Part shown: in pieces, positions 1 to 64,000 of the stretch
Position numbering within the stretch: position 1 is the stretch's first letter
How the letters are laid out: the number at the start of each line of letters is the position of its first letter
Source of the DNA: Fodinibius salsisoli
Lineage (GTDB): Bacteria > Bacteroidota > Rhodothermia > Balneolales > Balneolaceae
Length of the DNA: 64,000 nucleotides
Assembly: GCF_026229185.1 (NCBI RefSeq)
Contig: NZ_JAGGJA010000003.1
Location: forward strand, 62,001-126,000
Direction of reading: 5' to 3'
Made by a program: the position numbers and the translations under genes
The notes under the pieces: model-generated
What the model saw: the letters and a program-made list of their open reading frames with translations, nothing else
What the model was told of the DNA's origin: nothing
Database searches by the model: none

Positions 1-489
1 ACCTCTGCGCTGGACGGTGCCACGCTGCAGATGATCAGTCACGGAGTGGTAACCGGGCTCCTGTTCCTGCTGGTAGGTGCACTGCAAGATCGCACGCAGA
101 CACGGGAAATGACAGAGATAAGTGGTCTTTTGAAAACATACCCGGTATTAAGCGGGCTGTTCATTGTAGCAGCTTTTGCCTCGCTGGGTCTACCCGGGCT
201 GGCCCACTTTCCCGCCGAATTTCAGATTTTTCTGGGTGGTTTTAGTGCATATCCGGTTGCCACGGGATTTATTATCCTGGGTCTCCTTATTACCACCGGG
301 CTGTACCTCCGGGCCATTCAGAGCGTATTCATGGGTAATCCGGAGAAAGAAATTGACAGTAAAGGTGACCTTGACGCCCGTGAGCTGTGGGCTACGGTAC
401 CACTGATTGCGGCCATTTTTATCATCGGTATCTACCCCGACTTACTGCTTTCAATTATTCACGCAACGACCGAATTGATAGGGTTTTGA
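1..489 (+). CDS. nuoM: NADH-quinone oxidoreductase subunit M, 3' part
   Basis: The reading frame is open from base 1, so the gene begins before the window; only about 160 C-terminal residues are seen. The piece starts with a GATLQMISHG stretch, a conserved transmembrane motif of the Mrp-antiporter-like NuoM/ND4 subunit, and has several further hydrophobic helices. NuoM is one of the proton-pumping membrane-arm subunits of Complex I in the inner membrane. It ends with TGA at 487-489, three bases before the nuoN start, which is the usual nuo operon order. The identification rests on the helix motif and on the adjacent nuoN. Confidence 0.9.
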   Translation, partial: TSALDGATLQMISHGVVTGLLFLLVGALQDRTQTREMTEISGLLKTYPVLSGLFIVAAFASLGLPGLAHFPAEFQIFLGGFSAYPVATGFIILGLLITTGLYLRAIQSVFMGNPEKEIDSKGDLDARELWATVPLIAAIFIIGIYPDLLLSIIHATTELIGF

Positions 490-492
490 CCT

Positions 493-1854
493 ATGACTAA
501 AGACCTGCTGCTCATAATGCCTCAAATTGCAGTATTGCTTACGGCTATAGGCTCGCTCATAGCCGAAATGATGGGCAAGCCCCGTGGAAGTCTGTGGACG
601 CTTATTATTGGCATGCTTGCCGCTACTGGGGTAGCTATCTCAAAAATTGGAACTATAACCACCGCTTTTTCGAATACCTTTCGGGTTGATTACCTGAGCT
701 TGTGGGCTGTTATTATTCTTAGTATCACAAACATATTCATTGCCGTACTGGCCCGCAGTGAGCTGAAAAATACGTACCGGGAAGGTACCGTTTATAGCCT
801 GCTGGTCTTTTCGTTGCTCGGTGCATTAATCATGACCGGGGCTGGCGACATCATGTTTGTGGTGTTAGGCATTCTCATCAGTACCCTTGCGGGCACAGCC
901 TTAATCGCCTACAACAAAACCGACCCCGCCACAGAGGGTGCTTTCAAATACTATATTTACGGTTCGGTGACGGGGGCAGTCATGCTCTTTGGACTGACCT
1001 TTTGGGTGGGCATTATCGGAAGCACCTATCTTTCGGCACTGAATAATCCGGAGTTGAGTTCGCTGGCCGTTATTTTTGGCTTCATAACTCTACTGATTGG
1101 CATTGGCTACGCGGGATCGCTGGTACCGTTTCATTTTTGGACCCCCGATGCCTTTGAGGCTTCACCCGTTTCTATTGCGGCTTATCTGTCGGTGGTGCCC
1201 AAGGTCGGGGCCATCTTTGCGCTTGCACAGGTGGCAAGGGAGTTGCCGGTGGAGATGCTCAATTGGCCGCTGCTTTTGGGAGTGATCGCCGTGCTCTCGA
1301 TGACCTTTGGGAACGTAGTCGCTCTCTGGCAGGATAATATAGTGCGCTTGCTGGCATATTCCACTATTGCGCAGGCCGGCTATTTTTTACTGGGTGTGGT
1401 AGCCATTCAACAGAATCAACTGGCTGTCAACGCCCTGGTTGTATTCGGGATTGCCTATGCGGTAATGAATGTTGGGGCCTTTGCCATCGTACAGAGCTGT
1501 GGTACCCAATTAAAAGACTTTAACGGGTGGGCCAAACAGAAGCCCTGGCAGGCAGTTGGCATGACGATTTTCCTTTTGTCGTTGGTGGGAGTTCCGCCGC
1601 TGGCCGGATTTGCCGGAAAATTTCTACTGTTCGGGGCAGCGCTCGACGGAGGATACACCTGGCTGGCAGTGGCGGCTATTATCAACAGCGTAATTTCACT
1701 GGCGGTATACCTGCGCATCATTGTACCGACCTACTTTAATGAACCGAAACCGGAACCCATACAATCAACCAAGCCCGGTATACGTCTGGTGTGGATTAGT
1801 ACTTTTGTGTTGACGATTGCGGTCGGGCTCGGACTTCAGTGGTTCCTCGTATAG
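493..1854 (+). CDS. nuoN: NADH-quinone oxidoreductase subunit N
   Basis: A 453-residue, highly hydrophobic protein with about 14 predicted membrane helices, the normal size for NuoN/ND2. The central part carries the antiporter-family signature around VPFHFWTPDAFEASP (residues about 213-227), then the usual lysine-bearing helix (LSVVPKVGA). Together with NuoM it forms part of the proton-pumping membrane arm of Complex I. The ATG at 493 follows the nuoM stop by three bases, so the two are co-transcribed and probably translationally coupled. It looks intact and is the last nuo gene; the next gene is unrelated. Confidence 0.95.
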   Translation: MTKDLLLIMPQIAVLLTAIGSLIAEMMGKPRGSLWTLIIGMLAATGVAISKIGTITTAFSNTFRVDYLSLWAVIILSITNIFIAVLARSELKNTYREGTVYSLLVFSLLGALIMTGAGDIMFVVLGILISTLAGTALIAYNKTDPATEGAFKYYIYGSVTGAVMLFGLTFWVGIIGSTYLSALNNPELSSLAVIFGFITLLIGIGYAGSLVPFHFWTPDAFEASPVSIAAYLSVVPKVGAIFALAQVARELPVEMLNWPLLLGVIAVLSMTFGNVVALWQDNIVRLLAYSTIAQAGYFLLGVVAIQQNQLAVNALVVFGIAYAVMNVGAFAIVQSCGTQLKDFNGWAKQKPWQAVGMTIFLLSLVGVPPLAGFAGKFLLFGAALDGGYTWLAVAAIINSVISLAVYLRIIVPTYFNEPKPEPIQSTKPGIRLVWISTFVLTIAVGLGLQWFLV

Positions 1855-1923
1855 TTCATTTAAACTTTAATCTGATCATGCAGTCTCTTTACTTTCATCC
1901 TAATCAATTAATGGTCATTTATT

Positions 1924-2463
1924 ATGGAAAATAACAGCAATAGCTCAGCAAACTACTTAAAATTCTTCGCAATGATAGTTACCGCGATGGTTGCGATGTT
2001 CTTTCTCATGTACACTAATTCCTATCAAATTTTAGATCACGCATGGTTCAGCGAAGAGCGGTTGTTTATGACTTTGGTCATGGGTGGTTCCATGATGATT
2101 ATCATGCTGGCGTTTATGCTTCAAATGTATAAAAGCAGCAGGATGAATATTGCTATTTTCATTGGCGGTGCTTTATTGCTGATAGGCTCGATCTGGCTGT
2201 CACGCAGTCAGGCAACGATCGATGACGTTGACTATATGGAGGGCATGATTCCACACCATTCGATAGCAATTCTGACCAGCGAGCGTGCCGGTATTGAAGA
2301 CCCTCGCGTAAAGAAACTGGCAAAGGCTATTATGGATGCGCAACGTAAAGAAATTAAAGAGATGGAATGGCTGATTAATGATATCAGGGAAAACGGAATT
2401 GCAGAAACGGAAGAGGAGGCCAAAGCACGAGCGGTACCGAAATTCGCCCCAACACCAGAGTAA
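1924..2463 (+). CDS. DUF305-family membrane protein
   Basis: A 179-residue protein with three hydrophobic segments in the first 90 residues, then a soluble domain. That domain carries the DUF305 hallmark YMEGMIPHHSIAI (about residues 104-116) and continues as a long charged helix. DUF305 proteins often occur with copper and other metal-resistance genes; the Met/His motif suggests metal binding but no reaction is established. It is separated from nuoN by 69 bases and followed seven bases later by a channel-like gene, so these two probably form a pair. Family assignment is good; function is inferred. Confidence 0.8.
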   Translation: MENNSNSSANYLKFFAMIVTAMVAMFFLMYTNSYQILDHAWFSEERLFMTLVMGGSMMIIMLAFMLQMYKSSRMNIAIFIGGALLLIGSIWLSRSQATIDDVDYMEGMIPHHSIAILTSERAGIEDPRVKKLAKAIMDAQRKEIKEMEWLINDIRENGIAETEEEAKARAVPKFAPTPE

Positions 2464-2469
2464 CTAAAG

Positions 2470-3531
2470 TTGACAGGCGAAACATACGGTTTCTATACCC
2501 AGATATTCGATTATCATATTATGATACATGAACTATATCTTATCGCCGGCATCTTCATCGTTTTTGTCACAGCCTGCGACTTTTTTTACACGACGGTATC
2601 TTTTAACGGAGCCGGTGTCTTAGCCCGATCAGTATCAAATGGAATTGCCACACTATTTCTATGGACGAACAAAAAAACCAGCAGTCGGTACATGTTAAAA
2701 TTCTCTGGGATGATACACATCCTCGCGCAGGTTGCATTATGGATTAGCCTATTGTGGTTCGGACTTTTCTTGATATTTATGGGGAGTCCTGATTCTGTTC
2801 TTCACGCTCCGACCGGGACAACTGCCAGCGCCATCAATAAGTTCTATTTCAGTGGGTATGTATTATCCACACTTGGCAACGGGCAGTATATTCCCAACGG
2901 CGGCGGATGGCAAGTTACTGTAGCGGCCTTCTCCTTTGCCGGCTTTATTTTTATCACCACCGCAATGACCTACCTGATGAACCTGACGTCGGCAGTCATT
3001 CACAAGCGCAAGCTGAGCCTTTTCATTTCTAATTTGGGTGAAACTCCCGAAGAGATTCTTGTTAACAGTTATACCGGTGATGGATTTGAACGATTAACCA
3101 GGGTGACCCCCGACTTACAACAAATGATCAATGAACACAGCCAAAATCACTATGCCCATCCGGGCGTACACTACTTTTACAGTGTTACGCGGGCTGAATC
3201 GCTTTCCCTTAATCTTGCAAATCTGGACGAGGCTCTCACTATCTTGGAGCACCGAATCGAAAAAGGAAAGGCACCGATTCAGGATTTGATTCCTCTGCGC
3301 GACGCGATTGATAAATTTTTAGATACCATGGAGCATCATTTCATCCGGAGCTTCAAAATTGAGGAAACCTATGCCCTTGATATCAGTTATCTTCAGGAAA
3401 AGGGTATTCCCCTGAACGTAGAATTATCAGACGAATTACCCATCAAAAAGCGCCGGTCGCAGCTGACCGGACTGTTCCAAAGTACGGGCTGGAGCTGGGA
3501 ACATATTTACGCGAGGGAAGATGTCCAATAA
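2470..3531 (+). CDS. ion-channel-like membrane protein
   Basis: A 353-residue protein with about four hydrophobic segments in the first 180 residues and a soluble cytoplasmic C-terminus of about 170 residues. Between two helices lies YFSGYVLSTLGNGQYIPNG (about residues 130-148), placed like the pore helix and filter of two-TM potassium channels. The filter is TLGNG rather than TVGYG, so the ion selectivity is uncertain. The frame opens with TTG at 2470, seven bases after the DUF305 gene. An in-frame ATG at 2521 is an alternative start that would remove 17 residues; no strong ribosome site decides between them. Likely an ion-channel family protein of unknown ion. Confidence 0.65.
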   Translation: MTGETYGFYTQIFDYHIMIHELYLIAGIFIVFVTACDFFYTTVSFNGAGVLARSVSNGIATLFLWTNKKTSSRYMLKFSGMIHILAQVALWISLLWFGLFLIFMGSPDSVLHAPTGTTASAINKFYFSGYVLSTLGNGQYIPNGGGWQVTVAAFSFAGFIFITTAMTYLMNLTSAVIHKRKLSLFISNLGETPEEILVNSYTGDGFERLTRVTPDLQQMINEHSQNHYAHPGVHYFYSVTRAESLSLNLANLDEALTILEHRIEKGKAPIQDLIPLRDAIDKFLDTMEHHFIRSFKIEETYALDISYLQEKGIPLNVELSDELPIKKRRSQLTGLFQSTGWSWEHIYAREDVQ

Positions 3532-3604
3532 AATTCCCAGGTCAGAGCATCTATTGATTTTAAATAATATTTGATTACATTTAAGTAGAATATGGATCGA
3601 TATT

Positions 3605-4000
3605 ATGGGTAAGAATTCAACATCAACGCTCCTTGTATTGGTGGCCATATTTGCGACCAACATGACGTTGCAGATATGCTGCCATCAGGATTGGTCAACG
3701 CTTGTTGGCCATGAGCATCCCGCTAAAAAAGCGGCCCATAGCCATTCGCACGATCACAGCAAGAATACAGATGATGCATCTAATAAAGAAGAATGTGGTT
3801 CCCACAAATTCAAAGAATTAGTTACCGCCGATAAGCTTGTTGCGAGCCACAACCTGCCTGTCAGGTCGTATATCCCACCTTTTAGCAAGCCATTGATAAG
3901 CGGCTCGGCCGGGCGACCGGGAAATAGCTTGTTTCGATTGATATTTTTCAATAAGATTGGTCCGCCAATCCATCTTTTAAATAGCGTTTTCTTGAATTAG
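3605..4000 (+). CDS. small secreted His-rich protein
   Basis: A 131-residue protein with an N-terminal hydrophobic stretch that looks like a signal peptide or anchor and ends near ICCHQDW. It is followed by a His-rich run (HEHP, HSHSHDHS) and a further cysteine. The C-terminal part is basic and hydrophobic. Histidine clusters suggest binding of metal ions in the periplasm. Three other small Cys/His secreted proteins occur in this window (36193-36474, 56441-56779, 59113-59523), each next to metal genes. No family can be named with confidence. Confidence 0.55.
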   Translation: MGKNSTSTLLVLVAIFATNMTLQICCHQDWSTLVGHEHPAKKAAHSHSHDHSKNTDDASNKEECGSHKFKELVTADKLVASHNLPVRSYIPPFSKPLISGSAGRPGNSLFRLIFFNKIGPPIHLLNSVFLN

Positions 4001-4163
4001 CCGTTCTCTTTCTGCCCGTTCCTCGCGGGTTAACTATATCCTACTGTTTACAGTTTAATTTCTTAAGACAAGCTGTCTTTTGGGTGTTATTACGTTATAG
4101 CTAATGACACTGTATGGATCCAGTTATTCTATTACAATTTAAATTAAAAGAAAGAGATATGTT

Positions 4164-5300
4164 ATGGAACTCATACCCGAATGGGCACCCAATCTTCACC
4201 CGATGGTGGTGCATTTCCCCATTGCCATTTTAACTATTGCGATATTTTTTGACTTCGTTTCGTTTTTTCTTCCAAGAAAGAAAAAATGGTGGACCGAAGA
4301 AGCGACCGCTTTTCTGTACGGTGTAGGAGCTGTTGCAGCTATTATTGTTTATTACACCGGAACGCTCGCCGCGGACAGCGTAACGCTGCCGGCCGAAGCC
4401 CAACCGGTACTCACCGAACACGCCGATTGGGCCTGGTTGACCCTCTGGTTTTATGGGGTCTATGCGGTATTGCGGATTGTCGCTACCTGGTGGGCCAGCC
4501 CCATCCACCGCCTGAAACTTCATGTCGGCTTTTTTCTGTTGTCCTTGATGGGCATGTACTTTTTGTACCAGACCGGTGATCACGGGGCCCAAATGGTGTT
4601 TAAGCACGGCGTAGGTGTGCAGGCCGTTGACGTGGAAAACCCCGTGCAGCATGATCACTCCGAACACGGTGAAAGTAAAGATGACCATTCAGAAAGTGAG
4701 GAAGGCCAAAGCCCTGGTGAGGAGACAGACACTTCCGGGGCAACCTCATTTAGCACAAATGAAAACGGCAACTGGATCTGGAATATTGAGCAAAATGCGG
4801 TTACCGCTCTGCAGCAAAACTTCGAGTGGCTTTCCGGTAGTGCCGAATCCGTAAACGCCGAAGCGGTGGAAGTAGAAGACAGTCATGCACTCTCGTTCTC
4901 GGGAGATAATCTCAGCGCATTTTTTTCCGGTGATCAATCCTATGAAACCGAGCAGATCGATTATTATGTAGATATGGCTTCGTTTGACGGCACTGCCTGG
5001 TTCGTCAGCCATGTGCAGGATCAAAACAACTACGACTTTGTCTCCATTGCTTCCGGTGGCACGGTAAAACAGGGTCGCATGATCAATGGTGAACCACAAA
5101 TATTTGAAGAAGGGAGTGTGGATGTGTCCCAGCTGCTCTTCGTGCGGGTGGTGGGCAACGGAACCCACTTTCGGGGCTACATCAATGAAGAAATGGTGGT
5201 GCACGGCCACGGCGATGCGCCCAAGCCCGGCCGCATAGGTCTAAAAATGAATGGTAGTGGGACTTTGTTGCTACAGAAAATGAGTGTCACACAACTATGA
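4164..5300 (+). CDS. DUF2231 membrane domain fused to a jelly-roll domain
   Basis: A 378-residue protein in two parts. Residues about 1-140 are a four-helix membrane domain of DUF2231 type; the start NLHPMVVHFPIAI with its two histidines is the family hallmark and resembles quinol/heme-type helix pairs. A linker of about 40 residues rich in His, Glu and Asp follows. Residues about 200-378 look like a secreted beta-sandwich of LamG/DUF1080 type (repeated FSGD..., a YVDMASFDGTAWFVSH segment, and a conserved C-terminal strand). The fusion probably presents the sandwich in the periplasm on a membrane anchor. Both halves read in one uninterrupted frame. Role unknown. Confidence 0.65.
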   Translation: MELIPEWAPNLHPMVVHFPIAILTIAIFFDFVSFFLPRKKKWWTEEATAFLYGVGAVAAIIVYYTGTLAADSVTLPAEAQPVLTEHADWAWLTLWFYGVYAVLRIVATWWASPIHRLKLHVGFFLLSLMGMYFLYQTGDHGAQMVFKHGVGVQAVDVENPVQHDHSEHGESKDDHSESEEGQSPGEETDTSGATSFSTNENGNWIWNIEQNAVTALQQNFEWLSGSAESVNAEAVEVEDSHALSFSGDNLSAFFSGDQSYETEQIDYYVDMASFDGTAWFVSHVQDQNNYDFVSIASGGTVKQGRMINGEPQIFEEGSVDVSQLLFVRVVGNGTHFRGYINEEMVVHGHGDAPKPGRIGLKMNGSGTLLLQKMSVTQL

Positions 5301-5374
5301 CCCTCACTTCCTTTGTACTTTACATTATTTACATGAAATAAACAAAAACTGAATTCTAACTCAATTAAATCGTT

Positions 5375-6166
5375 ATGACTTCCTTATCTCCTAAATTATC
5401 GCTTTTACTGATGCTTATATTGCCATTGGCAGCGTGCAATGATGATGCAACGGGCCCGGCCGGCAATCAACCTTCATTGACTGTTGAATCGCAGGGAACC
5501 TTCGAAGGAAATCAAGTAGTGATCCCTGAACTAGCCATCACTCAATCCGGATGGGTGGTTATTCACCGCTCTAATGCCGCCGGAACCGGACCGATGGTAC
5601 CCCCTATTATTGGAAAGACGAAAATCGAAACGGGAACCAGTACCGACGTACGAATCCAACTTGAGGAGAGTGTAGCTAATGACGAGCAGCTTTTTGCAAT
5701 GCTGCACAAGGATACCGGTGTAGCGGGCGAATATGAATTTAACGGTTCAAACACCCCTGACCAACCCTTCACCGTAGAAGGCGAAATAGCTGCTAAGTCC
5801 TTTACGATTACGCAGACCAATCCCGAACTGACGAGCGTTCCTGACCAACCCAATGACGGTGCCTTTGAAGTGGACGTGAATGCCGCTGAAGATGGCTGGC
5901 TGGTACTGCACCAAGCTAACAGTTCCGGCAACGGTCCCGGGCGGGTTGTTGGAAGTGCAATGGTTAGTGCCGGCACAAACAGCGACGTATCTATTGCTCT
6001 GAACGAGGGAGAATCCGTTAGCACCGGTGAAACGTTATTTGCGATGCTACATTACGATACCGGAACCAAAGGGGAATACGAGTTTGACGGGCAAAATGGG
6101 CTGGATTTGCCCGTGGTATTTGATGGAAACGTGGTGGTTAAACCCTTTACGATTGAGGCTAATTAA
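5375..6166 (+). CDS. lipoprotein with two tandem DUF7282-like domains
   Basis: A 263-residue secreted protein. The N-terminus is a lipoprotein signal ending in a lipobox LPLAAC (Cys at about residue 21). The mature part is two copies of one domain of about 110 residues. Each copy has a GWVVIH or GWLVLH strand, a G..TDV or N.SDV strand, then a LFAML.H/K.DTG motif and EYEF-NG. This pattern resembles the DUF7282 beta-sandwich known mainly from haloarchaea. The role is unknown; an exposed lipoprotein is inferred. It follows the DUF2231 fusion in the same direction after 74 bases. Confidence 0.6.
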   Translation: MTSLSPKLSLLLMLILPLAACNDDATGPAGNQPSLTVESQGTFEGNQVVIPELAITQSGWVVIHRSNAAGTGPMVPPIIGKTKIETGTSTDVRIQLEESVANDEQLFAMLHKDTGVAGEYEFNGSNTPDQPFTVEGEIAAKSFTITQTNPELTSVPDQPNDGAFEVDVNAAEDGWLVLHQANSSGNGPGRVVGSAMVSAGTNSDVSIALNEGESVSTGETLFAMLHYDTGTKGEYEFDGQNGLDLPVVFDGNVVVKPFTIEAN

Positions 6167-6258
6167 TCTAATTGACTTGGAGTCCAGGCAAGTTATGCGC
6201 CCTTATAGCTTACAGGAGTGGTAAGGATGCGGTAATATTTAATGAACAGACAAGACAT

Positions 6259-6441
6259 ATGACTGCGAAAAAAAGCCAACGACAACAACATAACGACAAC
6301 CTACAACCCGATACTATAACAGCAGCAGATGTCAGCTACCGCGAGGAAGACTGGCTAAAACTAAAAAAGCGATTGGACAGAATGGAAGCCCCAGGATCTC
6401 CATCCCTCCCTACGCTTATAGAACAATTGAAGAAAAGTTAG
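6259..6441 (+). CDS. small hypothetical protein
   Basis: An open frame of 60 codons from ATG 6259. The product is charged and hydrophilic, with a helical second half (REEDWLKLKKRLDRME) and a lysine-rich C-terminus. The same frame can be extended upstream to 6172, but that extension looks non-coding. I do not recognise it. It may be a small cytoplasmic protein or a chance frame; the gap to the next gene (6442-6715) shows no convincing gene. Confidence 0.3.
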   Translation: MTAKKSQRQQHNDNLQPDTITAADVSYREEDWLKLKKRLDRMEAPGSPSLPTLIEQLKKS

Positions 6442-6715
6442 CTGTCAAAGGTCATTGGATTACATAGCAGAATCGAAGGGAAAAGAAGGATGTTAACAGC
6501 ATGCTCTTTGGACCAAATAAGCATAAATGATGAAAGATATGCACCCGCATTCGGCCTTTAGTTTCCTTCACTATGTGATTGCTAAGGTATTGGAAGGTGG
6601 AGCAGCAGGCTTATCAGTACGTAACAATTTATAGTTTTCCCTTGAGCAGGGAAACAATAGCTTCCCAAAATACAAGGGCTTCAGTTTAAGTTAAGTTAGG
6701 TATAAGAGTATACAT

Positions 6716-8536
6716 ATGATGATTCAGGAAAAAATAAAGCTGGTAATATGGGATCTGGATGAAACATTATGGGAGGGCGTACTAAGCGAAGACTCCGTTT
6801 CATTCAGACCTGAAAAGAAACAAATAATAACGACTTTGGCAGACAGGGGGATCATGAACTCCATCTGCTCAAAGAATGATTTCAATGAAACCAAAGCATA
6901 TTTACAAAATAAGGGTATCTGGAACTATTTTATCTTTCCCCGGATCAGCTGGCAGCCCAAAGGGAAAATGATCAGGGAAATTATAAACCTGTGTCAATTC
7001 AGGCCACAAAATGTACTTTTTATTGATGATAACCATTTGAACCTGGAGGAAGCCAAATTTTATAACAAGGAATTAAATATTAAAAAACCCTCGTTTATTG
7101 ACGAGATCCTCAGCCACCCAAAGTTGCAGGGGAAAGACGACCCTGATCATTCCAGGTTAAATCATTATAAGATACTGGAAGACAAACACCAGTCGAGAAG
7201 CGAGTATTCGGACAACCTGGATTTTTTAAAAGAATGTGATATACAGGCGACTATCATTTCGAGTTGCAATCCGCATGCAGATCGAATCCACGAATTAATA
7301 CAACGAACCAATCAGCTCAATTATACCAAAAAGAGAATCACTAAAAGCCGGCTTCAAGAGATTATTCACGACGGTCGTTACAACTGCGGCTGCATTCGTG
7401 TGGAGGATAAATTTGGGCATTATGGAATCGTAGGGTTTTATGCCCTCAGAAAGAATAAATTAGAACATTTTGTATTTTCCTGCCGGATTTTAAATTTGGG
7501 CGTAGTACAGGCGGTTTATAAGTGGTTGGATGAACCCGAAGTGAATGTGAAGCCAAGCGTGTCGGAGGAGTTAACCTTGTTTGAGACTCCCGACTGGATT
7601 GAGATCAAAAACAAATCACATTGGGAAAATAACAGCCCACAAGAAGCACAAAATGAAGGCGTAGATAAAGCCAACATTTTACTAAAAGGCGGATGTGATT
7701 TAAAGCAGATTGTTCATTATTTAACCTATAACAATATTGATGTCAGGACCGAATTCAACTATCCGTCGGAACAAGGGGGTATCATTCACAATGAGCATAC
7801 AGAAATACTGAAGTCGATAGATAACCTTAGCCGGGAAGAGAAAGCGTATTTAATTGATAAGCTCCCCTTTTATGATGGAAAAGTATTTGATACCGAAATG
7901 TTCTCTAGCAACCTTGATATCGTTATTTATAGCGTGCTGATGGATTATACGCAGGGGGTATATGTGCATAAAGAAAATAAGGACCTTAAGGTCACCTATG
8001 GTGACTTTGAGGGACCGATTACTTCTGGCAATATCGGCTTTAAATATAATGACCGGGTTGAAGCCAAAGAATTTCGAAATTATTTTACCCAACATTTTGA
8101 TTTTCTTGGATGTCTTTCTGAGAATGAATTTTATGAAAACTTACGATGGTTGAGAGGCAAGCTACATCCAGAAACCTATCTCATTTTTCTTAATGGCAGT
8201 GAAGTGGAATTTGAGGGTAACACCCCGAAGAATAGATTTTTGCATCATAAAAAAATGAATACTGTATTGCGTGAATTTGTCAATGAGAGCCATAAAACCA
8301 GGTTGATAGATGTTAATGAATTTCTATCGGGCCAGAAGGATTTGAGAGATAGTGAACTCCACTACACCCGGCCGGTGTACAAAAAAATATCAGAAGAACT
8401 CACCCGCCAGGTTAATGAGGTCTGTGATACCGAGGAACAGGTAACCAATAACGTGTATTATTTTTGGCGGCGCTTAAAAAACAGTATGAGGAACAGACTA
8501 AAGAAAGCTAAGCGAAAAAGGAGTAATAGGTCTTAA
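6716..8536 (+). CDS. FkbH-like HAD-IIIC protein with C-terminal SGNH-like domain
   Basis: A 606-residue protein. Residues about 8-150 form a HAD-superfamily domain with the catalytic motif VIWDLDETLWEGVL (nucleophile Asp and Asp+2) and a later acidic motif VLFIDDN, as in FkbH-like proteins that load glyceryl or similar units onto carrier proteins. Residues about 150-290 fit an acetyltransferase-like extension. Residues about 390-580 look like an SGNH-hydrolase fold with a final DSELHYTRPVY segment. The codon use is AT-rich compared with the metal genes on either side and no biosynthetic partner is nearby, so it is probably a transferred, isolated gene. The two-domain reading is moderately sure. 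Confidence 0.7.
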   Translation: MMIQEKIKLVIWDLDETLWEGVLSEDSVSFRPEKKQIITTLADRGIMNSICSKNDFNETKAYLQNKGIWNYFIFPRISWQPKGKMIREIINLCQFRPQNVLFIDDNHLNLEEAKFYNKELNIKKPSFIDEILSHPKLQGKDDPDHSRLNHYKILEDKHQSRSEYSDNLDFLKECDIQATIISSCNPHADRIHELIQRTNQLNYTKKRITKSRLQEIIHDGRYNCGCIRVEDKFGHYGIVGFYALRKNKLEHFVFSCRILNLGVVQAVYKWLDEPEVNVKPSVSEELTLFETPDWIEIKNKSHWENNSPQEAQNEGVDKANILLKGGCDLKQIVHYLTYNNIDVRTEFNYPSEQGGIIHNEHTEILKSIDNLSREEKAYLIDKLPFYDGKVFDTEMFSSNLDIVIYSVLMDYTQGVYVHKENKDLKVTYGDFEGPITSGNIGFKYNDRVEAKEFRNYFTQHFDFLGCLSENEFYENLRWLRGKLHPETYLIFLNGSEVEFEGNTPKNRFLHHKKMNTVLREFVNESHKTRLIDVNEFLSGQKDLRDSELHYTRPVYKKISEELTRQVNEVCDTEEQVTNNVYYFWRRLKNSMRNRLKKAKRKRSNRS

Positions 8537-8542
8537 ATACGG

Positions 8543-8557
8543 ACCTATTTTATAGGT
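8543..8557 (+). terminator. weak hairpin after the FkbH-like gene
   Basis: A six-base stem (ACCTAT with ATAGGT) and a three-base loop lie seven bases after the stop codon and are followed by a short T-rich stretch. The stem is AT-rich and an alternative pairing with upstream bases exists, so termination is only plausible. Confidence 0.35.
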
Positions 8558-8700
8558 TCAGTAAATTTTTATATCCCAAATAGAATAATACATAAGTATG
8601 AAAATAATCGACAACTATTCCGAGGATAAGGAGAGCACATCAATTCTAATAGCCGTTGGCCTCTTTCCCTTAGGAGAGGGGCTTGTCCAGAAGATCCGAT

Positions 8701-8755
8701 TTGTCACATAGGGGCCCTTATATAAAATTAACCACTATACTATAACCCTATCTTT
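8701..8755 (+). promoter_or_regulatory. shared regulatory element E1
   Basis: This stretch begins TTGTCACATAGGGG and continues TTATATAAAATT. It matches the first half of element E2 (reverse strand, 19386-19480) and more weakly E3 (reverse strand, 36818-36894). The middle is a dyad (ATAGGG/CCCTTAT) placed between a possible -35 (TTGTCA) and an A/T-rich -10. This is the arrangement of a regulated promoter. It lies in the 410-base gap (8537-8946) in front of the HMA/P-type ATPase operon; the rest of that gap holds the MerR-type promoter at 8871 and no gene that I can see. Confidence 0.4.
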
Positions 8756-8870
8756 GCAGTGAAGAAATAAACTCGGACTGACAGTGAATCCTCTGCATAA
8801 TCATCATTCCAAATAAAAAAGAGCGAGGCAGAACATCTGTAGCACGAAAACAGAAATAATTGATTTTTTC

Positions 8871-8902
8871 TTGACTCTGGACCATGGTACAGGGCTTATA
8901 TT
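8871..8902 (+). promoter_or_regulatory. MerR-type promoter/operator 1
   Basis: TTGACT (8871-8876) and TATATT (8897-8902) are separated by 20 bases. The spacer contains a 16-base dyad, CTGGACCATGGTACAG (8877-8892), palindromic except for one mismatched pair. Over-long spacers with a central dyad are diagnostic of promoters activated by MerR-family proteins. The same structure recurs at 12933-12964. The likely activator is the MerR encoded at 14855-15316. It would drive the operon starting at 8947. Confidence 0.75.
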
Positions 8903-8946
8903 AGGTAACAGAATTGTGTTATCAATGATAACTAACTGTTACAGCT

Positions 8947-9309
8947 ATGATGAAATCATTCATATCTATTATAACGTGGGGAATCCTCGCCATGGGGCTT
9001 GCAACATTGTCTTCCGCCCAGGATACCCCGAAACAAGAAAAAACGGAGGCCGCCGGGCAGCAACTAGCGCTGGAAATTGAAGGTATGGCTTGCAGCATGT
9101 GCGAACAAAACTGTAAAAAATCTCTTGAGAAGCTGGACGGCGTGGACGTTGAGTCCATTTCAGCCTCGGAAGGCATCGCGCGACTGATCCACACCGGCAC
9201 AAAACCCGTCAGCGATAAGAAGCTCAAAGAGGCTGTAGAAAATGCAGGCTACAAGCTGAAAAAAGTGGTGCGTAAAGATGCCAATCATTCTGATGAAGAC
9301 GGACCATGA
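8947..9309 (+). CDS. secreted HMA-domain metal-binding protein
   Basis: A 120-residue protein with a signal peptide (hydrophobic core about residues 5-20, then SSAQD). The rest is one heavy-metal-associated domain carrying GMACSMCEQNC, the CxxC metal-binding loop with an extra cysteine, followed by a charged tail. The location is periplasmic, where it would bind a soft metal such as Cu(I) or Hg(II), like MerP. It is the first gene after MerR-type promoter 1 and overlaps the next gene by four bases (ATGA), so it leads the operon. Confidence 0.85.
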   Translation: MMKSFISIITWGILAMGLATLSSAQDTPKQEKTEAAGQQLALEIEGMACSMCEQNCKKSLEKLDGVDVESISASEGIARLIHTGTKPVSDKKLKEAVENAGYKLKKVVRKDANHSDEDGP

Positions 9310-9629
9310 CTATTCAGCTGATCATCTTTGTCGTAGTGGTTAGCCTCCTGCTGTATACCCTGGGACTATACTACTTCATTGGCTGGTGGCTTTCGGATTA
9401 CCTGTGGCTGAGCAAGGCAGGAATACGGCACTATGGATTTGTCTTGCTGGTAAGTTTCCTCGGAGCCTACCTGACTGAACTCGTAGCCCAGCGGCTCGGC
9501 TGGTGGCATTTTAATCGAAAGGTGCCTCACTTCCCAAAAAGCCTGGGGGATGTGGCCTTGACTCCGGTGCTTCAACTGCCGCTGTTGGTGGCACTGACTT
9601 ATTTAGCGGCACAATTTATCTTTTTATAA
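9306..9629 (+). CDS. small membrane protein of the metal operon
   Basis: A 107-residue protein with three or four hydrophobic helices. It overlaps the upstream HMA gene by ATGA and is followed by a cytoplasmic HMA protein, so it is in the operon. It has no cysteines and no histidine cluster; tryptophan-rich turns (FIGWWLSDYLW) are the only clear feature. I do not recognise the family. A role in inner-membrane metal handling is inferred only from position. Confidence 0.6.
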   Translation: MTIQLIIFVVVVSLLLYTLGLYYFIGWWLSDYLWLSKAGIRHYGFVLLVSFLGAYLTELVAQRLGWWHFNRKVPHFPKSLGDVALTPVLQLPLLVALTYLAAQFIFL

Positions 9630-9663
9630 ATCAACCATGTAATTCAAAACTAACAATACGATC

Positions 9664-9873
9664 ATGGAAAAACTGACATTTACCATACCTGACCTGCACT
9701 GCGAAGGGTGCGCTGAACGTTCTACCAATATTTTGGAGCGATTGGATGGCGTTCAAGAAGCAAAGGTAACGTTTGAAGATAAATCTGCCAAGGTAGAGTT
9801 TGATTCAGATAAAACTTCCTTCGATGAGATGAAACAGGCCCTGGAGAAAGCAAATTACACAGCCGAAAAATAA
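9664..9873 (+). CDS. cytoplasmic HMA metallochaperone (CopZ-like)
   Basis: A 69-residue protein with no signal peptide, consisting of a single HMA domain with the CxxC loop PDLHCEGCAER at residues about 9-19. This is the size and layout of CopZ-type chaperones, which pass Cu(I) to the partner ATPase. It ends four bases before the ATG of the P1B ATPase. The metal may be Cu(I) or, given the MerR type, another thiophilic ion. Confidence 0.85.
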   Translation: MEKLTFTIPDLHCEGCAERSTNILERLDGVQEAKVTFEDKSAKVEFDSDKTSFDEMKQALEKANYTAEK

Positions 9874-9876
9874 CCT

Positions 9877-12297
9877 ATGCAAACACTTCAACTCCATATT
9901 GGCGGCATGGCTTGTTCGTTTTGTGCCCAGAGTATCGACAAAGCCATCGGGCAGCGGGAAGGTGTTAAAAAAGTGAATGTAAGCCTGGCTCACGAGCAAG
10001 TACTGATTGAGTATGATTCGGGCGATATCAAAGAACCGAACCTGAAGCAGATCCTGCTTGACTTAGGCTACACCATCCGCGACCCGGACAAGGTCAAAGC
10101 CTTCCAGGAACAACAGCAGGAGCTGAAAACCCACCGGAACCGCCTGCTTGTCGCCTTCGGGCTCACCCTGGCCGCACTTGTTATCATGATCATGATGTGG
10201 TCGGGGGTTATGGCCTGGTGGCACCCTTGGGCAACATTTGTTTTGGCCTTGGCTACCATGTTCGGTCCGGGCTGGTATATTAAGAAGAAGGCCTGGCAGT
10301 CGCTGCGCCGGGGGATCCTCAACCAGCACAACCTGTTGGAATTCGGGGCTTTTTCCGGTCTGATCGGCGGCATTGCCGGTCTGTATAACCCCGCCTTTCC
10401 GGCTACCGAGTTTTTCGGCGTATCGGTGTTTATCACTACCTATCATATCCTGTCCGGTTGGTCGGCCAATAAAGTCCGTGCCCGTGCTTCGGAGTCGGTA
10501 CGCAAACTGCTGGACTTGCAGCCGGATACGGCCCGCCGGGTCGATGAAGACGGCAATGAGCGGGAGGTGGAGATCGATCAGTTAGACATCGGCGACCAAG
10601 TACGTATCCGCCCCGGCGAAAATATTCCTGTCGATGGGGAGATTCTTGAAGGCCGCTCCGGGGTGGACGAAAGCATCGTAACGGGCGAATCGATTCCGAT
10701 GGAAAAAGGCGGAGGCGATACCATTGTAGGCGGATCCATCAACCAGACCGGGACCTTACTGGTACAAGTGACGGCTCTGGGTGATGATTCTTTTCTTAAC
10801 CAGATTGCTCGTCATATTGAAGAGGCCCGCGCCATGAAACCGGGCATCATCCAGCTGGTGGACCGCGTGCTCAAGTACTACGTGCCGGGGGTTGTCGGTT
10901 TTGCGATTGTTTCCATACTTATGTGGACGCTGGGCCTCTGGCTGATAACTGGCCAAACCAACCTGCCCCGCGGCATCTTTGCCATGCTGGATGTCTTTGT
11001 GCTGGGCTATCCCTGTGCCCTCGGCATGGCTACGCCGCTGGCGATGATTCGCGGCGGAGGCATGGCCGCCGACCGGGGCATCCTGATGCGCTCGGGGGAA
11101 GCCTTCCAAATCATGAAAGACATCGACACGGTAGTGCTGGACAAAACGGGTACCCTTACCATTGGGGAACCCAAGGTCGTAGACGTACTTACTACCGAAC
11201 AGACCCGTCAAAATGACTTTCTCAGGCTAGCCGGAGCTGCCGAGCAGCATTCCGAACACCCGCTGGCCCAGGCCGTAGTGAACTATGCCAAGAATGAAGG
11301 TGAATCATTACCTGAAGCCGAGGAGTTTGACTCAACAACCGGTAAAGGAATACGGGCCGATATTGAAGGACAAACCGTGATTTTGGGAAGCCTGGAATAT
11401 TTGGAACAGCAGAGTGTGGAGATTCCAGCTGATACCTCGTGGATCTCTGATCATGAGGATCAGGGGCACACGGTCATCGCCATGGCTACCGGTGGCCGCC
11501 TGTCCGGCCTCTTTGCCCTGGCCGATACGCTTAAAGCGGATGCCAACGAGACCGTCGGCCGCCTGAAAGATCAGGACAGGAACCTTGTTTTGCTCACCGG
11601 CGACAATGAACGCACCGCCCGCGCCATTGCCGAGCAGGTGGGAATCGAGCAGATCGAAGCCAGAGTACAACCCGACCAAAAAGCCGAACGCATCCGCGAT
11701 ATTCAAGAGCAGGACAAGCGCGTGGCGATGGTCGGCGACGGCATCAACGACGCCCCGGCGCTCACCCAGGCCGATGTAGGTATGGCTATTGGCACGGGCA
11801 CCGACATTGCTATCGAATCAGCAGATGTGATCCTGATGGGAGAAAGGTTGTACGCCCTGGTCGAAGCCTTTGAAATCGGGGGAAACTCTTTCCGGAAAAC
11901 CAAACAGAATCTGCTCCTGGCCTTCAGCTTCAACGGCATCGGGGTGCCTCTGGCTACGACCGGATTGCTCTATCCGGTCTGGGCCATGATTGCCATGGTG
12001 GCCAGCGTAACGGCGGTGCTGGCTAACTCATTCTGGGGGCGCTTGATTTCCAAAGCATCGAAATACAGAGAAGAGCAAAAAGAGCAGCAACAAACGATTA
12101 CCTACCGCGTCCCCAATATGCACTGCGAGCATTGCGTGGAGACCATTAACAAAACACTCACCCAGCGTTTTGAGAATATTAAGATACAAACAGATTTGGA
12201 ACAGCATGAGGTGACCGTTGCATTTACCAATGGCAACGTAAATGATTCCAGCCTGCGCGAGGCGCTGGTGGAAATCGGTTTTAAACCGGAAAAATAG
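9877..12297 (+). CDS. heavy-metal P1B-type ATPase with YPC motif and two HMA domains
   Basis: An 806-residue inner-membrane pump. There is an N-terminal HMA domain (GGMACSFC, residues 9-16) and, unusually, a second HMA domain at the C-terminus (VPNMHCEHC, about residue 745 on). In between are the P-type ATPase motifs TGES, DKTGTLT (phosphorylated Asp), SEHPLA and GDGINDAP. The membrane metal-site motif reads GYPCALGMATP: the first Cys of the usual CPC is Tyr (codon at 11008-11010). This differs from standard CopA and from SPC, TPC or CPH classes. Cu(I) export is the best guess from the HMA domains and the neighbouring CopZ-like gene, but specificity is uncertain. Confidence 0.88.
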   Translation: MQTLQLHIGGMACSFCAQSIDKAIGQREGVKKVNVSLAHEQVLIEYDSGDIKEPNLKQILLDLGYTIRDPDKVKAFQEQQQELKTHRNRLLVAFGLTLAALVIMIMMWSGVMAWWHPWATFVLALATMFGPGWYIKKKAWQSLRRGILNQHNLLEFGAFSGLIGGIAGLYNPAFPATEFFGVSVFITTYHILSGWSANKVRARASESVRKLLDLQPDTARRVDEDGNEREVEIDQLDIGDQVRIRPGENIPVDGEILEGRSGVDESIVTGESIPMEKGGGDTIVGGSINQTGTLLVQVTALGDDSFLNQIARHIEEARAMKPGIIQLVDRVLKYYVPGVVGFAIVSILMWTLGLWLITGQTNLPRGIFAMLDVFVLGYPCALGMATPLAMIRGGGMAADRGILMRSGEAFQIMKDIDTVVLDKTGTLTIGEPKVVDVLTTEQTRQNDFLRLAGAAEQHSEHPLAQAVVNYAKNEGESLPEAEEFDSTTGKGIRADIEGQTVILGSLEYLEQQSVEIPADTSWISDHEDQGHTVIAMATGGRLSGLFALADTLKADANETVGRLKDQDRNLVLLTGDNERTARAIAEQVGIEQIEARVQPDQKAERIRDIQEQDKRVAMVGDGINDAPALTQADVGMAIGTGTDIAIESADVILMGERLYALVEAFEIGGNSFRKTKQNLLLAFSFNGIGVPLATTGLLYPVWAMIAMVASVTAVLANSFWGRLISKASKYREEQKEQQQTITYRVPNMHCEHCVETINKTLTQRFENIKIQTDLEQHEVTVAFTNGNVNDSSLREALVEIGFKPEK

Positions 12298-12354
12298 CAA
12301 TTATTCGTTTAAGATCTGTCAGGTCTTGATAAAGGAAAAAATCACTACAATAGC

Positions 12355-12924
12355 ATGAAATTTTTCTCAGTAATATTTTCGATAATTTTATTGTCAGCTT
12401 TTACAGCTTGCGAGCAGGAATTTGTCAAGGACTGGGACGGCCAGCCGCAGGATATGACCGCGGCCATGGGCGTAGTACCCGATTCCCTCCAAAATATGAG
12501 CCTGGCGCCCCTGGTGAAAGGCTACTATAACGGGGGCGATCTCTATTTTATCCATACAGAGGCATCCGACTCTTCGGTAGCCAATATGCTGACCGAGATG
12601 ATGGGACCAAAGGTCGTCTATATGCCCAAACTGGCAAAGATCCCTGACTCCCTGCTGGCTGATATCTATGTTTTTAAAAACGGCATCGAGGGCCACGGGC
12701 CGTTCGGCTATCAGCCCGATATCTTTGGCTCTGTACCTGGAGATCCAGGCTACAGCCCGCTGCGCTCGATCCATCTGGTTAGGTGGAACGAGGAGGCCGA
12801 CCCGCACGAACTTAAAACGGTTGCTATCGTAAAACAGGCCGAAAGTGATGGGAAACTGGCCATTGAGGAAGCCGGTATTGTCGTGAATATGCCGGTACTG
12901 GTCTGGCCCGGCGGACACCGGTAA
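12355..12924 (+). CDS. lipoprotein of unknown function in metal operon
   Basis: A 189-residue protein with a lipoprotein signal ending SAFTAC (Cys at about residue 19). The mature part has alternating strands and the segments YFIHTEASD and a glycine/proline-rich FGYQPDIFGSVPGDPGY, ending in WPGGHR. The pattern resembles a family I know only as DUF7482-like in archaea. It has no cysteines apart from the lipobox. It follows the ATPase by 57 bases and precedes MerR-type promoter 2. A role in outer-membrane or periplasmic metal handling is inferred from position. Confidence 0.55.
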   Translation: MKFFSVIFSIILLSAFTACEQEFVKDWDGQPQDMTAAMGVVPDSLQNMSLAPLVKGYYNGGDLYFIHTEASDSSVANMLTEMMGPKVVYMPKLAKIPDSLLADIYVFKNGIEGHGPFGYQPDIFGSVPGDPGYSPLRSIHLVRWNEEADPHELKTVAIVKQAESDGKLAIEEAGIVVNMPVLVWPGGHR

Positions 12925-12932
12925 ATTACCGC

Positions 12933-12964
12933 TTGACTCTGGGGTATGGTACAGGCCTTATATT
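12933..12964 (+). promoter_or_regulatory. MerR-type promoter/operator 2
   Basis: TTGACT (12933-12938) and TATATT (12959-12964) are separated by 20 bases, with the dyad-like CTGGGGTATGGTACAG (12939-12954) between them. It is nearly the same as promoter 1 at 8871, including both hexamers and the spacer length. It would drive the second half of the regulon, from 12995 to merR at 15316, so MerR would control its own expression. Confidence 0.75.
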
Positions 12965-12994
12965 ACCTGAAAGAACAGAAAACAGTAATTCAAT

Positions 12995-13411
12995 ATGGAA
13001 TCCACAGAAACCACTAAACCCAACAATCAAAGCTGGAAGCAGAAAGCCTCGAGCTTCTTTGCCCTGTTTACCTCTACCGGCACATTAATATGCTGTGCCC
13101 TGCCCGCGGCCGTTGCTGCTTTTGCCGGAGGTGCCGCCGTGACCTCCATGATTTCCACCTTCCCGTGGATGGTTCCGTTATCGGCGAATAAAGGATGGAT
13201 TTTTCTGGGATCCGGGATTATGCTGCTTATAAGTGGCATTCTGGTGTACCGCCCAAAAGGTAAAGTGGCCTGCAGCATCACCGGAGGTAAAGGATGCGAG
13301 GTGGCTGGCCGATTTACCAAAGTTATGTTTTGGTCTTCGGTCATCATTTATAGCACCGGAGCTTTTTTTGCTTACGCACTGGTTCCAATTATGAGGTTGC
13401 TGGGAATATAA
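12995..13411 (+). CDS. MerC/MerT-like membrane protein
   Basis: A 138-residue protein with three or four membrane helices. The first helix carries the vicinal cysteine pair in GTLICCALPAAVA, the typical metal-relay site of MerT/MerC-type importers. Two more cysteines (KVACSITGGKGC) sit in the loop before the last helix, like the second cytoplasmic cysteine pair of MerT. It is first after MerR-type promoter 2. Transport of Hg(II) or a similar ion is inferred from these pairs; it is clearly diverged from classical MerT. Confidence 0.65.
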   Translation: MESTETTKPNNQSWKQKASSFFALFTSTGTLICCALPAAVAAFAGGAAVTSMISTFPWMVPLSANKGWIFLGSGIMLLISGILVYRPKGKVACSITGGKGCEVAGRFTKVMFWSSVIIYSTGAFFAYALVPIMRLLGI

Positions 13412-13436
13412 CCATCTATTTAGTCAGCCAAACACT

Positions 13437-14306
13437 ATGAGTACTCGTTATCCAAAGATCGCTATCAGATTACTATTACTTATCATTAGTGTCGGACTAT
13501 CACAAGTAGTTGTCAGTAATTCCTATGCCCAAGGGGGGCACGGTCCGGTATTTACGCTGGCTACCCCCACCCTCGGACAGGGTGAACTCAGTTTTGATGT
13601 GATGGCGATGTCCACCCGTCAAGGCAACTCGGCATGGATGCTTCGCCAGAACTGGCATTACGGGCTGACCGAAGATATACAACTCAACGTGTCGGTCCCC
13701 ACCCCTCTGCAGAGAATTGCCAATCCTCCCCAGGGCCGACTTGGAACCATGATGGGAAGCTACGGGGACCTGGAGGTCTCTGGGCTGTTTCGCTTATTTA
13801 AAACCTATCCGGGAGTCGGACAACGGTTTGAATCGACCCTGTTGCTGAGTGGATCAGTTCCAACCGAAGACAAGCGAGGCGGTCTTCATGTAGGCCCAAG
13901 TCTGCACGGCGGACTCGTAACCGGCTACGCTTCGCGGACCTTCTACGGATGGGCCGGGGGCGGTTTTCAGTATTACACCGAGCAGCACAACGACCGGCTG
14001 GGCGATATTGCGTATGTCACCGGCGTGATTGGTTACCGGCCGCCCCTATTTCAACACGATTACCCCAAGCCCGACTGGCGCATCTTTGTGGAAAGCGTCA
14101 CCGAATGGGTAGGAAATAGCACACGGAATGGTGCTGAACAGGCTAATACAGGTGGCACAAAATCGTTGCTCGGTCCCAGCGTATTGGGATTATACGGGAA
14201 GTGGGGACTGTCCGGAGGCATGTTATTCCCGGTCTATTCAAGTTTTCAATCTGGGCAAGACTCCGAATCGTATCGACTGAACTTTGTACTGTCATATTGG
14301 TTTTAA
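13437..14306 (+). CDS. outer-membrane beta-barrel protein
   Basis: A 289-residue protein with a signal peptide (about residues 1-31, ending SYAQGG). The mature part has alternating amphipathic strands, many glycine and aromatic residues, and ends in YWF. A C-terminal aromatic residue is the signal for outer-membrane insertion. It resembles the transporter/phenol-MetA-like barrels common next to heavy-metal genes. It lies in the operon between the MerC/MerT-like gene and a secreted HMA protein, suggesting metal passage or sensing at the outer membrane. Confidence 0.7.
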   Translation: MSTRYPKIAIRLLLLIISVGLSQVVVSNSYAQGGHGPVFTLATPTLGQGELSFDVMAMSTRQGNSAWMLRQNWHYGLTEDIQLNVSVPTPLQRIANPPQGRLGTMMGSYGDLEVSGLFRLFKTYPGVGQRFESTLLLSGSVPTEDKRGGLHVGPSLHGGLVTGYASRTFYGWAGGGFQYYTEQHNDRLGDIAYVTGVIGYRPPLFQHDYPKPDWRIFVESVTEWVGNSTRNGAEQANTGGTKSLLGPSVLGLYGKWGLSGGMLFPVYSSFQSGQDSESYRLNFVLSYWF

Positions 14307-14329
14307 CTATAAAAACGTGAGGTTTTATT

Positions 14330-14827
14330 ATGAAGAATTACATCGTATTATTTTTAATCGGTCTTTTCTTGATTCCGCTGCAGGGTCAGGCCCAACTGCT
14401 GGAAGTCAACCAAACGGTCTTTGGCATGGACTGTGCCCCCTGTGCTTATGGGCTGGAAAAACGCATCAACCAGATTGCCGGTGTTCAATCGGCATCCGTA
14501 AGCCTTAATGAAGGGCTGTTGACGGCAACCCTGAGCAAAGAGAATCAGCTAACGCTCCAGCGTATTCGCAAAGCCGTGGAAGAAAGTGGGTTTAAAGCCA
14601 AGGAAGCGAACATCACGGTAACCGGAACGGTGACTAAGAATGAATCAGGCAGCCTTGTTTTGGAAACAGGAGCAGGAGAACGGTTCATATTGGAAGCTGA
14701 AAATGAACGCAAACTTGAGGATATTTCAAATACCAAAGGCTCTCTGACCATCACCGGTAAAGCGGAAACAAGTGACGGGGCCGGGACTAAGCTGTGGGTA
14801 GCGAGCATTAATAACCCAAAAGCTTAA
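14330..14827 (+). CDS. secreted HMA protein with C-terminal OB-like domain
   Basis: A 165-residue protein. The signal peptide covers about residues 1-21 (ending GQAQ). Residues about 23-90 form an HMA domain with GMDCAPCAYG, a CxxC metal loop. Residues about 95-165 look like a small beta-barrel (VTGTVTKNE... ITGKAE...), an arrangement that recalls tRNA-anti/OB-like periplasmic domains. It is likely a periplasmic metal carrier working with the adjacent transporter. The start at 14330 is supported by the signal peptide; it is followed 27 bases later by merR. Confidence 0.75.
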   Translation: MKNYIVLFLIGLFLIPLQGQAQLLEVNQTVFGMDCAPCAYGLEKRINQIAGVQSASVSLNEGLLTATLSKENQLTLQRIRKAVEESGFKAKEANITVTGTVTKNESGSLVLETGAGERFILEAENERKLEDISNTKGSLTITGKAETSDGAGTKLWVASINNPKA

Positions 14828-14854
14828 TTCTCTTTCATCCCAACAGATTTTGGT

Positions 14855-15316
14855 ATGATGAGAGAAGATATGGACAAAAAATATGAAGGTATCGTCACGT
14901 TTAAGATTGGCCAGGTAGCCACTCGGGCCCGGGTTAACAAAGAGACCGTGCGCTACTACGAAAAGCGGGGCCTCATCCCCGCCCCAGACCGCCGCCGTTC
15001 CGGCTACCGAATCTTCACCCAGCGGCATATTGATCAAATTAAGTTCATCAAACGGGCCCAGGAGCTTGGTTTTACCCTTAGTGAAATCCAGGAACTGCTG
15101 GAGTTGCGTTTGGGGAAGGACACGACTTGCTCGGAAGTAAAAAGCGAAGCCCGGAGAAAATACCAGGATGTCGTAGGAAAGATTAAGGACTTGCAACGAA
15201 TCAGGGATACGCTCCTTGATCTGATCGATTCCTGTGCTGGAGAAGGTTCCAAGGGAGACTGTCCTATTCTCGGTGCCCTGGAAGGCGATACAGAAGCCGG
15301 GAAAGAATTAAGGTAA
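14855..15316 (+). CDS. merR: MerR-family regulator with mercury-type cysteine triad
   Basis: A 153-residue protein. Residues about 16-80 are the winged helix (FKIGQVATRARVNKETVRYYEKRGL), followed by the dimerisation helix. Cysteines at residues 92, 127 and 136 are spaced 35 and 9 residues apart, the same as the three Hg(II) ligands of Tn501 MerR (82, 117, 126), and lie in matching contexts (TTCSEV, DSCAGEG, GDCPIL). The predicted ligand is therefore Hg(II), although the operon also looks copper-like. Predicted targets are the two 20-base-spacer promoters at 8871 and 12933. ATG 14870 is an alternative start. Confidence 0.85.
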   Translation: MMREDMDKKYEGIVTFKIGQVATRARVNKETVRYYEKRGLIPAPDRRRSGYRIFTQRHIDQIKFIKRAQELGFTLSEIQELLELRLGKDTTCSEVKSEARRKYQDVVGKIKDLQRIRDTLLDLIDSCAGEGSKGDCPILGALEGDTEAGKELR

Positions 15317-15374
15317 CCAACGTTAGGCGTGGATAGAGGTAGAGTCGTTTAAATTTAAGCATTTAATTAAATAA

Positions 15375-15387
15375 TATAATTATTATA
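15375..15387. promoter_or_regulatory. palindromic candidate ArsR operator
   Basis: TATAATTATTATA is a perfect 13-base palindrome within an A/T-rich stretch 45 bases before arsR. ArsR/SmtB repressors bind A/T-rich imperfect palindromes of this kind. The next operon (arsR-merTP-GDCCVxC-flavoprotein) starts just after it. Confidence 0.45.
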
Positions 15388-15431
15388 TTTTCGTTGTACC
15401 CACACATTAGATAACAAAGAACCTAAGTGAT

Positions 15432-15812
15432 ATGCGCAAAAAAGAATGTATTCGTGAGGTTGCCGATCTCAATCAGATCAACCGATGTATTGAGTCCTTG
15501 AACGAAGTAGAAGGGTCTGTTGACCGACTGGTAGATATTTTGAAGCTGGCGGCCAATGACGTCCGCCTGAACATCCTTTACCTGCTCAGCAAGGAGGATG
15601 AGCTTTGCCCCTGCGATCTGAGTGATATTCTGGATATGAGTGTACCGGCTGTCTCCCAACACCTGCGCAAACTCAAAGACGGAGGACTCGTGGAAACAGA
15701 AAGGGACGGCCAAACGATCTTTTATTCCCTCAATCCGCTATTTAATGAGATTCTCTCACCAAATTTTGATCACATTAACGACAACAATCTCCTGGAGGTG
15801 CTGGCCGCATGA
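15432..15812 (+). CDS. ArsR/SmtB-family metal-sensing repressor
   Basis: A 126-residue winged-helix protein. The recognition region VPAVSQHLRKLKDGGLVETERDGQTIFYSL is typical of ArsR, and ELCPCDLSDIL places a CxC pair in the alpha-3 position used by CadC/CmtR/ArsR-type sensors for soft metals. An extended N-terminus of about 30 residues includes two more cysteines. The stop overlaps the ATG of merTP (ATGA), so it is autoregulatory in the operon and likely represses mer-type transport until metal binds. Confidence 0.85.
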   Translation: MRKKECIREVADLNQINRCIESLNEVEGSVDRLVDILKLAANDVRLNILYLLSKEDELCPCDLSDILDMSVPAVSQHLRKLKDGGLVETERDGQTIFYSLNPLFNEILSPNFDHINDNNLLEVLAA

Positions 15813-16426
15813 ACAAGCAGCAACATAACAACGCTGACACCAAATGGATGGGGGCCGGTATGATCGCTGCTTTTACCGCCTCCCTGTGCTGTATTACCCC
15901 GGTTATTGCATTTGTGGCAGGTATCGGTGGCGTGGCTTCCACCTTCTCCTGGATAGAGCCCTTCCGCCCCTACCTGGTGGGGCTAACGGCGCTGCTGCTG
16001 GGTTTTGCCTGGCACCAAAAACTCAAGCCGCAATGGGATCCGGAGTGCGCCTGTGAGGAAGACCCCTCGTTCTGGAATACTAAGGGGTTTCTGGGCATCG
16101 TAACCGTGCTGGCCGCCCTGCTACTGTCCTTCCCTTACTACTCGGATGCCTTTTTCCCGAAGCAGCAGAAACAGGTCGTGTACGTGCAGGAAAGCCAAGT
16201 GCAAACCATCACCTGGGATATTAAAGGGATGACCTGCGCGGGATGTGAAGCTACTGTTAAAAATGCAGCGCGTGGTGTACATGGCGTCCTTGAAGCGGAT
16301 GCGTCCTATGATACCGGTAAGGCAACCATCAAGTTTGACCAGAGCAAGACCACCCGGGAAGCCATTACAGCTGCTATCAATAAAACCGGATTTACCGTCA
16401 TTAATCATGTAGAACCAACCAATTAA
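15809..16426 (+). CDS. merTP: mercuric transport fusion MerT-HMA
   Basis: A 205-residue protein. Residues about 10-120 are a three-helix MerT-like membrane part with the first-helix cysteine pair (ASLCCITPVIA) and a cytoplasmic pair (ECACEED). Residues about 135-200 are an HMA domain with KGMTCAGCEATV, equivalent to MerP. Fused MerT-MerP proteins are known in Bacteroidota. It would pull Hg(II) from the periplasm and hand it to a cytoplasmic enzyme. It overlaps arsR by four bases and precedes a cysteine-rich protein and a MerA-like flavoprotein. Confidence 0.85.
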   Translation: MNKQQHNNADTKWMGAGMIAAFTASLCCITPVIAFVAGIGGVASTFSWIEPFRPYLVGLTALLLGFAWHQKLKPQWDPECACEEDPSFWNTKGFLGIVTVLAALLLSFPYYSDAFFPKQQKQVVYVQESQVQTITWDIKGMTCAGCEATVKNAARGVHGVLEADASYDTGKATIKFDQSKTTREAITAAINKTGFTVINHVEPTN

Positions 16427-16429
16427 GGT

Positions 16430-16639
16430 ATGTCGACAATTTCTAAACCATCTACGATCACGTGTCCCAAGTGCGGACATCGGTCGGAAGAGGAAATGCC
16501 AACCGATTCCTGCCAGTTTTTTTGGGAGTGTCCGTCCTGTGGAGAAGTTTTAAAAGCTCAAAAAGGTGACTGCTGTGTGTTCTGTTCATACGGAGATACC
16601 CCATGTCCACCTATTCAAGAAAATAACTCCTGTTGCTGA
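16430..16639 (+). CDS. GDCCVxC-family small cysteine protein
   Basis: A 69-residue cysteine-rich protein. It has a zinc-ribbon-like half (TCPKCGHRS ... ECPSCGE) and then the family signature GDCCVFCSYGD, ending NNSCC. Members of this family occur beside mer genes and some are selenoproteins with Sec in the signature; here all positions are Cys. It starts three bases after merTP and ends one base before the flavoprotein ATG, so it is translationally linked. Cytoplasmic metal transfer to the flavoprotein is a reasonable guess. Confidence 0.75.
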   Translation: MSTISKPSTITCPKCGHRSEEEMPTDSCQFFWECPSCGEVLKAQKGDCCVFCSYGDTPCPPIQENNSCC

Positions 16640-16640
16640 T

Positions 16641-17990
16641 ATGGCTAAACAATTTGATCTTATCGTCATCGGAACCGGATCAGGCGGATCGACGGCTGCC
16701 GGAAAATGCGCTAAAGCAGGCTGGGAGGTGGCACAGATTGACTCCCGGCCCTTTGGCGGCACCTGTGCCCTGCGCGGCTGCGACCCCAAGAAAGTGCTGG
16801 TCGGGGCCGCCGAACTAATTGACTGGAACCGACGCATGAACCGTACCGGCGTCCCCACGGATACTCACATAGATTGGCAGCAGTTAATGCAGTTCAAAGA
16901 GTCTTTTACCCAGCCGGTACCCGAACACCGGGAAAAGGGCATGCATAAGGTTGGTATTACTCCTATCCACGGACGGGCATCATTTGTTGACGAAGGAACC
17001 ATCGAAGTAAATGGCGAAATACTGAAAGCCAATAACTTTTTAATTGCTGCCGGGGCTAAACCTGCGCCGCTGCCTATTGACGGGTTTGAACATCTTACGA
17101 CCAGCACCGAGTTTCTGGAGCTGGAGGAGCTTCCGGGGACCATCGTATTCGTTGGTGGTGGGTTCATCTCGTTTGAATTTGCCCATATTGCAACGCGAGC
17201 CGGAAGCAAGGTCCATATTGTGCATCGCGGAGAGCGTCCGCTGGAGGGCTTTGACGGCGACTTGGTGGATATTTTGTTAGAAAAAACAGAAAAACTGGGT
17301 ATTTCGGCGCATCTCGGAGCCGAAGTACAATCTGTACAAAAGGATGGACAGGATTTTACCGTTAAAGCTTCCCAAAATGGGAAGACCCGGTCCATTTCCG
17401 GGGATCTCGTGATCCATGGTGCGGGACGCGTACCCGATATTGACGATATGGATCTGGAGAAAGGAAATGTGGAACGAGGCAAGCGGGGAATCACAGTTAA
17501 CGAGTACCTGCAAAGTCCCAGCAATCCCAACGTGTATGCGGCCGGAGATGCCGCCGACACTGATGGGCTGCCCCTAACTCCTGTGGCCGGTTTTGAATCT
17601 CATATTGTGGCTTCCAATCTGCTGGAAGGAAATAACAAAAAAGCAGAATATCCGGCCCAGCCCACGGTGGTCTTTACCGTCCCGTCCCTGGCAATGGTTG
17701 GGTTGACTGAACGTCAAGCCAGGGATGAGGGATATGACATAGAGGTTACCTTCAAGAAAACAGACGAATGGTATTCCTACCAGCGAACGAATGAATCGCC
17801 CGCTGCTTTTAAAACCATCATCAACAACGAAAACGGCCAAATGTTAGGGGCGCACGTGCTGGGCAGCAAATCCGAGGAAATCATCAACCTGTTTGCCATG
17901 GCCATAAACCAGAACCTGAGAGCAACAGCATTGAAAAAGATGGTCTATGGGTATCCGTCCCATGCCTCCGACATCCCGTATATGGTTTAA
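16641..17990 (+). CDS. MerA-like flavoprotein disulfide reductase lacking the C-terminal Cys pair
   Basis: A 449-residue class-I pyridine nucleotide-disulfide oxidoreductase. The FAD motif is VIGTGSGGSTAA (residues about 9-20). The redox-active pair is in GGTCALRGC, the NAD(P) motif is VFVGGGFISFEFA, and the second FAD motif is VYAAGDAAD. It ends DIPYMV and so lacks the C-terminal vicinal cysteines that present Hg(II) in true MerA; it also lacks the MerA N-terminal HMA domain. The ATG at 16641 is preferred; a longer frame from 16566 would overlap the preceding gene. The operon context suggests metal reduction, but another disulfide substrate is possible. Confidence 0.78.
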   Translation: MAKQFDLIVIGTGSGGSTAAGKCAKAGWEVAQIDSRPFGGTCALRGCDPKKVLVGAAELIDWNRRMNRTGVPTDTHIDWQQLMQFKESFTQPVPEHREKGMHKVGITPIHGRASFVDEGTIEVNGEILKANNFLIAAGAKPAPLPIDGFEHLTTSTEFLELEELPGTIVFVGGGFISFEFAHIATRAGSKVHIVHRGERPLEGFDGDLVDILLEKTEKLGISAHLGAEVQSVQKDGQDFTVKASQNGKTRSISGDLVIHGAGRVPDIDDMDLEKGNVERGKRGITVNEYLQSPSNPNVYAAGDAADTDGLPLTPVAGFESHIVASNLLEGNNKKAEYPAQPTVVFTVPSLAMVGLTERQARDEGYDIEVTFKKTDEWYSYQRTNESPAAFKTIINNENGQMLGAHVLGSKSEEIINLFAMAINQNLRATALKKMVYGYPSHASDIPYMV

Positions 17991-18343
17991 CCTACGTTAT
18001 CGACCATCCACTGCCGGGTCTGCCGGTCAATAGAAATCTCAAAAAAATCTTTGAGCTCTTCCAAACGATCCGGGTTCACCTGCAGCGCAACTTTCCGTCC
18101 GGTTTTAATCTTTTCTACCAATCCGGCATGTCGCAGTTCTTTTAGATGAAGAGAGAGTGAGGATTTGGAGATACCGAGATCTTCTTTTAGTTCGCCAAAA
18201 TCACAGGTCGGCTCTTCCAGGCAGCATTCTTCCTCCGCATTTACCGTACAGCACGTATGAACGCGGCGAATTAGCCGCTTGAGAATCGCAAGTCGTTTGG
18301 GATGTCCTAACGCTTTAAACGTTACATCGAGAGATTGGCTCAT
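17987..18343 (-). CDS. ArsR-family repressor
   Basis: A 118-residue winged-helix protein from ATG 18343 (a TTG start at 18370 is also open). It begins [18 protein letters not shown], the usual ArsR opening. A cysteine-rich insert ([19 protein letters not shown]) sits in the loop before the recognition helix, a plausible site for As(III) or a soft metal. It converges on the flavoprotein gene with a four-base overlap of the two stops and is divergent from the YnfA-like gene, so it probably controls that promoter. Confidence 0.8.
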
Positions 18344-18406
18344 AGCAGTAAATTCATTAACCTTCCCCAAGAGTTTAACAGTTTTAAATTACTTAACCAA
18401 TCTGAC

Positions 18407-18739
18407 ATGGTCTATCTGAAATCTATCTTCTACTTTATTCTCGCAGGGTTGCTTGAAATTGGGGGTGGCTATCTGGTTTGGATCTGGCTCAGAGACAGCA
18501 AAAGCTGGGTGTACGGGCTTTCCGGTATGGTCGTGCTGGCCTTATACGGTTTTATTCCTACGCTGCAACCGGCCCATTTTGGCCGGGTATATGCCGCTTA
18601 TGGGGGCGTTTTTATTGTGCTGTCCCTGTTGTGGGGCTGGAAAGTGGACGGGATCCAACCAGACAAATATGATCTCATTGGCGCCATGCTTGCTTTGATC
18701 GGGGTAGCTGTTATGATGTACTGGCCGCGAAGCGGTTAG
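18407..18739 (+). CDS. YnfA/UPF0060-family membrane protein
   Basis: A 110-residue protein with four hydrophobic helices. The first reads [16 protein letters not shown] and the last [17 protein letters not shown], both conserved in the YnfA (UPF0060) family of small-multidrug-resistance-like membrane proteins. ATG 18407 gives the standard family length; the upstream extension to 18335 would overlap the divergent arsR. It often occurs in metal-resistance clusters; its substrate is not established. Confidence 0.85.
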
Positions 18740-18796
18740 CCGTGTTCCTTTTGACGTTAGGAAAAGAGTTGAATAGACAACAGATAATCTATATGT

Positions 18797-18826
18797 TTAA
18801 TTGTTTTAAAATATATAAACAATTAA
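18797..18826. promoter_or_regulatory. 10-bp inverted repeat before membrane gene
   Basis: TTAATTGTTT (18797-18806) and its exact reverse complement AAACAATTAA (18817-18826) are separated by ten A/T bases and end eight bases before the next ATG. The form fits an ArsR-type operator, possibly bound by the repressor at 17987-18343. Confidence 0.5.
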
Positions 18827-18833
18827 TTCTGCT

Positions 18834-19271
18834 ATGTCTTCTTTGCTTACGAACACATATACCAAGAAAGGATTATGGTATGGCCTGCTCGGAACGCTTT
18901 TTATGTCGATCATCATGCTCATTGGAATGGGGTCCGGCATAAGCCCGATTCCCGAGCCCATTCCCGCGGCCATCGCCAAGGGACTGCTGGGCAACGTGCC
19001 TCAACCTGTGATTATGGGTTTTGCTATCATTACCCACTTTGGATACGGAGCATTCTGGGGAGCGGTTCTGTTCAACTGGATGAAGACCCAGGGAAATATG
19101 TGGTACGGTATCGGATGGGGCGTGATGCTTTGGCTCATCATGGAACTGGTTGTATTACCGCTGCTTGGTTGGGGCGCCTTTGGCTCGGCCATCACCTCAA
19201 AAATAGCGGTAGCCACCCTGGTGCTGCATCTGATCTACGGGGGTACCCTTGGATGGGGATTACAGAAATAA
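18834..19271 (+). CDS. hypothetical four-helix membrane protein
   Basis: A 145-residue inner-membrane protein with about four helices, glycine- and methionine-rich (GTLFMSIIMLIGMGSG), with a PIPEPIP loop. There are no cysteines. I do not recognise the family. It lies behind a perfect inverted repeat and downstream of an arsR/ynfA pair, so metal-responsive expression is likely. Confidence 0.6.
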   Translation: MSSLLTNTYTKKGLWYGLLGTLFMSIIMLIGMGSGISPIPEPIPAAIAKGLLGNVPQPVIMGFAIITHFGYGAFWGAVLFNWMKTQGNMWYGIGWGVMLWLIMELVVLPLLGWGAFGSAITSKIAVATLVLHLIYGGTLGWGLQK

Positions 19272-19595
19272 ATTCGTCTGTTTATATGCTAAAAAGGAAG
19301 TCCAAGAATCTGTAATTCGTTCTAATGGTTTTACGCGTTGAGCCGTGCTCCTCTCGTTGATCCCAGCCGCGGGGGAATAAATCACCTCTTTTGTGACTCG
19401 CATGATGTTGCTATTACGCCCCCCCCCTTAGCACAACCCATGGTATAGATCAACTTTATATAACCGCTCCCTATGTGACCAATCGAGCCTGTTTGCCAAG
19501 GGGTTTTAATGCTCCAAAGGCACCGTCCCCTGCCCCCTCATTCAAGAGAACAGATAGGATACATTATATCTTACGACAAGATTTTGTCCCATCCG
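19272..19595. other. intergenic region between convergent genes
   Basis: This 324-base gap lies between the stop of the membrane gene (plus) and the stop of the FTR1 gene (minus). It holds element E2 (19386-19480), including a run of nine C. No open frame with coding character was seen. Confidence 0.5.
19386..19480 (-). promoter_or_regulatory. shared regulatory element E2
   Basis: Read on the minus strand this stretch begins GTCACATAGGGAGCGGTTAT, continues TATAAAGTTG and ends CGAGTCACAAAAG. It matches E3 (minus, 36818-36894) over most of its length, apart from an extra C/G-run insert here, and matches E1 (plus, 8701-8755) over the first part. It points away from any minus-strand gene nearby, so it may be a displaced promoter or a small repeat. 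Confidence 0.4.
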
Positions 19596-21551
19596 TTATG
19601 CACTTTGTAGCTGTCGTGCCAGATGATTGCTGTAGTACCACAGTCCCCCGATAATAGTTAGTACCGCAACCTGTGCCAGTATCGTCGGCCAGGTGGTATA
19701 CAGCCCCAGCGCGGGAATATTCCAGTTAACCGGCAGGCTCCCAATTTCGATGTATCCGGCCTCCTGCAGACTTCGCACGCCCTTGCCAATCAGGATAACC
19801 GCCAGTACGGCCAGCATGAGCGATGAATATCGGAACAGCTGGCGGACGGGGATATTTCGGGTCACCCGGTTAAAGACATACCCGATGCCGGTGATAAGCA
19901 TCGCTACCGCAATGAGTGCCAGATATATACCTGCATTGCCCCCGGCTGATTTAAGACTGATCGAAGACAAGAAAATAATTGATTCAAACGCTTCTCGGAA
20001 GACCACAATAAACGAAAGTAGCGCCAGCCCCCACATGCTCTCTCTGCTTGCCAGGCCCTGCACCCGCTCTTTGATAAAGCGCGTCCACTGTGTCGCGTGG
20101 GTTTTGCTATGCATCCAGAAACCAATATAAATCAGCATCGCCACGGCTACCCCCGCACCGATCGCTTCCATCAGCTCCCGCTGGAGGGAACTGAATCCAA
20201 TAAGCGACTGGACAACGAACCAGCCGCCCATTCCAACTAAAAGGGCAACAATCCACCCGCCGTGCACGTATTTGGCCGTTCGACCAGCCCCGACGGACCG
20301 CAACACGCCCAGTATCACCATGATAATCAGAAAGGCTTCCAGCCCCTCGCGCAACAGAATGGACGCGGCCAGCAAAAAGTTCACCCAGAACGAATATTCT
20401 TGATTATCCAACAGGTTCTGAGCCTCTTGGATGGCCAGGGTGGCCGACTGGATTTTCGTTGCCACCTCCTGCTCGTCCACACGATTCTGAATGGCGGAGC
20501 GCACCGCCAGCATTTTAGTTTCTACTTGTTTCACCAGCTCCGGATTGGCCGCGTGAATCTGGCTTTCCTCCGGTTCCACCCCATCCAAATAAGCGTCAAG
20601 CGCGTACCGGCGGGCTTGTGAATAGTTCCTGTTCAGATACGCTTGCTGCGAATTTTCCAGCAGAGCCAGGGCTTTGGCCAAGGTACTGCTGGATGATGAT
20701 GGATCTCCTGTCAAGCCTCGGACCACTGGCATGCCTTGTTCGGCATCAATATTTTTTGATCTGAACAGTTCTTTCCACTGCTGGTTCGTATAGAGAGAAA
20801 CCGAGCGTAGGGTGGCGGTGTCGGCCAGAGTTTGCATGATGGTGGTTTGAATCGAATCGGGCACCTCTCTTTTATAGTTCAATGCGTTGATATAAAAGGC
20901 GACATCCCATACCTGCTGGTCGCTGAGCTCCGAGAATGCCCGCATGGCTGTTCCGTCCAGCCCCAGTCGAATCGTGTTATACGCCTGCAACGGGGACATA
21001 TTATCGGCGTTGGCTGACTCCTGAAAATTGGTTGGCGGAGGATTTAACCCGGCCGCCAGCGGCCCGTCGCCCAACCCTGCGGCACCATGGCAGCTTTGAC
21101 AGCGTTTTTCAAAAATTTGTTTGCCGTTCCCCCAATCGGGCCACTGTTTGGGGGTGACCTTCACCAACCCGAGTTTGAGTATGGCCTCGCGAATGCCGCT
21201 TGTTAAGTGCCTAACTTTCTCCGCAGGGGCTTTTTCGGTAATTACTTTCTGCAGCTTAGCAATATTATTACCCAGAGTAGTAAACGACGGTTGGTCAATT
21301 TCTTTCCCGAGATCGGTGTGGAGATCGGCCACTTGCCTGCTGAAATTCACCATCTCATTATATTCAAACTCACTGATGATCTCCCCGTCCTGCACCGCAC
21401 GCGGGTAATCTTTCCCGATATAATCGAGCAGATTAATAAAGGTGCGAACTTTCTGTTTGGGCACATCTGCATTCGGATGGGAAAAACTCACTGTTACACG
21501 TAAAACAAACAAAATGCACAGCAGAGATAGTGACGTCTTCATGGGGGGCAT
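19596..21551 (-). CDS. cytochrome c-FTR1 fusion iron permease
   Basis: A 651-residue protein. After a signal peptide, residues about 30-130 are helical. A cytochrome c domain follows with CQSCH at residues 151-155 and a C-terminal methionine (GTAMRAF). After about 170 helical residues, the last 270 residues form the FTR1 permease with seven helices and the two iron motifs REGLE and REAFE. Such fusions are thought to couple heme redox chemistry to iron uptake. It looks complete. A start three codons further in (ATG 21542) is also possible. Other metal genes surround it, but it is probably its own transcription unit. Confidence 0.85.
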   Translation of the reverse strand: MPPMKTSLSLLCILFVLRVTVSFSHPNADVPKQKVRTFINLLDYIGKDYPRAVQDGEIISEFEYNEMVNFSRQVADLHTDLGKEIDQPSFTTLGNNIAKLQKVITEKAPAEKVRHLTSGIREAILKLGLVKVTPKQWPDWGNGKQIFEKRCQSCHGAAGLGDGPLAAGLNPPPTNFQESANADNMSPLQAYNTIRLGLDGTAMRAFSELSDQQVWDVAFYINALNYKREVPDSIQTTIMQTLADTATLRSVSLYTNQQWKELFRSKNIDAEQGMPVVRGLTGDPSSSSSTLAKALALLENSQQAYLNRNYSQARRYALDAYLDGVEPEESQIHAANPELVKQVETKMLAVRSAIQNRVDEQEVATKIQSATLAIQEAQNLLDNQEYSFWVNFLLAASILLREGLEAFLIIMVILGVLRSVGAGRTAKYVHGGWIVALLVGMGGWFVVQSLIGFSSLQRELMEAIGAGVAVAMLIYIGFWMHSKTHATQWTRFIKERVQGLASRESMWGLALLSFIVVFREAFESIIFLSSISLKSAGGNAGIYLALIAVAMLITGIGYVFNRVTRNIPVRQLFRYSSLMLAVLAVILIGKGVRSLQEAGYIEIGSLPVNWNIPALGLYTTWPTILAQVAVLTIIGGLWYYSNHLARQLQSA

Positions 21552-21692
21552 ACACTGTTATTTATAATGAGTCTAAACATAGGTAATTGACAGCAAAAAT
21601 AGAAGCCTATGGTCATACCCTGCAGGGCCGGGCAAATAATTTCCTGTACTTTATCTTTTCCTTCTTCATCAACAACATAGAATTACCCAATT

Positions 21693-24386
21693 CTATCCTT
21701 TGTACCCCAGCAGTCGCAGCGCATTGAAGACCACTACCACCGTTGATCCTTCATGGCCAATAACCGCCCATCCCATGCTTAGCCCGAGAATCGTAGCTGG
21801 TACAAGCAGCGCCACCATACCCAGACTGATCCATAGGTTCTGTTTGATGATCGATTTGGTTTTGCGGCTCAGTCCGATAGCGAACGGCAGCACAGAAATC
21901 TTGTCGGCCATCAGGGCCACATCGGCCGTTTCCAATGCCACATCAGAGCCCGCGGCCCCCATGGCAATACCTACCGTACTGTTGGCCATCGCCGGAGCGT
22001 CGTTGACCCCGTCCCCGACCATCGCCACATGGCCTTCTCCTTCCCGCAGTTGTTTGACCGCCTCCACTTTGTCTTCCGGCAGCAGATTACCCTTGGGATC
22101 GTCGATACCGATTTCCTTGGCTACAGCATCGGCTACCCGCTGGTTGTCGCCGGTAAGCATAATCAGGTGAGTCAGCCCCATACTGCGCAGTTTTTGAATG
22201 ACCTCCTTAGCATCCTCCCTCGGGGTATCCATCAGCCCCAAAATACCCAGGTAGCGGTCACCGGTTCGCACCACCATGGTGGTTTTGCCTGCCCCCTCCA
22301 GCTCTTCTACCTGTTGTTTGAGGTTATCAGACAATTTTATGCCCTCGGCTTCTTCAAATAATTCCAAATTGCCAATGTGGACCAGCGAGCCGTTCATTTT
22401 GGCCTTGACGCCCCGGCCGGTAATGGATTCCAGATCCTCGGCCTCCGGCAGCCCAGCGCCATGTAGTTTCTCTTTACCGTCACGGACCACCGCCCCGGCC
22501 AGCGGGTGATCGCTGAGATTTTCGACAGCCACGGCAGTTTTTACCAGTTCATTTTCGTCAATGCCATCAAAAGTGATCACATCGGTAAGTCTTGGTTCGC
22601 CCTCGGTGAGCGTTCCCGTCTTGTCAAAGGCCAGCGCCTTAAGGATGCCGAGGTTCTCCAGCGGTCGCCCCCCCTTGATGAGTACTCCGCTGCGTGCCGC
22701 ACGACCTACGCCACTGAGTACCGCGCTGGGAGTAGAAATCGCCAGCGCACAGGGACTGGCTGCAACCAGCACCGCCATCGCGCGGTAAAAACTGGCCGAG
22801 AACGGTTCATTGACTACCAGAAAGGCAAAGTTCAATACGACCACCAGCATGAGTACGGCCGGGACAAAATAGGTTTCAAATTTATCGGTAAACTGCTGGG
22901 TGGGTGACTTCTGGGCTTCGGCTTCGTTCACCAGCTTGATGAGCCGCGAGAGCGTAGAGTCTTTGGACAGTTTGGTCACCTTCACCTCCAAGCTGCCGTT
23001 GCCGTTAATAGTGCCGGCAAACACGCGGTATTTATCATCAATAGAGTCAGCGTCTTGGTCCACCGCCTCGGGATCCTCATACTCCATCTTATCTACGGGC
23101 ACACTTTCTCCGGTGATGGGCGCTTGGTTCACGCTGCTTTGGCCGTTAATGACCACCCCATCGGCCGAAATTTTGCTGTTCGGTTTAATCACAATCACCT
23201 CTCCGACCTGCAGGTCTTCTACCGGTACTTCTTCGGTGGTTCCGTCTGTTTTTCGAAGGGCGGTTTTCGGTGCTAATTCCGCCAGTCCCTTGATGGCCTC
23301 GCGGGCCCGCCCCATGGCATAGTGTTCCAGGGAGTGGCCGAGGCTGAATAAGAAAAGCAGCAGGGCCCCTTCCGTCCATTCGCCGAGGATGGCTGCTCCG
23401 ATGGCCGCTATCAGCATCAGGAAGTCAATCTCAAAATTCCCGGCCTTCACTTCGGTGTAGGCCTCTTGGACCAGGTAGTAACTGCCAAAAAAGTAGGACC
23501 CTACATACAGGACCAAAGATACCCAGCCGGGGACCCCGCCGGCAAAGGAGAGCCCAAAGCCGACCGCGAGCAGCCCCCCGCAGATCAGCGAAAAGATCAG
23601 CTCCGTTTTGTCCCCGATGATACCGCCGTGGTCGTGGGCATGGGCGTGTTCTTCCTCATCGTCATGAGCGTGATCATTGCCGTGGCCATCATCTTCGTGA
23701 CTATGCTCGTGATCGCCTTCATCCGTATCGCCGGATTTATCTTTTTCATGCTGTTGGGCATCGGTGTGTTGAGGGACATCAGGACTTTCAGGATGTTCTT
23801 GTTTTTGTTCTTCAAGCAGGGATTGGTTATCGGTATGGCGCTGGTCCGGGGCTATTTTCAGGCCGGCTGATTCATCATCGATGGTCGAATCAAGCTCATT
23901 TTGGGGGCCCGGGGGATACGGATGCCCATCTGAGGAGCTGTTGGAAAGCTGTTTGATTGTCAACCCCATTCCTTCGATCGATTCCAACAGGCTATGGTCA
24001 TTTACCATCTGCCTATTGTATTCCAATCGTATCCAGCCGGTAGCCCCGGCATAGGCACTGACGGTCCCCTCTAACTTTTGCAGCCGCCGTGTGATCGCGC
24101 GGGCATGACGGGGATGACGGATACCCCGGACTTCCAGCAGCAGGTGCCCAAAAGTATCCTGAAGCTGAGCGCCCGCCTGGCGGGCTATATTTTTTATATG
24201 CCGAAGAGAAATTATCTCGGGATTAAAGTGGATGCATACCAGTGAATCTTCTTCCTCCCTTTTTATATGTACCCGGTGTATTCCTTCCCGGCCCTCAAGT
24301 GTTGTGATGAGACGGGAGACACACTTGTCTTCCACATCTGGAATCTCCGGTAGTAGCACGGGCAGGTTAATCGTTAATTTATTCAT
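21693..24386 (-). CDS. P1B-type ATPase of SPC class with His-rich linker
   Basis: An 897-residue pump from ATG 24386. Residues about 1-150 are two HMA-like folds lacking CxxC and closely resemble the stand-alone protein at 26045-26479. A linker of about 90 residues is rich in His, Asp and Glu (HEHSHEDDGHGNDHAHD). The core has TGES, AASPCALAIST (SPC metal motif), DKTGTLT, SDHPLAG and GDGVNDAP. SPC motifs are found in Co/Zn/Fe exporting P1B-4 ATPases, and the His-rich linker supports Zn or Co rather than Cu. Its start overlaps the upstream SpoIIAA-like gene by eight bases, so the two are co-translated. Confidence 0.88.
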   Translation of the reverse strand: MNKLTINLPVLLPEIPDVEDKCVSRLITTLEGREGIHRVHIKREEEDSLVCIHFNPEIISLRHIKNIARQAGAQLQDTFGHLLLEVRGIRHPRHARAITRRLQKLEGTVSAYAGATGWIRLEYNRQMVNDHSLLESIEGMGLTIKQLSNSSSDGHPYPPGPQNELDSTIDDESAGLKIAPDQRHTDNQSLLEEQKQEHPESPDVPQHTDAQQHEKDKSGDTDEGDHEHSHEDDGHGNDHAHDDEEEHAHAHDHGGIIGDKTELIFSLICGGLLAVGFGLSFAGGVPGWVSLVLYVGSYFFGSYYLVQEAYTEVKAGNFEIDFLMLIAAIGAAILGEWTEGALLLFLFSLGHSLEHYAMGRAREAIKGLAELAPKTALRKTDGTTEEVPVEDLQVGEVIVIKPNSKISADGVVINGQSSVNQAPITGESVPVDKMEYEDPEAVDQDADSIDDKYRVFAGTINGNGSLEVKVTKLSKDSTLSRLIKLVNEAEAQKSPTQQFTDKFETYFVPAVLMLVVVLNFAFLVVNEPFSASFYRAMAVLVAASPCALAISTPSAVLSGVGRAARSGVLIKGGRPLENLGILKALAFDKTGTLTEGEPRLTDVITFDGIDENELVKTAVAVENLSDHPLAGAVVRDGKEKLHGAGLPEAEDLESITGRGVKAKMNGSLVHIGNLELFEEAEGIKLSDNLKQQVEELEGAGKTTMVVRTGDRYLGILGLMDTPREDAKEVIQKLRSMGLTHLIMLTGDNQRVADAVAKEIGIDDPKGNLLPEDKVEAVKQLREGEGHVAMVGDGVNDAPAMANSTVGIAMGAAGSDVALETADVALMADKISVLPFAIGLSRKTKSIIKQNLWISLGMVALLVPATILGLSMGWAVIGHEGSTVVVVFNALRLLGYKG

Positions 24387-24777
24387 CCGTTCCCTCATGT
24401 GATTTACGAATCCAATTCCATGCGCTTCCCGCATGATCGAGGGAAAAGAATTGTAATTCTTCGTTGAACAAGGGATTCAACAGCTGCGTGCTCCATTGTT
24501 GCCACTTTTCCTCCCCTACGATGGCAATCCGGTCAAACGAACCGATATATTCGGCATCCAGCCGAAGATCTTTCCAGAAGGTGGCCGCATCATCCCAGCC
24601 CTTAAAGTCCTCCATGATCATAATTAAATGGGGATCCTCCGTCCTATCAACTTGGTTTTTTAACACAGGCACAAGATCATTCAAATCGCCTTCCGTTAGT
24701 TTATCGGTTACCCGCAATGCCAAAACACCGTTTTGCAACTCATTATTAACTATAAGCATAGGTATTATACCATTCAT
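24379..24777 (-). CDS. SpoIIAA-like (STAS-fold) protein
   Basis: A 132-residue soluble protein from ATG 24777. It shows the SpoIIAA-like/DUF3478 pattern: VLALRVTDKLTEGDL near the start, a central IMEDFKGWDDAATFWKDL, and later FDRIAIVGEEKWQQW, ending with the FFSLDHAGSAWNWI helix. The family is a small STAS-like fold of unsettled function. Its stop overlaps the P1B ATPase start by eight bases. The frame is open upstream to 24924, but that part lacks protein character. Confidence 0.75.
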   Translation of the reverse strand: MNGIIPMLIVNNELQNGVLALRVTDKLTEGDLNDLVPVLKNQVDRTEDPHLIMIMEDFKGWDDAATFWKDLRLDAEYIGSFDRIAIVGEEKWQQWSTQLLNPLFNEELQFFSLDHAGSAWNWIRKSHEGTDE

Positions 24778-24999
24778 TACAATTACTTCACTATTAGTAT
24801 ATACCTTTGAGAACCAGAAGACTTGCAGGGTTATGTAAAAATCGTGCAGAATTATGAGGAAATGGGGATAAACCCCTGGTTTGCACCCATGTGTTACTCG
24901 TAATCCGTACCTTACGTAATCCAAACTGGCTCAGGCTGATCCCCTATGAGCTGTTTTTTTGTGTGAAAAGGATGTCCATTAAACCTAATTTTTTAACTT

Positions 25000-25632
25000 T
25001 TGACCGATTCAAATAATCGATATAGTCCCGGCACGCAATTTGCTGTTTTCCCGCCGGCCGTCAAGCATCTTCTGATTATAAACGGGGTCTTCTTTTTAGC
25101 CCTGAACACGCCGGTTATCGGCGAGCTGCTGTTTGCCTACGGAGCATTATGGCCCGTTGGCTCCGGACAGTTTGAGATCTGGCAACCCGTTAGCTACATG
25201 TTTCTGCACGCTGGGTTAGGTCATATCTTTTTTAACCTGTTTGCGCTGTGGATGTTTGGCCAGGCCATCGAAAACTATTGGGGGACCAACCGGTTTACTA
25301 TTTATTATTTTGCAACGGGCATCGGAGCGGCCCTTATTCAGCTCTTGGTCGTCTCTTCCGGCACCCCCACGGTGGGCGCTTCGGGGGCGGTTTATGGGAT
25401 CCTGCTGGCCTTTGGCATGATGTTCCCAGACCGCTATATTATACTGCTCATTCTACCCATTCCGATTAAAGCGAAATACTTTGTCGCTATTTTCGGGGTA
25501 ATTGAACTGGTAAGCGGCCTTACGCGCACTTATTCGAACGTGGCCAACTTTGCCCACCTCGGCGGGATGGTGTTTGGTTATATCTTAATTAAGATATGGG
25601 GACTGAAGGGAGAGAATCATCATTCAATCTGA
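25000..25632 (+). CDS. rhomboid-family intramembrane serine protease
   Basis: A 210-residue protein with six hydrophobic helices. The family signature is complete: YMFLHAGLGHIFFNL on helix 2, the catalytic serine in TVGASGAVYGI on helix 4 and the catalytic histidine in NFAHLGGMVFGY on helix 6. It cleaves membrane proteins within the inner membrane. The start is a TTG at 25000. It stands alone between minus-strand genes and has no obvious tie to metals. Confidence 0.9.
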   Translation: MTDSNNRYSPGTQFAVFPPAVKHLLIINGVFFLALNTPVIGELLFAYGALWPVGSGQFEIWQPVSYMFLHAGLGHIFFNLFALWMFGQAIENYWGTNRFTIYYFATGIGAALIQLLVVSSGTPTVGASGAVYGILLAFGMMFPDRYIILLILPIPIKAKYFVAIFGVIELVSGLTRTYSNVANFAHLGGMVFGYILIKIWGLKGENHHSI

Positions 25633-25657
25633 GAAAACTGAAGACATTTCGGGTTTC

Positions 25658-26020
25658 TCAGGCTATCCCCGTCGCCACATAGGTTGCACCAAAATAGTAT
25701 TCCTTCATTTCGGATCGAGGAAAATGGTTTTCAACAGAACACCAGGGCGATCGCTTGGTATGGTCAGGCCTGACGCCATAGGGTTTTAAAAGGGCAATCA
25801 TTCCACGCACCAGCCACTCTGGCCACTGCCCGGGCTTTTTCAATTCAAAAATGGACATACGTTTCCCCGGCGTCAGGTTAAGATTTTCCATCGCTGCTTT
25901 CCGATAGGCCCTCACCCGAAATCCCAACAGGGAAAACCCCCAGAGCGAAGCGTCATATACCGCAGCCCACCGGTTGTATATGGCTTTGATTTCTTCCGCA
26001 GATAGCATGCATGGTTTCAT
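25658..26020 (-). pseudogene. SAM-methyltransferase remnant with in-frame internal deletion
   Basis: The 120-codon frame joins two ends of a class I methyltransferase. The N-terminus (IYNRWAAVYDASLWGF ... LNLTPGKR) matches the region just before SAM motif I. The C-terminus (FELKKPGQWPEWLV ... YYFGATYVATGIA) matches the end of the family. The roughly 100 residues between them, including the glycine-rich SAM-binding loop, are missing. The join falls at a GKR/GGR-like sequence common to both sides, which fits deletion by recombination. The product cannot bind SAM in the normal way. Confidence 0.7.
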
Positions 26021-26044
26021 AGAACTATGGGATATTAAAAATAT

Positions 26045-26479
26045 TTAGATAACAAAATCCATCTGGTCAATCAGCTCTATTAAGGTCGCTTCTTGCGTAA
26101 TATATTTATTAAACTCTAAAAAGATCCATCCGGTGGGAATCACGAACACATTCATAACGCCCTTAAAATTATTGAGAAGAGTCGTTACGGCCTGCCGGTG
26201 GTTCCGGTCTCGCACTGCCCGCATTTTAATCCACAGATGGCCAAAGGTATCATCCAGTTTACCAGCCGTCTGGGTTGCGATATGTTTTATTTGGCTTGCC
26301 GAAATGATGTCTTCATCAAAGTAAATACAAAGTTCTGGACCCGGTTCTTCTGTATCCAGTCGCACCTGCTTAATTCCATTTCTTTTTTCGAGACTGCCCT
26401 TTAAACGATCAATGCACTGATCCTCGGCATTGGCCACCTGATGCAGTACATCGCTGATGTCAAGCACTAATGTATTCAT
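26045..26479 (-). CDS. stand-alone HMA-like protein, paralogue of the P1B ATPase N-terminus
   Basis: A 144-residue soluble protein made of two HMA-like folds without CxxC. It aligns along its whole length with residues 1-150 of the SPC ATPase (21693-24386): shared landmarks are DQCIDRL/DKCVSRL, a CIYF/CIHF strand, IISASQIKHIA/IISLRHIKNIA, DDTFGHLW/QDTFGHLL and TGWIFLE/TGWIRLE. The sharing shows that this N-terminal unit also exists separately; a role as carrier or regulator of the pump is inferred. It lies between the methyltransferase remnant and nhaA. Confidence 0.7.
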   Translation of the reverse strand: MNTLVLDISDVLHQVANAEDQCIDRLKGSLEKRNGIKQVRLDTEEPGPELCIYFDEDIISASQIKHIATQTAGKLDDTFGHLWIKMRAVRDRNHRQAVTTLLNNFKGVMNVFVIPTGWIFLEFNKYITQEATLIELIDQMDFVI

Positions 26480-26536
26480 ATAATTTGATGGTTTTACAAT
26501 GTTTGAAGCCAGTTTAAAAATGAACTGTTACCCAGG

Positions 26537-27892
26537 TTATGCTTCCGTTTGCACCTGCTTCTGCTCCGATAAATCAAACGGTTCCTGTCCTTCGGCTTCG
26601 AAATCTGGGCGACGGCTGAGTACAAGGTAACCCAACAGGCCGCTGACCAGTGAACCGATAAGAATGCCGATTTTTGCAAACTCCAGTAAGATAGGATCAG
26701 TAAAAGACAAGCCGGCAATAAACAGCGCCATGGTAAATCCGATTCCGGCCAGCAGGGCCACCCCGTACACTACCTTCCAGGTTTCCTTGTTAGCAGGCAA
26801 TCCGGAGAAGCCCAGCGTGGTAAGCAGCCAAGTAGCTCCGAAAATACCAACCTGTTTTCCAATGAATAATCCAATCGCTATGCCCCAGGTGAGAGGTGAT
26901 ATTAAGGCCTGGCTCATTACGTTAGGGTCAAAAATCACCCCGGCATTGGCAAAAGCAAACAGCGGCATAATCACAAAATAGACGGCGGTATGCAGTTTAT
27001 GCTCCAGCCGGTGCAACGGCGATTGCGCATGCTGTACGGTCTCATCCATATGGTGCAGGGCCTGTTCCCTGGTCGCCGGCAGGTCCTCATCGGCTGCTTG
27101 TTTAAAAAGATCAAAGCCTTCTTGGGCATATTCTTTTAACTGGTCCAGGCTCCAGCCCCGAGTGGCCGGTAGGGCGAATCCCAGCAGGACCCCGGCTACC
27201 GTGGAGTGGACCCCGGATTTAAGCACCGCAACCCACATGATCCCCCCTACCAAAAGATAGGGCGCCAGGTTATTGACGCTTTTATAGTTAAATAGCAATA
27301 AAACCAGCAGGCATAGACTGGCAACGACCAGCGCCGCCATGCTTATCTGTTCGGTGTAAAAGAAGGCGATCACCAGCACGGCAATCAGGTCATCCACAAC
27401 CGCAACTGCCGTGACAAACACTTTAGCCCACACCGGCACCCGGGATCCCAGCACTGCCAATACGCCGATAACAAAGGCAATATCGGTAGCCATGGGAATA
27501 GCCCAGCCGTTCATAAGGTCCGTTCCGCCGTTGAATCCCCAAAAAATAAGAGCCGGTAGTGCTGCCCCGCTAAAAGCCGCTACAACCGGTAGCAAGGCCG
27601 ATTGAAAGGTCGAGAGCTCTCCATATTTGAGCTCCCGTTTAATTTCCAGCCCAACCAGCAGGAAAAAGATGGCCATTAACCCGTCATTAATCCATTCATG
27701 GATGGAGTGTTCAATCACCAGCGAAGAAAAGCCGATGGTAAACTCTAACTCCAACAGGTGCTCATACCATTTATTAAGTGGGCTATTGGCAATGACAAGG
27801 GCTGCTACCGTGGCCAGCAGGAGCATCAGGCCGGCCGCGGAATCTTTTTTAAAAAAATGAAGAACAGAGGTATAACGTTTTGAACTTTGCAC
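26537..27892 (-). CDS. nhaA: Na+/H+ antiporter NhaA
   Basis: A 451-residue, 12-helix inner-membrane antiporter. The ion-binding aspartate pair is present in AVVDDLIAVLVIAFFYT on helix 5, and the family motifs LFFLLVGLEIKREL-type (here FFLLVGLEIKREL) and PMATDIAFVIGVLA are intact. It exports Na+ (or Li+) in exchange for protons. The protein has the usual length plus a soluble C-terminal tail. A strongly structured leader with an intrinsic terminator lies directly upstream (27930-28066), pointing to RNA-level control. Confidence 0.93.
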   Translation of the reverse strand: MQSSKRYTSVLHFFKKDSAAGLMLLLATVAALVIANSPLNKWYEHLLELEFTIGFSSLVIEHSIHEWINDGLMAIFFLLVGLEIKRELKYGELSTFQSALLPVVAAFSGAALPALIFWGFNGGTDLMNGWAIPMATDIAFVIGVLAVLGSRVPVWAKVFVTAVAVVDDLIAVLVIAFFYTEQISMAALVVASLCLLVLLLFNYKSVNNLAPYLLVGGIMWVAVLKSGVHSTVAGVLLGFALPATRGWSLDQLKEYAQEGFDLFKQAADEDLPATREQALHHMDETVQHAQSPLHRLEHKLHTAVYFVIMPLFAFANAGVIFDPNVMSQALISPLTWGIAIGLFIGKQVGIFGATWLLTTLGFSGLPANKETWKVVYGVALLAGIGFTMALFIAGLSFTDPILLEFAKIGILIGSLVSGLLGYLVLSRRPDFEAEGQEPFDLSEQKQVQTEA

Positions 27893-27929
27893 GGTTCCTA
27901 ATTATTATTAATGGCCATTTTGAATCATT

Positions 27930-27961
27930 AAAAAGCACCGCCGCGGTCATACAGCGGTGCT
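27930..27961 (-). terminator. intrinsic terminator in the nhaA leader
   Basis: A perfect 8-bp stem, AGCACCGC (27954-27961 on the minus strand) with GCGGTGCT (27934-27941), has a 12-base loop. On the minus strand it is followed by a short T run. It ends about 40 bases before the nhaA start, so it would act as an attenuator of nhaA rather than as the end of another gene. Confidence 0.65.
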
Positions 27962-28066
27962 CACCAGGGTGTACGCTTAGGGATTATGATGAAATGTTTG
28001 GGAGTAATCGTATGAGTGCACCATTTCATCAAAGCGTATTGGGTATAAGGCTATGGTGCGATAGCC
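27930..28066 (-). promoter_or_regulatory. structured 5' leader of nhaA, candidate riboswitch
   Basis: On the minus strand, upstream of nhaA, several perfect pairings occur. GGCTAT/ATAGCC is a small hairpin (28049-28054 with 28061-28066). A 7-bp helix pairs 28032-28038 with 27972-27978. Stacked directly on it is a 10-bp helix, 28022-28031 with 27987-27996, with an eight-base bulge on one side. A competing 7-bp pairing joins GCACCAT (28018-28024) with ATGGTGC (28053-28059). A G/C-rich terminator follows. Aptamer-like helices, an alternative pairing and a terminator before a cation antiporter are the layout of a transcriptional riboswitch. Known classes before nhaA (nhaA-I, nhaA-II) sense Li+ or Na+; membership is untested. 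Confidence 0.6.
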
Positions 28067-28136
28067 TCTGCTGGTAAGTTGTTGATTATGTGATGGTAAC
28101 TCTTGCATTTTTATGATCTTCTTGTGCATTATTTTG

Positions 28137-28706
28137 TTATATCCGGTCGATGGAGATACGCTTATTTTCTTTGATGTCTCTGAAATGCGATGGGGTTAGC
28201 CCGGTTTCTTTTTTAAACTGCCGGGAAAAATGCTGCTGGCTGCTGTAGTCTAACCGATAAGCAATTTCTGCCATGGTTTGCTCCCCATAGACAATGAGCT
28301 CCTTGGCCCGTTCAATCTTTTGAAGGATGTAAAATCGTTCAATAGATTTTCCCTCTACATCGGAAAACAACCGGCTGAGGTGCTGGTACTCTTTATGAAG
28401 TCGATCAGATAGATACTGTGATAACGTGGTATCCAATCGCTTACCATGGTGTATGAGGCCTATAATTAGATGTTTGATTTGTTCGACTAGCTGGCTGCTT
28501 CGATCGCTCACAATTTCAAAGCCATTTTGGTGGACAACCTCCCATAATTCAGTGAGCTCCTCCTCATCAATCGGCCGGGCGAATTCTATCCGCCCCAGTT
28601 CAATATGTTTGATTGGAAACCCAGCGTCCACCAACTTCGCCTCGAGCACTTCCCCGCAATGTTTGCACACCATATTTTTTATGTGAAAATAGCTATCATT
28701 CATCAT
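28137..28706 (-). CDS. AraC-family regulator with N-terminal HMA-like sensor
   Basis: A 189-residue protein from ATG 28706. Residues about 1-70 resemble an HMA domain with NMVCKHCGEVL as the CxxC loop and the usual beta-alpha-beta-beta-alpha-beta run (IKHIELGRIEFARPI). Residues about 95-185 are an AraC-type double helix-turn-helix (TMAEIAYRLDYSSQQHFSRQFKKETGLTPS). This suggests direct metal sensing through the HMA part, with DNA binding by the AraC part. Likely targets are the divergently or co-directionally placed azurin, nhaA or RND genes; no operator was found. Confidence 0.8.
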   Translation of the reverse strand: MMNDSYFHIKNMVCKHCGEVLEAKLVDAGFPIKHIELGRIEFARPIDEEELTELWEVVHQNGFEIVSDRSSQLVEQIKHLIIGLIHHGKRLDTTLSQYLSDRLHKEYQHLSRLFSDVEGKSIERFYILQKIERAKELIVYGEQTMAEIAYRLDYSSQQHFSRQFKKETGLTPSHFRDIKENKRISIDRI

Positions 28707-28790
28707 TGTCAGCTTAGGATATAGTATAATGAGGCAGGCGTTGTCCAGAGCCACCTCAAAATGGTCGGGTTATGATGCTGTACTACCGGA

Positions 28791-29348
28791 TTACTGAACA
28801 ACGAGTTTCCCTTTCATACCTGCTGCAAAGTGGCCGGGAAACGTACACAGGTAATTATAGTCGCCGGTTTTCTCCGGGACGGTAACCGTGACCTCAACCG
28901 TCTCTCCCCCGCCGGCAAGCCCGGTATGGGCAATGACATCATCGGTTCGGCCTTCGGGAATGTACTCATTACTTTTTGCTTTCATTGCTTCTTTTGTGAA
29001 GCTGGCCGGATCAATCCCCAGCTTCAGCAGCACCCAGTTATGACCCATGGCCGTGGCGGGAAGGTCGCTCACGGTCGTGAGGCGAATACGCAGCTTCTCC
29101 CCGGGCGTGGCCTCAATAGTCTGAAGCAGCAGATAGGAATCGCCGCCGGAGGTTTTGATGGTTTCAGCCGTTCCCAGCAGCTTCCCTTCTTCCTTCACCA
29201 CATATTTCATCTGGTCCACACCAATAATATCAATGGTTCTTATCTCCTGGGTTTGTGCTTGTGTCTCCTGTGATTGAGGTTGTTGCTCTCCGCCGCCGCA
29301 CCCAGCCAGAAAAGCTAGTAGGGGCAGCATGTAGGTCAATAAATGCAT
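28791..29348 (-). CDS. azurin-family blue copper lipoprotein
   Basis: A 185-residue protein. A lipoprotein signal ends LAGCGGG (Cys at residue 17), followed by a Gln-rich linker of about 20 residues. The cupredoxin domain holds the type 1 copper ligands: His in GHNWVLLK and the Cys-His-Met set in YLCTFPGHFAAGMKGKL. Azurins carry electrons in the periplasm; this one would be tethered to a membrane. It sits between the HMA-AraC regulator and a small membrane protein, near the RND system, matching a copper-handling context. Confidence 0.88.
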   Translation of the reverse strand: MHLLTYMLPLLAFLAGCGGGEQQPQSQETQAQTQEIRTIDIIGVDQMKYVVKEEGKLLGTAETIKTSGGDSYLLLQTIEATPGEKLRIRLTTVSDLPATAMGHNWVLLKLGIDPASFTKEAMKAKSNEYIPEGRTDDVIAHTGLAGGGETVEVTVTVPEKTGDYNYLCTFPGHFAAGMKGKLVVQ

Positions 29349-29392
29349 AATGACGATGATTTGAGGTTAGTATTGAAGATTAAGGTAATGTG

Positions 29393-29638
29393 TTAGTTCT
29401 TTCGTACTATCTGTCCTTGCGGGGTAATGGTTTCCCCGGGCCCCGGCGGGCGCTTAGGAAATCGGGTAATCGAAACATCCGGATCCCGATCCGCCGGCAC
29501 ATAATGGGCATGCGATCCTTTGGATACTTTGGTGTAAGGCTTGGGGTTAAAGGCGCCCAGCGCATCGGCCATGGCAACCCCCGCCAGAATCAGCATTACA
29601 ACGACAACTACATATTTAAGTTTGTTTTTGGAAGCCAT
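29393..29638 (-). CDS. small membrane-anchored protein
   Basis: An 81-residue protein with one N-terminal helix (residues about 9-25) and a periplasmic proline-rich tail containing SHAHYVPADRDPD and RFPKRPPGPGE. It has no cysteines. The family is not recognised. It is co-directional with azurin, 44 bases upstream, and probably belongs to the same transcript. Confidence 0.5.
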   Translation of the reverse strand: MASKNKLKYVVVVVMLILAGVAMADALGAFNPKPYTKVSKGSHAHYVPADRDPDVSITRFPKRPPGPGETITPQGQIVRKN

Positions 29639-29777
29639 AGCAGTTTCTTCTAATCTGATATTATTTCATAGCGTACTGATAAAGCTACCGCTGTGGTCAG
29701 GCAGGGGCAGCCCGCAGGATAGTGATGGAGGTTACGCAGGAATAGTTGCAGCATCATCACCGATCCTGGGTTTGAGT

Positions 29778-29808
29778 AAAAAAAGACTGCCGCCACCGTC
29801 AGGTGGCG
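29778..29808 (-). terminator. intrinsic terminator after the PII-like gene
   Basis: A 7-bp G/C stem (CGCCACC with GGTGGCG, 29791-29797 and 29802-29808) with a four-base loop is followed on the minus strand, after a short spacer, by seven T (29778-29784). It lies 25 bases beyond the stop of the PII-like gene and would end the efflux transcript. Confidence 0.75.
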
Positions 29809-29832
29809 ACAACCCGGGGTTGGCTGGACTAC

Positions 29833-30150
29833 CTAACGGATGATCTCCTCATCCGTTTCCCCTGTTCGAATGCGGACGCCTTGTTCGACATTTGAGACAA
29901 AGATTTTTCCATCACCATGGTTTCCGGTTCGTCCCTTTTCAGTAATAACGGTGATTATTTCATCCACGCGGCGGGCAGGTACTACGGTCTCCAGCTTAAT
30001 GCGCTGGACCAGCTGGGCCGGGCCTTCTTTAGGGTGTCCCCAGCCGCGTACGTCGCTTAGGGTTATACCGGGTGCATCCGGAAGGTTTTCAATCGCATCG
30101 ATAACATAGTCAATCATGTTGGTTCGGATAAACGCTTTAATTTCTTTCAT
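29833..30150 (-). CDS. PII-like signalling protein of the efflux operon
   Basis: A 105-residue PII-fold protein. The B-loop/nucleotide signature is clear (TEKGRTGNHGDGKIFV, residues about 78-93), and VRGWGHPKEGPAQ sits where the T-loop starts. The T-loop is short and lacks the uridylylated tyrosine of GlnB/GlnK, so it is not a classical nitrogen sensor. PII-like genes next to metal RND pumps are known; the likely job is a nucleotide- or metal-responsive regulator of the pump. It follows the pump gene by 53 bases and precedes a terminator. Confidence 0.8.
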   Translation of the reverse strand: MKEIKAFIRTNMIDYVIDAIENLPDAPGITLSDVRGWGHPKEGPAQLVQRIKLETVVPARRVDEIITVITEKGRTGNHGDGKIFVSNVEQGVRIRTGETDEEIIR

Positions 30151-30203
30151 AATAATATATGGTTAATCCCTCAGACCGTTTGGCAGCCCGAGGGAATTTA
30201 GGA

Positions 30204-33200
30204 TTACAGTTCTGCGTGGGTGACCGGCTCGGCAAACCACTTGTAGATGGTTGGCAGCACTACCAGCGTAAGCAGCGTGGACGTAAATAATCCACCGACC
30301 ACAACTGCGGCCAACGGGCGTTGCACATTAGAGCCAATATCGTTAGCCAGCAGCAACGGGAGCAGGCCGAGCCCGGTGGTTAGGGCGGTCATAAGTACCG
30401 GGCGCAGCCTGAGCAGGGACGCCTGCACCACCGATTTCCCCATCTCCATGCCCTCCTCTCGGAGTTGATTAATGTAGCTGACGAGCACCAGTCCATTGAG
30501 CACGGCAATCCCGAAAATGGCAATAAATCCTACAGCCGCGGGGACAGAGAGATATAGCCCGGAAACCCAAAGGGCAAAGATCCCCCCGATGGTCGCAAAG
30601 GGAATATTCAGGAAAATAAGCACCGCATAGCGCCAGCTGCCAAAGGTCGAGAACAGCATGAAGAAAATAAGGCCCAGGGTAATAGGCACGACGACCATCA
30701 GCCGGCTCATGGCCCGCTGCTGGTTTTCAAACTGCCCGCCGTATTCGGTGAAATAGCCCGCCGGCAGGTCCACCTGCGCTTCTACTTTCCGGCGGATCTC
30801 ACTAACCACGCTGCCCATGTCGCGGCCCCGGACGTTTAGCTGCACGTAGGTTCGGCGGCTGGCTTTGTTCCGGGAGATCTGCTTGGGGCCCGTAAAGACT
30901 TCGACATCAGCAATTTGGGAAAGCGGGACCAGTGCGCCTTCGGCTGTCCGTATGGGAAGCTCGCGAAGCTGATTGATCTGGCTGCGCTGGCCCTCGTGCA
31001 GGCGCACAAAGATGTCAAAGCGGCGAATGCCTTCGAACACCTGCCCGGCTACCGAACCCCCGATACCTGTCTCAACAGTGTTTAAGAATTCATCGATGCT
31101 GATGCCCAGCCGTGCCAGCTGCTCGCGGTCGGGGCGAACCAAAATTTGGGGCTTCCCGCCCTGCTGTTGGGCGCGAACGTCTACCGCCCCTTCCACGTTT
31201 TCGGCGACAGCCGCAATTTCCTGTGCTTTCCGGGCCAGCGTATCCAGATCGTCCCCGTACAGGCTGGCCACCACCTGGGCCCGAACGCCGCTGAGAAGCT
31301 CATCGGTGCGGAGCTGAATGGGCTGGGAAAAGTTGGAAGCCACCCCCGGCAGATCCTCAGTTAACTTTTGGGCCATAGCCGACTGCAATTCTTCGTAGTC
31401 GCGGCCTGCGTCCCACTGATCCAGCGGCTTAAGATCGACCACATTAAAGATCACGTTCACCGGTTCGGGATCCCCCCCGACTTCCGCGCGACCAACCCGC
31501 GAGTAGACGCCTTCCACTTCCGGAAAGGTCTGCATGGATTCCTGCAGGCGTTTGGCATACTCTTGGGTCGTCGGCAGGTTGGCACCCGGCGGCAGCACCG
31601 ACCGCACCGCAAAGGTCCCTTCCCGCAAGGTCGGCTGAAATTCGGTGCCCAAAAACGGAAACATAGCCATGCTTGCGGCAAACAACACCAGCGCCGCCCC
31701 AAACACCATTTTAGGATATTTGGTGCTTTTTTCAATCAGCGGACGGCTTGCTCCCTTCACCTTGCGCACCAGCCATGGCTCTTTGTCCATCCCTTTCTCC
31801 GGCAAAATATAGCTGGAGATAATAGGAATATAGGTCAGGGCCAGAAAGATCGCTCCGGCCAATGCAAAGGTGATGGTATAGGCCAGGGGCTTAAACATTT
31901 TGCCTTCCACGCCCTCCAGGGAAAAGAGCGGCAGGAACACGATGATGATAATACTGGTGGCAAATACAACCGGTCGAATGACCTCACGGGCCGCCTCCCC
32001 TACGATACGCATTAGGGAAACATTCTCCCCTTTGCGCTCTTCCAGCAGCCGGTAGGTGTTTTCCACGATCACCGTGGCACTATCCCCGATCATACCAATG
32101 CTGATGGCAAGGCCTCCCAGACTCATTAAGTTCGCCGAAATTCCCATCAGATTCATTCCAATAAAGGCAATGAGAAAGGCAATGGGCACGGTTGAGATGA
32201 TAATGAGCGTGGATCGCACATCGCCCATAAAAAAGAACAGCACCACCAATACTAAGATAGCCCCGATATACAGTGCATTGGTGACCGTTCCCACGGCTTT
32301 GTCCACCAGTTCTCCCTGCGAGTAAAAAGGCTTCATGATCATGCCTTCCGGCAGGGCCTTATTAATGGCATCGATCTTTTGATCCACCTGGCCCAATAGA
32401 TCTTGGGTATTCGTTCCAATCAGTTTTAATACGAAGGCCCCGACTGATTCTTCGCCATTGGCGATCAGCGACCCTCGTTTAATTTCCGATCCGAAAGCAA
32501 CATCAGCCAGATCTTTCACGTACACGGGAGTACCCTCTTGGTTGGCGACCACAATATTGCGAATATCCTCGATGCCTTGCTCATGTTGGTTAATCCAGCC
32601 ATAGCCGCGTACCAAATATTCTTCTCCGCCTCGTTCTATAAAGGAAGCCCCAACATTCCGGTTGTTGGTATTGATAGCTTGCTCCAGATCTTTGAGCGTC
32701 AGACCGCGAGAGACCAAGGCATTCATATCGGCATTGACCTGGAACTGCCGGACATCACCGCCCAGCGAAAGCACGCCGGTGACCCCGGGCACGGTCCGTA
32801 GTTGCGGCTTTACGATCCAGTCTTGGGCCGTCCGACGTTCCATCAGGGAGTTTTCGGCACCTTTTTTATTTTTCATTTCATACATCATCACTGTGCCGAG
32901 CCCGGTGGTGATAGGGCCAAGCTGAGGGTTGCCAAGGCCTTTCGGGATCTCATTTCGGGCCTTGGCAAGCCGCTCCATGACCAGGCGGCGGGCGAAGTAG
33001 ATATCGGTGTCCTCCTCGAAATAAACGTTGACGCGCGAGAGCCCAAAAATGGACGTACTTTGCACGCGATCCAGTTTCGGAAGCCCATACATCGAAATCT
33101 CAATGGGATAGCTAATTTGGGTCTCCACATCCACGGGGGAAAGTCCGGGGCTGGAGGTATATACCTGGACTAAAGGAGGCGATACATCCGGGAAAGAATC

Positions 33201-33308
33201 AATGGGGACATCCTGAAAGGAAAAATAGCCATAGACCCCTACGGCAGCAACCATCAAAAAGATGGTTAACCTGTTTTTTAGTACACGATCGATAATCTGT
33301 TCAAGCAT
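30204..33308 (-). CDS. heavy-metal efflux RND pump (CusA/CzcA family)
   Basis: A 1034-residue, 12-helix RND transporter of the heavy-metal efflux type. The N-terminus LKNRLTIFLMVAAVGVYGYFSFQDVPIDSFPD is family-typical, and helix 4 has SLGGLAISIGMIGDSATVIVEN with the proton-relay acidic residue. Two large periplasmic loops and the duplicated halves are intact. It exports Cu/Ag or Zn/Co/Cd from periplasm or cytoplasm through the adaptor and channel encoded upstream. The metal cannot be decided from the sequence alone; the azurin neighbour leans towards copper. Confidence 0.9.
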   Translation of the reverse strand: MLEQIIDRVLKNRLTIFLMVAAVGVYGYFSFQDVPIDSFPDVSPPLVQVYTSSPGLSPVDVETQISYPIEISMYGLPKLDRVQSTSIFGLSRVNVYFEEDTDIYFARRLVMERLAKARNEIPKGLGNPQLGPITTGLGTVMMYEMKNKKGAENSLMERRTAQDWIVKPQLRTVPGVTGVLSLGGDVRQFQVNADMNALVSRGLTLKDLEQAINTNNRNVGASFIERGGEEYLVRGYGWINQHEQGIEDIRNIVVANQEGTPVYVKDLADVAFGSEIKRGSLIANGEESVGAFVLKLIGTNTQDLLGQVDQKIDAINKALPEGMIMKPFYSQGELVDKAVGTVTNALYIGAILVLVVLFFFMGDVRSTLIIISTVPIAFLIAFIGMNLMGISANLMSLGGLAISIGMIGDSATVIVENTYRLLEERKGENVSLMRIVGEAAREVIRPVVFATSIIIIVFLPLFSLEGVEGKMFKPLAYTITFALAGAIFLALTYIPIISSYILPEKGMDKEPWLVRKVKGASRPLIEKSTKYPKMVFGAALVLFAASMAMFPFLGTEFQPTLREGTFAVRSVLPPGANLPTTQEYAKRLQESMQTFPEVEGVYSRVGRAEVGGDPEPVNVIFNVVDLKPLDQWDAGRDYEELQSAMAQKLTEDLPGVASNFSQPIQLRTDELLSGVRAQVVASLYGDDLDTLARKAQEIAAVAENVEGAVDVRAQQQGGKPQILVRPDREQLARLGISIDEFLNTVETGIGGSVAGQVFEGIRRFDIFVRLHEGQRSQINQLRELPIRTAEGALVPLSQIADVEVFTGPKQISRNKASRRTYVQLNVRGRDMGSVVSEIRRKVEAQVDLPAGYFTEYGGQFENQQRAMSRLMVVVPITLGLIFFMLFSTFGSWRYAVLIFLNIPFATIGGIFALWVSGLYLSVPAAVGFIAIFGIAVLNGLVLVSYINQLREEGMEMGKSVVQASLLRLRPVLMTALTTGLGLLPLLLANDIGSNVQRPLAAVVVGGLFTSTLLTLVVLPTIYKWFAEPVTHAEL

Positions 33309-33373
33309 AATTCAACAACTTTTAAAATTCATTAACAATTGCAACGTAAGCAGCTGGTAATCAGGCATTGCTT

Positions 33374-34681
33374 CTAATGCCCGTGCGAGGCGCTGCGGGT
33401 TTGGGCAGTAAGCGCTGATTTTAAGTCAAAAGCCCCGGCCGTTACGGCCTTATCTCCCGGTTGGAGCCCGGCAATAATTTCCACCAGGCCCTCATTTTCT
33501 GCTCCCAGTCGTACCGCTACCGGCCGGAAACTGCCCGCTTCTCTGCCGGGCACAAACACCCTGGATTCGCCCTCAATGGTTTGTACGGCGTCCACCGGTA
33601 TCATGGCAAGGCTGCGCTCCCGGCCGGTCTGGATGCGAGCCGTTCCGAACATACCGGCCCGAAGTTGCCGGTCCGTATTTTTTAAGTTGGCCCGAACGGG
33701 CATGGTCCGGGTGTCTTCTTCGAGGGCGTAGGAAATCCAGTCTACCGTTCCCTCAAATATTTCATTGGGGATGCTCCGAACAGCAATGTTCACGGTTTGT
33801 CCGGGCTCGATATACCGGATGTCTTGTTCATAGGCATCAATCATGACCCACATTTGGGACAGGTTCGCAACATGAACCGGCGTTTCACTGGAGCTCACCG
33901 TCTGGCCCGGCGAAAGGTTACGCTCCTGGATGACGCCATCGATAGGGCTGGTGATATAAAATTGAGAGAGCGGTTGGTCACTTCCGGCTTCAATCTGTTG
34001 GATATCGGTCGCAGTGAGTCCGTACAGTCGAAGTGCTTCGGCCGTGGCATTTAATTCCGCCTGTGCTTCCTGAAACGACGCTTCTGCTTCCAGCAGTTCC
34101 GCCTGGCTGGAAATCTGCTGCTCATACAGGGATTGTTCGCGCTCATAACGGGCCTGCTCGGACTTAAGCCGTGCTTTCAGGCGGAGATATTCGGCCTTGG
34201 TCTTGCCGAGCTCTACGCTGCTCATTAATGCAACCGGTTCCTCGCGGGTTACCTGCTCACCCAGATCTTTAAGCACCTTGACAACCTTGGCCTCAAGACG
34301 AGGACCTACTTTGGCTATGTTATCCAGATCGTAGCTAATATTGGCGGGGCGTGCAATAGTCGAGGCCGCGCTTCCGGAGTCCAGGGTTTCTACATTGATC
34401 CCGAGGTTTTGGCGTTGCTGCTCGGTTAAGTGCACTTCGCCGGTATAACCTCCTCCCTCCTGGTACTGATCACCGGATTCAGGGCTATGCTGCTGCTCTG
34501 TAGAATGGTCGCCGGATTCCCCGGCATGTTGCCCGCCTTCTTCACTACTATGTTGTTTTTGCTGCTGGGCGGATTGCGTATTAGAATTTCCATTTTCATT
34601 ACTATTTAAACCACAACCGGTTATGATTCCTCCGGCTATAAAAATTCCTGCAATGGCTATATATATAACTGATTTCTTCAT
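33374..34681 (-). CDS. RND periplasmic adaptor (CusB/CzcB family)
   Basis: A 435-residue membrane-fusion protein. The signal ends as a lipobox (GGIITGCGLN, Cys near residue 23). A His/Glu/Gln-rich stretch (residues about 35-80) resembles metal-collecting tails. A lipoyl-like half, a long alpha-hairpin (ARLKSEQARYEREQSLYEQQ) and a beta-barrel domain follow. It joins the pump to the TolC-type channel and may hand metal to the pump. It lies 65 bases upstream of the pump gene in the same direction. Confidence 0.88.
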   Translation of the reverse strand: MKKSVIYIAIAGIFIAGGIITGCGLNSNENGNSNTQSAQQQKQHSSEEGGQHAGESGDHSTEQQHSPESGDQYQEGGGYTGEVHLTEQQRQNLGINVETLDSGSAASTIARPANISYDLDNIAKVGPRLEAKVVKVLKDLGEQVTREEPVALMSSVELGKTKAEYLRLKARLKSEQARYEREQSLYEQQISSQAELLEAEASFQEAQAELNATAEALRLYGLTATDIQQIEAGSDQPLSQFYITSPIDGVIQERNLSPGQTVSSSETPVHVANLSQMWVMIDAYEQDIRYIEPGQTVNIAVRSIPNEIFEGTVDWISYALEEDTRTMPVRANLKNTDRQLRAGMFGTARIQTGRERSLAMIPVDAVQTIEGESRVFVPGREAGSFRPVAVRLGAENEGLVEIIAGLQPGDKAVTAGAFDLKSALTAQTRSASHGH

Positions 34682-34702
34682 GATGGGTAATGCGTTAAAT
34701 CA

Positions 34703-36082
34703 TTAATTGGATGGTATGTCAGAAAGAGGGGTACCGATCAGGCGCTCGACCTCGGCTATAGCCCGATTATATTCAGCCAATGCTTGAATATATCGAGTAC
34801 GGCTGGTAAAAAGCGTGCGCTGGGCATCCAGCACCTCCAGATAATCAAATTTCCCTTGCTTATAACCGGCCTGTATGCCCTCAAAAGCGGATTGTGCGCC
34901 CGGTAATACTTGGTTCTGTAATTGTTTCACTTCGTGGTAAGAAGCTTGCAGCCGGTTATAAGCCTCTTGTAAGGCCCTGGTTACTTCCGTAACCGCCGCC
35001 TGCCGCTGTGATCGGCCGCGATTGATTTGATATTTGGCCGCTTTAATATCGCCTTGGTTGCGATCGAAAAGGGGAAGCGGTATGGAAATTCCCACCACTG
35101 CAGCTTCGGCGCCTACATCTTCAAAATGCTTATAACCGCCGCTAATGGTAGGATCGGGAATGCCTTGGGCCCGTTCCAGGGAAAGCTTCGACTCGCGTTG
35201 CTGCATCTCGGTAGCCCAGCGCGCAACGTCCGGGTTGCGCTGTATGTACTGCACCAGCGAGGGGTAGGCCGGTAAAGAATCGGTTTGGGCCAGCGTACCG
35301 GCCAGTTCCTTGAATACAGGCTGCTTGCTCCCCCAAAAGGAGGATAGGTTACTGCGGGCGGCCTTAAAACGGTTTAATGCATTTTCAAGGTCAATGCGGG
35401 CCCGCGAGAGTTCCACTTCTGCTCTTGTCTTTGCAATGGGTGAAACCTTGCCGACTTCGACCTGAGATGAAATAGAATCAAATAGCTTTTGAGCTACCTC
35501 TACTAATTCCTGTTGCTGATGCCACTGTTGCTGGGCTTCTAACGCCGAAATATACGCTTGGGTAACGCCGGTGAGCACGTCCAGGCGCTGAGTCTCATAA
35601 TCCCAGCCCGCCAATTGTTGGTTGTAGCCCGCCAGGCGTTTTCGTTTAAGCCGATCGGCGCCCAGCAAGATCTTTTGGCCCAGCCGAATGGTGATTTCGC
35701 GGTTATCCAATCCTTCAAACTGTCCGGAGCCACCAAAGTTCTCCATTTCCGCTTCCAAACGGGGATTGGGTAGCAGTGACGCCTGCAAGCGCTCGGCTTC
35801 CCTCGCGCGCACCTGCCAACCGTAGCTTTGCAGCCGGGGATTTTCGAGCACGGCTTTGGAGAGCGCATCCGGAAAGGTCAGCGTATCTGATATCTGTATG
35901 GTTGCTGCCGTATCCTGCGGCTCCACGTTTTTGTTCAGGGCGGGAGATTGTCCGTAGTTTTTGTCTCCCAAGGTACTTTCCGAGGGTGGTTCAATAAGGG
36001 TCTGTTCGCTGGCGCATCCGGCAGCAAGTACAAGCATGCCGAGGACCAACACAGTTTTTAAAAATAGTTTCATATATTCCAA
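34703..36082 (-). CDS. TolC-type outer-membrane channel (CusC/CzcC family)
   Basis: A 459-residue outer-membrane factor with a lipoprotein signal (MLVLAAGCASE; an ATG three codons in is equally possible). Two repeats of long coiled helices carry the family signatures RLQASLLPNPRLEAEMENF and YKQGKFDYLEVLDAQRTLF. It forms the exit duct of the tripartite pump. It is 21 bases upstream of the adaptor gene and is probably the first large gene of the cus/czc-like operon. Confidence 0.9.
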   Translation of the reverse strand: MEYMKLFLKTVLVLGMLVLAAGCASEQTLIEPPSESTLGDKNYGQSPALNKNVEPQDTAATIQISDTLTFPDALSKAVLENPRLQSYGWQVRAREAERLQASLLPNPRLEAEMENFGGSGQFEGLDNREITIRLGQKILLGADRLKRKRLAGYNQQLAGWDYETQRLDVLTGVTQAYISALEAQQQWHQQQELVEVAQKLFDSISSQVEVGKVSPIAKTRAEVELSRARIDLENALNRFKAARSNLSSFWGSKQPVFKELAGTLAQTDSLPAYPSLVQYIQRNPDVARWATEMQQRESKLSLERAQGIPDPTISGGYKHFEDVGAEAAVVGISIPLPLFDRNQGDIKAAKYQINRGRSQRQAAVTEVTRALQEAYNRLQASYHEVKQLQNQVLPGAQSAFEGIQAGYKQGKFDYLEVLDAQRTLFTSRTRYIQALAEYNRAIAEVERLIGTPLSDIPSN

Positions 36083-36192
36083 CCAATTTTTTGCTGTTAT
36101 AAAGGGGCAAGCAGTACCGGCAGGATATAGTTATTCCTTACCGGATTACCTTACTTGCAATGAAGAAGTGATATAAAAAGGGCTGGAACTAC

Positions 36193-36474
36193 TTAGTTGT
36201 AGAGAATGCGAACAACGGTTGTTAGCGAGGCTGTTATTGCATCCTCGATTAAGGGAGGGTCGTAGGAAACAAGGTGAAATACTCGTGATTGCGGGAGGTC
36301 TTCAACCTTGCTATACAGAATACCGTCAAGAACCTTGAGCGTGCGCTCCTGATCGAACCGCGTCGTTCGTTGTTCTTTGGAACAGGTCGCTGAAAAAGCA
36401 ATATCGCTGTGATGGCTTTGACCGGTATGGTAGGTAGAGGAGCTGCTATCGTGATGGGTCCCGGTATGCATCAT
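36193..36474 (-). CDS. small His-rich leader protein of the RND operon, start unclear
   Basis: The ATG at 36474 gives 93 residues opening with a His cluster (MMHTGTHHDSSSS ... TGQSHHSD). However, the same frame is open upstream to a stop at 36688-36690 and there encodes a convincing signal peptide (IAAALIFLFSLHFLSIHG) followed by LVLCFEENGDVNIES. That resembles the LCxGxxGHxxIE segment of small periplasmic proteins that often precede metal RND operons. No ATG, GTG or TTG exists in that upstream part. Either a non-standard start is used or the start codon has been lost. It precedes the TolC-type gene by 110 bases. Confidence 0.55.
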   Translation of the reverse strand: MMHTGTHHDSSSSTYHTGQSHHSDIAFSATCSKEQRTTRFDQERTLKVLDGILYSKVEDLPQSRVFHLVSYDPPLIEDAITASLTTVVRILYN

Positions 36475-36690
36475 ATCCTCTGAGGGGATCGAAAGAAAAG
36501 AACCGGCGACCGACTCGATATTGACATCGCCATTTTCCTCAAAACACAGAACCAGAGCATCTGCGATGCCGTGGATACTCAGGAAATGCAGACTAAATAA
36601 GAAAATAAGCGCTGCAGCTATGCCCTTCGTACCGGTTCGATATGTAGATCTAATGGTTTTGATAGGTACAATCGATTTTATTAGACCCTA

Positions 36691-37010
36691 TTATAGAGAA
36701 TAAATCACGAAATTAAAAGAGTGTTATTTGAACGAGGTTCATCTTTGCCGTTTGCTTCATGTGTTGGGCCGTGATCAACATTTCCACGTTCAGCCGAGTC
36801 GTTCGGTCAGCCAATGATCTTTTATGTGACTCGTGTAATATTATTATTGCGGCCCATGTATAACCACTTTACATAACCGAGGCTTATACGACAAGTGAGT
36901 AAATTTCACCGCGTAAAATCACTCTTTCTTTAAAAGAAACATCAGTCTAACATACCGCTGAAGAGTTTGTAGTAGATCCCGATTATGATAAAATGAAGTA
37001 GTCATATTGT
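36691..37010. other. intergenic region between efflux operon and transposition module
   Basis: These roughly 320 bases hold element E3 (36818-36894) and no gene. A copy of ATGAAGTAG lies at 36993-37001 and again near 40573, and its complement near 42704, which might mark transposase sites. The left edge of the AT-rich mobile segment probably lies here, but no clear terminal repeat was found. Confidence 0.4.
36818..36894 (-). promoter_or_regulatory. shared regulatory element E3, likely RND operon promoter
   Basis: On the minus strand it begins TTGTCGTATAAGCC, continues CGGTTATGTAAAGT and ends CGAGTCACATAAAAG. It matches E2 (19386-19480) at both ends and in the CGGTTAT-TAAAGT core, and resembles E1. 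TTGTCG and TAAAGT are 17 bases apart with a dyad-like centre, so it may be a metal-regulated promoter. It points to the His-rich leader and RND operon. Confidence 0.45.
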
Positions 37011-37571
37011 TCACTTAGTAACAGCTTGTATCTTGGTCCACTTCATTGATTTCTTCTCTTCCCTATATTCTTGGTATTCTCGAGTGCTGAGTTGTAGCCC
37101 GATCCATGAAGGTGCTTTGACTGTTCGCGGCTTAATACAACGGTATGTCGATTTCTGTTTAGAATTAGAGCTATTCTGTGATTCAATTCTTAGAAATTCG
37201 TTCTTGTCCAATAAAGATAAGTACTTATTTACTGTTTCTTGATGACATTTTGAAATACGCGTAATTTCTTTCATAGTAAAGGTTTTTAATGAGCGGGCCG
37301 CCTTCCATATTTTTTTAGGGATCGCTGGATCTTGAAAGTCTTTGGCTAGTTGTTTCTCATACTGCCGCTGTTTAATACACCCTTCGGTTAATGAATTCCA
37401 TTTAACAACCGCTTGATCCGGGTTCTTACCATCTGGACCTTTACAGAGACAGTCCGTATTCAGACAATTAATATTCCAATGTCTAAATGTTATACACCGT
37501 AATTCCAGAGGTACTCCTCCACAAAATGGACAGGGACGTGGTTTTACGATAAGGGCTTTGCCGATAGACAT
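37011..37571 (-). CDS. zinc-ribbon and helix-turn-helix protein of the transposition module
   Basis: A 186-residue protein. Residues about 12-60 form a zinc ribbon (PCPFCGGVPLEL ... NCLNTDCLC ... AVVKWN) like Lar-type restriction-alleviation proteins. Residues about 95-135 look like a helix-turn-helix (FTMKEITRISKCHQETVNKYLSLL). The tail is basic. It lies three bases downstream of the AAA ATPase, in the place where TniQ-like targeting proteins sit in Tn5053/Tn7 elements, but it has no clear TniQ similarity. A DNA-binding accessory role is inferred. Confidence 0.55.
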   Translation of the reverse strand: MSIGKALIVKPRPCPFCGGVPLELRCITFRHWNINCLNTDCLCKGPDGKNPDQAVVKWNSLTEGCIKQRQYEKQLAKDFQDPAIPKKIWKAARSLKTFTMKEITRISKCHQETVNKYLSLLDKNEFLRIESQNSSNSKQKSTYRCIKPRTVKAPSWIGLQLSTREYQEYREEKKSMKWTKIQAVTK

Positions 37572-37574
37572 AAG

Positions 37575-38261
37575 TTACTGAGGGGTTTTATCGATTAATT
37601 CCGGGGAAATAGATTCCATTGAATTTGTTTTTGCTTTTTCCTCCAAGTAGTGCAACCATGTCATAATTTTTCGAAACTCTCCGTTTGTAATCTCATATAA
37701 TCGTTCGGCCGTTTCTTCATGCATTGGAACCTCTGCAAGTTTCTCGCTAATCTCCAATATCTCGTCCTGATCAATAGGCCGAGCACGGATAACATCGGCA
37801 AAACGACTGTATAAGTGCGGAAAACCTTTCAGTTTTCGTTCTGCATTATGCATACCAATCAGGAGAAAACAATTACCACTCTCATCGTGAATATCCCTCA
37901 TAGTTTCTAGAATTTTGCTATCATGAAGCATATGATCAACTTCATCAATGATAACCAGTTTCGGATTTATACTTAACACCTCGACCGCTCGGTTATAGGC
38001 ATTTTTGATCCGTCCCTCTTGTTTTTCATTAAGTTCATGTAACAGATCATTGAGGAACCATCGGATCGACCACGCGGTTTTAGCCCGTAGATACACATAG
38101 TCTTTCTGCACATGCATATGAATAGCTGCCTCTGATTTACCTAATCCGGGAGAACCATAGAACAACCCCAAGCCGGGGGTACCGTTATCTGTTGTCAGTA
38201 GCGTATCGGCTAATTTATATAACCGTCGTACATTTTTAGTAATAACAAATTGATTTTTCAT
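37575..38261 (-). CDS. MuB-like AAA+ ATPase
   Basis: A 228-residue ATPase. The Walker A motif GSPGLGKS is at residues 36-43, the Walker B LVIIDEVDHM near residue 105, and a sensor motif LIGMHNAE follows. This is the size and form of MuB/TniB-type target-selecting ATPases that partner DDE transposases. It lies 79 bases downstream of the transposase gene in the same direction, as in Mu and Tn7-type modules. It would choose target DNA and activate the transposase. Confidence 0.8.
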   Translation of the reverse strand: MKNQFVITKNVRRLYKLADTLLTTDNGTPGLGLFYGSPGLGKSEAAIHMHVQKDYVYLRAKTAWSIRWFLNDLLHELNEKQEGRIKNAYNRAVEVLSINPKLVIIDEVDHMLHDSKILETMRDIHDESGNCFLLIGMHNAERKLKGFPHLYSRFADVIRARPIDQDEILEISEKLAEVPMHEETAERLYEITNGEFRKIMTWLHYLEEKAKTNSMESISPELIDKTPQ

Positions 38262-38340
38262 TTGGAGTCCTCCAATTACTTACTTTTTGTTAGGGTCAGT
38301 CTTCTGAATGTTATTGCTGTTTAAATGCATTAGTTTATTC

Positions 38341-40506
38341 CTACTTGAACAGTTCATTAACCCATCCGCTATATTTTGTTTTATACAGGCCAGTATAACT
38401 TTCACTTTGGATAAAGTTTTTAAGGAAAGTGATGTCTTCATCAGTGATTTCTTTTTTTTCCTTTCCGGCTATGTGTTCAAATCGCTCGTAGGGGTATTCA
38501 AACAGCGGACGTTCTACTGCTTCATTTACCTCATCTATGTCTACCGGGTAGTCTATTTGATTTGCACCACCGTCTTCTGTCTTCGTCTTTGAGTCCAGAT
38601 CATATGCTGATATGGGGGTAATATCCTCCTTTTCTTCTTCATCATCTTTAGGAATGAGCTTCCAGGCAGGCATGGTCGTATCATCATTCAAATTATAAAG
38701 TGCTTCGTTCGCCCGTTTTGCGCGTTTTCTCAAGCGTCTTCGTTGCTTCATCTGCTCACGAATCGTTGGATCAATCTCCCCTTCCTCATTGACCAATTGC
38801 TCAAACGGATGCTTCGCCTTGCAGGCATAGGCCTCACATAAGGGGACTCTGTGTCCCTCACTGTGGTCATAGACCCACACTTTCTCCGGTACCCGACGGG
38901 TATACCGGACGACCACCGGTTTATTCCAGCCTGTGAGTACGTCCCGATTTTGATACTCTATGCCTTCAATCGTAAATCGAGCCCGGCGGGGACGTTTTTT
39001 TTCAGCGCGAAGAAGCAGGTCTATCATATCCTTATAGGGTACGCCTGGCCCTTTACCATCTTCAAGCACTTGTAACGGCGTTTCCCCTTTTCGCAGGCCG
39101 CCATGATCTTCTTTCCCATAGGCCTGGAAGGTCCAGTGTTTCAGGGTCTTGAGAACTTCAGGGATGGTCGGCAGCCAATCTCCTACGTGTTTTTTGTAGG
39201 CCCGCGCATGCATCTGTTCATTGCGTTTAAGCCGGGGGACTTGCTCGTCAATGGAATTTCCCCGATAGGTCGGCAATAGCTTCGAAAACCGTTCATTAAG
39301 CTGATTGAAAAACTGCTCTATCGGTTTGCTTTGCGGGTGATAGGGTTTGGTGAAGTGGGTAATAATGCCATACCGCTGATAGATCCCGGCCAGCCTGGTA
39401 TCATAGAACTCTGGGCTCTTCGTAAAATGTTTGGCTTTAAAGGCTCGCCCGTTGTCTAAAATCACCGCCTCCGGAAACTTTCCGAGGGTTTTCACGGCAT
39501 CGGCTAACGCTTCGGAAATATTATCGGTATTCTCCGTGGGCATGATCGAAAGGCCAACGGGCATTCGGGAGCGTCCATCGTAGAAACAGATGAGCGTCGG
39601 ACGATGAGCTTTGCCCGTGTAAGGATGCTTTACATCAAAATTAAGTACGTGCCCATCTGCTATCAGGATTTCACCTACTGTTAAGGTATTCCAATCGCGG
39701 TCAATATAAGGCAGTACCTTATCATTGAGGGCTTTTTCTCCCTCCCGATATAACGTCCAGGTATCAAAGTGTTCGTTCTTATAGTCCTTTATCCACCGGC
39801 AGGCAGTCTTCGTGCTGCAAGGAGGCTCTCGGCCCTTCAATCGCAGGTTTGCATGCAGAATTTTAGCCGCCGTGGTAGGAGCAATTTGACTGGGCTGTAG
39901 CAATAATGCTAGTAGTCGCTTTTTATACCACGTTGGTATTGAATAGTGGCCTTTATTTCGCTGGTATTTGGGGGCAAGCGCTTTAATCACATCCTCCCCC
40001 TGTTGGCAAGCTTTTTTGTAATTGGGCCACCACCGCTGTTGGAGCATATATCCACTCACCTCCCCTATGGTCTTAAAGGTTTCTTCAAGGACATGGCCGC
40101 TATTATAGATTTCAGCCACCTCGTGATAAACCGGTGTAATATTCTTGTCCTGAGCCTTAGCTCGATTTAGGGCACGTTCCAACAGATGGATGAGATCAAG
40201 TCGGGCTTTGGCTTTTTCTATCGCCCACCCTGGTAACCCCTTGTGGTTGGATTCAAAAGAAAGTTGACTGTTCTTTTGTACATGTTGGATGTATTCCAAC
40301 CTATAAGGTTCCGGCAGGCCTTCAGGATTAATTAGATGCCGATAACCATTCCGCCCTGTAGAGTGTTCTTTTTTTAAATAATGATCGCTAATCCTTTCCC
40401 GTTCGATAAGTTTTCGAATGCCCCTCTTCCCTATACTAATAATTTGTGATAAATCAGTAACAGATATATAATTTGGCACCTCTTGCTGATTATCGAGTTT
40501 GAACAT
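38341..40506 (-). CDS. MuA-like DDE transposase
   Basis: A 721-residue protein. The N-terminus is a helix-turn-helix DNA-binding part (SVTDLSQIISIGKRGIRKLI, residues about 15-34). The integrase core has Asp284 (LIADGHV), Asp351 (VILDNGRAF) and Glu397 (QSKPIEQFFN), the DDE triad with Mu-like spacing. A Mu C-terminal-type beta-barrel (VLTGWNKPVVVRYTRRVPEKVWVYD) and a basic tail that would contact the ATPase follow. All catalytic residues are present, so it looks active. Length fits phage-Mu-type transposases. Confidence 0.88.
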   Translation of the reverse strand: MFKLDNQQEVPNYISVTDLSQIISIGKRGIRKLIERERISDHYLKKEHSTGRNGYRHLINPEGLPEPYRLEYIQHVQKNSQLSFESNHKGLPGWAIEKAKARLDLIHLLERALNRAKAQDKNITPVYHEVAEIYNSGHVLEETFKTIGEVSGYMLQQRWWPNYKKACQQGEDVIKALAPKYQRNKGHYSIPTWYKKRLLALLLQPSQIAPTTAAKILHANLRLKGREPPCSTKTACRWIKDYKNEHFDTWTLYREGEKALNDKVLPYIDRDWNTLTVGEILIADGHVLNFDVKHPYTGKAHRPTLICFYDGRSRMPVGLSIMPTENTDNISEALADAVKTLGKFPEAVILDNGRAFKAKHFTKSPEFYDTRLAGIYQRYGIITHFTKPYHPQSKPIEQFFNQLNERFSKLLPTYRGNSIDEQVPRLKRNEQMHARAYKKHVGDWLPTIPEVLKTLKHWTFQAYGKEDHGGLRKGETPLQVLEDGKGPGVPYKDMIDLLLRAEKKRPRRARFTIEGIEYQNRDVLTGWNKPVVVRYTRRVPEKVWVYDHSEGHRVPLCEAYACKAKHPFEQLVNEEGEIDPTIREQMKQRRRLRKRAKRANEALYNLNDDTTMPAWKLIPKDDEEEKEDITPISAYDLDSKTKTEDGGANQIDYPVDIDEVNEAVERPLFEYPYERFEHIAGKEKKEITDEDITFLKNFIQSESYTGLYKTKYSGWVNELFK

Positions 40507-40710
40507 AATGCTTAAGGTTATTTACAGGTATTCCATCCATTAGTTATTTAACTTCCTCGAGGTATTTAAAAATGAAGTAGGTAAAATGATCGTTGGTTAC
40601 TTTAAATTAACTCTACTACTATCAATGTCTCTAAACTTACCTCTTTCAATCAATTAAAGGAATTCCGGCTATCTCTTGCTAGAGAAAACGAATACATTTG
40701 TGTAATTAAG

Positions 40711-40739
40711 TTGACAAATGTCACCTCATGTATTACAAT
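40711..40739 (+). promoter_or_regulatory. sigma70-like promoter towards the repressor gene
   Basis: TTGACA (40711-40716) and TACAAT (40734-40739) are spaced by 17 bases, an excellent match to the housekeeping consensus. The -10 box lies inside the left arm of the operator, so the repressor can shut off its own promoter. Confidence 0.6.
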
Positions 40740-40765
40740 ATTGTATTACGATATTGTAATACATG
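40727..40765. promoter_or_regulatory. perfect 15-bp inverted-repeat operator
   Basis: CATGTATTACAATAT (40727-40741) is followed after nine bases by its exact complement ATATTGTAATACATG (40751-40765). The nine-base centre TGTATTACG repeats the half-site again, so three half-sites are stacked. It overlaps the -10 of the plus-strand promoter. The CI-like protein at 41005 is the likely binder. Confidence 0.75.
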
Positions 40766-41004
40766 TTTGAACATCATTTTTAGTATTTAAATTTGTAATA
40801 CCTTTTTTAAACTTTAGGATATTGATGGATAGAATCCCTAATGTATCCGAGAATATTTTGCTATACAGCAGTAGAAATTTGGATTGGGAAATAGAATTAA
40901 AGATTTCTCTTCTTATATTTATCATATGTGTAACACATGTTTTTAGTGAGCAATCCAACTCTCACATATACTGTATGTTTAATTTTTAGACAATCTCATC
41001 ATAA

Positions 41005-41430
41005 ATGGTGAAAAATTCAACAGATATTTGGAGTAGGCTATCTGAAGTGCTCAATGCGGACAATCTTGATGAAGTTGCTAAGAAGCTCGGTCTGAATGCC
41101 AGTACTTTAAGAGGAAGAAAAGCGAGGGAAGCTATACCTTACGAACAAATTGTTCAAAATCTGGACGTTTATGATTTAGTATATGTTTTCAAAGATAAAA
41201 AGATAAATAAACCTGTTGATTTACTGGACGGGATTAACCAAAAAGATATTGAAAAAGGTAATTTAAGCGAAATTGAACAATACCTTGACAAACTTGTCCA
41301 GGACATTGAAGAAGGACCTTTTTCCAGCAAATTTAAGCTAAGAATGGTTGCTTCTCTCATGCGTATAGCTGATGATAACCTTAAAAACTTTCAGGAAGAA
41401 ATCACTCGAGTACCATTAGAGGAAAGATAA
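41005..41430 (+). CDS. CI-like helix-turn-helix repressor
   Basis: A 141-residue protein. Residues about 8-60 fit the phage CI-type HTH domain: LSEVLNADNLDEVAKKLG, then LNASTLRGRKAREAIPYEQI with the recognition helix. The C-terminal part is acidic and helical, with no LexA/CI-type protease domain. It is transcribed away from the transposase across a region with a strong palindrome, the position of the repressor in Mu-like elements. It would keep the transposition genes silent. Confidence 0.75.
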   Translation: MVKNSTDIWSRLSEVLNADNLDEVAKKLGLNASTLRGRKAREAIPYEQIVQNLDVYDLVYVFKDKKINKPVDLLDGINQKDIEKGNLSEIEQYLDKLVQDIEEGPFSSKFKLRMVASLMRIADDNLKNFQEEITRVPLEER

Positions 41431-41459
41431 TGCACCCTGAATATCCTTATTATTACTAT

Positions 41460-42110
41460 TTATTTATCTTTCGGGATGCTATTTGTATAGAGAATATTGG
41501 AATATAAAGTCTCACCATATGGCCAGCGTATGCCACCCCGATGTGTCCCTGCCCAACTGAAGTAATCTGGATCTTGTAGCTCAGAAAAGATTCCTTTACG
41601 GAGTGGCTTTAGGTCAAAAATACGTTGCTCTCCACTCTCGAAAGTTAATTCAAGCTTAAAATTATCCAAGGGAGATACGGCTGACACATCTGGGACCGGA
41701 CCTGAAGAGGTTTTCAAGCCTCCTAACAATTTTTCTCGTTGTTTTCTCCGTTCTTTGATTTCCCGTTTAACTTGATTAACTGGTATTCCATCTCCTTCTT
41801 TAAATGATTTAGTTCTGGCCCGAAGGGTACAATGAAGATGGATTTTCTCTATTAGATCGAAAAGGGTTTTCATTCGACTATCTCCATCATCATCCGGTGA
41901 ATTTTCAGTTTCTTCAGCTGGGGACATGTCATCGGGTAATGGCGGAGGAATATTTTCAAACTTTCTCATAAGGTGATTAGCCTCAACAATCCAATCCGCA
42001 TTTAGGCCTGATTCTGAAGAATCTATACTCTGGTAAATTTCATCTGCTAATTGCTCACGCAAAGCATTGGGCAGGTCGAAAATAATATTGAGCAACTCTT
42101 GTTTCTTCAT
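41460..42110 (-). CDS. DUF2442 protein with N-terminal addiction-module-like part
   Basis: A 216-residue protein. The first 40 residues (ELLNIIFDLPNALREQLADEIYQSI) resemble the short helical addiction-module component found before RelE-type toxins. A charged middle follows (residues about 75-130). Residues about 135-205 match DUF2442 (LDNFKLELTFESGEQRIFDL ... GIRWPYGETLYSNILY). DUF2442 genes usually accompany DUF4160 partners in toxin-antitoxin-like pairs; no partner is seen here. It converges on the repressor gene and is probably cargo of the mobile element. Confidence 0.6.
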   Translation of the reverse strand: MKKQELLNIIFDLPNALREQLADEIYQSIDSSESGLNADWIVEANHLMRKFENIPPPLPDDMSPAEETENSPDDDGDSRMKTLFDLIEKIHLHCTLRARTKSFKEGDGIPVNQVKREIKERRKQREKLLGGLKTSSGPVPDVSAVSPLDNFKLELTFESGEQRIFDLKPLRKGIFSELQDPDYFSWAGTHRGGIRWPYGETLYSNILYTNSIPKDK

Positions 42111-42344
42111 TCTATTAATAAGTTTTTTGTTCCCCTTGCTATTTTCAGCTACTAAAGTATTGAAATAGTACTATGAAAAAAATTGGTATAATAAAATAAT
42201 TTTCAGAAAACACCTGTTGGTCCAAGAATACCCTTACTGCTTGCTGTCAATAGATATCAAAAGAGATGAAATGCAAAACAATTTAAGCTTATTCAATTTT
42301 GCCAGTCACAGCTACCAACTACTGGCTTAAAATGTAGGTGTTCA

Positions 42345-42597
42345 ATTTATTTTAATCTGCTTGTCCATATTTGACTAATTTAGAATTTTGGGCCTTTTTA
42401 GCTCCCGAAAACAAAATAATCCAAAATGCCTCTCTCGTCGCTTAAACGTATATTATGGGGCAGAACCCTCAATTCACATTATTTTATTTTACTTGTCCAG
42501 TGATAACATGCTCTAAGCGGAATTTATTATCGATGGTATCGATGGTATCGATGGACAGGCAGATTAAAATAAATGGACAACCAAAATAAAATAATTC
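42345..42597. repeat. four related TGGACA-headed repeats in inverted arrangement
   Basis: R1 (minus, 42345-42367) and R3 (plus, 42552-42574) are the same 23-base sequence with one difference, starting TGGACA and containing GCAGATTAAAATAAAT. R2 (minus, 42477-42499) and R4 (plus, 42574-42597) start TGGACAA and contain AAAATAAAATAAT. R1/R2 point left and R3/R4 point right, with the TGGACA ends facing each other. Paired 22-bp sites with TG at the outer end are typical of transposase-binding ends. Confidence 0.65.
42528..42554. repeat. three tandem TATCGATGG units
   Basis: Three perfect 9-base units run from 42528 to 42554, the last running into repeat R3. It is a short minisatellite, possibly a replication-slippage product or insertion scar between the two repeat pairs. 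Confidence 0.8.
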
Positions 42598-42793
42598 TGG
42601 GGTTCCCTCTCTGGAAATAGAGTCCATAGAAATCATCGCCTATGTCCTTTAAACGGCATTTATATCCATTTTAATCGGTCATTTCGGTCATTAATGTGCT
42701 ATTTACTTCATTTTTGTTCCTATTGGCAAATATCCAATTATAGGTATAACCTTCTGGTATACAGTTAGTTAACTAAATCACCTTTGTTCCTTA

Positions 42794-42830
42794 TTATGTT
42801 CCTATTGCAGAAATTCTAATAGGAACATAA
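42794..42830. other. perfect 13-bp hairpin
   Basis: TTATGTTCCTATT (42794-42806) and AATAGGAACATAA (42818-42830) pair perfectly around an 11-base loop. On the plus strand six T follow, like an intrinsic terminator, but no plus-strand gene ends here. GTTCCTATT also occurs at 42716. It could be a protein site or an RNA end. Confidence 0.5.
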
Positions 42831-42981
42831 ATTTTTTGCATTGATGCTTTGTTGGAGCTAAAAAGATCCTCCCTGCACTAATGTTACCTACGAGATTTAG
42901 AAAATGAGTTAAGGAGCGACATTAAGAATATTTTGCTTGGGTAGGTAATCTTTTTAATATCTCCTTCAGGTTTAAAGGTTA

Positions 42982-43692
42982 TCAAGACTCAGTATCCTGG
43001 ATTTTTATTTTGTTACGGATGTCTTCTACACCTTCTAAAAATTTATCAAACTCATCTAATATAGTCTTACTATCATCTTCTTCTTCATAAAAGTTCTTTA
43101 AGCGATCAAGTGATTTAATATCATATCCTGGTACCGAATCAATACTATTTTCAAGCCATACATTAACACTGCCATTCTTTGATTTTTCATACGCCTTAGC
43201 TAAACAAAACCTGAGTAGTTTTCTGGTATAACTATTAATCAATTCAACCTTGTTAATCCAGTATTTAACTTCAGAATCCAATTCCTCTTCTTTAACTTTG
43301 TCAAAATCCTTCAGTTGATGAAAAGGTCTTGGATCTCCTTTGGGATCAATCTTTTTTAATACATGAAATATTTGTTCAAAGTCTTCGAATGGGCGACTAC
43401 CGTTTGGTAAGTGCCCCCTCCTTTCCCATAATTTCAGAATAGTATCAAAACATTTTTCTTTCGCTTTGATTTCTTCTTCCCCTGTTGCATTTTCGGCGAT
43501 TACAATTTGTTCAGATATGTAATGTGCCATCCATTTAGAAAGAGTATCAACCCCGGATTGTAACTCTAATTCTTGAACAAGTTCCTTACCCAAGTTGATA
43601 GCTCGTTTCTGTATCTCTGAGCTCACCTTCTTCTGAGAGGATATAAACTTTACTTTCTCTTGTATATGTTCCCGATTGTCTTCCTGGCTCAT
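42982..43692 (-). CDS. partner protein of the STAND nuclease (Avs3b-like)
   Basis: A 236-residue soluble, helical, charged protein. Residues about 50-110 contain WMAHYISEQIVIAENATG, a CFDTILKLWERRGHLPNG stretch and SRPFEDFEQIF, a pattern I associate with small partners of large STAND defence proteins. From ATG 43692 it overlaps the 3' end of the large gene by 107 bases in another frame. A TTG at 43593 would cut the overlap to 8 bases. Downstream position and overlap show that the two are co-expressed. The Avs3b label is a judgement from architecture, not a search result. Confidence 0.55.
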   Translation of the reverse strand: MSQEDNREHIQEKVKFISSQKKVSSEIQKRAINLGKELVQELELQSGVDTLSKWMAHYISEQIVIAENATGEEEIKAKEKCFDTILKLWERRGHLPNGSRPFEDFEQIFHVLKKIDPKGDPRPFHQLKDFDKVKEEELDSEVKYWINKVELINSYTRKLLRFCLAKAYEKSKNGSVNVWLENSIDSVPGYDIKSLDRLKNFYEEEDDSKTILDEFDKFLEGVEDIRNKIKIQDTES

Positions 43693-46600
43693 TTAGACTC
43701 CTATTTATTTGCACTTCGATGATAAGTTTTTTGTTTAAAGCTTCACACATCTGTTTAATGAATTGAAATGAACAACTCATTTTCAAGCCGCCGATATTAA
43801 GTTCATCTCTACCATGCTGTTTCTTTAAACTCCAAATACGACAGTCTAGGGCTGATTTGCTAGATTTAGTCTGGAACCATTCTCTTTTTGCCGAATCATG
43901 AGACAAATTAAATCTATTTACATAAGATTTGCCAATATTATAAGAAGGATCAAACTTGTCTATTCCTAATGACTTATGTTCATCATAAATCCAACCAAAT
44001 AACTCAAAAGGATAATCATCAAACTCAAAACCCGCTTCATCATACGATGGAATTTTAAAATCAGATGCATTTTCACAATTATTCAATGCAATAAGTAACG
44101 ATTCCGCTCCTTCTATAGATACAAAAGCACTTGAGATACGAATTCTTTCATTTTTGTAATTATTATACTCATTCCAACTTCCATATACATTTAGCCAAGA
44201 TTTTTTTATATCATCAAAAAATAGAGTATTAAGAAAGTCATTGGGTCCAATTCCGTTAACCCACTCATTTCTTTTTTCTTTGCAATTAACCCATGACCGT
44301 CGTTTAATTGGAAATGGGTCACGCCGATCAGACAACCATTTTCCATCTTTCCGAGTTAGAGTATGTCTTTCTAACCAGTTCTCCCAGGTTTCCTCCTCCC
44401 AGTTCCGACGATTAGCTGTTGGCATTTCTTCTAATAATTTTGATGCAACAACTAACATTGCATGGTATGAGATATAGAAACGGTAATTATCTGTTTCAGG
44501 ATACGATGATTTGAAGTGCGTAGTTTCTCTCCCCGAGTGGTGAGAATTCCAAAGGTTATGTCGAGGATCTTTTATGGATTTATCTTCTATTTCAAGATCC
44601 CATTCATTAAAAACTATCTCCTTGGCTAAATCTGCAACTTGTTCCATGTTAATACCAAACGCCCTACCTAAAGCATCCAACCAAGACCTTTTAAAATCAT
44701 GAGGAAAATAAAACTCTAAACTTTCATCAATCGACTCCTCTTCATGCCATGGACTATCGACCCTATCGTCAAGACCTTCAAGATCCCTAACAGAAAGTTG
44801 GCTTTTTCCTACTTTTTTTAATTGGTCAATTAGTCCGGCATCATAAATATCTGGAAAAGCAGCTGCTAAAGATAATGCTATCTCTGCAGCATACTTTTGA
44901 ATCAATATATGCTGAGTATTTAACGCTAAATTAACTAATAAATCGCTCTCATCTTTTAATATCTCAGGATTATCAATTGCAATACGGGATAAAGCAATTA
45001 ATAAATACTGTTTTGCATGAAGATCATAAAAAGGAAATTTCTCTGACCCAAAAGAATCTACAGTACCTTTTTCAAGCCATTTTAATAAGGAATTAATTTC
45101 GCTCTTACAATTCGACTCTGCCAATCTGCGCACACAGTGTACTGCTTCCCAACGCTTACTGGATCTAGGTTCTCCAAGAGCAGCCCATACAAATCCTGTA
45201 AACGCATCGGTAACATCTGTTGGAGGCTTTAACGAATCAGCCCATGAACCATCTCCGAAAACCTCTTCAATGTGTAGTTCGAATCTGGAGAGCGAAAAAT
45301 CCAATATATCGGATGCCTCTTCAGTAGAAATAAATGAAGAGGCAATCTCAGCAAATCCAAAAAAACCATCCGAACCTAAAAAAGCTGAAGACCCGGATAA
45401 GCCTTTTATTATCCCCTCATACAAAGAGGAAATATCGTCAATATCCAGAGAAACTTGATTCAAAAAGTAATTTCTACCGCCTTGAGTTGTTAATTGATGA
45501 GAAAAGCGCCGACCAATCGATTCAATAATATTAGGCCATGCTTTTTTAACACTAATTTTTTGTCTCCATCTGATGGGTATTTGACTAAGTATATCCTTGA
45601 TTTCATAAATACTTAACTCGTCGATGTTAACAATCAGTTCTAGTGCTTTCTTAGCTTTAGTATCTGGTATACGTTGTATTAATTCATCCCAAAAATATTC
45701 AACGGACAAAAACTGATTTTGGGATATGGAGTCAAACTGTTCTTTGGCCTTCAATATTCCAGATTTGGTAACTATATCTAATCCTCGAAATACATTATCC
45801 CAATCTATTTCACTGCTTTCTGATTTGTTATAACTCCTATTCGATGAACCAGTAACCTGGTCTTCTTCTTTGGTCAACTCTAAGACTTGATCCAAATCTC
45901 TTTCTTTAATCTGTAAATCTTGTATTGCTTCTTTTAACTTTTGGTATGCACCAAAGTTGGAACCACCCAATCTTAAATCTCTATAAGCAGTATCGAAAAT
46001 ATATTGTTGCTGTCTTTCATCATTTCCTTTTTGTAGACATAAAGCAGCGAAATCTAGATAGCCGTATTCAAAACTAAAAGCTGACAAACTCCAACCAACG
46101 GTAGGATTAATAACATCTGATCGTACCAGCTCATCAGCTAATGGCCTTACTTGCCGGTCAAACCACCCAACGCGCCTGTCCCTCCATCTACTTAGAGCAG
46201 ATAAAGCAGAACAAGGACTTAGTTTGGCACATGTCCTAATAGCACCATTTCGGTGAAAGTGCTTTTCTCGAGCTACGTTGTTACCGACCAATTCAGCTAC
46301 TCTTATGAATCGATATGCGGTTTTTGGAATTTGATCATTCTCCTGAGCTCTCCGATTGGCGACAGCAACCAATGCCTCCCATCTATCTATAATTTCATAT
46401 CCAAATTTAGATACTGCTTCGATGGCAAGGTTAAAATATTCAGCTGAGTCAGCTGGACTTACATTTAAAACGGCACGGGATAATTCAACATACCATTCTG
46501 CTACTGTTTCAGTATCGGCATCAGAAACGGTTTCAATTTCCTGGTAGCAAGATTGTTCAAGCTGATGTCTTAGGTCTTTTAAATGTTCTAACCTATAAGC

Positions 46601-49600
46601 AGTTCGTAATGCCTTCAACTTATCCTTAAGCCAATAGCTTGCTTCTTCTTGTGATAATTTTTCCTTAAATGAATTGATTAAAAACGAGTCCGATTCTTGG
46701 TAAAATTTAAGTAATTCAAACTGTATTCGTGTTATTTCATAAGGTAGATTATCATTTTGCCTCCATCTATTAGAGGTGGCATTACTAGAGGCTTTGGCTG
46801 TTTTCGAATATTCTTCTTCAAAATCTTCTAAATTTTCAGTTATATTCCTAGCTCGTAACAGATACCAAGGGAATAATCCCCCAATTACTTCATCAAAATT
46901 TCTTCTATCCCTATTTGTGTGGCGATTTCTTTCATCATCTATTAATGACTTGGGCATGTACTGCTCCAAATCTGGATTTAAATTATTTGAGAGTACACAC
47001 TTAAGAGAGTGACCTCTTAAGAAAAAACTACGTCCTCCAGTTTGATGATTACTAGAAATTGAGTTTGAAGCTCTATTAGGGACAAAATATTTTAAAATTC
47101 GAAGTATTTTTTTTTCTTCAAGTCCCTGATTCGCACACGCCTCTGCAAATGATATAATCGCATCCCGTAGTGGCTCTGTCCCCCAACTCCGAAAATCTCT
47201 AGATGGTCGAGTCCTACGATGGATCATCCAGGTCAAACAGTCTTCAATAACTTCCGCCTGTAGGAATCTCCCTATTTTTAAAAGTTCATGCACAATCGCA
47301 ATGATAAAATAAGGACTTCGATTGCCTAAACGATTACCTAGAGGAGCTAGTTTAAAAACAGTCTCTATCTTACCATGATCAATTAACCGCCTTACAAAGA
47401 GACTGGTAATATTGAATATTGTCTGAGGAGGCTTCCAGCTGTGAATGAAACTAACCGTCTCTTCGGGTCCGAAGAGGTTGTAATATGAAATGATAAATTC
47501 TAGTATATCTATCTTACTTAGTTTATCATTTTCATGCTCCTCGGCTTCTTCTCTTTCTTCAAAGTATAATTCAAGCCAACGATGAGCGGCTCTTATAAAT
47601 GCCCTGGCTTCCCCCTTAAAATCCTCGGAATACGATAATAGAGTTGCAGAATATAAATTCTCTGAACCATCCCATTGCCCTTTTAAATCTCGTTTATAAG
47701 CCACCTCTTGCACCTTTTGCTTCGATTGTAAGGCCGCCATTAGATCTGTATTCCCCTGAAGAATATTAAATTGTCTATCATCACTTGCAACCTCTTCACC
47801 AGCTCGAAATGCTATTTGGGCTGCATCTGCAATTTTGTTTTTCTGTAATGCTGCTTTGAAAGCAAATTGTAGCCTATATAAACGAACATTACGCTCATCT
47901 ATGGGATTATTTTCAGGCAAAAGCTCTTCTGAAAGTGCTAAATCAATAAGTTTTTGATACTTTTCAGCTTTTAACAATAAGGATGGCAATGCCTCAGCAA
48001 CATAGGTGTAATCTCTTGCCAATGGTTTAATGTTTTCAACAAAGGATTCAATTTGATCTGCAGTAGCCGAGTATTTCTCCCGAAACCAAGTCTCAGTATT
48101 TTCATCTCTAAATTGAACAGAGTTATCTGAAATCCATAAAGGCCTACCTAAATCAGCTACAAAACTTTTTACTTCTGACTCTTGAACATCTGTAGCAGCC
48201 GCAAGTATCTCTAAAGGTATTAATGGAGGAAGATTCGCGAGACCTATACAAATTGAATCAATTTGCTCTTGATAATCACCGGTTAAATTATCTCTTAACC
48301 TTTCAACTGCTGAATCAAGTTGTGCTGATATTTGGTCTTCAACTGTGCTTGTAGAAGGACCAATACTTTCTAAAAGTTCTGTTACACTATCCAATTCAAA
48401 ATCAAGAGCATTAGCTTGTACTCTTGGATTTCCACCAGTCAAACGGTGAAATTCTCTAGCCTCATCAGCAGTCGCTTCTGGATAATATTGTGAAAGATGA
48501 ACAGAGGTCTCATTTTCATTGAATGGTTTAAGTTGGCATTCTTCGACAATGCTAGATGGGTTCAATAGGTGTTTTCTTTCAGTACGACATAAAGCAATAA
48601 TGCGACAACCCTCTGGCACATCCTCTCTCAACAACTGGTTTACAAAACATGATTCAGCAAATTCTTTTGCTGCCATTTCTGCATTGTCAGCAGCATCAAT
48701 AAATATACTCAATATTGCATCATCATTAATTTTACGGAGTTCTGTAGATGCTTTATCTAACCTTCGTAAAAAAGTCCGAATTAAACTTACATCATCCGAA
48801 GAATTTGGTTGTGGTATTAGTGGTTCGCATAATCCCTCAGCTGCTATCTCATTTGCAATCTGAATCAAGCCGTCAAGATGACGATGTCTTGAATGACTCC
48901 GATTTCTGTACTTTCCAGCACCAAAACAATCGTAGATAATACCTAAAGAACCTGATGGAAGTGATTCCGCAAGTTGTACAGATATAACTGACTTACCAAC
49001 GCCACCACTAGCATGAATTATTTTGGGGGATAAATTTTTAAGTATAAATTTCTTTAATTGATCGTGTTGTTCCCTTACTATTAGATGTTCCGGTACATCA
49101 AGCATACTGGGAGCTGGGAAAAGTTCTTTCTCTGAAGAAACCCCAAATCTTTTTAACACATCCACTCTAACAATTTTTCCCTCGTTATCAGGTAAAACTT
49201 TCTCTTGGACAAGTGCTTCAATACTATTAATAATTGTGCTATCTACAACTCCTACTATAAATTTTCCAACTTCAAAGCTTAACTCATGTTTTTGGATATT
49301 GTAGTCTCCCTCACCATCAACTAAGTGTAAGTGCTTGCAAAAATCTCTTAGTTCCCCATTATCAAAATCAGTATACCTTTTGAGAGTCTTCACAAAAGTC
49401 TGATGGGGAGAATTTCTGTTGATTATATCTTCGACAGCTTTTTTAAAACGTTCATTAATTGGTCGATTAGTAATAATTGAAAACTCGACAGATTCGATAT
49501 CTTCATCATTTTTCAGAGATTTAAATCGCTGAGCAAATCCTTCGACTGTTTTCTTCAATTCACTTAGCTGAAATACTTTATCTACTCTCTTTGTTGAGTG

Positions 49601-49822
49601 TTTCAGCTGAAAGTATCCAACAGCTCTTCCCTGGTCACTTTTTTTATAATACTCAGCAACATCGATTACATATTCTCCTTTTCTATCATTTTCCTCAGAC
49701 CCCTCAATATAGACACACTCGATGGGTGACTTAGGGTGTATCATTTTTAAACAACGACGTGCAGCCCAACGATAGTGAAAAACGTCTCCTGCTCTCGAAT
49801 ATCTTACAAGATTTTGATCCAT
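43586..49822 (-). CDS. giant PD-(D/E)xK nuclease-STAND NTPase (Avs3a-like defence protein)
   Basis: A 2078-residue protein in one uninterrupted frame. Residues about 8-190 resemble the DUF4297/Cap4 class of restriction-like nucleases: AGDVFHYRWAARRCL, then Asp54 (YVIDVAEY) and Gln72-x-Lys74 (YFQLKHS). Residues about 240-470 form a STAND-type NTPase with Walker A ASGGVGKS (271-278) and Walker B LSIFIDAADN (Asp376). The remaining 1500 residues are helical repeats, the usual sensor part. Nuclease-STAND-solenoid order, size and a small downstream gene match AVAST type 3 systems, which recognise a phage protein and then degrade DNA. Low G+C and the neighbouring recombinase and transposon indicate transfer. 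Confidence 0.75.
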   Translation of the reverse strand: MDQNLVRYSRAGDVFHYRWAARRCLKMIHPKSPIECVYIEGSEENDRKGEYVIDVAEYYKKSDQGRAVGYFQLKHSTKRVDKVFQLSELKKTVEGFAQRFKSLKNDEDIESVEFSIITNRPINERFKKAVEDIINRNSPHQTFVKTLKRYTDFDNGELRDFCKHLHLVDGEGDYNIQKHELSFEVGKFIVGVVDSTIINSIEALVQEKVLPDNEGKIVRVDVLKRFGVSSEKELFPAPSMLDVPEHLIVREQHDQLKKFILKNLSPKIIHASGGVGKSVISVQLAESLPSGSLGIIYDCFGAGKYRNRSHSRHRHLDGLIQIANEIAAEGLCEPLIPQPNSSDDVSLIRTFLRRLDKASTELRKINDDAILSIFIDAADNAEMAAKEFAESCFVNQLLREDVPEGCRIIALCRTERKHLLNPSSIVEECQLKPFNENETSVHLSQYYPEATADEAREFHRLTGGNPRVQANALDFELDSVTELLESIGPSTSTVEDQISAQLDSAVERLRDNLTGDYQEQIDSICIGLANLPPLIPLEILAAATDVQESEVKSFVADLGRPLWISDNSVQFRDENTETWFREKYSATADQIESFVENIKPLARDYTYVAEALPSLLLKAEKYQKLIDLALSEELLPENNPIDERNVRLYRLQFAFKAALQKNKIADAAQIAFRAGEEVASDDRQFNILQGNTDLMAALQSKQKVQEVAYKRDLKGQWDGSENLYSATLLSYSEDFKGEARAFIRAAHRWLELYFEEREEAEEHENDKLSKIDILEFIISYYNLFGPEETVSFIHSWKPPQTIFNITSLFVRRLIDHGKIETVFKLAPLGNRLGNRSPYFIIAIVHELLKIGRFLQAEVIEDCLTWMIHRRTRPSRDFRSWGTEPLRDAIISFAEACANQGLEEKKILRILKYFVPNRASNSISSNHQTGGRSFFLRGHSLKCVLSNNLNPDLEQYMPKSLIDDERNRHTNRDRRNFDEVIGGLFPWYLLRARNITENLEDFEEEYSKTAKASSNATSNRWRQNDNLPYEITRIQFELLKFYQESDSFLINSFKEKLSQEEASYWLKDKLKALRTAYRLEHLKDLRHQLEQSCYQEIETVSDADTETVAEWYVELSRAVLNVSPADSAEYFNLAIEAVSKFGYEIIDRWEALVAVANRRAQENDQIPKTAYRFIRVAELVGNNVAREKHFHRNGAIRTCAKLSPCSALSALSRWRDRRVGWFDRQVRPLADELVRSDVINPTVGWSLSAFSFEYGYLDFAALCLQKGNDERQQQYIFDTAYRDLRLGGSNFGAYQKLKEAIQDLQIKERDLDQVLELTKEEDQVTGSSNRSYNKSESSEIDWDNVFRGLDIVTKSGILKAKEQFDSISQNQFLSVEYFWDELIQRIPDTKAKKALELIVNIDELSIYEIKDILSQIPIRWRQKISVKKAWPNIIESIGRRFSHQLTTQGGRNYFLNQVSLDIDDISSLYEGIIKGLSGSSAFLGSDGFFGFAEIASSFISTEEASDILDFSLSRFELHIEEVFGDGSWADSLKPPTDVTDAFTGFVWAALGEPRSSKRWEAVHCVRRLAESNCKSEINSLLKWLEKGTVDSFGSEKFPFYDLHAKQYLLIALSRIAIDNPEILKDESDLLVNLALNTQHILIQKYAAEIALSLAAAFPDIYDAGLIDQLKKVGKSQLSVRDLEGLDDRVDSPWHEEESIDESLEFYFPHDFKRSWLDALGRAFGINMEQVADLAKEIVFNEWDLEIEDKSIKDPRHNLWNSHHSGRETTHFKSSYPETDNYRFYISYHAMLVVASKLLEEMPTANRRNWEEETWENWLERHTLTRKDGKWLSDRRDPFPIKRRSWVNCKEKRNEWVNGIGPNDFLNTLFFDDIKKSWLNVYGSWNEYNNYKNERIRISSAFVSIEGAESLLIALNNCENASDFKIPSYDEAGFEFDDYPFELFGWIYDEHKSLGIDKFDPSYNIGKSYVNRFNLSHDSAKREWFQTKSSKSALDCRIWSLKKQHGRDELNIGGLKMSCSFQFIKQMCEALNKKLIIEVQINRSLNEPGRQSGTYTRESKVYILSEEGELRDTETSYQLG

Positions 49823-49843
49823 CTAAATATTTAATGATTTGTT

Positions 49844-50441
49844 TTAAACTAATCTTTCCAGTGCCTTTTTAACTCGCTGCACTGTACTTTTACTTTTCTC
49901 AGTAAGCCTGCCTGTTCTTCGAATCGATTCTCCCCTATTTAATTCTTCTACTATATCCGAATGTTTTTCAATTAAATCAATATCCGATAACCTTGACCCA
50001 TTTGCCCTACCCCTGTATTTACCTTCTGCTTTAGCGCGGGCAATACCTTCTCGTTGTGCCTCCCTCCTGTTATTGTAATCTATCTCGGCTAAGGTACTTA
50101 ATACCGATACCAATAATTTGGCCACCGGATTCTGATCTCCATTATCAAGTAAGGTATTAAGGCCTTCTTTTTTTGATTTCACATTTACCCCTAATTCCGT
50201 AAACCGCTTAATCGTTTGCAGAGCATTAATGGCGTCCCGTCCAAGTCGATCTATGGAATGAACTTCAACTTCATCAATTTTTCCTTTCTCGGCATCGGCC
50301 AGCAGCCGGGCCGCATCCTCGCGATCTTCAAAGGCGACCATGCCGGAGACTTTATCCCAGTACACCTCCCCTTCTTTGCCCTCGAGTTGGGGGAATATTT
50401 TGCTCAAATGTGGACACGCGGACGTAGGTAGCTTTCATCAT
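49844..50441 (-). pseudogene. serine recombinase (resolvase) with frameshift after the catalytic serine
   Basis: From ATG 50441 the frame encodes MMKATYVRVSTFEQNI, the conserved resolvase start with catalytic Ser in VRVST. It then runs out of frame. The rest of the protein (GKEGEVYWDKVSGM ... IDRLGRDAINAL ... KSTVQRVKKAL) continues to 49844 in the frame one base away. Spacing against family members fits a net loss of two bases near 50390-50396, next to a run of C. The main frame alone, from a TTG at 50407, lacks the nucleophile. It is 21 bases upstream of the defence gene in the same direction. Confidence 0.75.
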
Positions 50442-50837
50442 TTGATCGGTATTGGTTAGTCATAGCTGTACCGAAATCAGGGTATTGTATTCAAACCTGC
50501 AATAGCTATCCACAGACAGCTATTTCGGGTCGAGAAAACCGTACCGATTTAGGGTATATCCTAATTTAAATACACTATTATCTGCATCAGAAAGATCTGT
50601 TGAATATAAATAATGAAATTGTTTTTGCTGCTATCCTCCGGATATGCTCTTCTTAAATATTCTACATTTGAAGCGTGCCATCAGTATCAAATGAGTAGGC
50701 TTAGCATGTATACTTCATAATTATTGCATTGTCATAATTGCCCTGTGATAATGTCGCATTTTCACCGTGCAACATAGCTGTTAAGATTTTAAACTATCTT
50801 TAGAGCAATAAATCATAAATAAAAAAGGGAAGTTATT
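50442..50837. other. intergenic region between recombinase and hydrolase genes
   Basis: The first 120 bases hold the candidate recombination site (50464-50557). The rest is A/T-rich and contains no recognised gene; the hydrolase promoter must lie in it. This is the right limit of the A/T-rich segment. Confidence 0.5.
50464..50557. promoter_or_regulatory. candidate recombination (res) site
   Basis: Three related half-sites lie just upstream of the recombinase. GTACCGAAATCAGGGTAT (50468-50485) is repeated as GTACCGATTTAGGGTAT (50541-50557), and an inverted version reads AGCTATTTCGGGTC (50518-50531). Resolvase genes usually lie beside such multi-copy sites. The spacing is irregular compared with classic res sites, so the call is tentative. 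Confidence 0.45.
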
Positions 50838-51764
50838 ATGGAAGTCAAAAAAATTTGGGGCTTGTCACTTGTTTTTATCACCGTCGCTGCAATCTTGATG
50901 GCAGTTCCCAATGCCACTTTTGCACAGGTCGATAAAAAAACAGGCTATGCTTCCGTGAACGGACTCAAAATTTATTATGAAGTCCACGGTGACCTCGATT
51001 CGGAGGAGACACCGCTGCTGATCCTGCATGGCTCTTTTATGTCGGCGGAAGCCATGGCACCGCTGACCGAACGTTTCGCCACCTCCCGTCCGGTGATTGC
51101 CATCACGCAACGCGGCCACGGCCGTACCGGGGCTGCTCCGGGATCGCTTACCTATAAAAAACTAGCTGACGATGCGACCGGGGTGCTGGAGGCGTTAGAC
51201 GTGGAGACCGCTGATGTGCTCGGCTATTCCATGGGCGCCACCGCGGCTATCGCAATGGCTGTTTACCATCCGGAGCGGGTTGGCAAACAAATCATCCTCT
51301 CGGGCACCTACCGTCGGGATGGCTGGTATCCCGAAGCCCTCAAGGCTATGGCACAGATGACGCCCGAGATGTTTGCCGAAACACCCATGGAGGCCGAATA
51401 TAAGCGACTATCGCCAACCCCCGAATCCTTCTCCACCCTGGTCAAGAAAATGAAGGGGCTGGACGCTGAGCCGTATGGCTGGCCTGAGAATGATATCCGT
51501 GCTATCGACGGCAAGACCATGATCGTGGTCGGTGATGCCGACGGAGTAGAGCTCGAGCACGCCATCAGGCTGTTCGAGCTGCGCGGCGGCGGGGACCGGG
51601 AAGCAGCAGCGAAAGGGTTTATGAACGAGTCTCCAGAAGCGCGCCTTACCATCCTGCCGGCCACATCGCACATTGGCATCATGGCACGAGCGGAATTAAT
51701 TGTGGATCTCGTTACTCCCTTTCTGGAAGATGACATCCCACCGATGCCGGAGGGATTCTTCTAA
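50838..51764 (+). CDS. secreted alpha/beta-hydrolase
   Basis: A 308-residue protein with a signal peptide (residues about 1-30, ending ATFAQ). The hydrolase fold is complete: oxyanion HGSFM, nucleophile elbow GYSMGA (Ser), acid in VVGDADGVE and the catalytic His in ATSHIGI. The substrate is unknown; ester hydrolysis in the periplasm is the general expectation. It is followed 28 bases later by another hydrolase in the same direction. G+C returns to the level of the metal region. Confidence 0.85.
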   Translation: MEVKKIWGLSLVFITVAAILMAVPNATFAQVDKKTGYASVNGLKIYYEVHGDLDSEETPLLILHGSFMSAEAMAPLTERFATSRPVIAITQRGHGRTGAAPGSLTYKKLADDATGVLEALDVETADVLGYSMGATAAIAMAVYHPERVGKQIILSGTYRRDGWYPEALKAMAQMTPEMFAETPMEAEYKRLSPTPESFSTLVKKMKGLDAEPYGWPENDIRAIDGKTMIVVGDADGVELEHAIRLFELRGGGDREAAAKGFMNESPEARLTILPATSHIGIMARAELIVDLVTPFLEDDIPPMPEGFF

Positions 51765-51792
51765 AAGAATAATCACAACCAAAAGAGAAATA

Positions 51793-52347
51793 ATGATTAC
51801 AAGACAAATTCTGTTTATCCAAGGCGGCGGAGAAGGAGCGTATGAGGAAGACAGGCTTTTAGCAGAAAGTTTGCGGGATAAGCTTGGCGCCGCCTGTGAT
51901 GTCCGGTATCCGAGAATGCCGGAAGAAGAGGGCTCTACGTATGAAGAGTGGAAGGAACGGCTTACAAAAGAATTTGCGGCATTAGACAGGGAAGTAATCT
52001 TGGTAGCACATTCAGTGGGTGGTTCGCTCTTGTTTAAATATCTTACTGAAGAAGAGATGAAAGCGTCCATCCTGGGATTGTTTTTAGTTGCAGCACCATA
52101 TTTTGGCGCTAAGAATTGGGAATTTGATGATTTTGCATTGCCAAATGGTTTTGCTTCGAAACTTCCAAAAAATCTACCGGTATTCTTTTACCACAGCCGC
52201 GATGACCAGTGGGTATCGTTTAAGCACTTGTCGCTGTATGCTAAAAAGCTCCCCCAGGCATCGATCCGTGAGTTTAATGACCGCGGGCATCAGTTCAACA
52301 ACGATTTGTCTGAAGTTGCACGGGATATTAAAGGGCTAATGGATTAA
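51793..52347 (+). CDS. RBBP9/YdeN-type alpha/beta-hydrolase
   Basis: A 184-residue cytoplasmic protein from ATG 51793. It has FIQGGGEGAY in the oxyanion position, the nucleophile in VAHSVGGSLL, the acid in YHSRDDQWV and the His in FNDRGHQFNN. This is the compact serine-hydrolase type of RBBP9/YdeN. The frame extends upstream to 51700 but overlaps the preceding gene. Substrate unknown. Confidence 0.8.
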   Translation: MITRQILFIQGGGEGAYEEDRLLAESLRDKLGAACDVRYPRMPEEEGSTYEEWKERLTKEFAALDREVILVAHSVGGSLLFKYLTEEEMKASILGLFLVAAPYFGAKNWEFDDFALPNGFASKLPKNLPVFFYHSRDDQWVSFKHLSLYAKKLPQASIREFNDRGHQFNNDLSEVARDIKGLMD

Positions 52348-52388
52348 GATCTGAACCTAATTCAAATCACCCAAAAACAGGAATCATC

Positions 52389-52537
52389 ATGACTAAAACG
52401 AAAATATCCCTATCCGAAATTGTACCCCGGAAGAGTGGTTTGAAGAACGCACGGAATTGATCAAAGAAGAAAAAGAACTCACCCGCTAACGTGATAAACT
52501 CAACGGCAAACGGCGCCGCATGCCGATGGTAGAATAA
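52389..52537 (+). pseudogene. fossil of a DUF899 (thioredoxin-like) gene start
   Basis: ATG 52389 begins MTKTKISLSEI; after a frameshift the next frame reads PEEWFEERTELIKEEKELTR, a stop, then RDKLNGKRRRMPMVE and a second stop. This is the N-terminal pattern of DUF899 proteins (EW...R..LL..EKELTR.RD.L...RR.LP.V). The remaining two thirds of that family are absent. It is a decayed remnant, with at least one frameshift and one in-frame stop in 150 bases. Confidence 0.65.
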
Positions 52538-52557
52538 TCATGATCTAAAGTTGAGAC

Positions 52558-53274
52558 CTACCAAGTTAATAACTCATTTGTTAGAATTCTGCGTCCGTCA
52601 AGATATTTCCCCATCCAGTAATTATTATCTAAACTACTAATGGTTACCCCCTCGGAGGAAGAGGCATGGATAAAATTCTTTTGATTTAAGAGAACCCCGA
52701 CATGAAGCCGAGTATGGCTCGTTCTAAAGAAAACCAAATCTCCTGCTCTTAAATCGTATTTAGATATACTTTTGCCTTTGTCAATTTGCTGTCTTGTTGT
52801 TCTGGGCAGCTTCATATCAAAGTATTCTCTAAATACCTTCTGAATAAATGCAGAGCAATCGACGCCAGCTGAAGAATTGCCTCCATATAGGTAAGGGGTT
52901 CCCTTCCACTCTTTAAATGCCTGGCTTAACAAAGTTTTAAGGCTACTAAACCCATATATCCCGGAGTTTAGGAAAGCAGCAGAGTTGGCCCCTTTAAGTA
53001 TTGGATGCTTATGAATGCTAAACTTTAGAGTATATGCAATAGAATGAAAATTAAAATTAACAGTACTTAAAAAGGTCTCCAACCCAATATCCATCGAGGG
53101 TGGATTCACGTCATTGGGGTTGTTAGCATCTGCCGTGTACGAGTTTTTATACCTGGCAAATGCTGTTGCGGTCAACGGATTAGTATCCGTTTTAAAAAAA
53201 CTTCGGGCTTTTGAAGAGTTCGGAGATGAACCACCAAGGATACTTACCACTATCATTATGAAACAGACTTTCAT
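52558..53274 (-). CDS. NlpC/P60-family cysteine peptidase
   Basis: A 238-residue protein with a signal-like N-terminus. The last 120 residues are a C40 peptidase domain: catalytic Cys in GVDCSAFI, His in RLHVGVLL and a third polar site in FIHASS. Such enzymes cut peptidoglycan stem peptides in the periplasm. Its ATG overlaps the stop of the upstream GTPase gene (ATGA), so the two are co-translated. The N-terminal 100 residues show no known domain. Confidence 0.8.
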   Translation of the reverse strand: MKVCFIMIVVSILGGSSPNSSKARSFFKTDTNPLTATAFARYKNSYTADANNPNDVNPPSMDIGLETFLSTVNFNFHSIAYTLKFSIHKHPILKGANSAAFLNSGIYGFSSLKTLLSQAFKEWKGTPYLYGGNSSAGVDCSAFIQKVFREYFDMKLPRTTRQQIDKGKSISKYDLRAGDLVFFRTSHTRLHVGVLLNQKNFIHASSSEGVTISSLDNNYWMGKYLDGRRILTNELLTW

Positions 53275-54310
53275 GCTGCGAGTGCTTCTTCTAAGGTTTC
53301 CTCGATTTGGGCCGTATCCAGTTCATTGCCTATAAATACAATTTCGTTGTAGGCCTTAGCGGGTTCAGAAAATCGACCGATGGCATTAAATTCAAGAAAC
53401 TTGCCTGCATGGTTCCACAAGAAGGCTGTATCAGAATCCTGCAGTGCTACCAGTCCTTTTGATCGATAAATATTGGATGGGAGTCCGTTCTCCAGTATGT
53501 CTATTAACTTTCGTTCAATAAACCGATGCTTGGTTTTATATACATAGGTCTGGATGCCGTACTCCTCCGATTCGGGCGTATGTTCTTTTTCAAGCTCTTC
53601 TACCCACAGGGCAGACTGCTCGGCCGTTTGGATATCAAAAACTCCGATATCAATCAACTGTCGGACCGGCACCTCTCCATGGGATGATCGGATCATCTGT
53701 GCCCGGGGATTCATCGTTGAGAGCAGCTCTTCAAGCTGAATCAACTTCCCTTCGCTGCTCTTGTCGGTTTTATTTAATAGCAGGATGTCCGCCCCTTCCA
53801 CCTGTTCAGCCAACAGCTGTCCGAAGCCGCGGTTAAACTGGTCATCAGGAATTCTGGTTTCTCGCTGGTACATGTCCATGAACTGTGAGCTGTCAACTAC
53901 GGTAATTACTGCATCCACAAAAACACTGTGTTGGATATTCGGGATCTCCGGATTAAGTTCTAACAGTTCTGGCTCCACATAAAAGGCCTGGGCGATGGGC
54001 ACCGGTTCTCCAATACCGGTAGACTCAATGATGATATGATCGATATCATGTTTGGTTATCACATCGTCTACTCCTTCTATCAGGTCACCGCGCAGGGTGC
54101 AACAGATACAGCCGTTGGAGAGCTCGATCATCTCTTCGGTGGTATGCTTTACGAGTTTAGAGTCCACATTGACCTTTCCAAACTCATTGACAATAATGGC
54201 AATCCGCTTGCCCTGACTGTTTTCAAGGATATGATTTAACAGCGTGGTTTTCCTGCTCCCAGGAATCCACAAAGTATGGTAATCGGTATTTTTCTTTTTG
54301 TTGCTCGCAT
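53271..54310 (-). pseudogene. COG0523 GTPase with single-base frameshift in the P-loop
   Basis: From ATG 54310 the frame reads MRATKRKIPITILCGFLGAGK, the start of a COG0523 metallochaperone GTPase. It then shifts: the DNA has four A where AAAAA is expected (near 54248), so Lys-Thr-Thr-Leu-Leu is lost and a stop follows. The rest is intact in the adjacent frame from 54272: [21 protein letters not shown], the metal motif NGCICCTL, LLLNKTDKS and a full C-terminal domain. COG0523 proteins deliver Zn or other metals to enzymes. A homopolymer sequencing error is a real alternative. Confidence 0.75.
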
Positions 54311-54338
54311 GATTTTTCGATTTTAATTATTTACAGTT

Positions 54339-55060
54339 TCATTTTTCTTGCTCCACGCATGCTTCAAACCCATCGCGCAGTAACCTTTTGTTCAGTTTCT
54401 TTCCTATAAATACAAATCTGTTTATGGGTTGCTGGTCGCCCCATGGCTTTCCAAAGTCTCCTTGCACCATTTCATGGACCACTTGGAAGATATAACGTCG
54501 GTCTTCGTCCCGGACATTAATCATTCCTTTTATTCGAAATATCCGGTGTCGTTCTCAAGTTCCCCCGTATCGACAAGGTCGGTTTTATTTAAAAGAAGCA
54601 TATTAGCGCTCCGGATCTGGTGTTTTGCTTCCGGACTTTCTTTCAGCTGTAGCCCTACATGCTTGGCATCGACCATGCAGACCAAACCATCCAGTTTATA
54701 ATCCTTCTGAATTTGAGGATGATTTAGAAAAGTATGAGCAATAGGACGAGGATCGGCTAAGCCTGTCGTTTCGATCAACAGATAATCGAAGGACTTTCCA
54801 GTATGCTTCAGATCTTCTAACGCCCGGATGAGGTCCCCTTGAACCGAACAGCAAATACAGCCGTTATTGAGCTCAAAAATGCCTTTGCTGCTGTTTTCAA
54901 TGAGATCACCGTCAATGCCTATTTCACCGAATTCATTTTGAATGACAGCTATTTTGTGGTTATGCTGTTGCGTCAGGAAATGGTTCAATAATGTCGTTTT
55001 TCCAGAGCCCAGGAAACCGCTAATAATAGTAACAGGTATTTTTTCGCTTGTTGGTTGCAT
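54339..55060 (-). pseudogene. COG0523 GTPase with internal deletion
   Basis: The first part, from ATG 55060, is a good COG0523 start: [14 protein letters not shown] (P-loop), [20 protein letters not shown] (metal motif) and [10 protein letters not shown]. It breaks after GELE. A different frame then resumes at [21 protein letters not shown] and continues to the normal C-terminus at 54339. Compared with the intact neighbour (55080-56045), about 85 codons are missing between GELE and FRIKG, plus a frame change. The gene is therefore inactivated. It is about 70% similar in sequence pattern to its neighbour, so it arose by tandem duplication. Confidence 0.8.
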
Positions 55061-55079
55061 TTTTCCTATCAATTATTCT

Positions 55080-56045
55080 TTATGGCGTGTTGGTTTCTAT
55101 GCATGTTTTGAATCCATCGCGGAGCATCTTCTTGTTTATATTCTTTCCGATAAATACAAATTGGTTGGTCCGTTCCTGGTCACTCCACTCCTTCCCAAAC
55201 TCTCCCTGAATAATGTCATGAACAACCTGGAAAACATATCGTTTGTCTCTATCTTTCAGGTTTGCCACTCCCTTAATACGGAAAATCTTATGCTTCTGGT
55301 GATGCAGCATCCGGCTTAACCAAGCGTAGAGCCTTTCCAGATCTACATAGCCGGAGTATTTTAAACTCAGAGAAGTAATTCCCTCACTATGATGGGGCTC
55401 TTTAAGAGATCTATTTTGGCTTACCTCCCAGTCGGTAAGATCAAATATCTTCAGATCAAGTAAGGCTTCTAATGAAAGCCGGCTATACTGAGTATGATAA
55501 ATTGAATGTACGATGGGGTTTATGGCTTTAATTTTCTGTTCTGCACGTTCAAGTTCCTCGGGTGATACAAGGTCTGTTTTGTTAAGTAATACCACATTTG
55601 CACTTTTTATCTGATGCCTTGCTTCCCGGTGTTCTTCTATATCTGAAAGAAGATGTTTTGCATCTGCTATGCTTATGATGCCATCCAGCATATAGTTCGT
55701 TTTCACTAATGGGTGGCGGAGAACCGTCTGTGCAACAGGATGAGGATCGGCTAAACCGGTTGTTTCAATAAGCAAATGATCCACCGGTTTGTTTAAACGC
55801 TTTACATTCTCTAATGCACGCACTAAATCACTCTGAACCGAGCAGCAGATGCATCCGTTATTCAATTCAAAAATATCCTCTTCTGTGTTTTCAATTAATT
55901 CACCATCAATGCCAATTTCACCAAATTCATTTTGAACAACGGCTATCTTGCGACTATGCTGTTGCGTAAGAATATGATTTAATAAGGTTGTTTTTCCTGA
56001 TCCCAGGAACCCAGTGATGATGGTAACAGGAATAGGTTTCTTCAT
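55080..56045 (-). CDS. COG0523 metallochaperone GTPase, intact
   Basis: A 321-residue GTPase with P-loop [13 protein letters not shown] (residues about 12-24), [10 protein letters not shown], the CxCC metal-binding motif [18 protein letters not shown] (Walker B region) and NKTDLV (guanine specificity). The C-terminal CobW-type domain is complete (VFRIKG-like FRIKGVANL ... [17 protein letters not shown]). It is likely to pass Zn(II) or a similar ion to target enzymes. It is the only intact copy of three in tandem, next to ZIP and MerC-type transporters. Confidence 0.85.
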
Positions 56046-56440
56046 GATTTTTGGGTTTGATAGGTTATTTATGGTCCATTATAAATGGGTATTCAATCTC
56101 CCTAAATCCCTCTTACCGCCGGCAGGCGGTCATGGCTCCAAAGCCTGTCCCGGTACACTTTCGGGGAGGGACTTTGCTTTGTCCGTCTGACAAGCAATCC
56201 GCAGCACTCATATCCGGCAACGAGTTCCTCCTTGGAGAAGGAGGACAGGAGGATTGATTTATTTTGTTAAGTTGAATCAGCTCTTTCATCATATATCAGG
56301 CCTGTTTTAACTGCTAAATGCCATTCACTAACTAATCTCCTTTGATAAACTGATAGGATTTCTATCCCAGGTTACATATACGACATCCTGCTTAAACAAA
56401 TCTACAGCATTGGAATAAGGGAAGTAAGAAAGCTTAAATG
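56046..56440. repeat. intergenic palindromic dispersed-repeat-like sequence
   Basis: This 395-base gap holds no gene. Between 56111 and 56255 lie two G/C-rich hairpins: ACCGCC-GGCA-GGCGGT (56115-56130) and CCTCCTT-GGAG-AAGGAGG (56227-56244), joined by a GGGAGGGAC stretch. Palindrome pairs of this kind are typical of dispersed intergenic repeats; a smaller CCCTTAGGAGAGGGG-like piece occurs at 8664. Confidence 0.5.
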
Positions 56441-56779
56441 CTATACAAGAGGCGGAGCACGCAGGAATATGATAGCCTCATATCCATAATTGAAGTAAAA
56501 GAAAGGAGAAGTTTGGGGTACGGTGGGGATCAGAGCCAGCTCTAATGCTAGGTCCGCTACTCCATTATATGTAAGCTTTTGTGAGAAGGTACAGATATAA
56601 CAGCTGTCTGCAGCATCAACATGCGGCAGCGCCTGGTATAATATATTCCCGTGCTGTTGGACAGGCTGCTCCTTCATCTTTAGAACATGTACATAGGGAT
56701 GCAGTATGGCAGTCCCTATACCAGCAAGTATGGCGTTCAGGACGATCAGGAAACATATGCCATTTTTAAATCTGTCCAT
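56441..56779 (-). CDS. small secreted Cys-containing protein (DUF2946-like)
   Basis: A 112-residue protein with an N-terminal hydrophobic segment (residues about 8-27), a conserved-looking ADSCYICTFSQKL motif with CxxC in the middle and an aromatic C-terminus ending FLRAPP-LV. The layout (signal, CxxC, RAPP end) is that of DUF2946-like small proteins found with metal transporters. It would bind a metal in the periplasm. It is co-directional with the DUF2938 gene 24 bases upstream. Confidence 0.55.
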   Translation of the reverse strand: MDRFKNGICFLIVLNAILAGIGTAILHPYVHVLKMKEQPVQQHGNILYQALPHVDAADSCYICTFSQKLTYNGVADLALELALIPTVPQTSPFFYFNYGYEAIIFLRAPPLV

Positions 56780-56803
56780 GGAATTTAAATATTGAGTACT
56801 TCC

Positions 56804-57310
56804 CTAAACATTTGAATGAAATAATGTAAGAAATAAGGCAGAAAGATAAAGTCCAATACCGTAGACTGAGTGAGCCGCGATACTTAGCAGGCGTGATAGG
56901 TTTGGCCTGGGGGTTTTAGAGGCGGCAATGCCTGCTCCCAACCCTGGCTGCAATAGAAAAAGTGGAGCAGCAACAGTGATAATGCCAATGGTAAGAGCAG
57001 GTAATAATGTCGGTTGGTTAGTCCAGCTAAGCCCGCAAACCATCAGTAGTAATAATGAAAACATAATGCCAATAATGTAGTGCGCCGTCCATCCGATGGT
57101 ACATTCACCTTGGATGTTTTGGGATTGCCCAATATTCTTATGCGATAAACGCCGATGTGAAAAATGGCCAATCCATCGGCCTACCATACAATAATCAAGC
57201 GAAGGAATGCCAAAAAACCGTTTCAGCAATATTGCCCAAAAATCCATTAATAAAGTCGCCCCTATTCCAATCGGAATAGCATGCAACACGATCTCTGTCC
57301 AGTCGCTCAT
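56804..57310 (-). CDS. DUF2938-family membrane protein
   Basis: A 168-residue inner-membrane protein with four helices. The pattern IPIGIGATLLMDFWAIL, YCMVGRWIGHF, GWTAHYIIGI and QPGLGAGIAASKTP is characteristic of DUF2938. The function is not known. It belongs to the small-gene run before the ZIP and MerC genes. Confidence 0.8.
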   Translation of the reverse strand: MSDWTEIVLHAIPIGIGATLLMDFWAILLKRFFGIPSLDYCMVGRWIGHFSHRRLSHKNIGQSQNIQGECTIGWTAHYIIGIMFSLLLLMVCGLSWTNQPTLLPALTIGIITVAAPLFLLQPGLGAGIAASKTPRPNLSRLLSIAAHSVYGIGLYLSALFLTLFHSNV

Positions 57311-57394
57311 ATTATTGGTTTAACAATTTGCAGGTAACCTTTCTTCTATCCGTTTTGATCTATCCCAGTATCAAAAACAGGCATATCTTAGTGG

Positions 57395-57730
57395 CTATTT
57401 GAACTGTTTTTCCGCACACCTTGGACAATCCAGCCAATTCTCAGATGGTATGCTGGAAAGAGCAGCGGGACTGCTTCCCCTTTCGAAAACCGGTCGGTAC
57501 AACACTTCGCCCTCGTGGTGTGATTCGCCACAGGTATGGCAAGATATTTTATCATCCAGCTCTTTGGGGGTGTAACCGGTAATGACCCACCCCTCATGGC
57601 CCGTATGCGCTGCCAAACTTTCGAGAGCGGCCCGGACCGTTTGCGATTTATTACCGCTGTAGTACTTTTCGGCCAGATCCTCCAACAATGTTACGGTCTC
57701 ACTATCCAGTGTAAAATTAAGTCGTTTCAT
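57395..57730 (-). CDS. ribbon-helix-helix protein with zinc-knuckle tail
   Basis: A 111-residue protein. Residues about 1-45 look like a CopG/NikR-type ribbon-helix-helix (RLNFTLDSETVTLLEDLAEKY ... SQTVRAALESLA). Residues about 60-111 hold two cysteine pairs (CHTCGESHHEGEV and CPRCAEK) that could form a zinc knuckle. Metal-dependent DNA binding is a fair inference, with the ZIP transporter gene 25 bases upstream of it as a possible target. Confidence 0.7.
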   Translation of the reverse strand: MKRLNFTLDSETVTLLEDLAEKYYSGNKSQTVRAALESLAAHTGHEGWVITGYTPKELDDKISCHTCGESHHEGEVLYRPVFERGSSPAALSSIPSENWLDCPRCAEKQFK

Positions 57731-57755
57731 AGTGATGAGTCTTATTTGTTTTCTG

Positions 57756-58583
57756 TTAGTAAATCAGATACCAAGCTATAAATACAAACAAGCCGCCGAG
57801 GAATGTATTCATGACGGCCCACCGGCGATACCGGTCCAGCTTGTGGTGTTCGTCATGATCCAGATCGGTTTCCTGATGGATCTTCCCTCCTACTTCGCAC
57901 TCCGGCAGAAAGTCGATCGCTACATGGAAGAAGACGCCGGTGGCAAAACCGAAAATAATCGCATTGACGATGGTATTACCCGGCATATTCAACAAGCTCA
58001 CAGGGAGCGCTGTCAGTCCAATAGCTGCTGCGGGGAGTAAAATTAAGGCCGCTGATTTTCCTTGTATTGTTAACCGTCGTGACGCTGCATAACCGGCCGG
58101 GCCTTTATGCGAAACAATAGCTAATCCCAGTAACAAACCGAGTTCCGGCATTGCGGCATATACGGTTCCGATAATTAATCCCGCTGATAGAGCATGCGAG
58201 GTTAACTCGAGTACCACCGAATCAACAGAAGATGTGGTATGCGATAAGCCGTGATTAAGCGTATGGATGGCAAAACCAGCTATAATACCAGCAGCTATTC
58301 CTAATCCACCATAGACTGGGTGATGATTAATAGCCGTAGGAACCAGGAAGATAGCGGCACTGGTGATCATGGCCCCGCTTGCCAGGCCGTATCCCGCAAT
58401 TAAGCGATTGAGCTTATTCTGGCTTGCGGCTCTTACTCCCAGTGGTATTGAAAGCGCCATTGCTGCAAAAGCAATCCAGGAGATGCCGATGATCTTCCAA
58501 TTTGCCTGCCATACAGCAAGCAAAGTAAACAAAGTTAAAATAAAGAGGCTACCGTATATGATAGACTTCTCAGAAATACGCAA
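57756..58583 (-). CDS. ZIP-family metal transporter
   Basis: A 275-residue membrane protein with eight helices. The two ZIP metal-site helices are recognisable as LTSHALSAGLIIGT and IVSHKGPAGYAASR, and a further HVAIDFLPECE follows. Spaced histidines in the last loop (DLDHDEHHKLD) fit the ZIP His-rich region. It would import Zn(II) or similar cations. It sits with MerC and the RHH protein, so the cluster looks like zinc homeostasis. Confidence 0.75.
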   Translation of the reverse strand: MRISEKSIIYGSLFILTLFTLLAVWQANWKIIGISWIAFAAMALSIPLGVRAASQNKLNRLIAGYGLASGAMITSAAIFLVPTAINHHPVYGGLGIAAGIIAGFAIHTLNHGLSHTTSSVDSVVLELTSHALSAGLIIGTVYAAMPELGLLLGLAIVSHKGPAGYAASRRLTIQGKSAALILLPAAAIGLTALPVSLLNMPGNTIVNAIIFGFATGVFFHVAIDFLPECEVGGKIHQETDLDHDEHHKLDRYRRWAVMNTFLGGLFVFIAWYLIY

Positions 58584-58620
58584 AATAATCGTTAAATATG
58601 GTTTTGTTAGATATTATCAG

Positions 58621-59004
58621 TCAGCAGCTTTGGGCCGAGTGCTGCTTATAGTTTTTCCAGTGACCAATTATAAGTGTGGTACTGCCGGCCAGCGTTGTGA
58701 TCATTTCGGCCGTATGTCCTACCCAATAGTGCATTAACCAAGCCAATGCCAGCAAACACAGGCCTGCAAGTAGAAGTACAGACACCGTTTGATCTCCACC
58801 AGACTTTTTAATAGCCAGCACGATAATAGGGACAATCAATATAAAAAGTATGGGATGTGCCCACTCATGCAATACAAACCCCACCGACCACAAGGGCATT
58901 AGGGCAAGTAAAGCCGGAAAAACCAAACAATGAATAGTACACAGACCGGATAAGAGCATCCCTGCCCTATCCCAACTCAATTTTTTAAATAACTTTTTGG
59001 ACAT
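58621..59004 (-). CDS. MerC-domain membrane protein
   Basis: A 127-residue protein with four helices and the MerC hallmark SGLCTIHCLVFPALLALMP, where two cysteines flank a histidine in helix 1. It ends with a cysteine at the last residue. MerC proteins carry Hg(II) or other soft ions across the inner membrane; here the neighbours point to zinc or iron-type roles as well. It is in the same direction as the ZIP gene. Confidence 0.82.
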   Translation of the reverse strand: MSKKLFKKLSWDRAGMLLSGLCTIHCLVFPALLALMPLWSVGFVLHEWAHPILFILIVPIIVLAIKKSGGDQTVSVLLLAGLCLLALAWLMHYWVGHTAEMITTLAGSTTLIIGHWKNYKQHSAQSC

Positions 59005-59112
59005 GCTTCTTTATCTGTACTAACTACTTACTTGAGTGTGTATTATGATACGTATATATTAGGATCCATACAAACTTTATTCGGATTTATGCATCTGAAC
59101 CGTACCAAGAAT

Positions 59113-59523
59113 ATGTATCAAACTACCGGTGGTATTGCTAAGACTACTATATTGCTGGTAGCGGTATGTCTGATTGGTTCGGCCTTCCACTTTCATCAGC
59201 CTTATCCGGATTCTCGGTTCGGTACTGAAACCCTCCATCAACAGTTGGATGTAAACCATCCGGACTGTATAGCCTGTATGCACCTACTGCAGGCCATCCC
59301 GGGACCACAAAATCAAATAACGTCGACTCAGCCCATGGTGGAGCTCGGGCCATCACTGGGGGATCAATCCTATCCTGAAGCGTTTATATCTGATCTGAAT
59401 AATAAATCCCCGCCTATTCTCTGCAAACATACCGCCCAAATAACTTTACAAATCAGAGAATATCACAAAGGATTATTTCAGATATGTCAGATCGAATTAC
59501 AATCTATTCAAAAATTGCTTTAA
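59113..59523 (+). CDS. small secreted Cys/His protein (DUF2946-like)
   Basis: A 136-residue protein from ATG 59113 (the frame is open from ATG 59032). A signal peptide (TTILLVAVCLIGSAFHFH) is followed by NHPDCIACMHLL with a CxxC and His, and later CKH. It resembles the 56441-56779 protein in layout. Its end overlaps the start of the TonB receptor gene by 40 bases, which ties it to that gene. It probably binds metal in the periplasm or outer membrane. Confidence 0.55.
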   Translation: MYQTTGGIAKTTILLVAVCLIGSAFHFHQPYPDSRFGTETLHQQLDVNHPDCIACMHLLQAIPGPQNQITSTQPMVELGPSLGDQSYPEAFISDLNNKSPPILCKHTAQITLQIREYHKGLFQICQIELQSIQKLL

Positions 59524-61914
59524 TTTTTCTTTTTGCTTTGCTGCCTGGATGGCAGAGTGTGTATGCACAAACAGAATCCACTACAACGGTTGAGGGAAGC
59601 GTTACCGATTCAAAAGGCAAACTGCTTCCGGGTGTTAATGTAGCCTTGCCCCAACTGAACAGAGGGACATCCACCAAAACTGATGGCAGCTATATTATAC
59701 GGGGCCTGCCCTCCGGCACCTATATGTTAGTGTTCTCCTTTATTGGATACCAAAGCACGAATCGAGAAGTACGCCTGCAAAAGGGTAAAACAATGACACT
59801 CAACCTTTCATTACAGAAAGCATTCATTAGCTCTGAATCGGTTACTGTTACGGGGACTCCTTATGCTTCAGATCCCTTAACAACGCCTGCTGATGTGGAT
59901 GTTATTGCTGGTGATACGAAGTTTGCTCAACAAAAAACATCACTTGGTGGTTCGCTTGATTGGTGGTTCGCTTGATGAGTTAGCGGGCGTTTCTACCATA
60001 AGCACCGGCAGCCAGATGGGAAAGCCAGTTATTCGTGGGTTAAGCGGTAGTCTGGTGCGAGTATTGCGCGACGGTATAGCCATGGATTATCAGCAGTTTG
60101 GCGTGCGCCATGGACCCACCATCGATCCTTTTACCTCCGAACGCATCGAGATAGTTCGCGGAGCTGCCAGTGTGCAATACGGTTCTGACGCATTGGGTGG
60201 GGCCATTAATATGATTTCTAACTCAATACCGGATGCCATTGGCTCCAAGTCGTTTATGGATGGTCAAGTTATTGGAGAATTTGCCAGCAATAACGATGAG
60301 CTGGTCGGTGGACTTAATTTGGAAGGGGCTTCTGACCGCTTCGGTTTTACGGCTACGCTTATCCGTCGTGCGGCAGGCAATATGAGAGCCCCTGATGTTG
60401 CGACCTTTCAGGAGTCCGATGATACCTTGGCCCCCAAGTTTTCTGGTGAACTAGATCATACTGATTATGAGCAGTTAAATGGTAGCCTGGGATTAGGCTA
60501 TCAAACAGGAGCCGGTAAAATTACTGCAGAATATAGTCGCTGGCAGAACAGCCATAACCTGTTGCTCCCGAATGGCAAAGGGCTTGGACAGAACCTCGAA
60601 GATAATACAGTGAAGATAGCGGGGAACTTTCAGCTGGGTAATAGCTTTATTCTGAAGCCGAATCTCACTTATTCTGGGAATATACGCCAGTCAAATGCAG
60701 GGAGAGGCAAGGCGGAGCCACGAAGCGAACTTCCTGAAAAGGGTCACGCTTTCATTGATATATTCAGACAAAGTTATACCGGAAAAACAGAGCTTGAACA
60801 TCCCGAACTTGGTGTCTTAAGTGGTACCATCGGACTCGAATATAGATACCAAGACCAAGATTCCCGGGGTGAAGAACCACTGGTTCCTTCCGCTGAGATC
60901 CATAATCTCTCCGCCTTTATTTTTGAGAAAACGGATATTAAGGATCTGACCGTTTCTTTTGGAGCACGGCTGGATACTCGAACACAAGAAGCCCAACCCA
61001 ATACAGACCTTATTCTGCCGAACTACAGTGTTGCTGAAACGGAGGAGGTCTTAAAACAGTCCTATACAGAATTTAGTGGATCAGTAGGTACTTCTTACCA
61101 GTTTACCGAATCGTTTGCCATTGCAGCCAATGTGGGTCGTGGTTTCCGCGCCCCAAGCCTTTTCAATCTGCATGCGGATGGCGTTCATGGTGGCGTTGCA
61201 GCCTATCAGGTTGGCAATCCCCACTTGGACCCTGAGCGCTCGTTTAATACGGATCTGTCCCTCCGGTGGCGTTCTTCCAATGTTAATGCGAAAGTCTCGG
61301 TCTATCGCAATACCATAAGCAACTACATATTCCTAATCAATACAGGAGACTTTTCCGGACCAAATGGCGGCGGCCCACCCATCCTGGAAACCGTTCAGGG
61401 AGATGCCCGTTTGTTGGGGGGCGATGCCAGTTTTACCGCTCAGCCATTATCCTGGCTTCAATTTTCCGGGACGTTTGAGACCGTCAATGGCGAAAATACA
61501 GATGCAAGTATTTCAAATGTGGACCAACTACCTCTGCTACCACCTACCAAACTGGGTGCCCGACTTAAGTTTTTGCAAGAACAACTCGGATCTTTTCGGA
61601 ACACTTTCTTGGGCGTCAGTATGGAGCATGCCTACTCTAAAGATGCTGCGGGTCGATATGAGCCCTTCTGGCAATTTGGCAACGCTCCTAAGTTCAGTGA
61701 CTTCGGGGTCGCTTCGACGGATGCCTATACCCTGCTCAATGCTACCTTAGGCGGAGAAATAGCATGGGGAAATCGTCCAGTTATACTGCAGTTATCAGCA
61801 CAAAACCTTTTAAATGAGGGCTACCGAGACTTTTTGGATACCTACAAAGGATATGCAATGAGCCCGGGAAGGAGTATCACATTCCGGCTGAAAGTACCCT
61901 TTACGGTTCTTTAG
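59484..61914 (+). pseudogene. TonB-dependent receptor disrupted by an exact 16-bp tandem duplication
   Basis: The N-terminal frame (ATG 59484) has a signal peptide, a CarboxypepD_reg-like domain (VEGSVTDSKGKLLPGVNVAL) and the plug start. It stops at 59975. The rest, in another frame to 61914, has the plug (GKPVIRGLSGSLVRVLRDG) and a full barrel ending in F/L. The break is an exact repeat of a 16-base unit at 59944-59959 and 59960-59975; removing one copy restores one frame reading TSLGGSLDELAGV. It is otherwise a complete metal- or siderophore-type receptor of about 800 residues. Loss of function, phase variation or an assembly artefact are all possible. Confidence 0.85.
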
Positions 61915-61934
61915 CCAAAGCCGTTAATCGAATA

Positions 61935-61960
61935 GCCAGCTTTGTTTTGACAAAGCTGGC
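61935..61960. terminator. perfect hairpin between convergent genes
   Basis: GCCAGCTTTG (61935-61944) and CAAAGCTGGC (61951-61960) form a perfect 10-bp stem with a six-base loop, between the receptor stop (plus) and the usher-like stop (minus). There is no long T run, but position and symmetry suit a bidirectional terminator. A 12-base palindrome CTTATCGATAAG follows at 61964-61975. Confidence 0.65.
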
Positions 61961-62026
61961 ATCCTTATCGATAAGCAAGTTCTTAGTCCTTCATTACCTG
62001 CTGCCTGGCTCCTCTCAGGCTCACAC

Positions 62027-64000
62027 TTATTCTTCTGTAGAAGGAGCCAACACGATCTCAATTCCTTCAATAAAATCCCCTTCTGCAAGAGGCTCAAGCT
62101 CAAATTTTACTACTCTGCCTCGCTGTACAAGGTTTAATAAATCCTGCTGAACAGGATCTACCTGCAGGCTATAGCGTCCCGGAGGAATATCCATTGCGTA
62201 GAACTCACCGCCATGGAAAGTGCGAATTATCTTTGAGTACTCATTATCAATTCCCCTTAATAACAAGCGGATACCCCCTCGCTTTTGAAGCGATTCTCCC
62301 TGCTGTAAAGAAACGGAACCTTCTATAACTCCCGACCTGTAGAAAGGTATTTCAATGCGCTTATATTGATTGGGGTCCGCGATAAATGAAAATTCTTTCA
62401 CGCTTGGTACCAGTAATGGATTGGGGATTAGATCACGGTCAACTTCAAGATTGTACCGGTAATAGCTTTGTAACTGAGTAAGCCTTACTACCCCATCCTC
62501 TCCTACCCTCTTATTGGAAGTGCGGTCAAGGCTTACAGCACCATAGGGCAAGATATCATCGCCTGCATCAAAAGAATCTGAGTTATTATTATCGGTATAC
62601 AAAACTACAGAGGCTGCTGCATCCCCTGCCTGTTGACGTTCGCTGAAGGTTATTTTATCCGTGTTATTATCGAAGCCAATGGAGCCCCTGAGGTTTTGCC
62701 GTATCGAATGGTTATTTCCACCGCCTCTGTAAGCTGTTGAGGATCGCACCCTATTGCCAAAGTTGATTGATAAGCCTGCCTGTATTCTCGTTAAACCAGT
62801 TTGGAAATCCTGACTGGCACCAACATACAATCGACCGTTATTTATAATATTCTTTGAAACCTGAAAATCAATTCGTCTGAACTGATTCTGAGACCGTTCA
62901 TAATGAGCTGACATTCGCAAATAGGCTCCCTGCAGTATGGACGGCAGATGCTTATTCCGGGGCAATACATAGGTTGCAGATCCACTGAGTTGCCCAGTTC
63001 CATATCGTGTATCATCATTAAAAAAGAAGATATTGTCACGGTAATTCAACCGTAGGTTTAACCGTCCCATCCGAAAATATAAATCACCGGTATAACGGGT
63101 ATAGCTGTTTCGCTGAAAGATCAGATGTTCTCCGCCTATTCGAAAACCGGCGTTCAACCCTGCCAGTTGAAAAGGATTATAAAAATTACCCTCGATCTGA
63201 TGATCCGCCCTTAGCCTATTGTAAATAGAAGGACCGGTATAATGGGTATATCTAGCCGAGAGGCTTCGAGAGGACGGGTAAATAACACTACTTTGGAATC
63301 GGTATAAGGCATCAGGTGCCAAATCTACGTTCAAAAGATACTGGTCGGACAGCCTGCCCGACAATGAACCATATAAAAAAGGATAATCGTATGTATCTTC
63401 TATATATTCGGTTCCTGCCTTGGCTGTCAGCCAGCTGTTAAGGCCCATACTCACATTTCCTTGTACCATTGGTGACCCGGAAAGATAGTTGTAAAAGTCC
63501 GGCTCTACGATCCCGCCTTCTATATTATAGGTTATAACGCCCGGAGGCAGAAACTGGAAAGGCGTTCGGATACGTTCTCGATCAACAATTACATTCCCAT
63601 CCGGAGTGTAAATCTGTTTTCGCAGCCGTGTTGTTCCATATCGTAGGGGTACCTCAAAACGATAAGTACCTAAAGCATCTGCGCGAGTGTAATCAACAAG
63701 GGTATTGCCAACGTAAAGCTCAACTTCAGAGTCGGGCTCTGTGGTTCCTTCTACAATATGATTCGTCTGAAGTTGACGCGGTTCTACAGGATCGTTCGAA
63801 AGGGATACTCCCCGAATATCCCAGCTCTGCAGGCCGGATGTTCGAACTTGTCCACCGGCTAACTGCGATATGTATGGATTCTCACGTATTACATACCGCC
63901 ACCTGAGATCTCTTGTCTGGAAATACCGGTTGCCAGAAGAACTAAACCCACCTAAATGGGTACCCTGCAGATCTCCTCCAAGAAATTCAATTCCCCCTGT
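62027..64000 (-). CDS. usher-like outer-membrane protein, 3' part
   Basis: The frame is open from 62027 through 64000, so the gene starts beyond the window; about 657 residues are seen. The visible part contains long runs of amphipathic beta strands (barrel), an early LAGGQVRTSGLQSWDIRG segment and PFQFLPPGVITYNIEGG typical of fimbrial-usher-like outer-membrane proteins. A C-terminal CarboxypepD_reg-like domain follows (RSGVIEGSVSL ... IPPGRYSLQVDP). It would export or assemble surface fibres. The exact family is uncertain. A smaller frame starting at 63469 is internal. Confidence 0.65.
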   Translation of the reverse strand, partial: TGGIEFLGGDLQGTHLGGFSSSGNRYFQTRDLRWRYVIRENPYISQLAGGQVRTSGLQSWDIRGVSLSNDPVEPRQLQTNHIVEGTTEPDSEVELYVGNTLVDYTRADALGTYRFEVPLRYGTTRLRKQIYTPDGNVIVDRERIRTPFQFLPPGVITYNIEGGIVEPDFYNYLSGSPMVQGNVSMGLNSWLTAKAGTEYIEDTYDYPFLYGSLSGRLSDQYLLNVDLAPDALYRFQSSVIYPSSRSLSARYTHYTGPSIYNRLRADHQIEGNFYNPFQLAGLNAGFRIGGEHLIFQRNSYTRYTGDLYFRMGRLNLRLNYRDNIFFFNDDTRYGTGQLSGSATYVLPRNKHLPSILQGAYLRMSAHYERSQNQFRRIDFQVSKNIINNGRLYVGASQDFQTGLTRIQAGLSINFGNRVRSSTAYRGGGNNHSIRQNLRGSIGFDNNTDKITFSERQQAGDAAASVVLYTDNNNSDSFDAGDDILPYGAVSLDRTSNKRVGEDGVVRLTQLQSYYRYNLEVDRDLIPNPLLVPSVKEFSFIADPNQYKRIEIPFYRSGVIEGSVSLQQGESLQKRGGIRLLLRGIDNEYSKIIRTFHGGEFYAMDIPPGRYSLQVDPVQQDLLNLVQRGRVVKFELEPLAEGDFIEGIEIVLAPSTEE

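Follow-up and report, generated by a model that had tools for sequence, protein, structure and literature searches.

Introduction

Avs anti-phage proteins differ in the phage protein that they recognise. As set out in PMC12724215, Avs1-3 recognise the phage large terminase, the target of Avs4 is the portal, and a Klebsiella Avs2 additionally binds Ksap1; in PMC12931631, JADA is named as the protein sensed by Avs5, and the Avs1-Avs4 nucleases are said to cleave both the phage and the host genome. For SeAvs3 of Salmonella, PMC11291478 describes how binding of the viral protein to the sensor leads to a tetramer, in which the nuclease domains pair and become active. As far as we found in the literature, experimental knowledge of Avs3 rests on SeAvs3. 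Here we analyse a pair of genes in a stretch of 64,000 nucleotides of Fodinibius salsisoli DNA (the window). The pair is a divergent member of Avs3, a system that is already known and widespread, with hundreds of relatives, and not a new system.

Identification of the Avs3 pair

Both ORFs are present on the minus strand with the coordinates and lengths originally claimed for them, one encoding a 2078-aa protein (49822..43586) and the other a 236-aa protein (43692..42982). The features of the locus are as follows.

43586..49822, minus strand: avs3a, encoding a 2078-aa protein with a Cap4/DUF4297-type nuclease, a STAND NTPase and a sensor (PADLOC, NF041816, 8dgc)
49178..49822, minus strand: PD-(D/E)xK nuclease domain, residues ~1-215, with E40, D54 and Q72-x-K74 (alignment, 82-row counts)
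48383..49177, minus strand: STAND/NACHT NTPase domain, residues ~216-480, with Walker A K277 and Walker B D376/D379 (alignment, 82-row counts)
44222..47542, minus strand: helical-repeat sensor, residues ~761-1867 (AlphaFold2 model, Foldseek)
43586..44221, minus strand: beta-rich domain at the C-terminus of the sensor, residues ~1868-2078 (DSSP of the model)
42982..43692, minus strand: avs3b, encoding the 236-aa all-helical partner (PADLOC Avs3b, NF041817, AlphaFold2)
43586..43692, minus strand: stretch of 107 nt in which avs3b and the 3' end of avs3a overlap out of frame (+1) (coordinates, relatives)
43698..43702, minus strand: Shine-Dalgarno sequence AGGAG, within avs3a and separated from the avs3b ATG by 5 nt (sequence, scan)

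Pfam searches returned almost nothing on the pair, including no nuclease match in the large protein, so that the identification was settled by specialised profiles. Firstly, the 2078-aa protein matches the PADLOC Avs3a profile (PDLC02167) with 1635.7 bits over residues 2-2068, and Avs3a alone: the PADLOC profiles of the other Avs types (1, 2, 4 and 5) gave no match at E <= 0.01. Secondly, the 236-aa protein matches the PADLOC Avs3b profile (PDLC02168) with 139 bits (E 5.8e-41). The AVAST type 3 identity put forward in the original prediction thus stands, with a family match for the large protein and an Avs3b-like match for the small one, the two results whose absence had been named as grounds for giving it up. 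The corresponding NCBIfam models scored 1745.1 bits (NF041816) and 145.8 bits (NF041817), under their equivalog cut-offs of 2800 and 200 bits; these cut-offs delimit a narrow naming group, not homology, and we therefore write "divergent Avs3" and not "equivalog". The only significant match of the large protein to a solved structure was SeAvs3 (PDB 8dgc), over its whole length and with 1060.6 bits. The match to Avs3 had been proposed by architecture; it holds, but it amounts to more than architecture, namely to end-to-end homology with SeAvs3.

The nuclease and ATPase residues are conserved in an alignment of avs3a with nine relatives, later extended to 82 rows. The predicted nuclease motif, Asp54 and Gln72-x-Lys74, lies at exactly the positions given (D54 is kept in 80 of the 82 rows, Q72 in 79 and K74 in all 82), and Glu40, kept in 79 rows, is a further nearly invariant acidic residue. 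The positions predicted for the STAND NTPase were equally exact: Walker A reads ..SGGVGKSV.. with K277, Walker B contains Asp376, and K277, D376 and D379 are each present in 82/82 rows.

Relatives and distribution

An alignment-based scan of one genome per species identified 264 relatives, the best 80 of which were kept. A single-sequence scan of genome contigs came back empty because its patterns had been drawn from variable stretches. Plasmids supplied 19 further records with relatives, and no phage record encodes one. In a FastTree phylogeny built from 82 proteins there are two main clades, each with high local support. One of them contains close SeAvs3 relatives from Klebsiella, Pantoea, Pseudomonas and rhizobia; the other, here named clade II, contains proteins from Bacillota, Bacteroidota, Chloroflexota, Cyanobacteriota and some Gammaproteobacteria. 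Within clade II, the Avs3a of the window occupies a terminal branch (0.74) for which no sister has good support. The expectation of a poorly sampled member therefore applies to the branch of the window protein, whose nearest relatives are ~50% identical, but not to the family with its 264 relatives. The phylum of the host (Bacteroidota in the GTDB sense) also includes Avs3 records from Chlorobiaceae and Flavobacteriaceae, and one Avs3a of the set (G398) is nearly identical to a Paenimyroides protein. Among 195 related genomes we found no Avs3 pair and one remote homologue without Avs3b. In the host's family, locus L029 (genome G068) codes for a remote Avs3a-like protein of 2159 aa that lacks a downstream avs3b and joins the tree by a very long branch; this protein possibly belongs to a different STAND family.

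A subclade of clade-II Avs3a proteins, from Shewanella plasmid pSBAL17502 (L009:1799-8101), Vibrio coralliilyticus (L101) and Thalassotalea loyana (L107), has a degenerate nuclease motif. E40 and Q72 are lost in all three proteins and D54 in two of the three, avs3b is kept, and an N-terminal segment GRAVAxGxxxNAPxFTGDI is present. A change of effector in this subclade is possible.

The sensor and its target

The AlphaFold2 model of Avs3a residues 890-2078 has a mean pLDDT of 86.6 and a pTM of 0.81. According to DSSP, the modelled sensor is helical until about residue 1867 and beta-rich from there to the C-terminus. The helical repeats consequently span fewer than the ~1500 residues first given: the helical character is confirmed as far as residue ~1867, but the last ~210 residues are beta-rich in the model. 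In a Foldseek search, the sensor model matched 8dgc_A, "Avs3 bound to phage PhiV-1 terminase", with an E-value of 9.6e-51 and a TM score of 0.74, and the matches that followed were generic repeat proteins, far behind. A phmmer search with the sensor alone also recovered 8dgc (E 1.4e-127). Thus, the suggested comparison of the C-terminal part with terminase-bound Avs3 yielded a match in both sequence and predicted fold.

Conservation along the sensor is uneven. Residues ~1101-1250, 1501-1640 and 1701-1850 form blocks that are conserved in both clades; the stretches ~751-1100 and ~1251-1500 are poorly conserved, so that the target could have drifted. Given these poorly conserved blocks, and an identity of ~32% to the SeAvs3 group, we regard the terminase as a probable target and not as an established one. 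It is conceivable that the clade of the window protein uses the same fold and the same nuclease output to sense another phage protein, such as the portal or an early protein. The separation of this clade from that of SeAvs3 and the variable sensor blocks speak for such a shift, as do the differing targets reported, in PMC12724215 and PMC12931631, within the Avs families (the portal for Avs4, Ksap1 for a Klebsiella Avs2, JADA for Avs5). However, the three conserved blocks are shared across clades and the predicted fold is that of the terminase-bound structure, and we consider a shift of target quite unlikely.

Genomic setting

The pair lies in a block of low GC content: over ~40-50.9 kb the values are 33-41%, whereas they reach 50-56% at 34-36 kb and at 51-52 kb. 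On one side of the block there is a Mu/TniAB-like cassette, and on the other a serine recombinase with a frameshift.

49844..50441, minus strand: serine recombinase pseudogene, frameshifted near the N-terminus, directly upstream of avs3a (Resolvase domain, frames)
37011..41430, no single strand: Mu/TniA-TniB-like transposition cassette with repressor (Pfam Mu-transpos_C, rve, TniB, weak Phage_CI_repr)
40506..38341: integrase-core transposase of the cassette
38261..37575: AAA ATPase of the cassette
37571..37011: HTH protein of the cassette
41005..41430: divergent CI-like repressor (weak Phage_CI_repr)

Both mobile elements had been anticipated. The neighbouring transposon corresponds to the Mu/TniAB-like genes detected with Pfam, and the recombinase is indeed broken: its N-terminal YVRVST.EQN segment is in another frame from the rest, which carries a Pfam Resolvase domain (33-145/145) in 50407..49844. 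Between the end of this gene and the avs3a ATG there are 21 nt, and longer, uninterrupted copies of it are present elsewhere in the same genome. We rejected the recombinase as a component of the Avs3 locus, as it directly precedes avs3a in no other locus. Synteny within the genus was found on the left flank in one relative (88%), only as far as window position 36893; the right flank had no syntenic match, and the search for an empty site in the same genus found none. This setting fits a gain of the pair by horizontal transfer.

A frameshifted recombinase, an adjoining Mu/TniAB-like cassette and the sporadic occurrence of the pair in the family would also be seen if the locus were a decaying, non-functional remnant within a mobile island. 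However, neither gene is interrupted anywhere along its length, the catalytic residues are all kept, and the overlap and the Shine-Dalgarno sequence are preserved, which makes decay very improbable.

Three further elements were observed in the surroundings. A ~19-nt motif (ATTTTAnnnnnCTTGTCCA) occurs four times, with 0-1 mismatch, between the cassette and avs3b (window 42332-42595), with two of its copies pointing each way; they may be transposase-binding end repeats of the cassette. The region 41460-42110, adjoining the cassette, encodes a single protein in which an Unstab_antitox-like N-terminus (under the curated cut-off) is joined to a DUF2442 domain. An intergenic repeat at window 56092-56260 has many copies in the genome and is found in most genomes of the genus.

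avs3b and its overlap with avs3a

The AlphaFold2 model of Avs3b is all-helical (pLDDT 82.4). Seven plasmid-record rows were left out of the first structure prediction. No solved relative was found by sequence, and a Foldseek search of the PDB gave no significant match. W89 is invariant, and L34, G35, D49, W54, M55, C81, I85, L112 and D153 are nearly so. The gene adjoins avs3a in almost all relatives with sufficient downstream sequence, and in almost every such locus its reading frame opens within avs3a and has a constant offset to that of avs3a (overlap length modulo 3 = 2). The likely avs3b starts are located 44 nt before the avs3a stop in most Bacteroidota, ~23 nt before it in parts of the SeAvs3 clade, and ~74-125 nt before it in other lineages, many of them with a Shine-Dalgarno sequence. 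This layout fits translational coupling. The original prediction placed the small gene after the large one and made no mention of an overlap. We rejected a programmed frameshift that would fuse Avs3a and Avs3b: the relatives show no fused ORF, and the Shine-Dalgarno sequence and ATG favour independent initiation.

The +1 frame is open for at least 74 nt in 63 of the 80 loci, against 30.5 expected after synonymous redrawing of the avs3a codons; the loci are related by descent, and this excess is therefore support and not a probability. Taken singly, the overlap in the window is not significant, as 22.5% of the synonymous redraws reach it, and the case for the window start thus rests on the Shine-Dalgarno sequence. 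It may be that avs3b starts further in, at a GTG that precedes the avs3a stop by 41 nt, and that the longer overlap is a mere open frame: 79% of the relatives have a Met at the position of Lys22 in the window protein, directly before the GTG codon of Val23, and the NCBIfam Avs3b model begins at residue 34. Against this, the ATG at 107 nt has the AGGAG 5 nt in front of it, the conserved internal Met is absent from the window protein, and the excess of open frames extends across the loci. We hold the shorter gene to be doubtful, but to be taken seriously.

Distances between Avs3b proteins correlate with those of Avs3a blocks (rho 0.73 overall). The partial signals, with the highest (0.22-0.23) at residues 1851-2030, are too weak for placing a binding site, and possibly reflect linkage alone. 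The retention of avs3b in relatives with a degenerate nuclease hints that Avs3b acts for the receptor and not for the nuclease, which we treat as a lead. It has been observed separately that a Qipengyuania plasmid (NZ_CP142674, L008:7932-8678) carries an avs3b homologue (30% identity) with no avs3a, near a tyrosine integrase; this gene is either an orphaned partner or a remnant.

The partner gene also enters a bolder proposal, namely that clade II senses a phage protein other than the terminase and that Avs3b is a control subunit which the receptor requires and whose fold is unseen in solved structures. The argument for it is that Avs3b is locked into avs3a by the conserved out-of-frame overlap and is kept despite the loss of the nuclease motif. 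We judge this proposal unlikely.

Proposed mechanism and significance

We consider it very probable that the pair forms an anti-phage system of AVAST type 3 (Avs3), which senses the terminase and cuts DNA. By computation we show that the pair is homologous to known Avs3, that its catalytic and ATPase residues are intact, that its sensor is predicted to fold like that of SeAvs3, and that its two genes have a coupled layout. Every feature required by the steps known from SeAvs3 is intact in the pair, so that the same mechanism is the best explanation. By analogy with SeAvs3, Avs3a would rest as an inactive STAND protein. Upon phage infection, its C-terminal sensor would bind a phage protein that is conserved, with the large terminase subunit as the most likely candidate, and ATP-dependent oligomerisation (to a tetramer in SeAvs3) would then pair the N-terminal PD-(D/E)xK domains. 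The paired domains would cut phage and host dsDNA, stopping the infection and usually also the cell; this cleavage and the abortive outcome are, like the target, carried over from SeAvs3. Avs3b would be translated from the message of avs3a, with its own start within that gene, and is most likely a small partner (a regulator, chaperone or co-factor), although this role is a guess. The NCBIfam scores below the cut-offs, the ~31-33% identity to the SeAvs3 group, the separate clade and the poorly conserved sensor stretches count against this explanation.

Two results deserve to be kept, the position of the window Avs3a in clade II and the recurring overlapped partner gene. An intact clade-II representative on a branch without close relatives can test how far the conservation of terminase sensing reaches. 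The recurrence of the overlap, in turn, makes the role of Avs3b a defined question that can be answered with mutants.

Comparison with known systems

SeAvs3 (Salmonella, 8dgc) resembles the window protein in domain order and length (2092 versus 2078 aa), in end-to-end homology (1061 bits), in the sensor fold (TM 0.74) and in the nuclease and Walker residues common to both. On the other hand, the window protein is ~31-33% identical to the SeAvs3 group (~32% to a close relative from Klebsiella), and SeAvs3 belongs to the other major clade. The nearest proteins among the best 80 of the 264 relatives are the Avs3a of an Anaerolineales bacterium (L041) and of Nostoc calcicola (L071), with 49-51% identity in the best segment. 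Like the window pair, they have the two-gene overlapping layout and belong to clade II; however, they come from phyla other than that of the host, and the window protein is on its own long branch. Plasmid NZ_CP065214 of Priestia megaterium encodes an Avs3a that is 46% identical to that of the window, with Avs3b downstream. This pair differs in being plasmid-borne, from Bacillota and unnamed in the record, and its avs3b is annotated with an overlap of 14 nt, although the frame is open for 125 nt. Finally, DUF4297-HerA and Cap4 (CBASS) have no STAND sensor and act with other partners or second-messenger triggers; their nuclease domains share ancestry with that of SeAvs3, according to PMC11291478.
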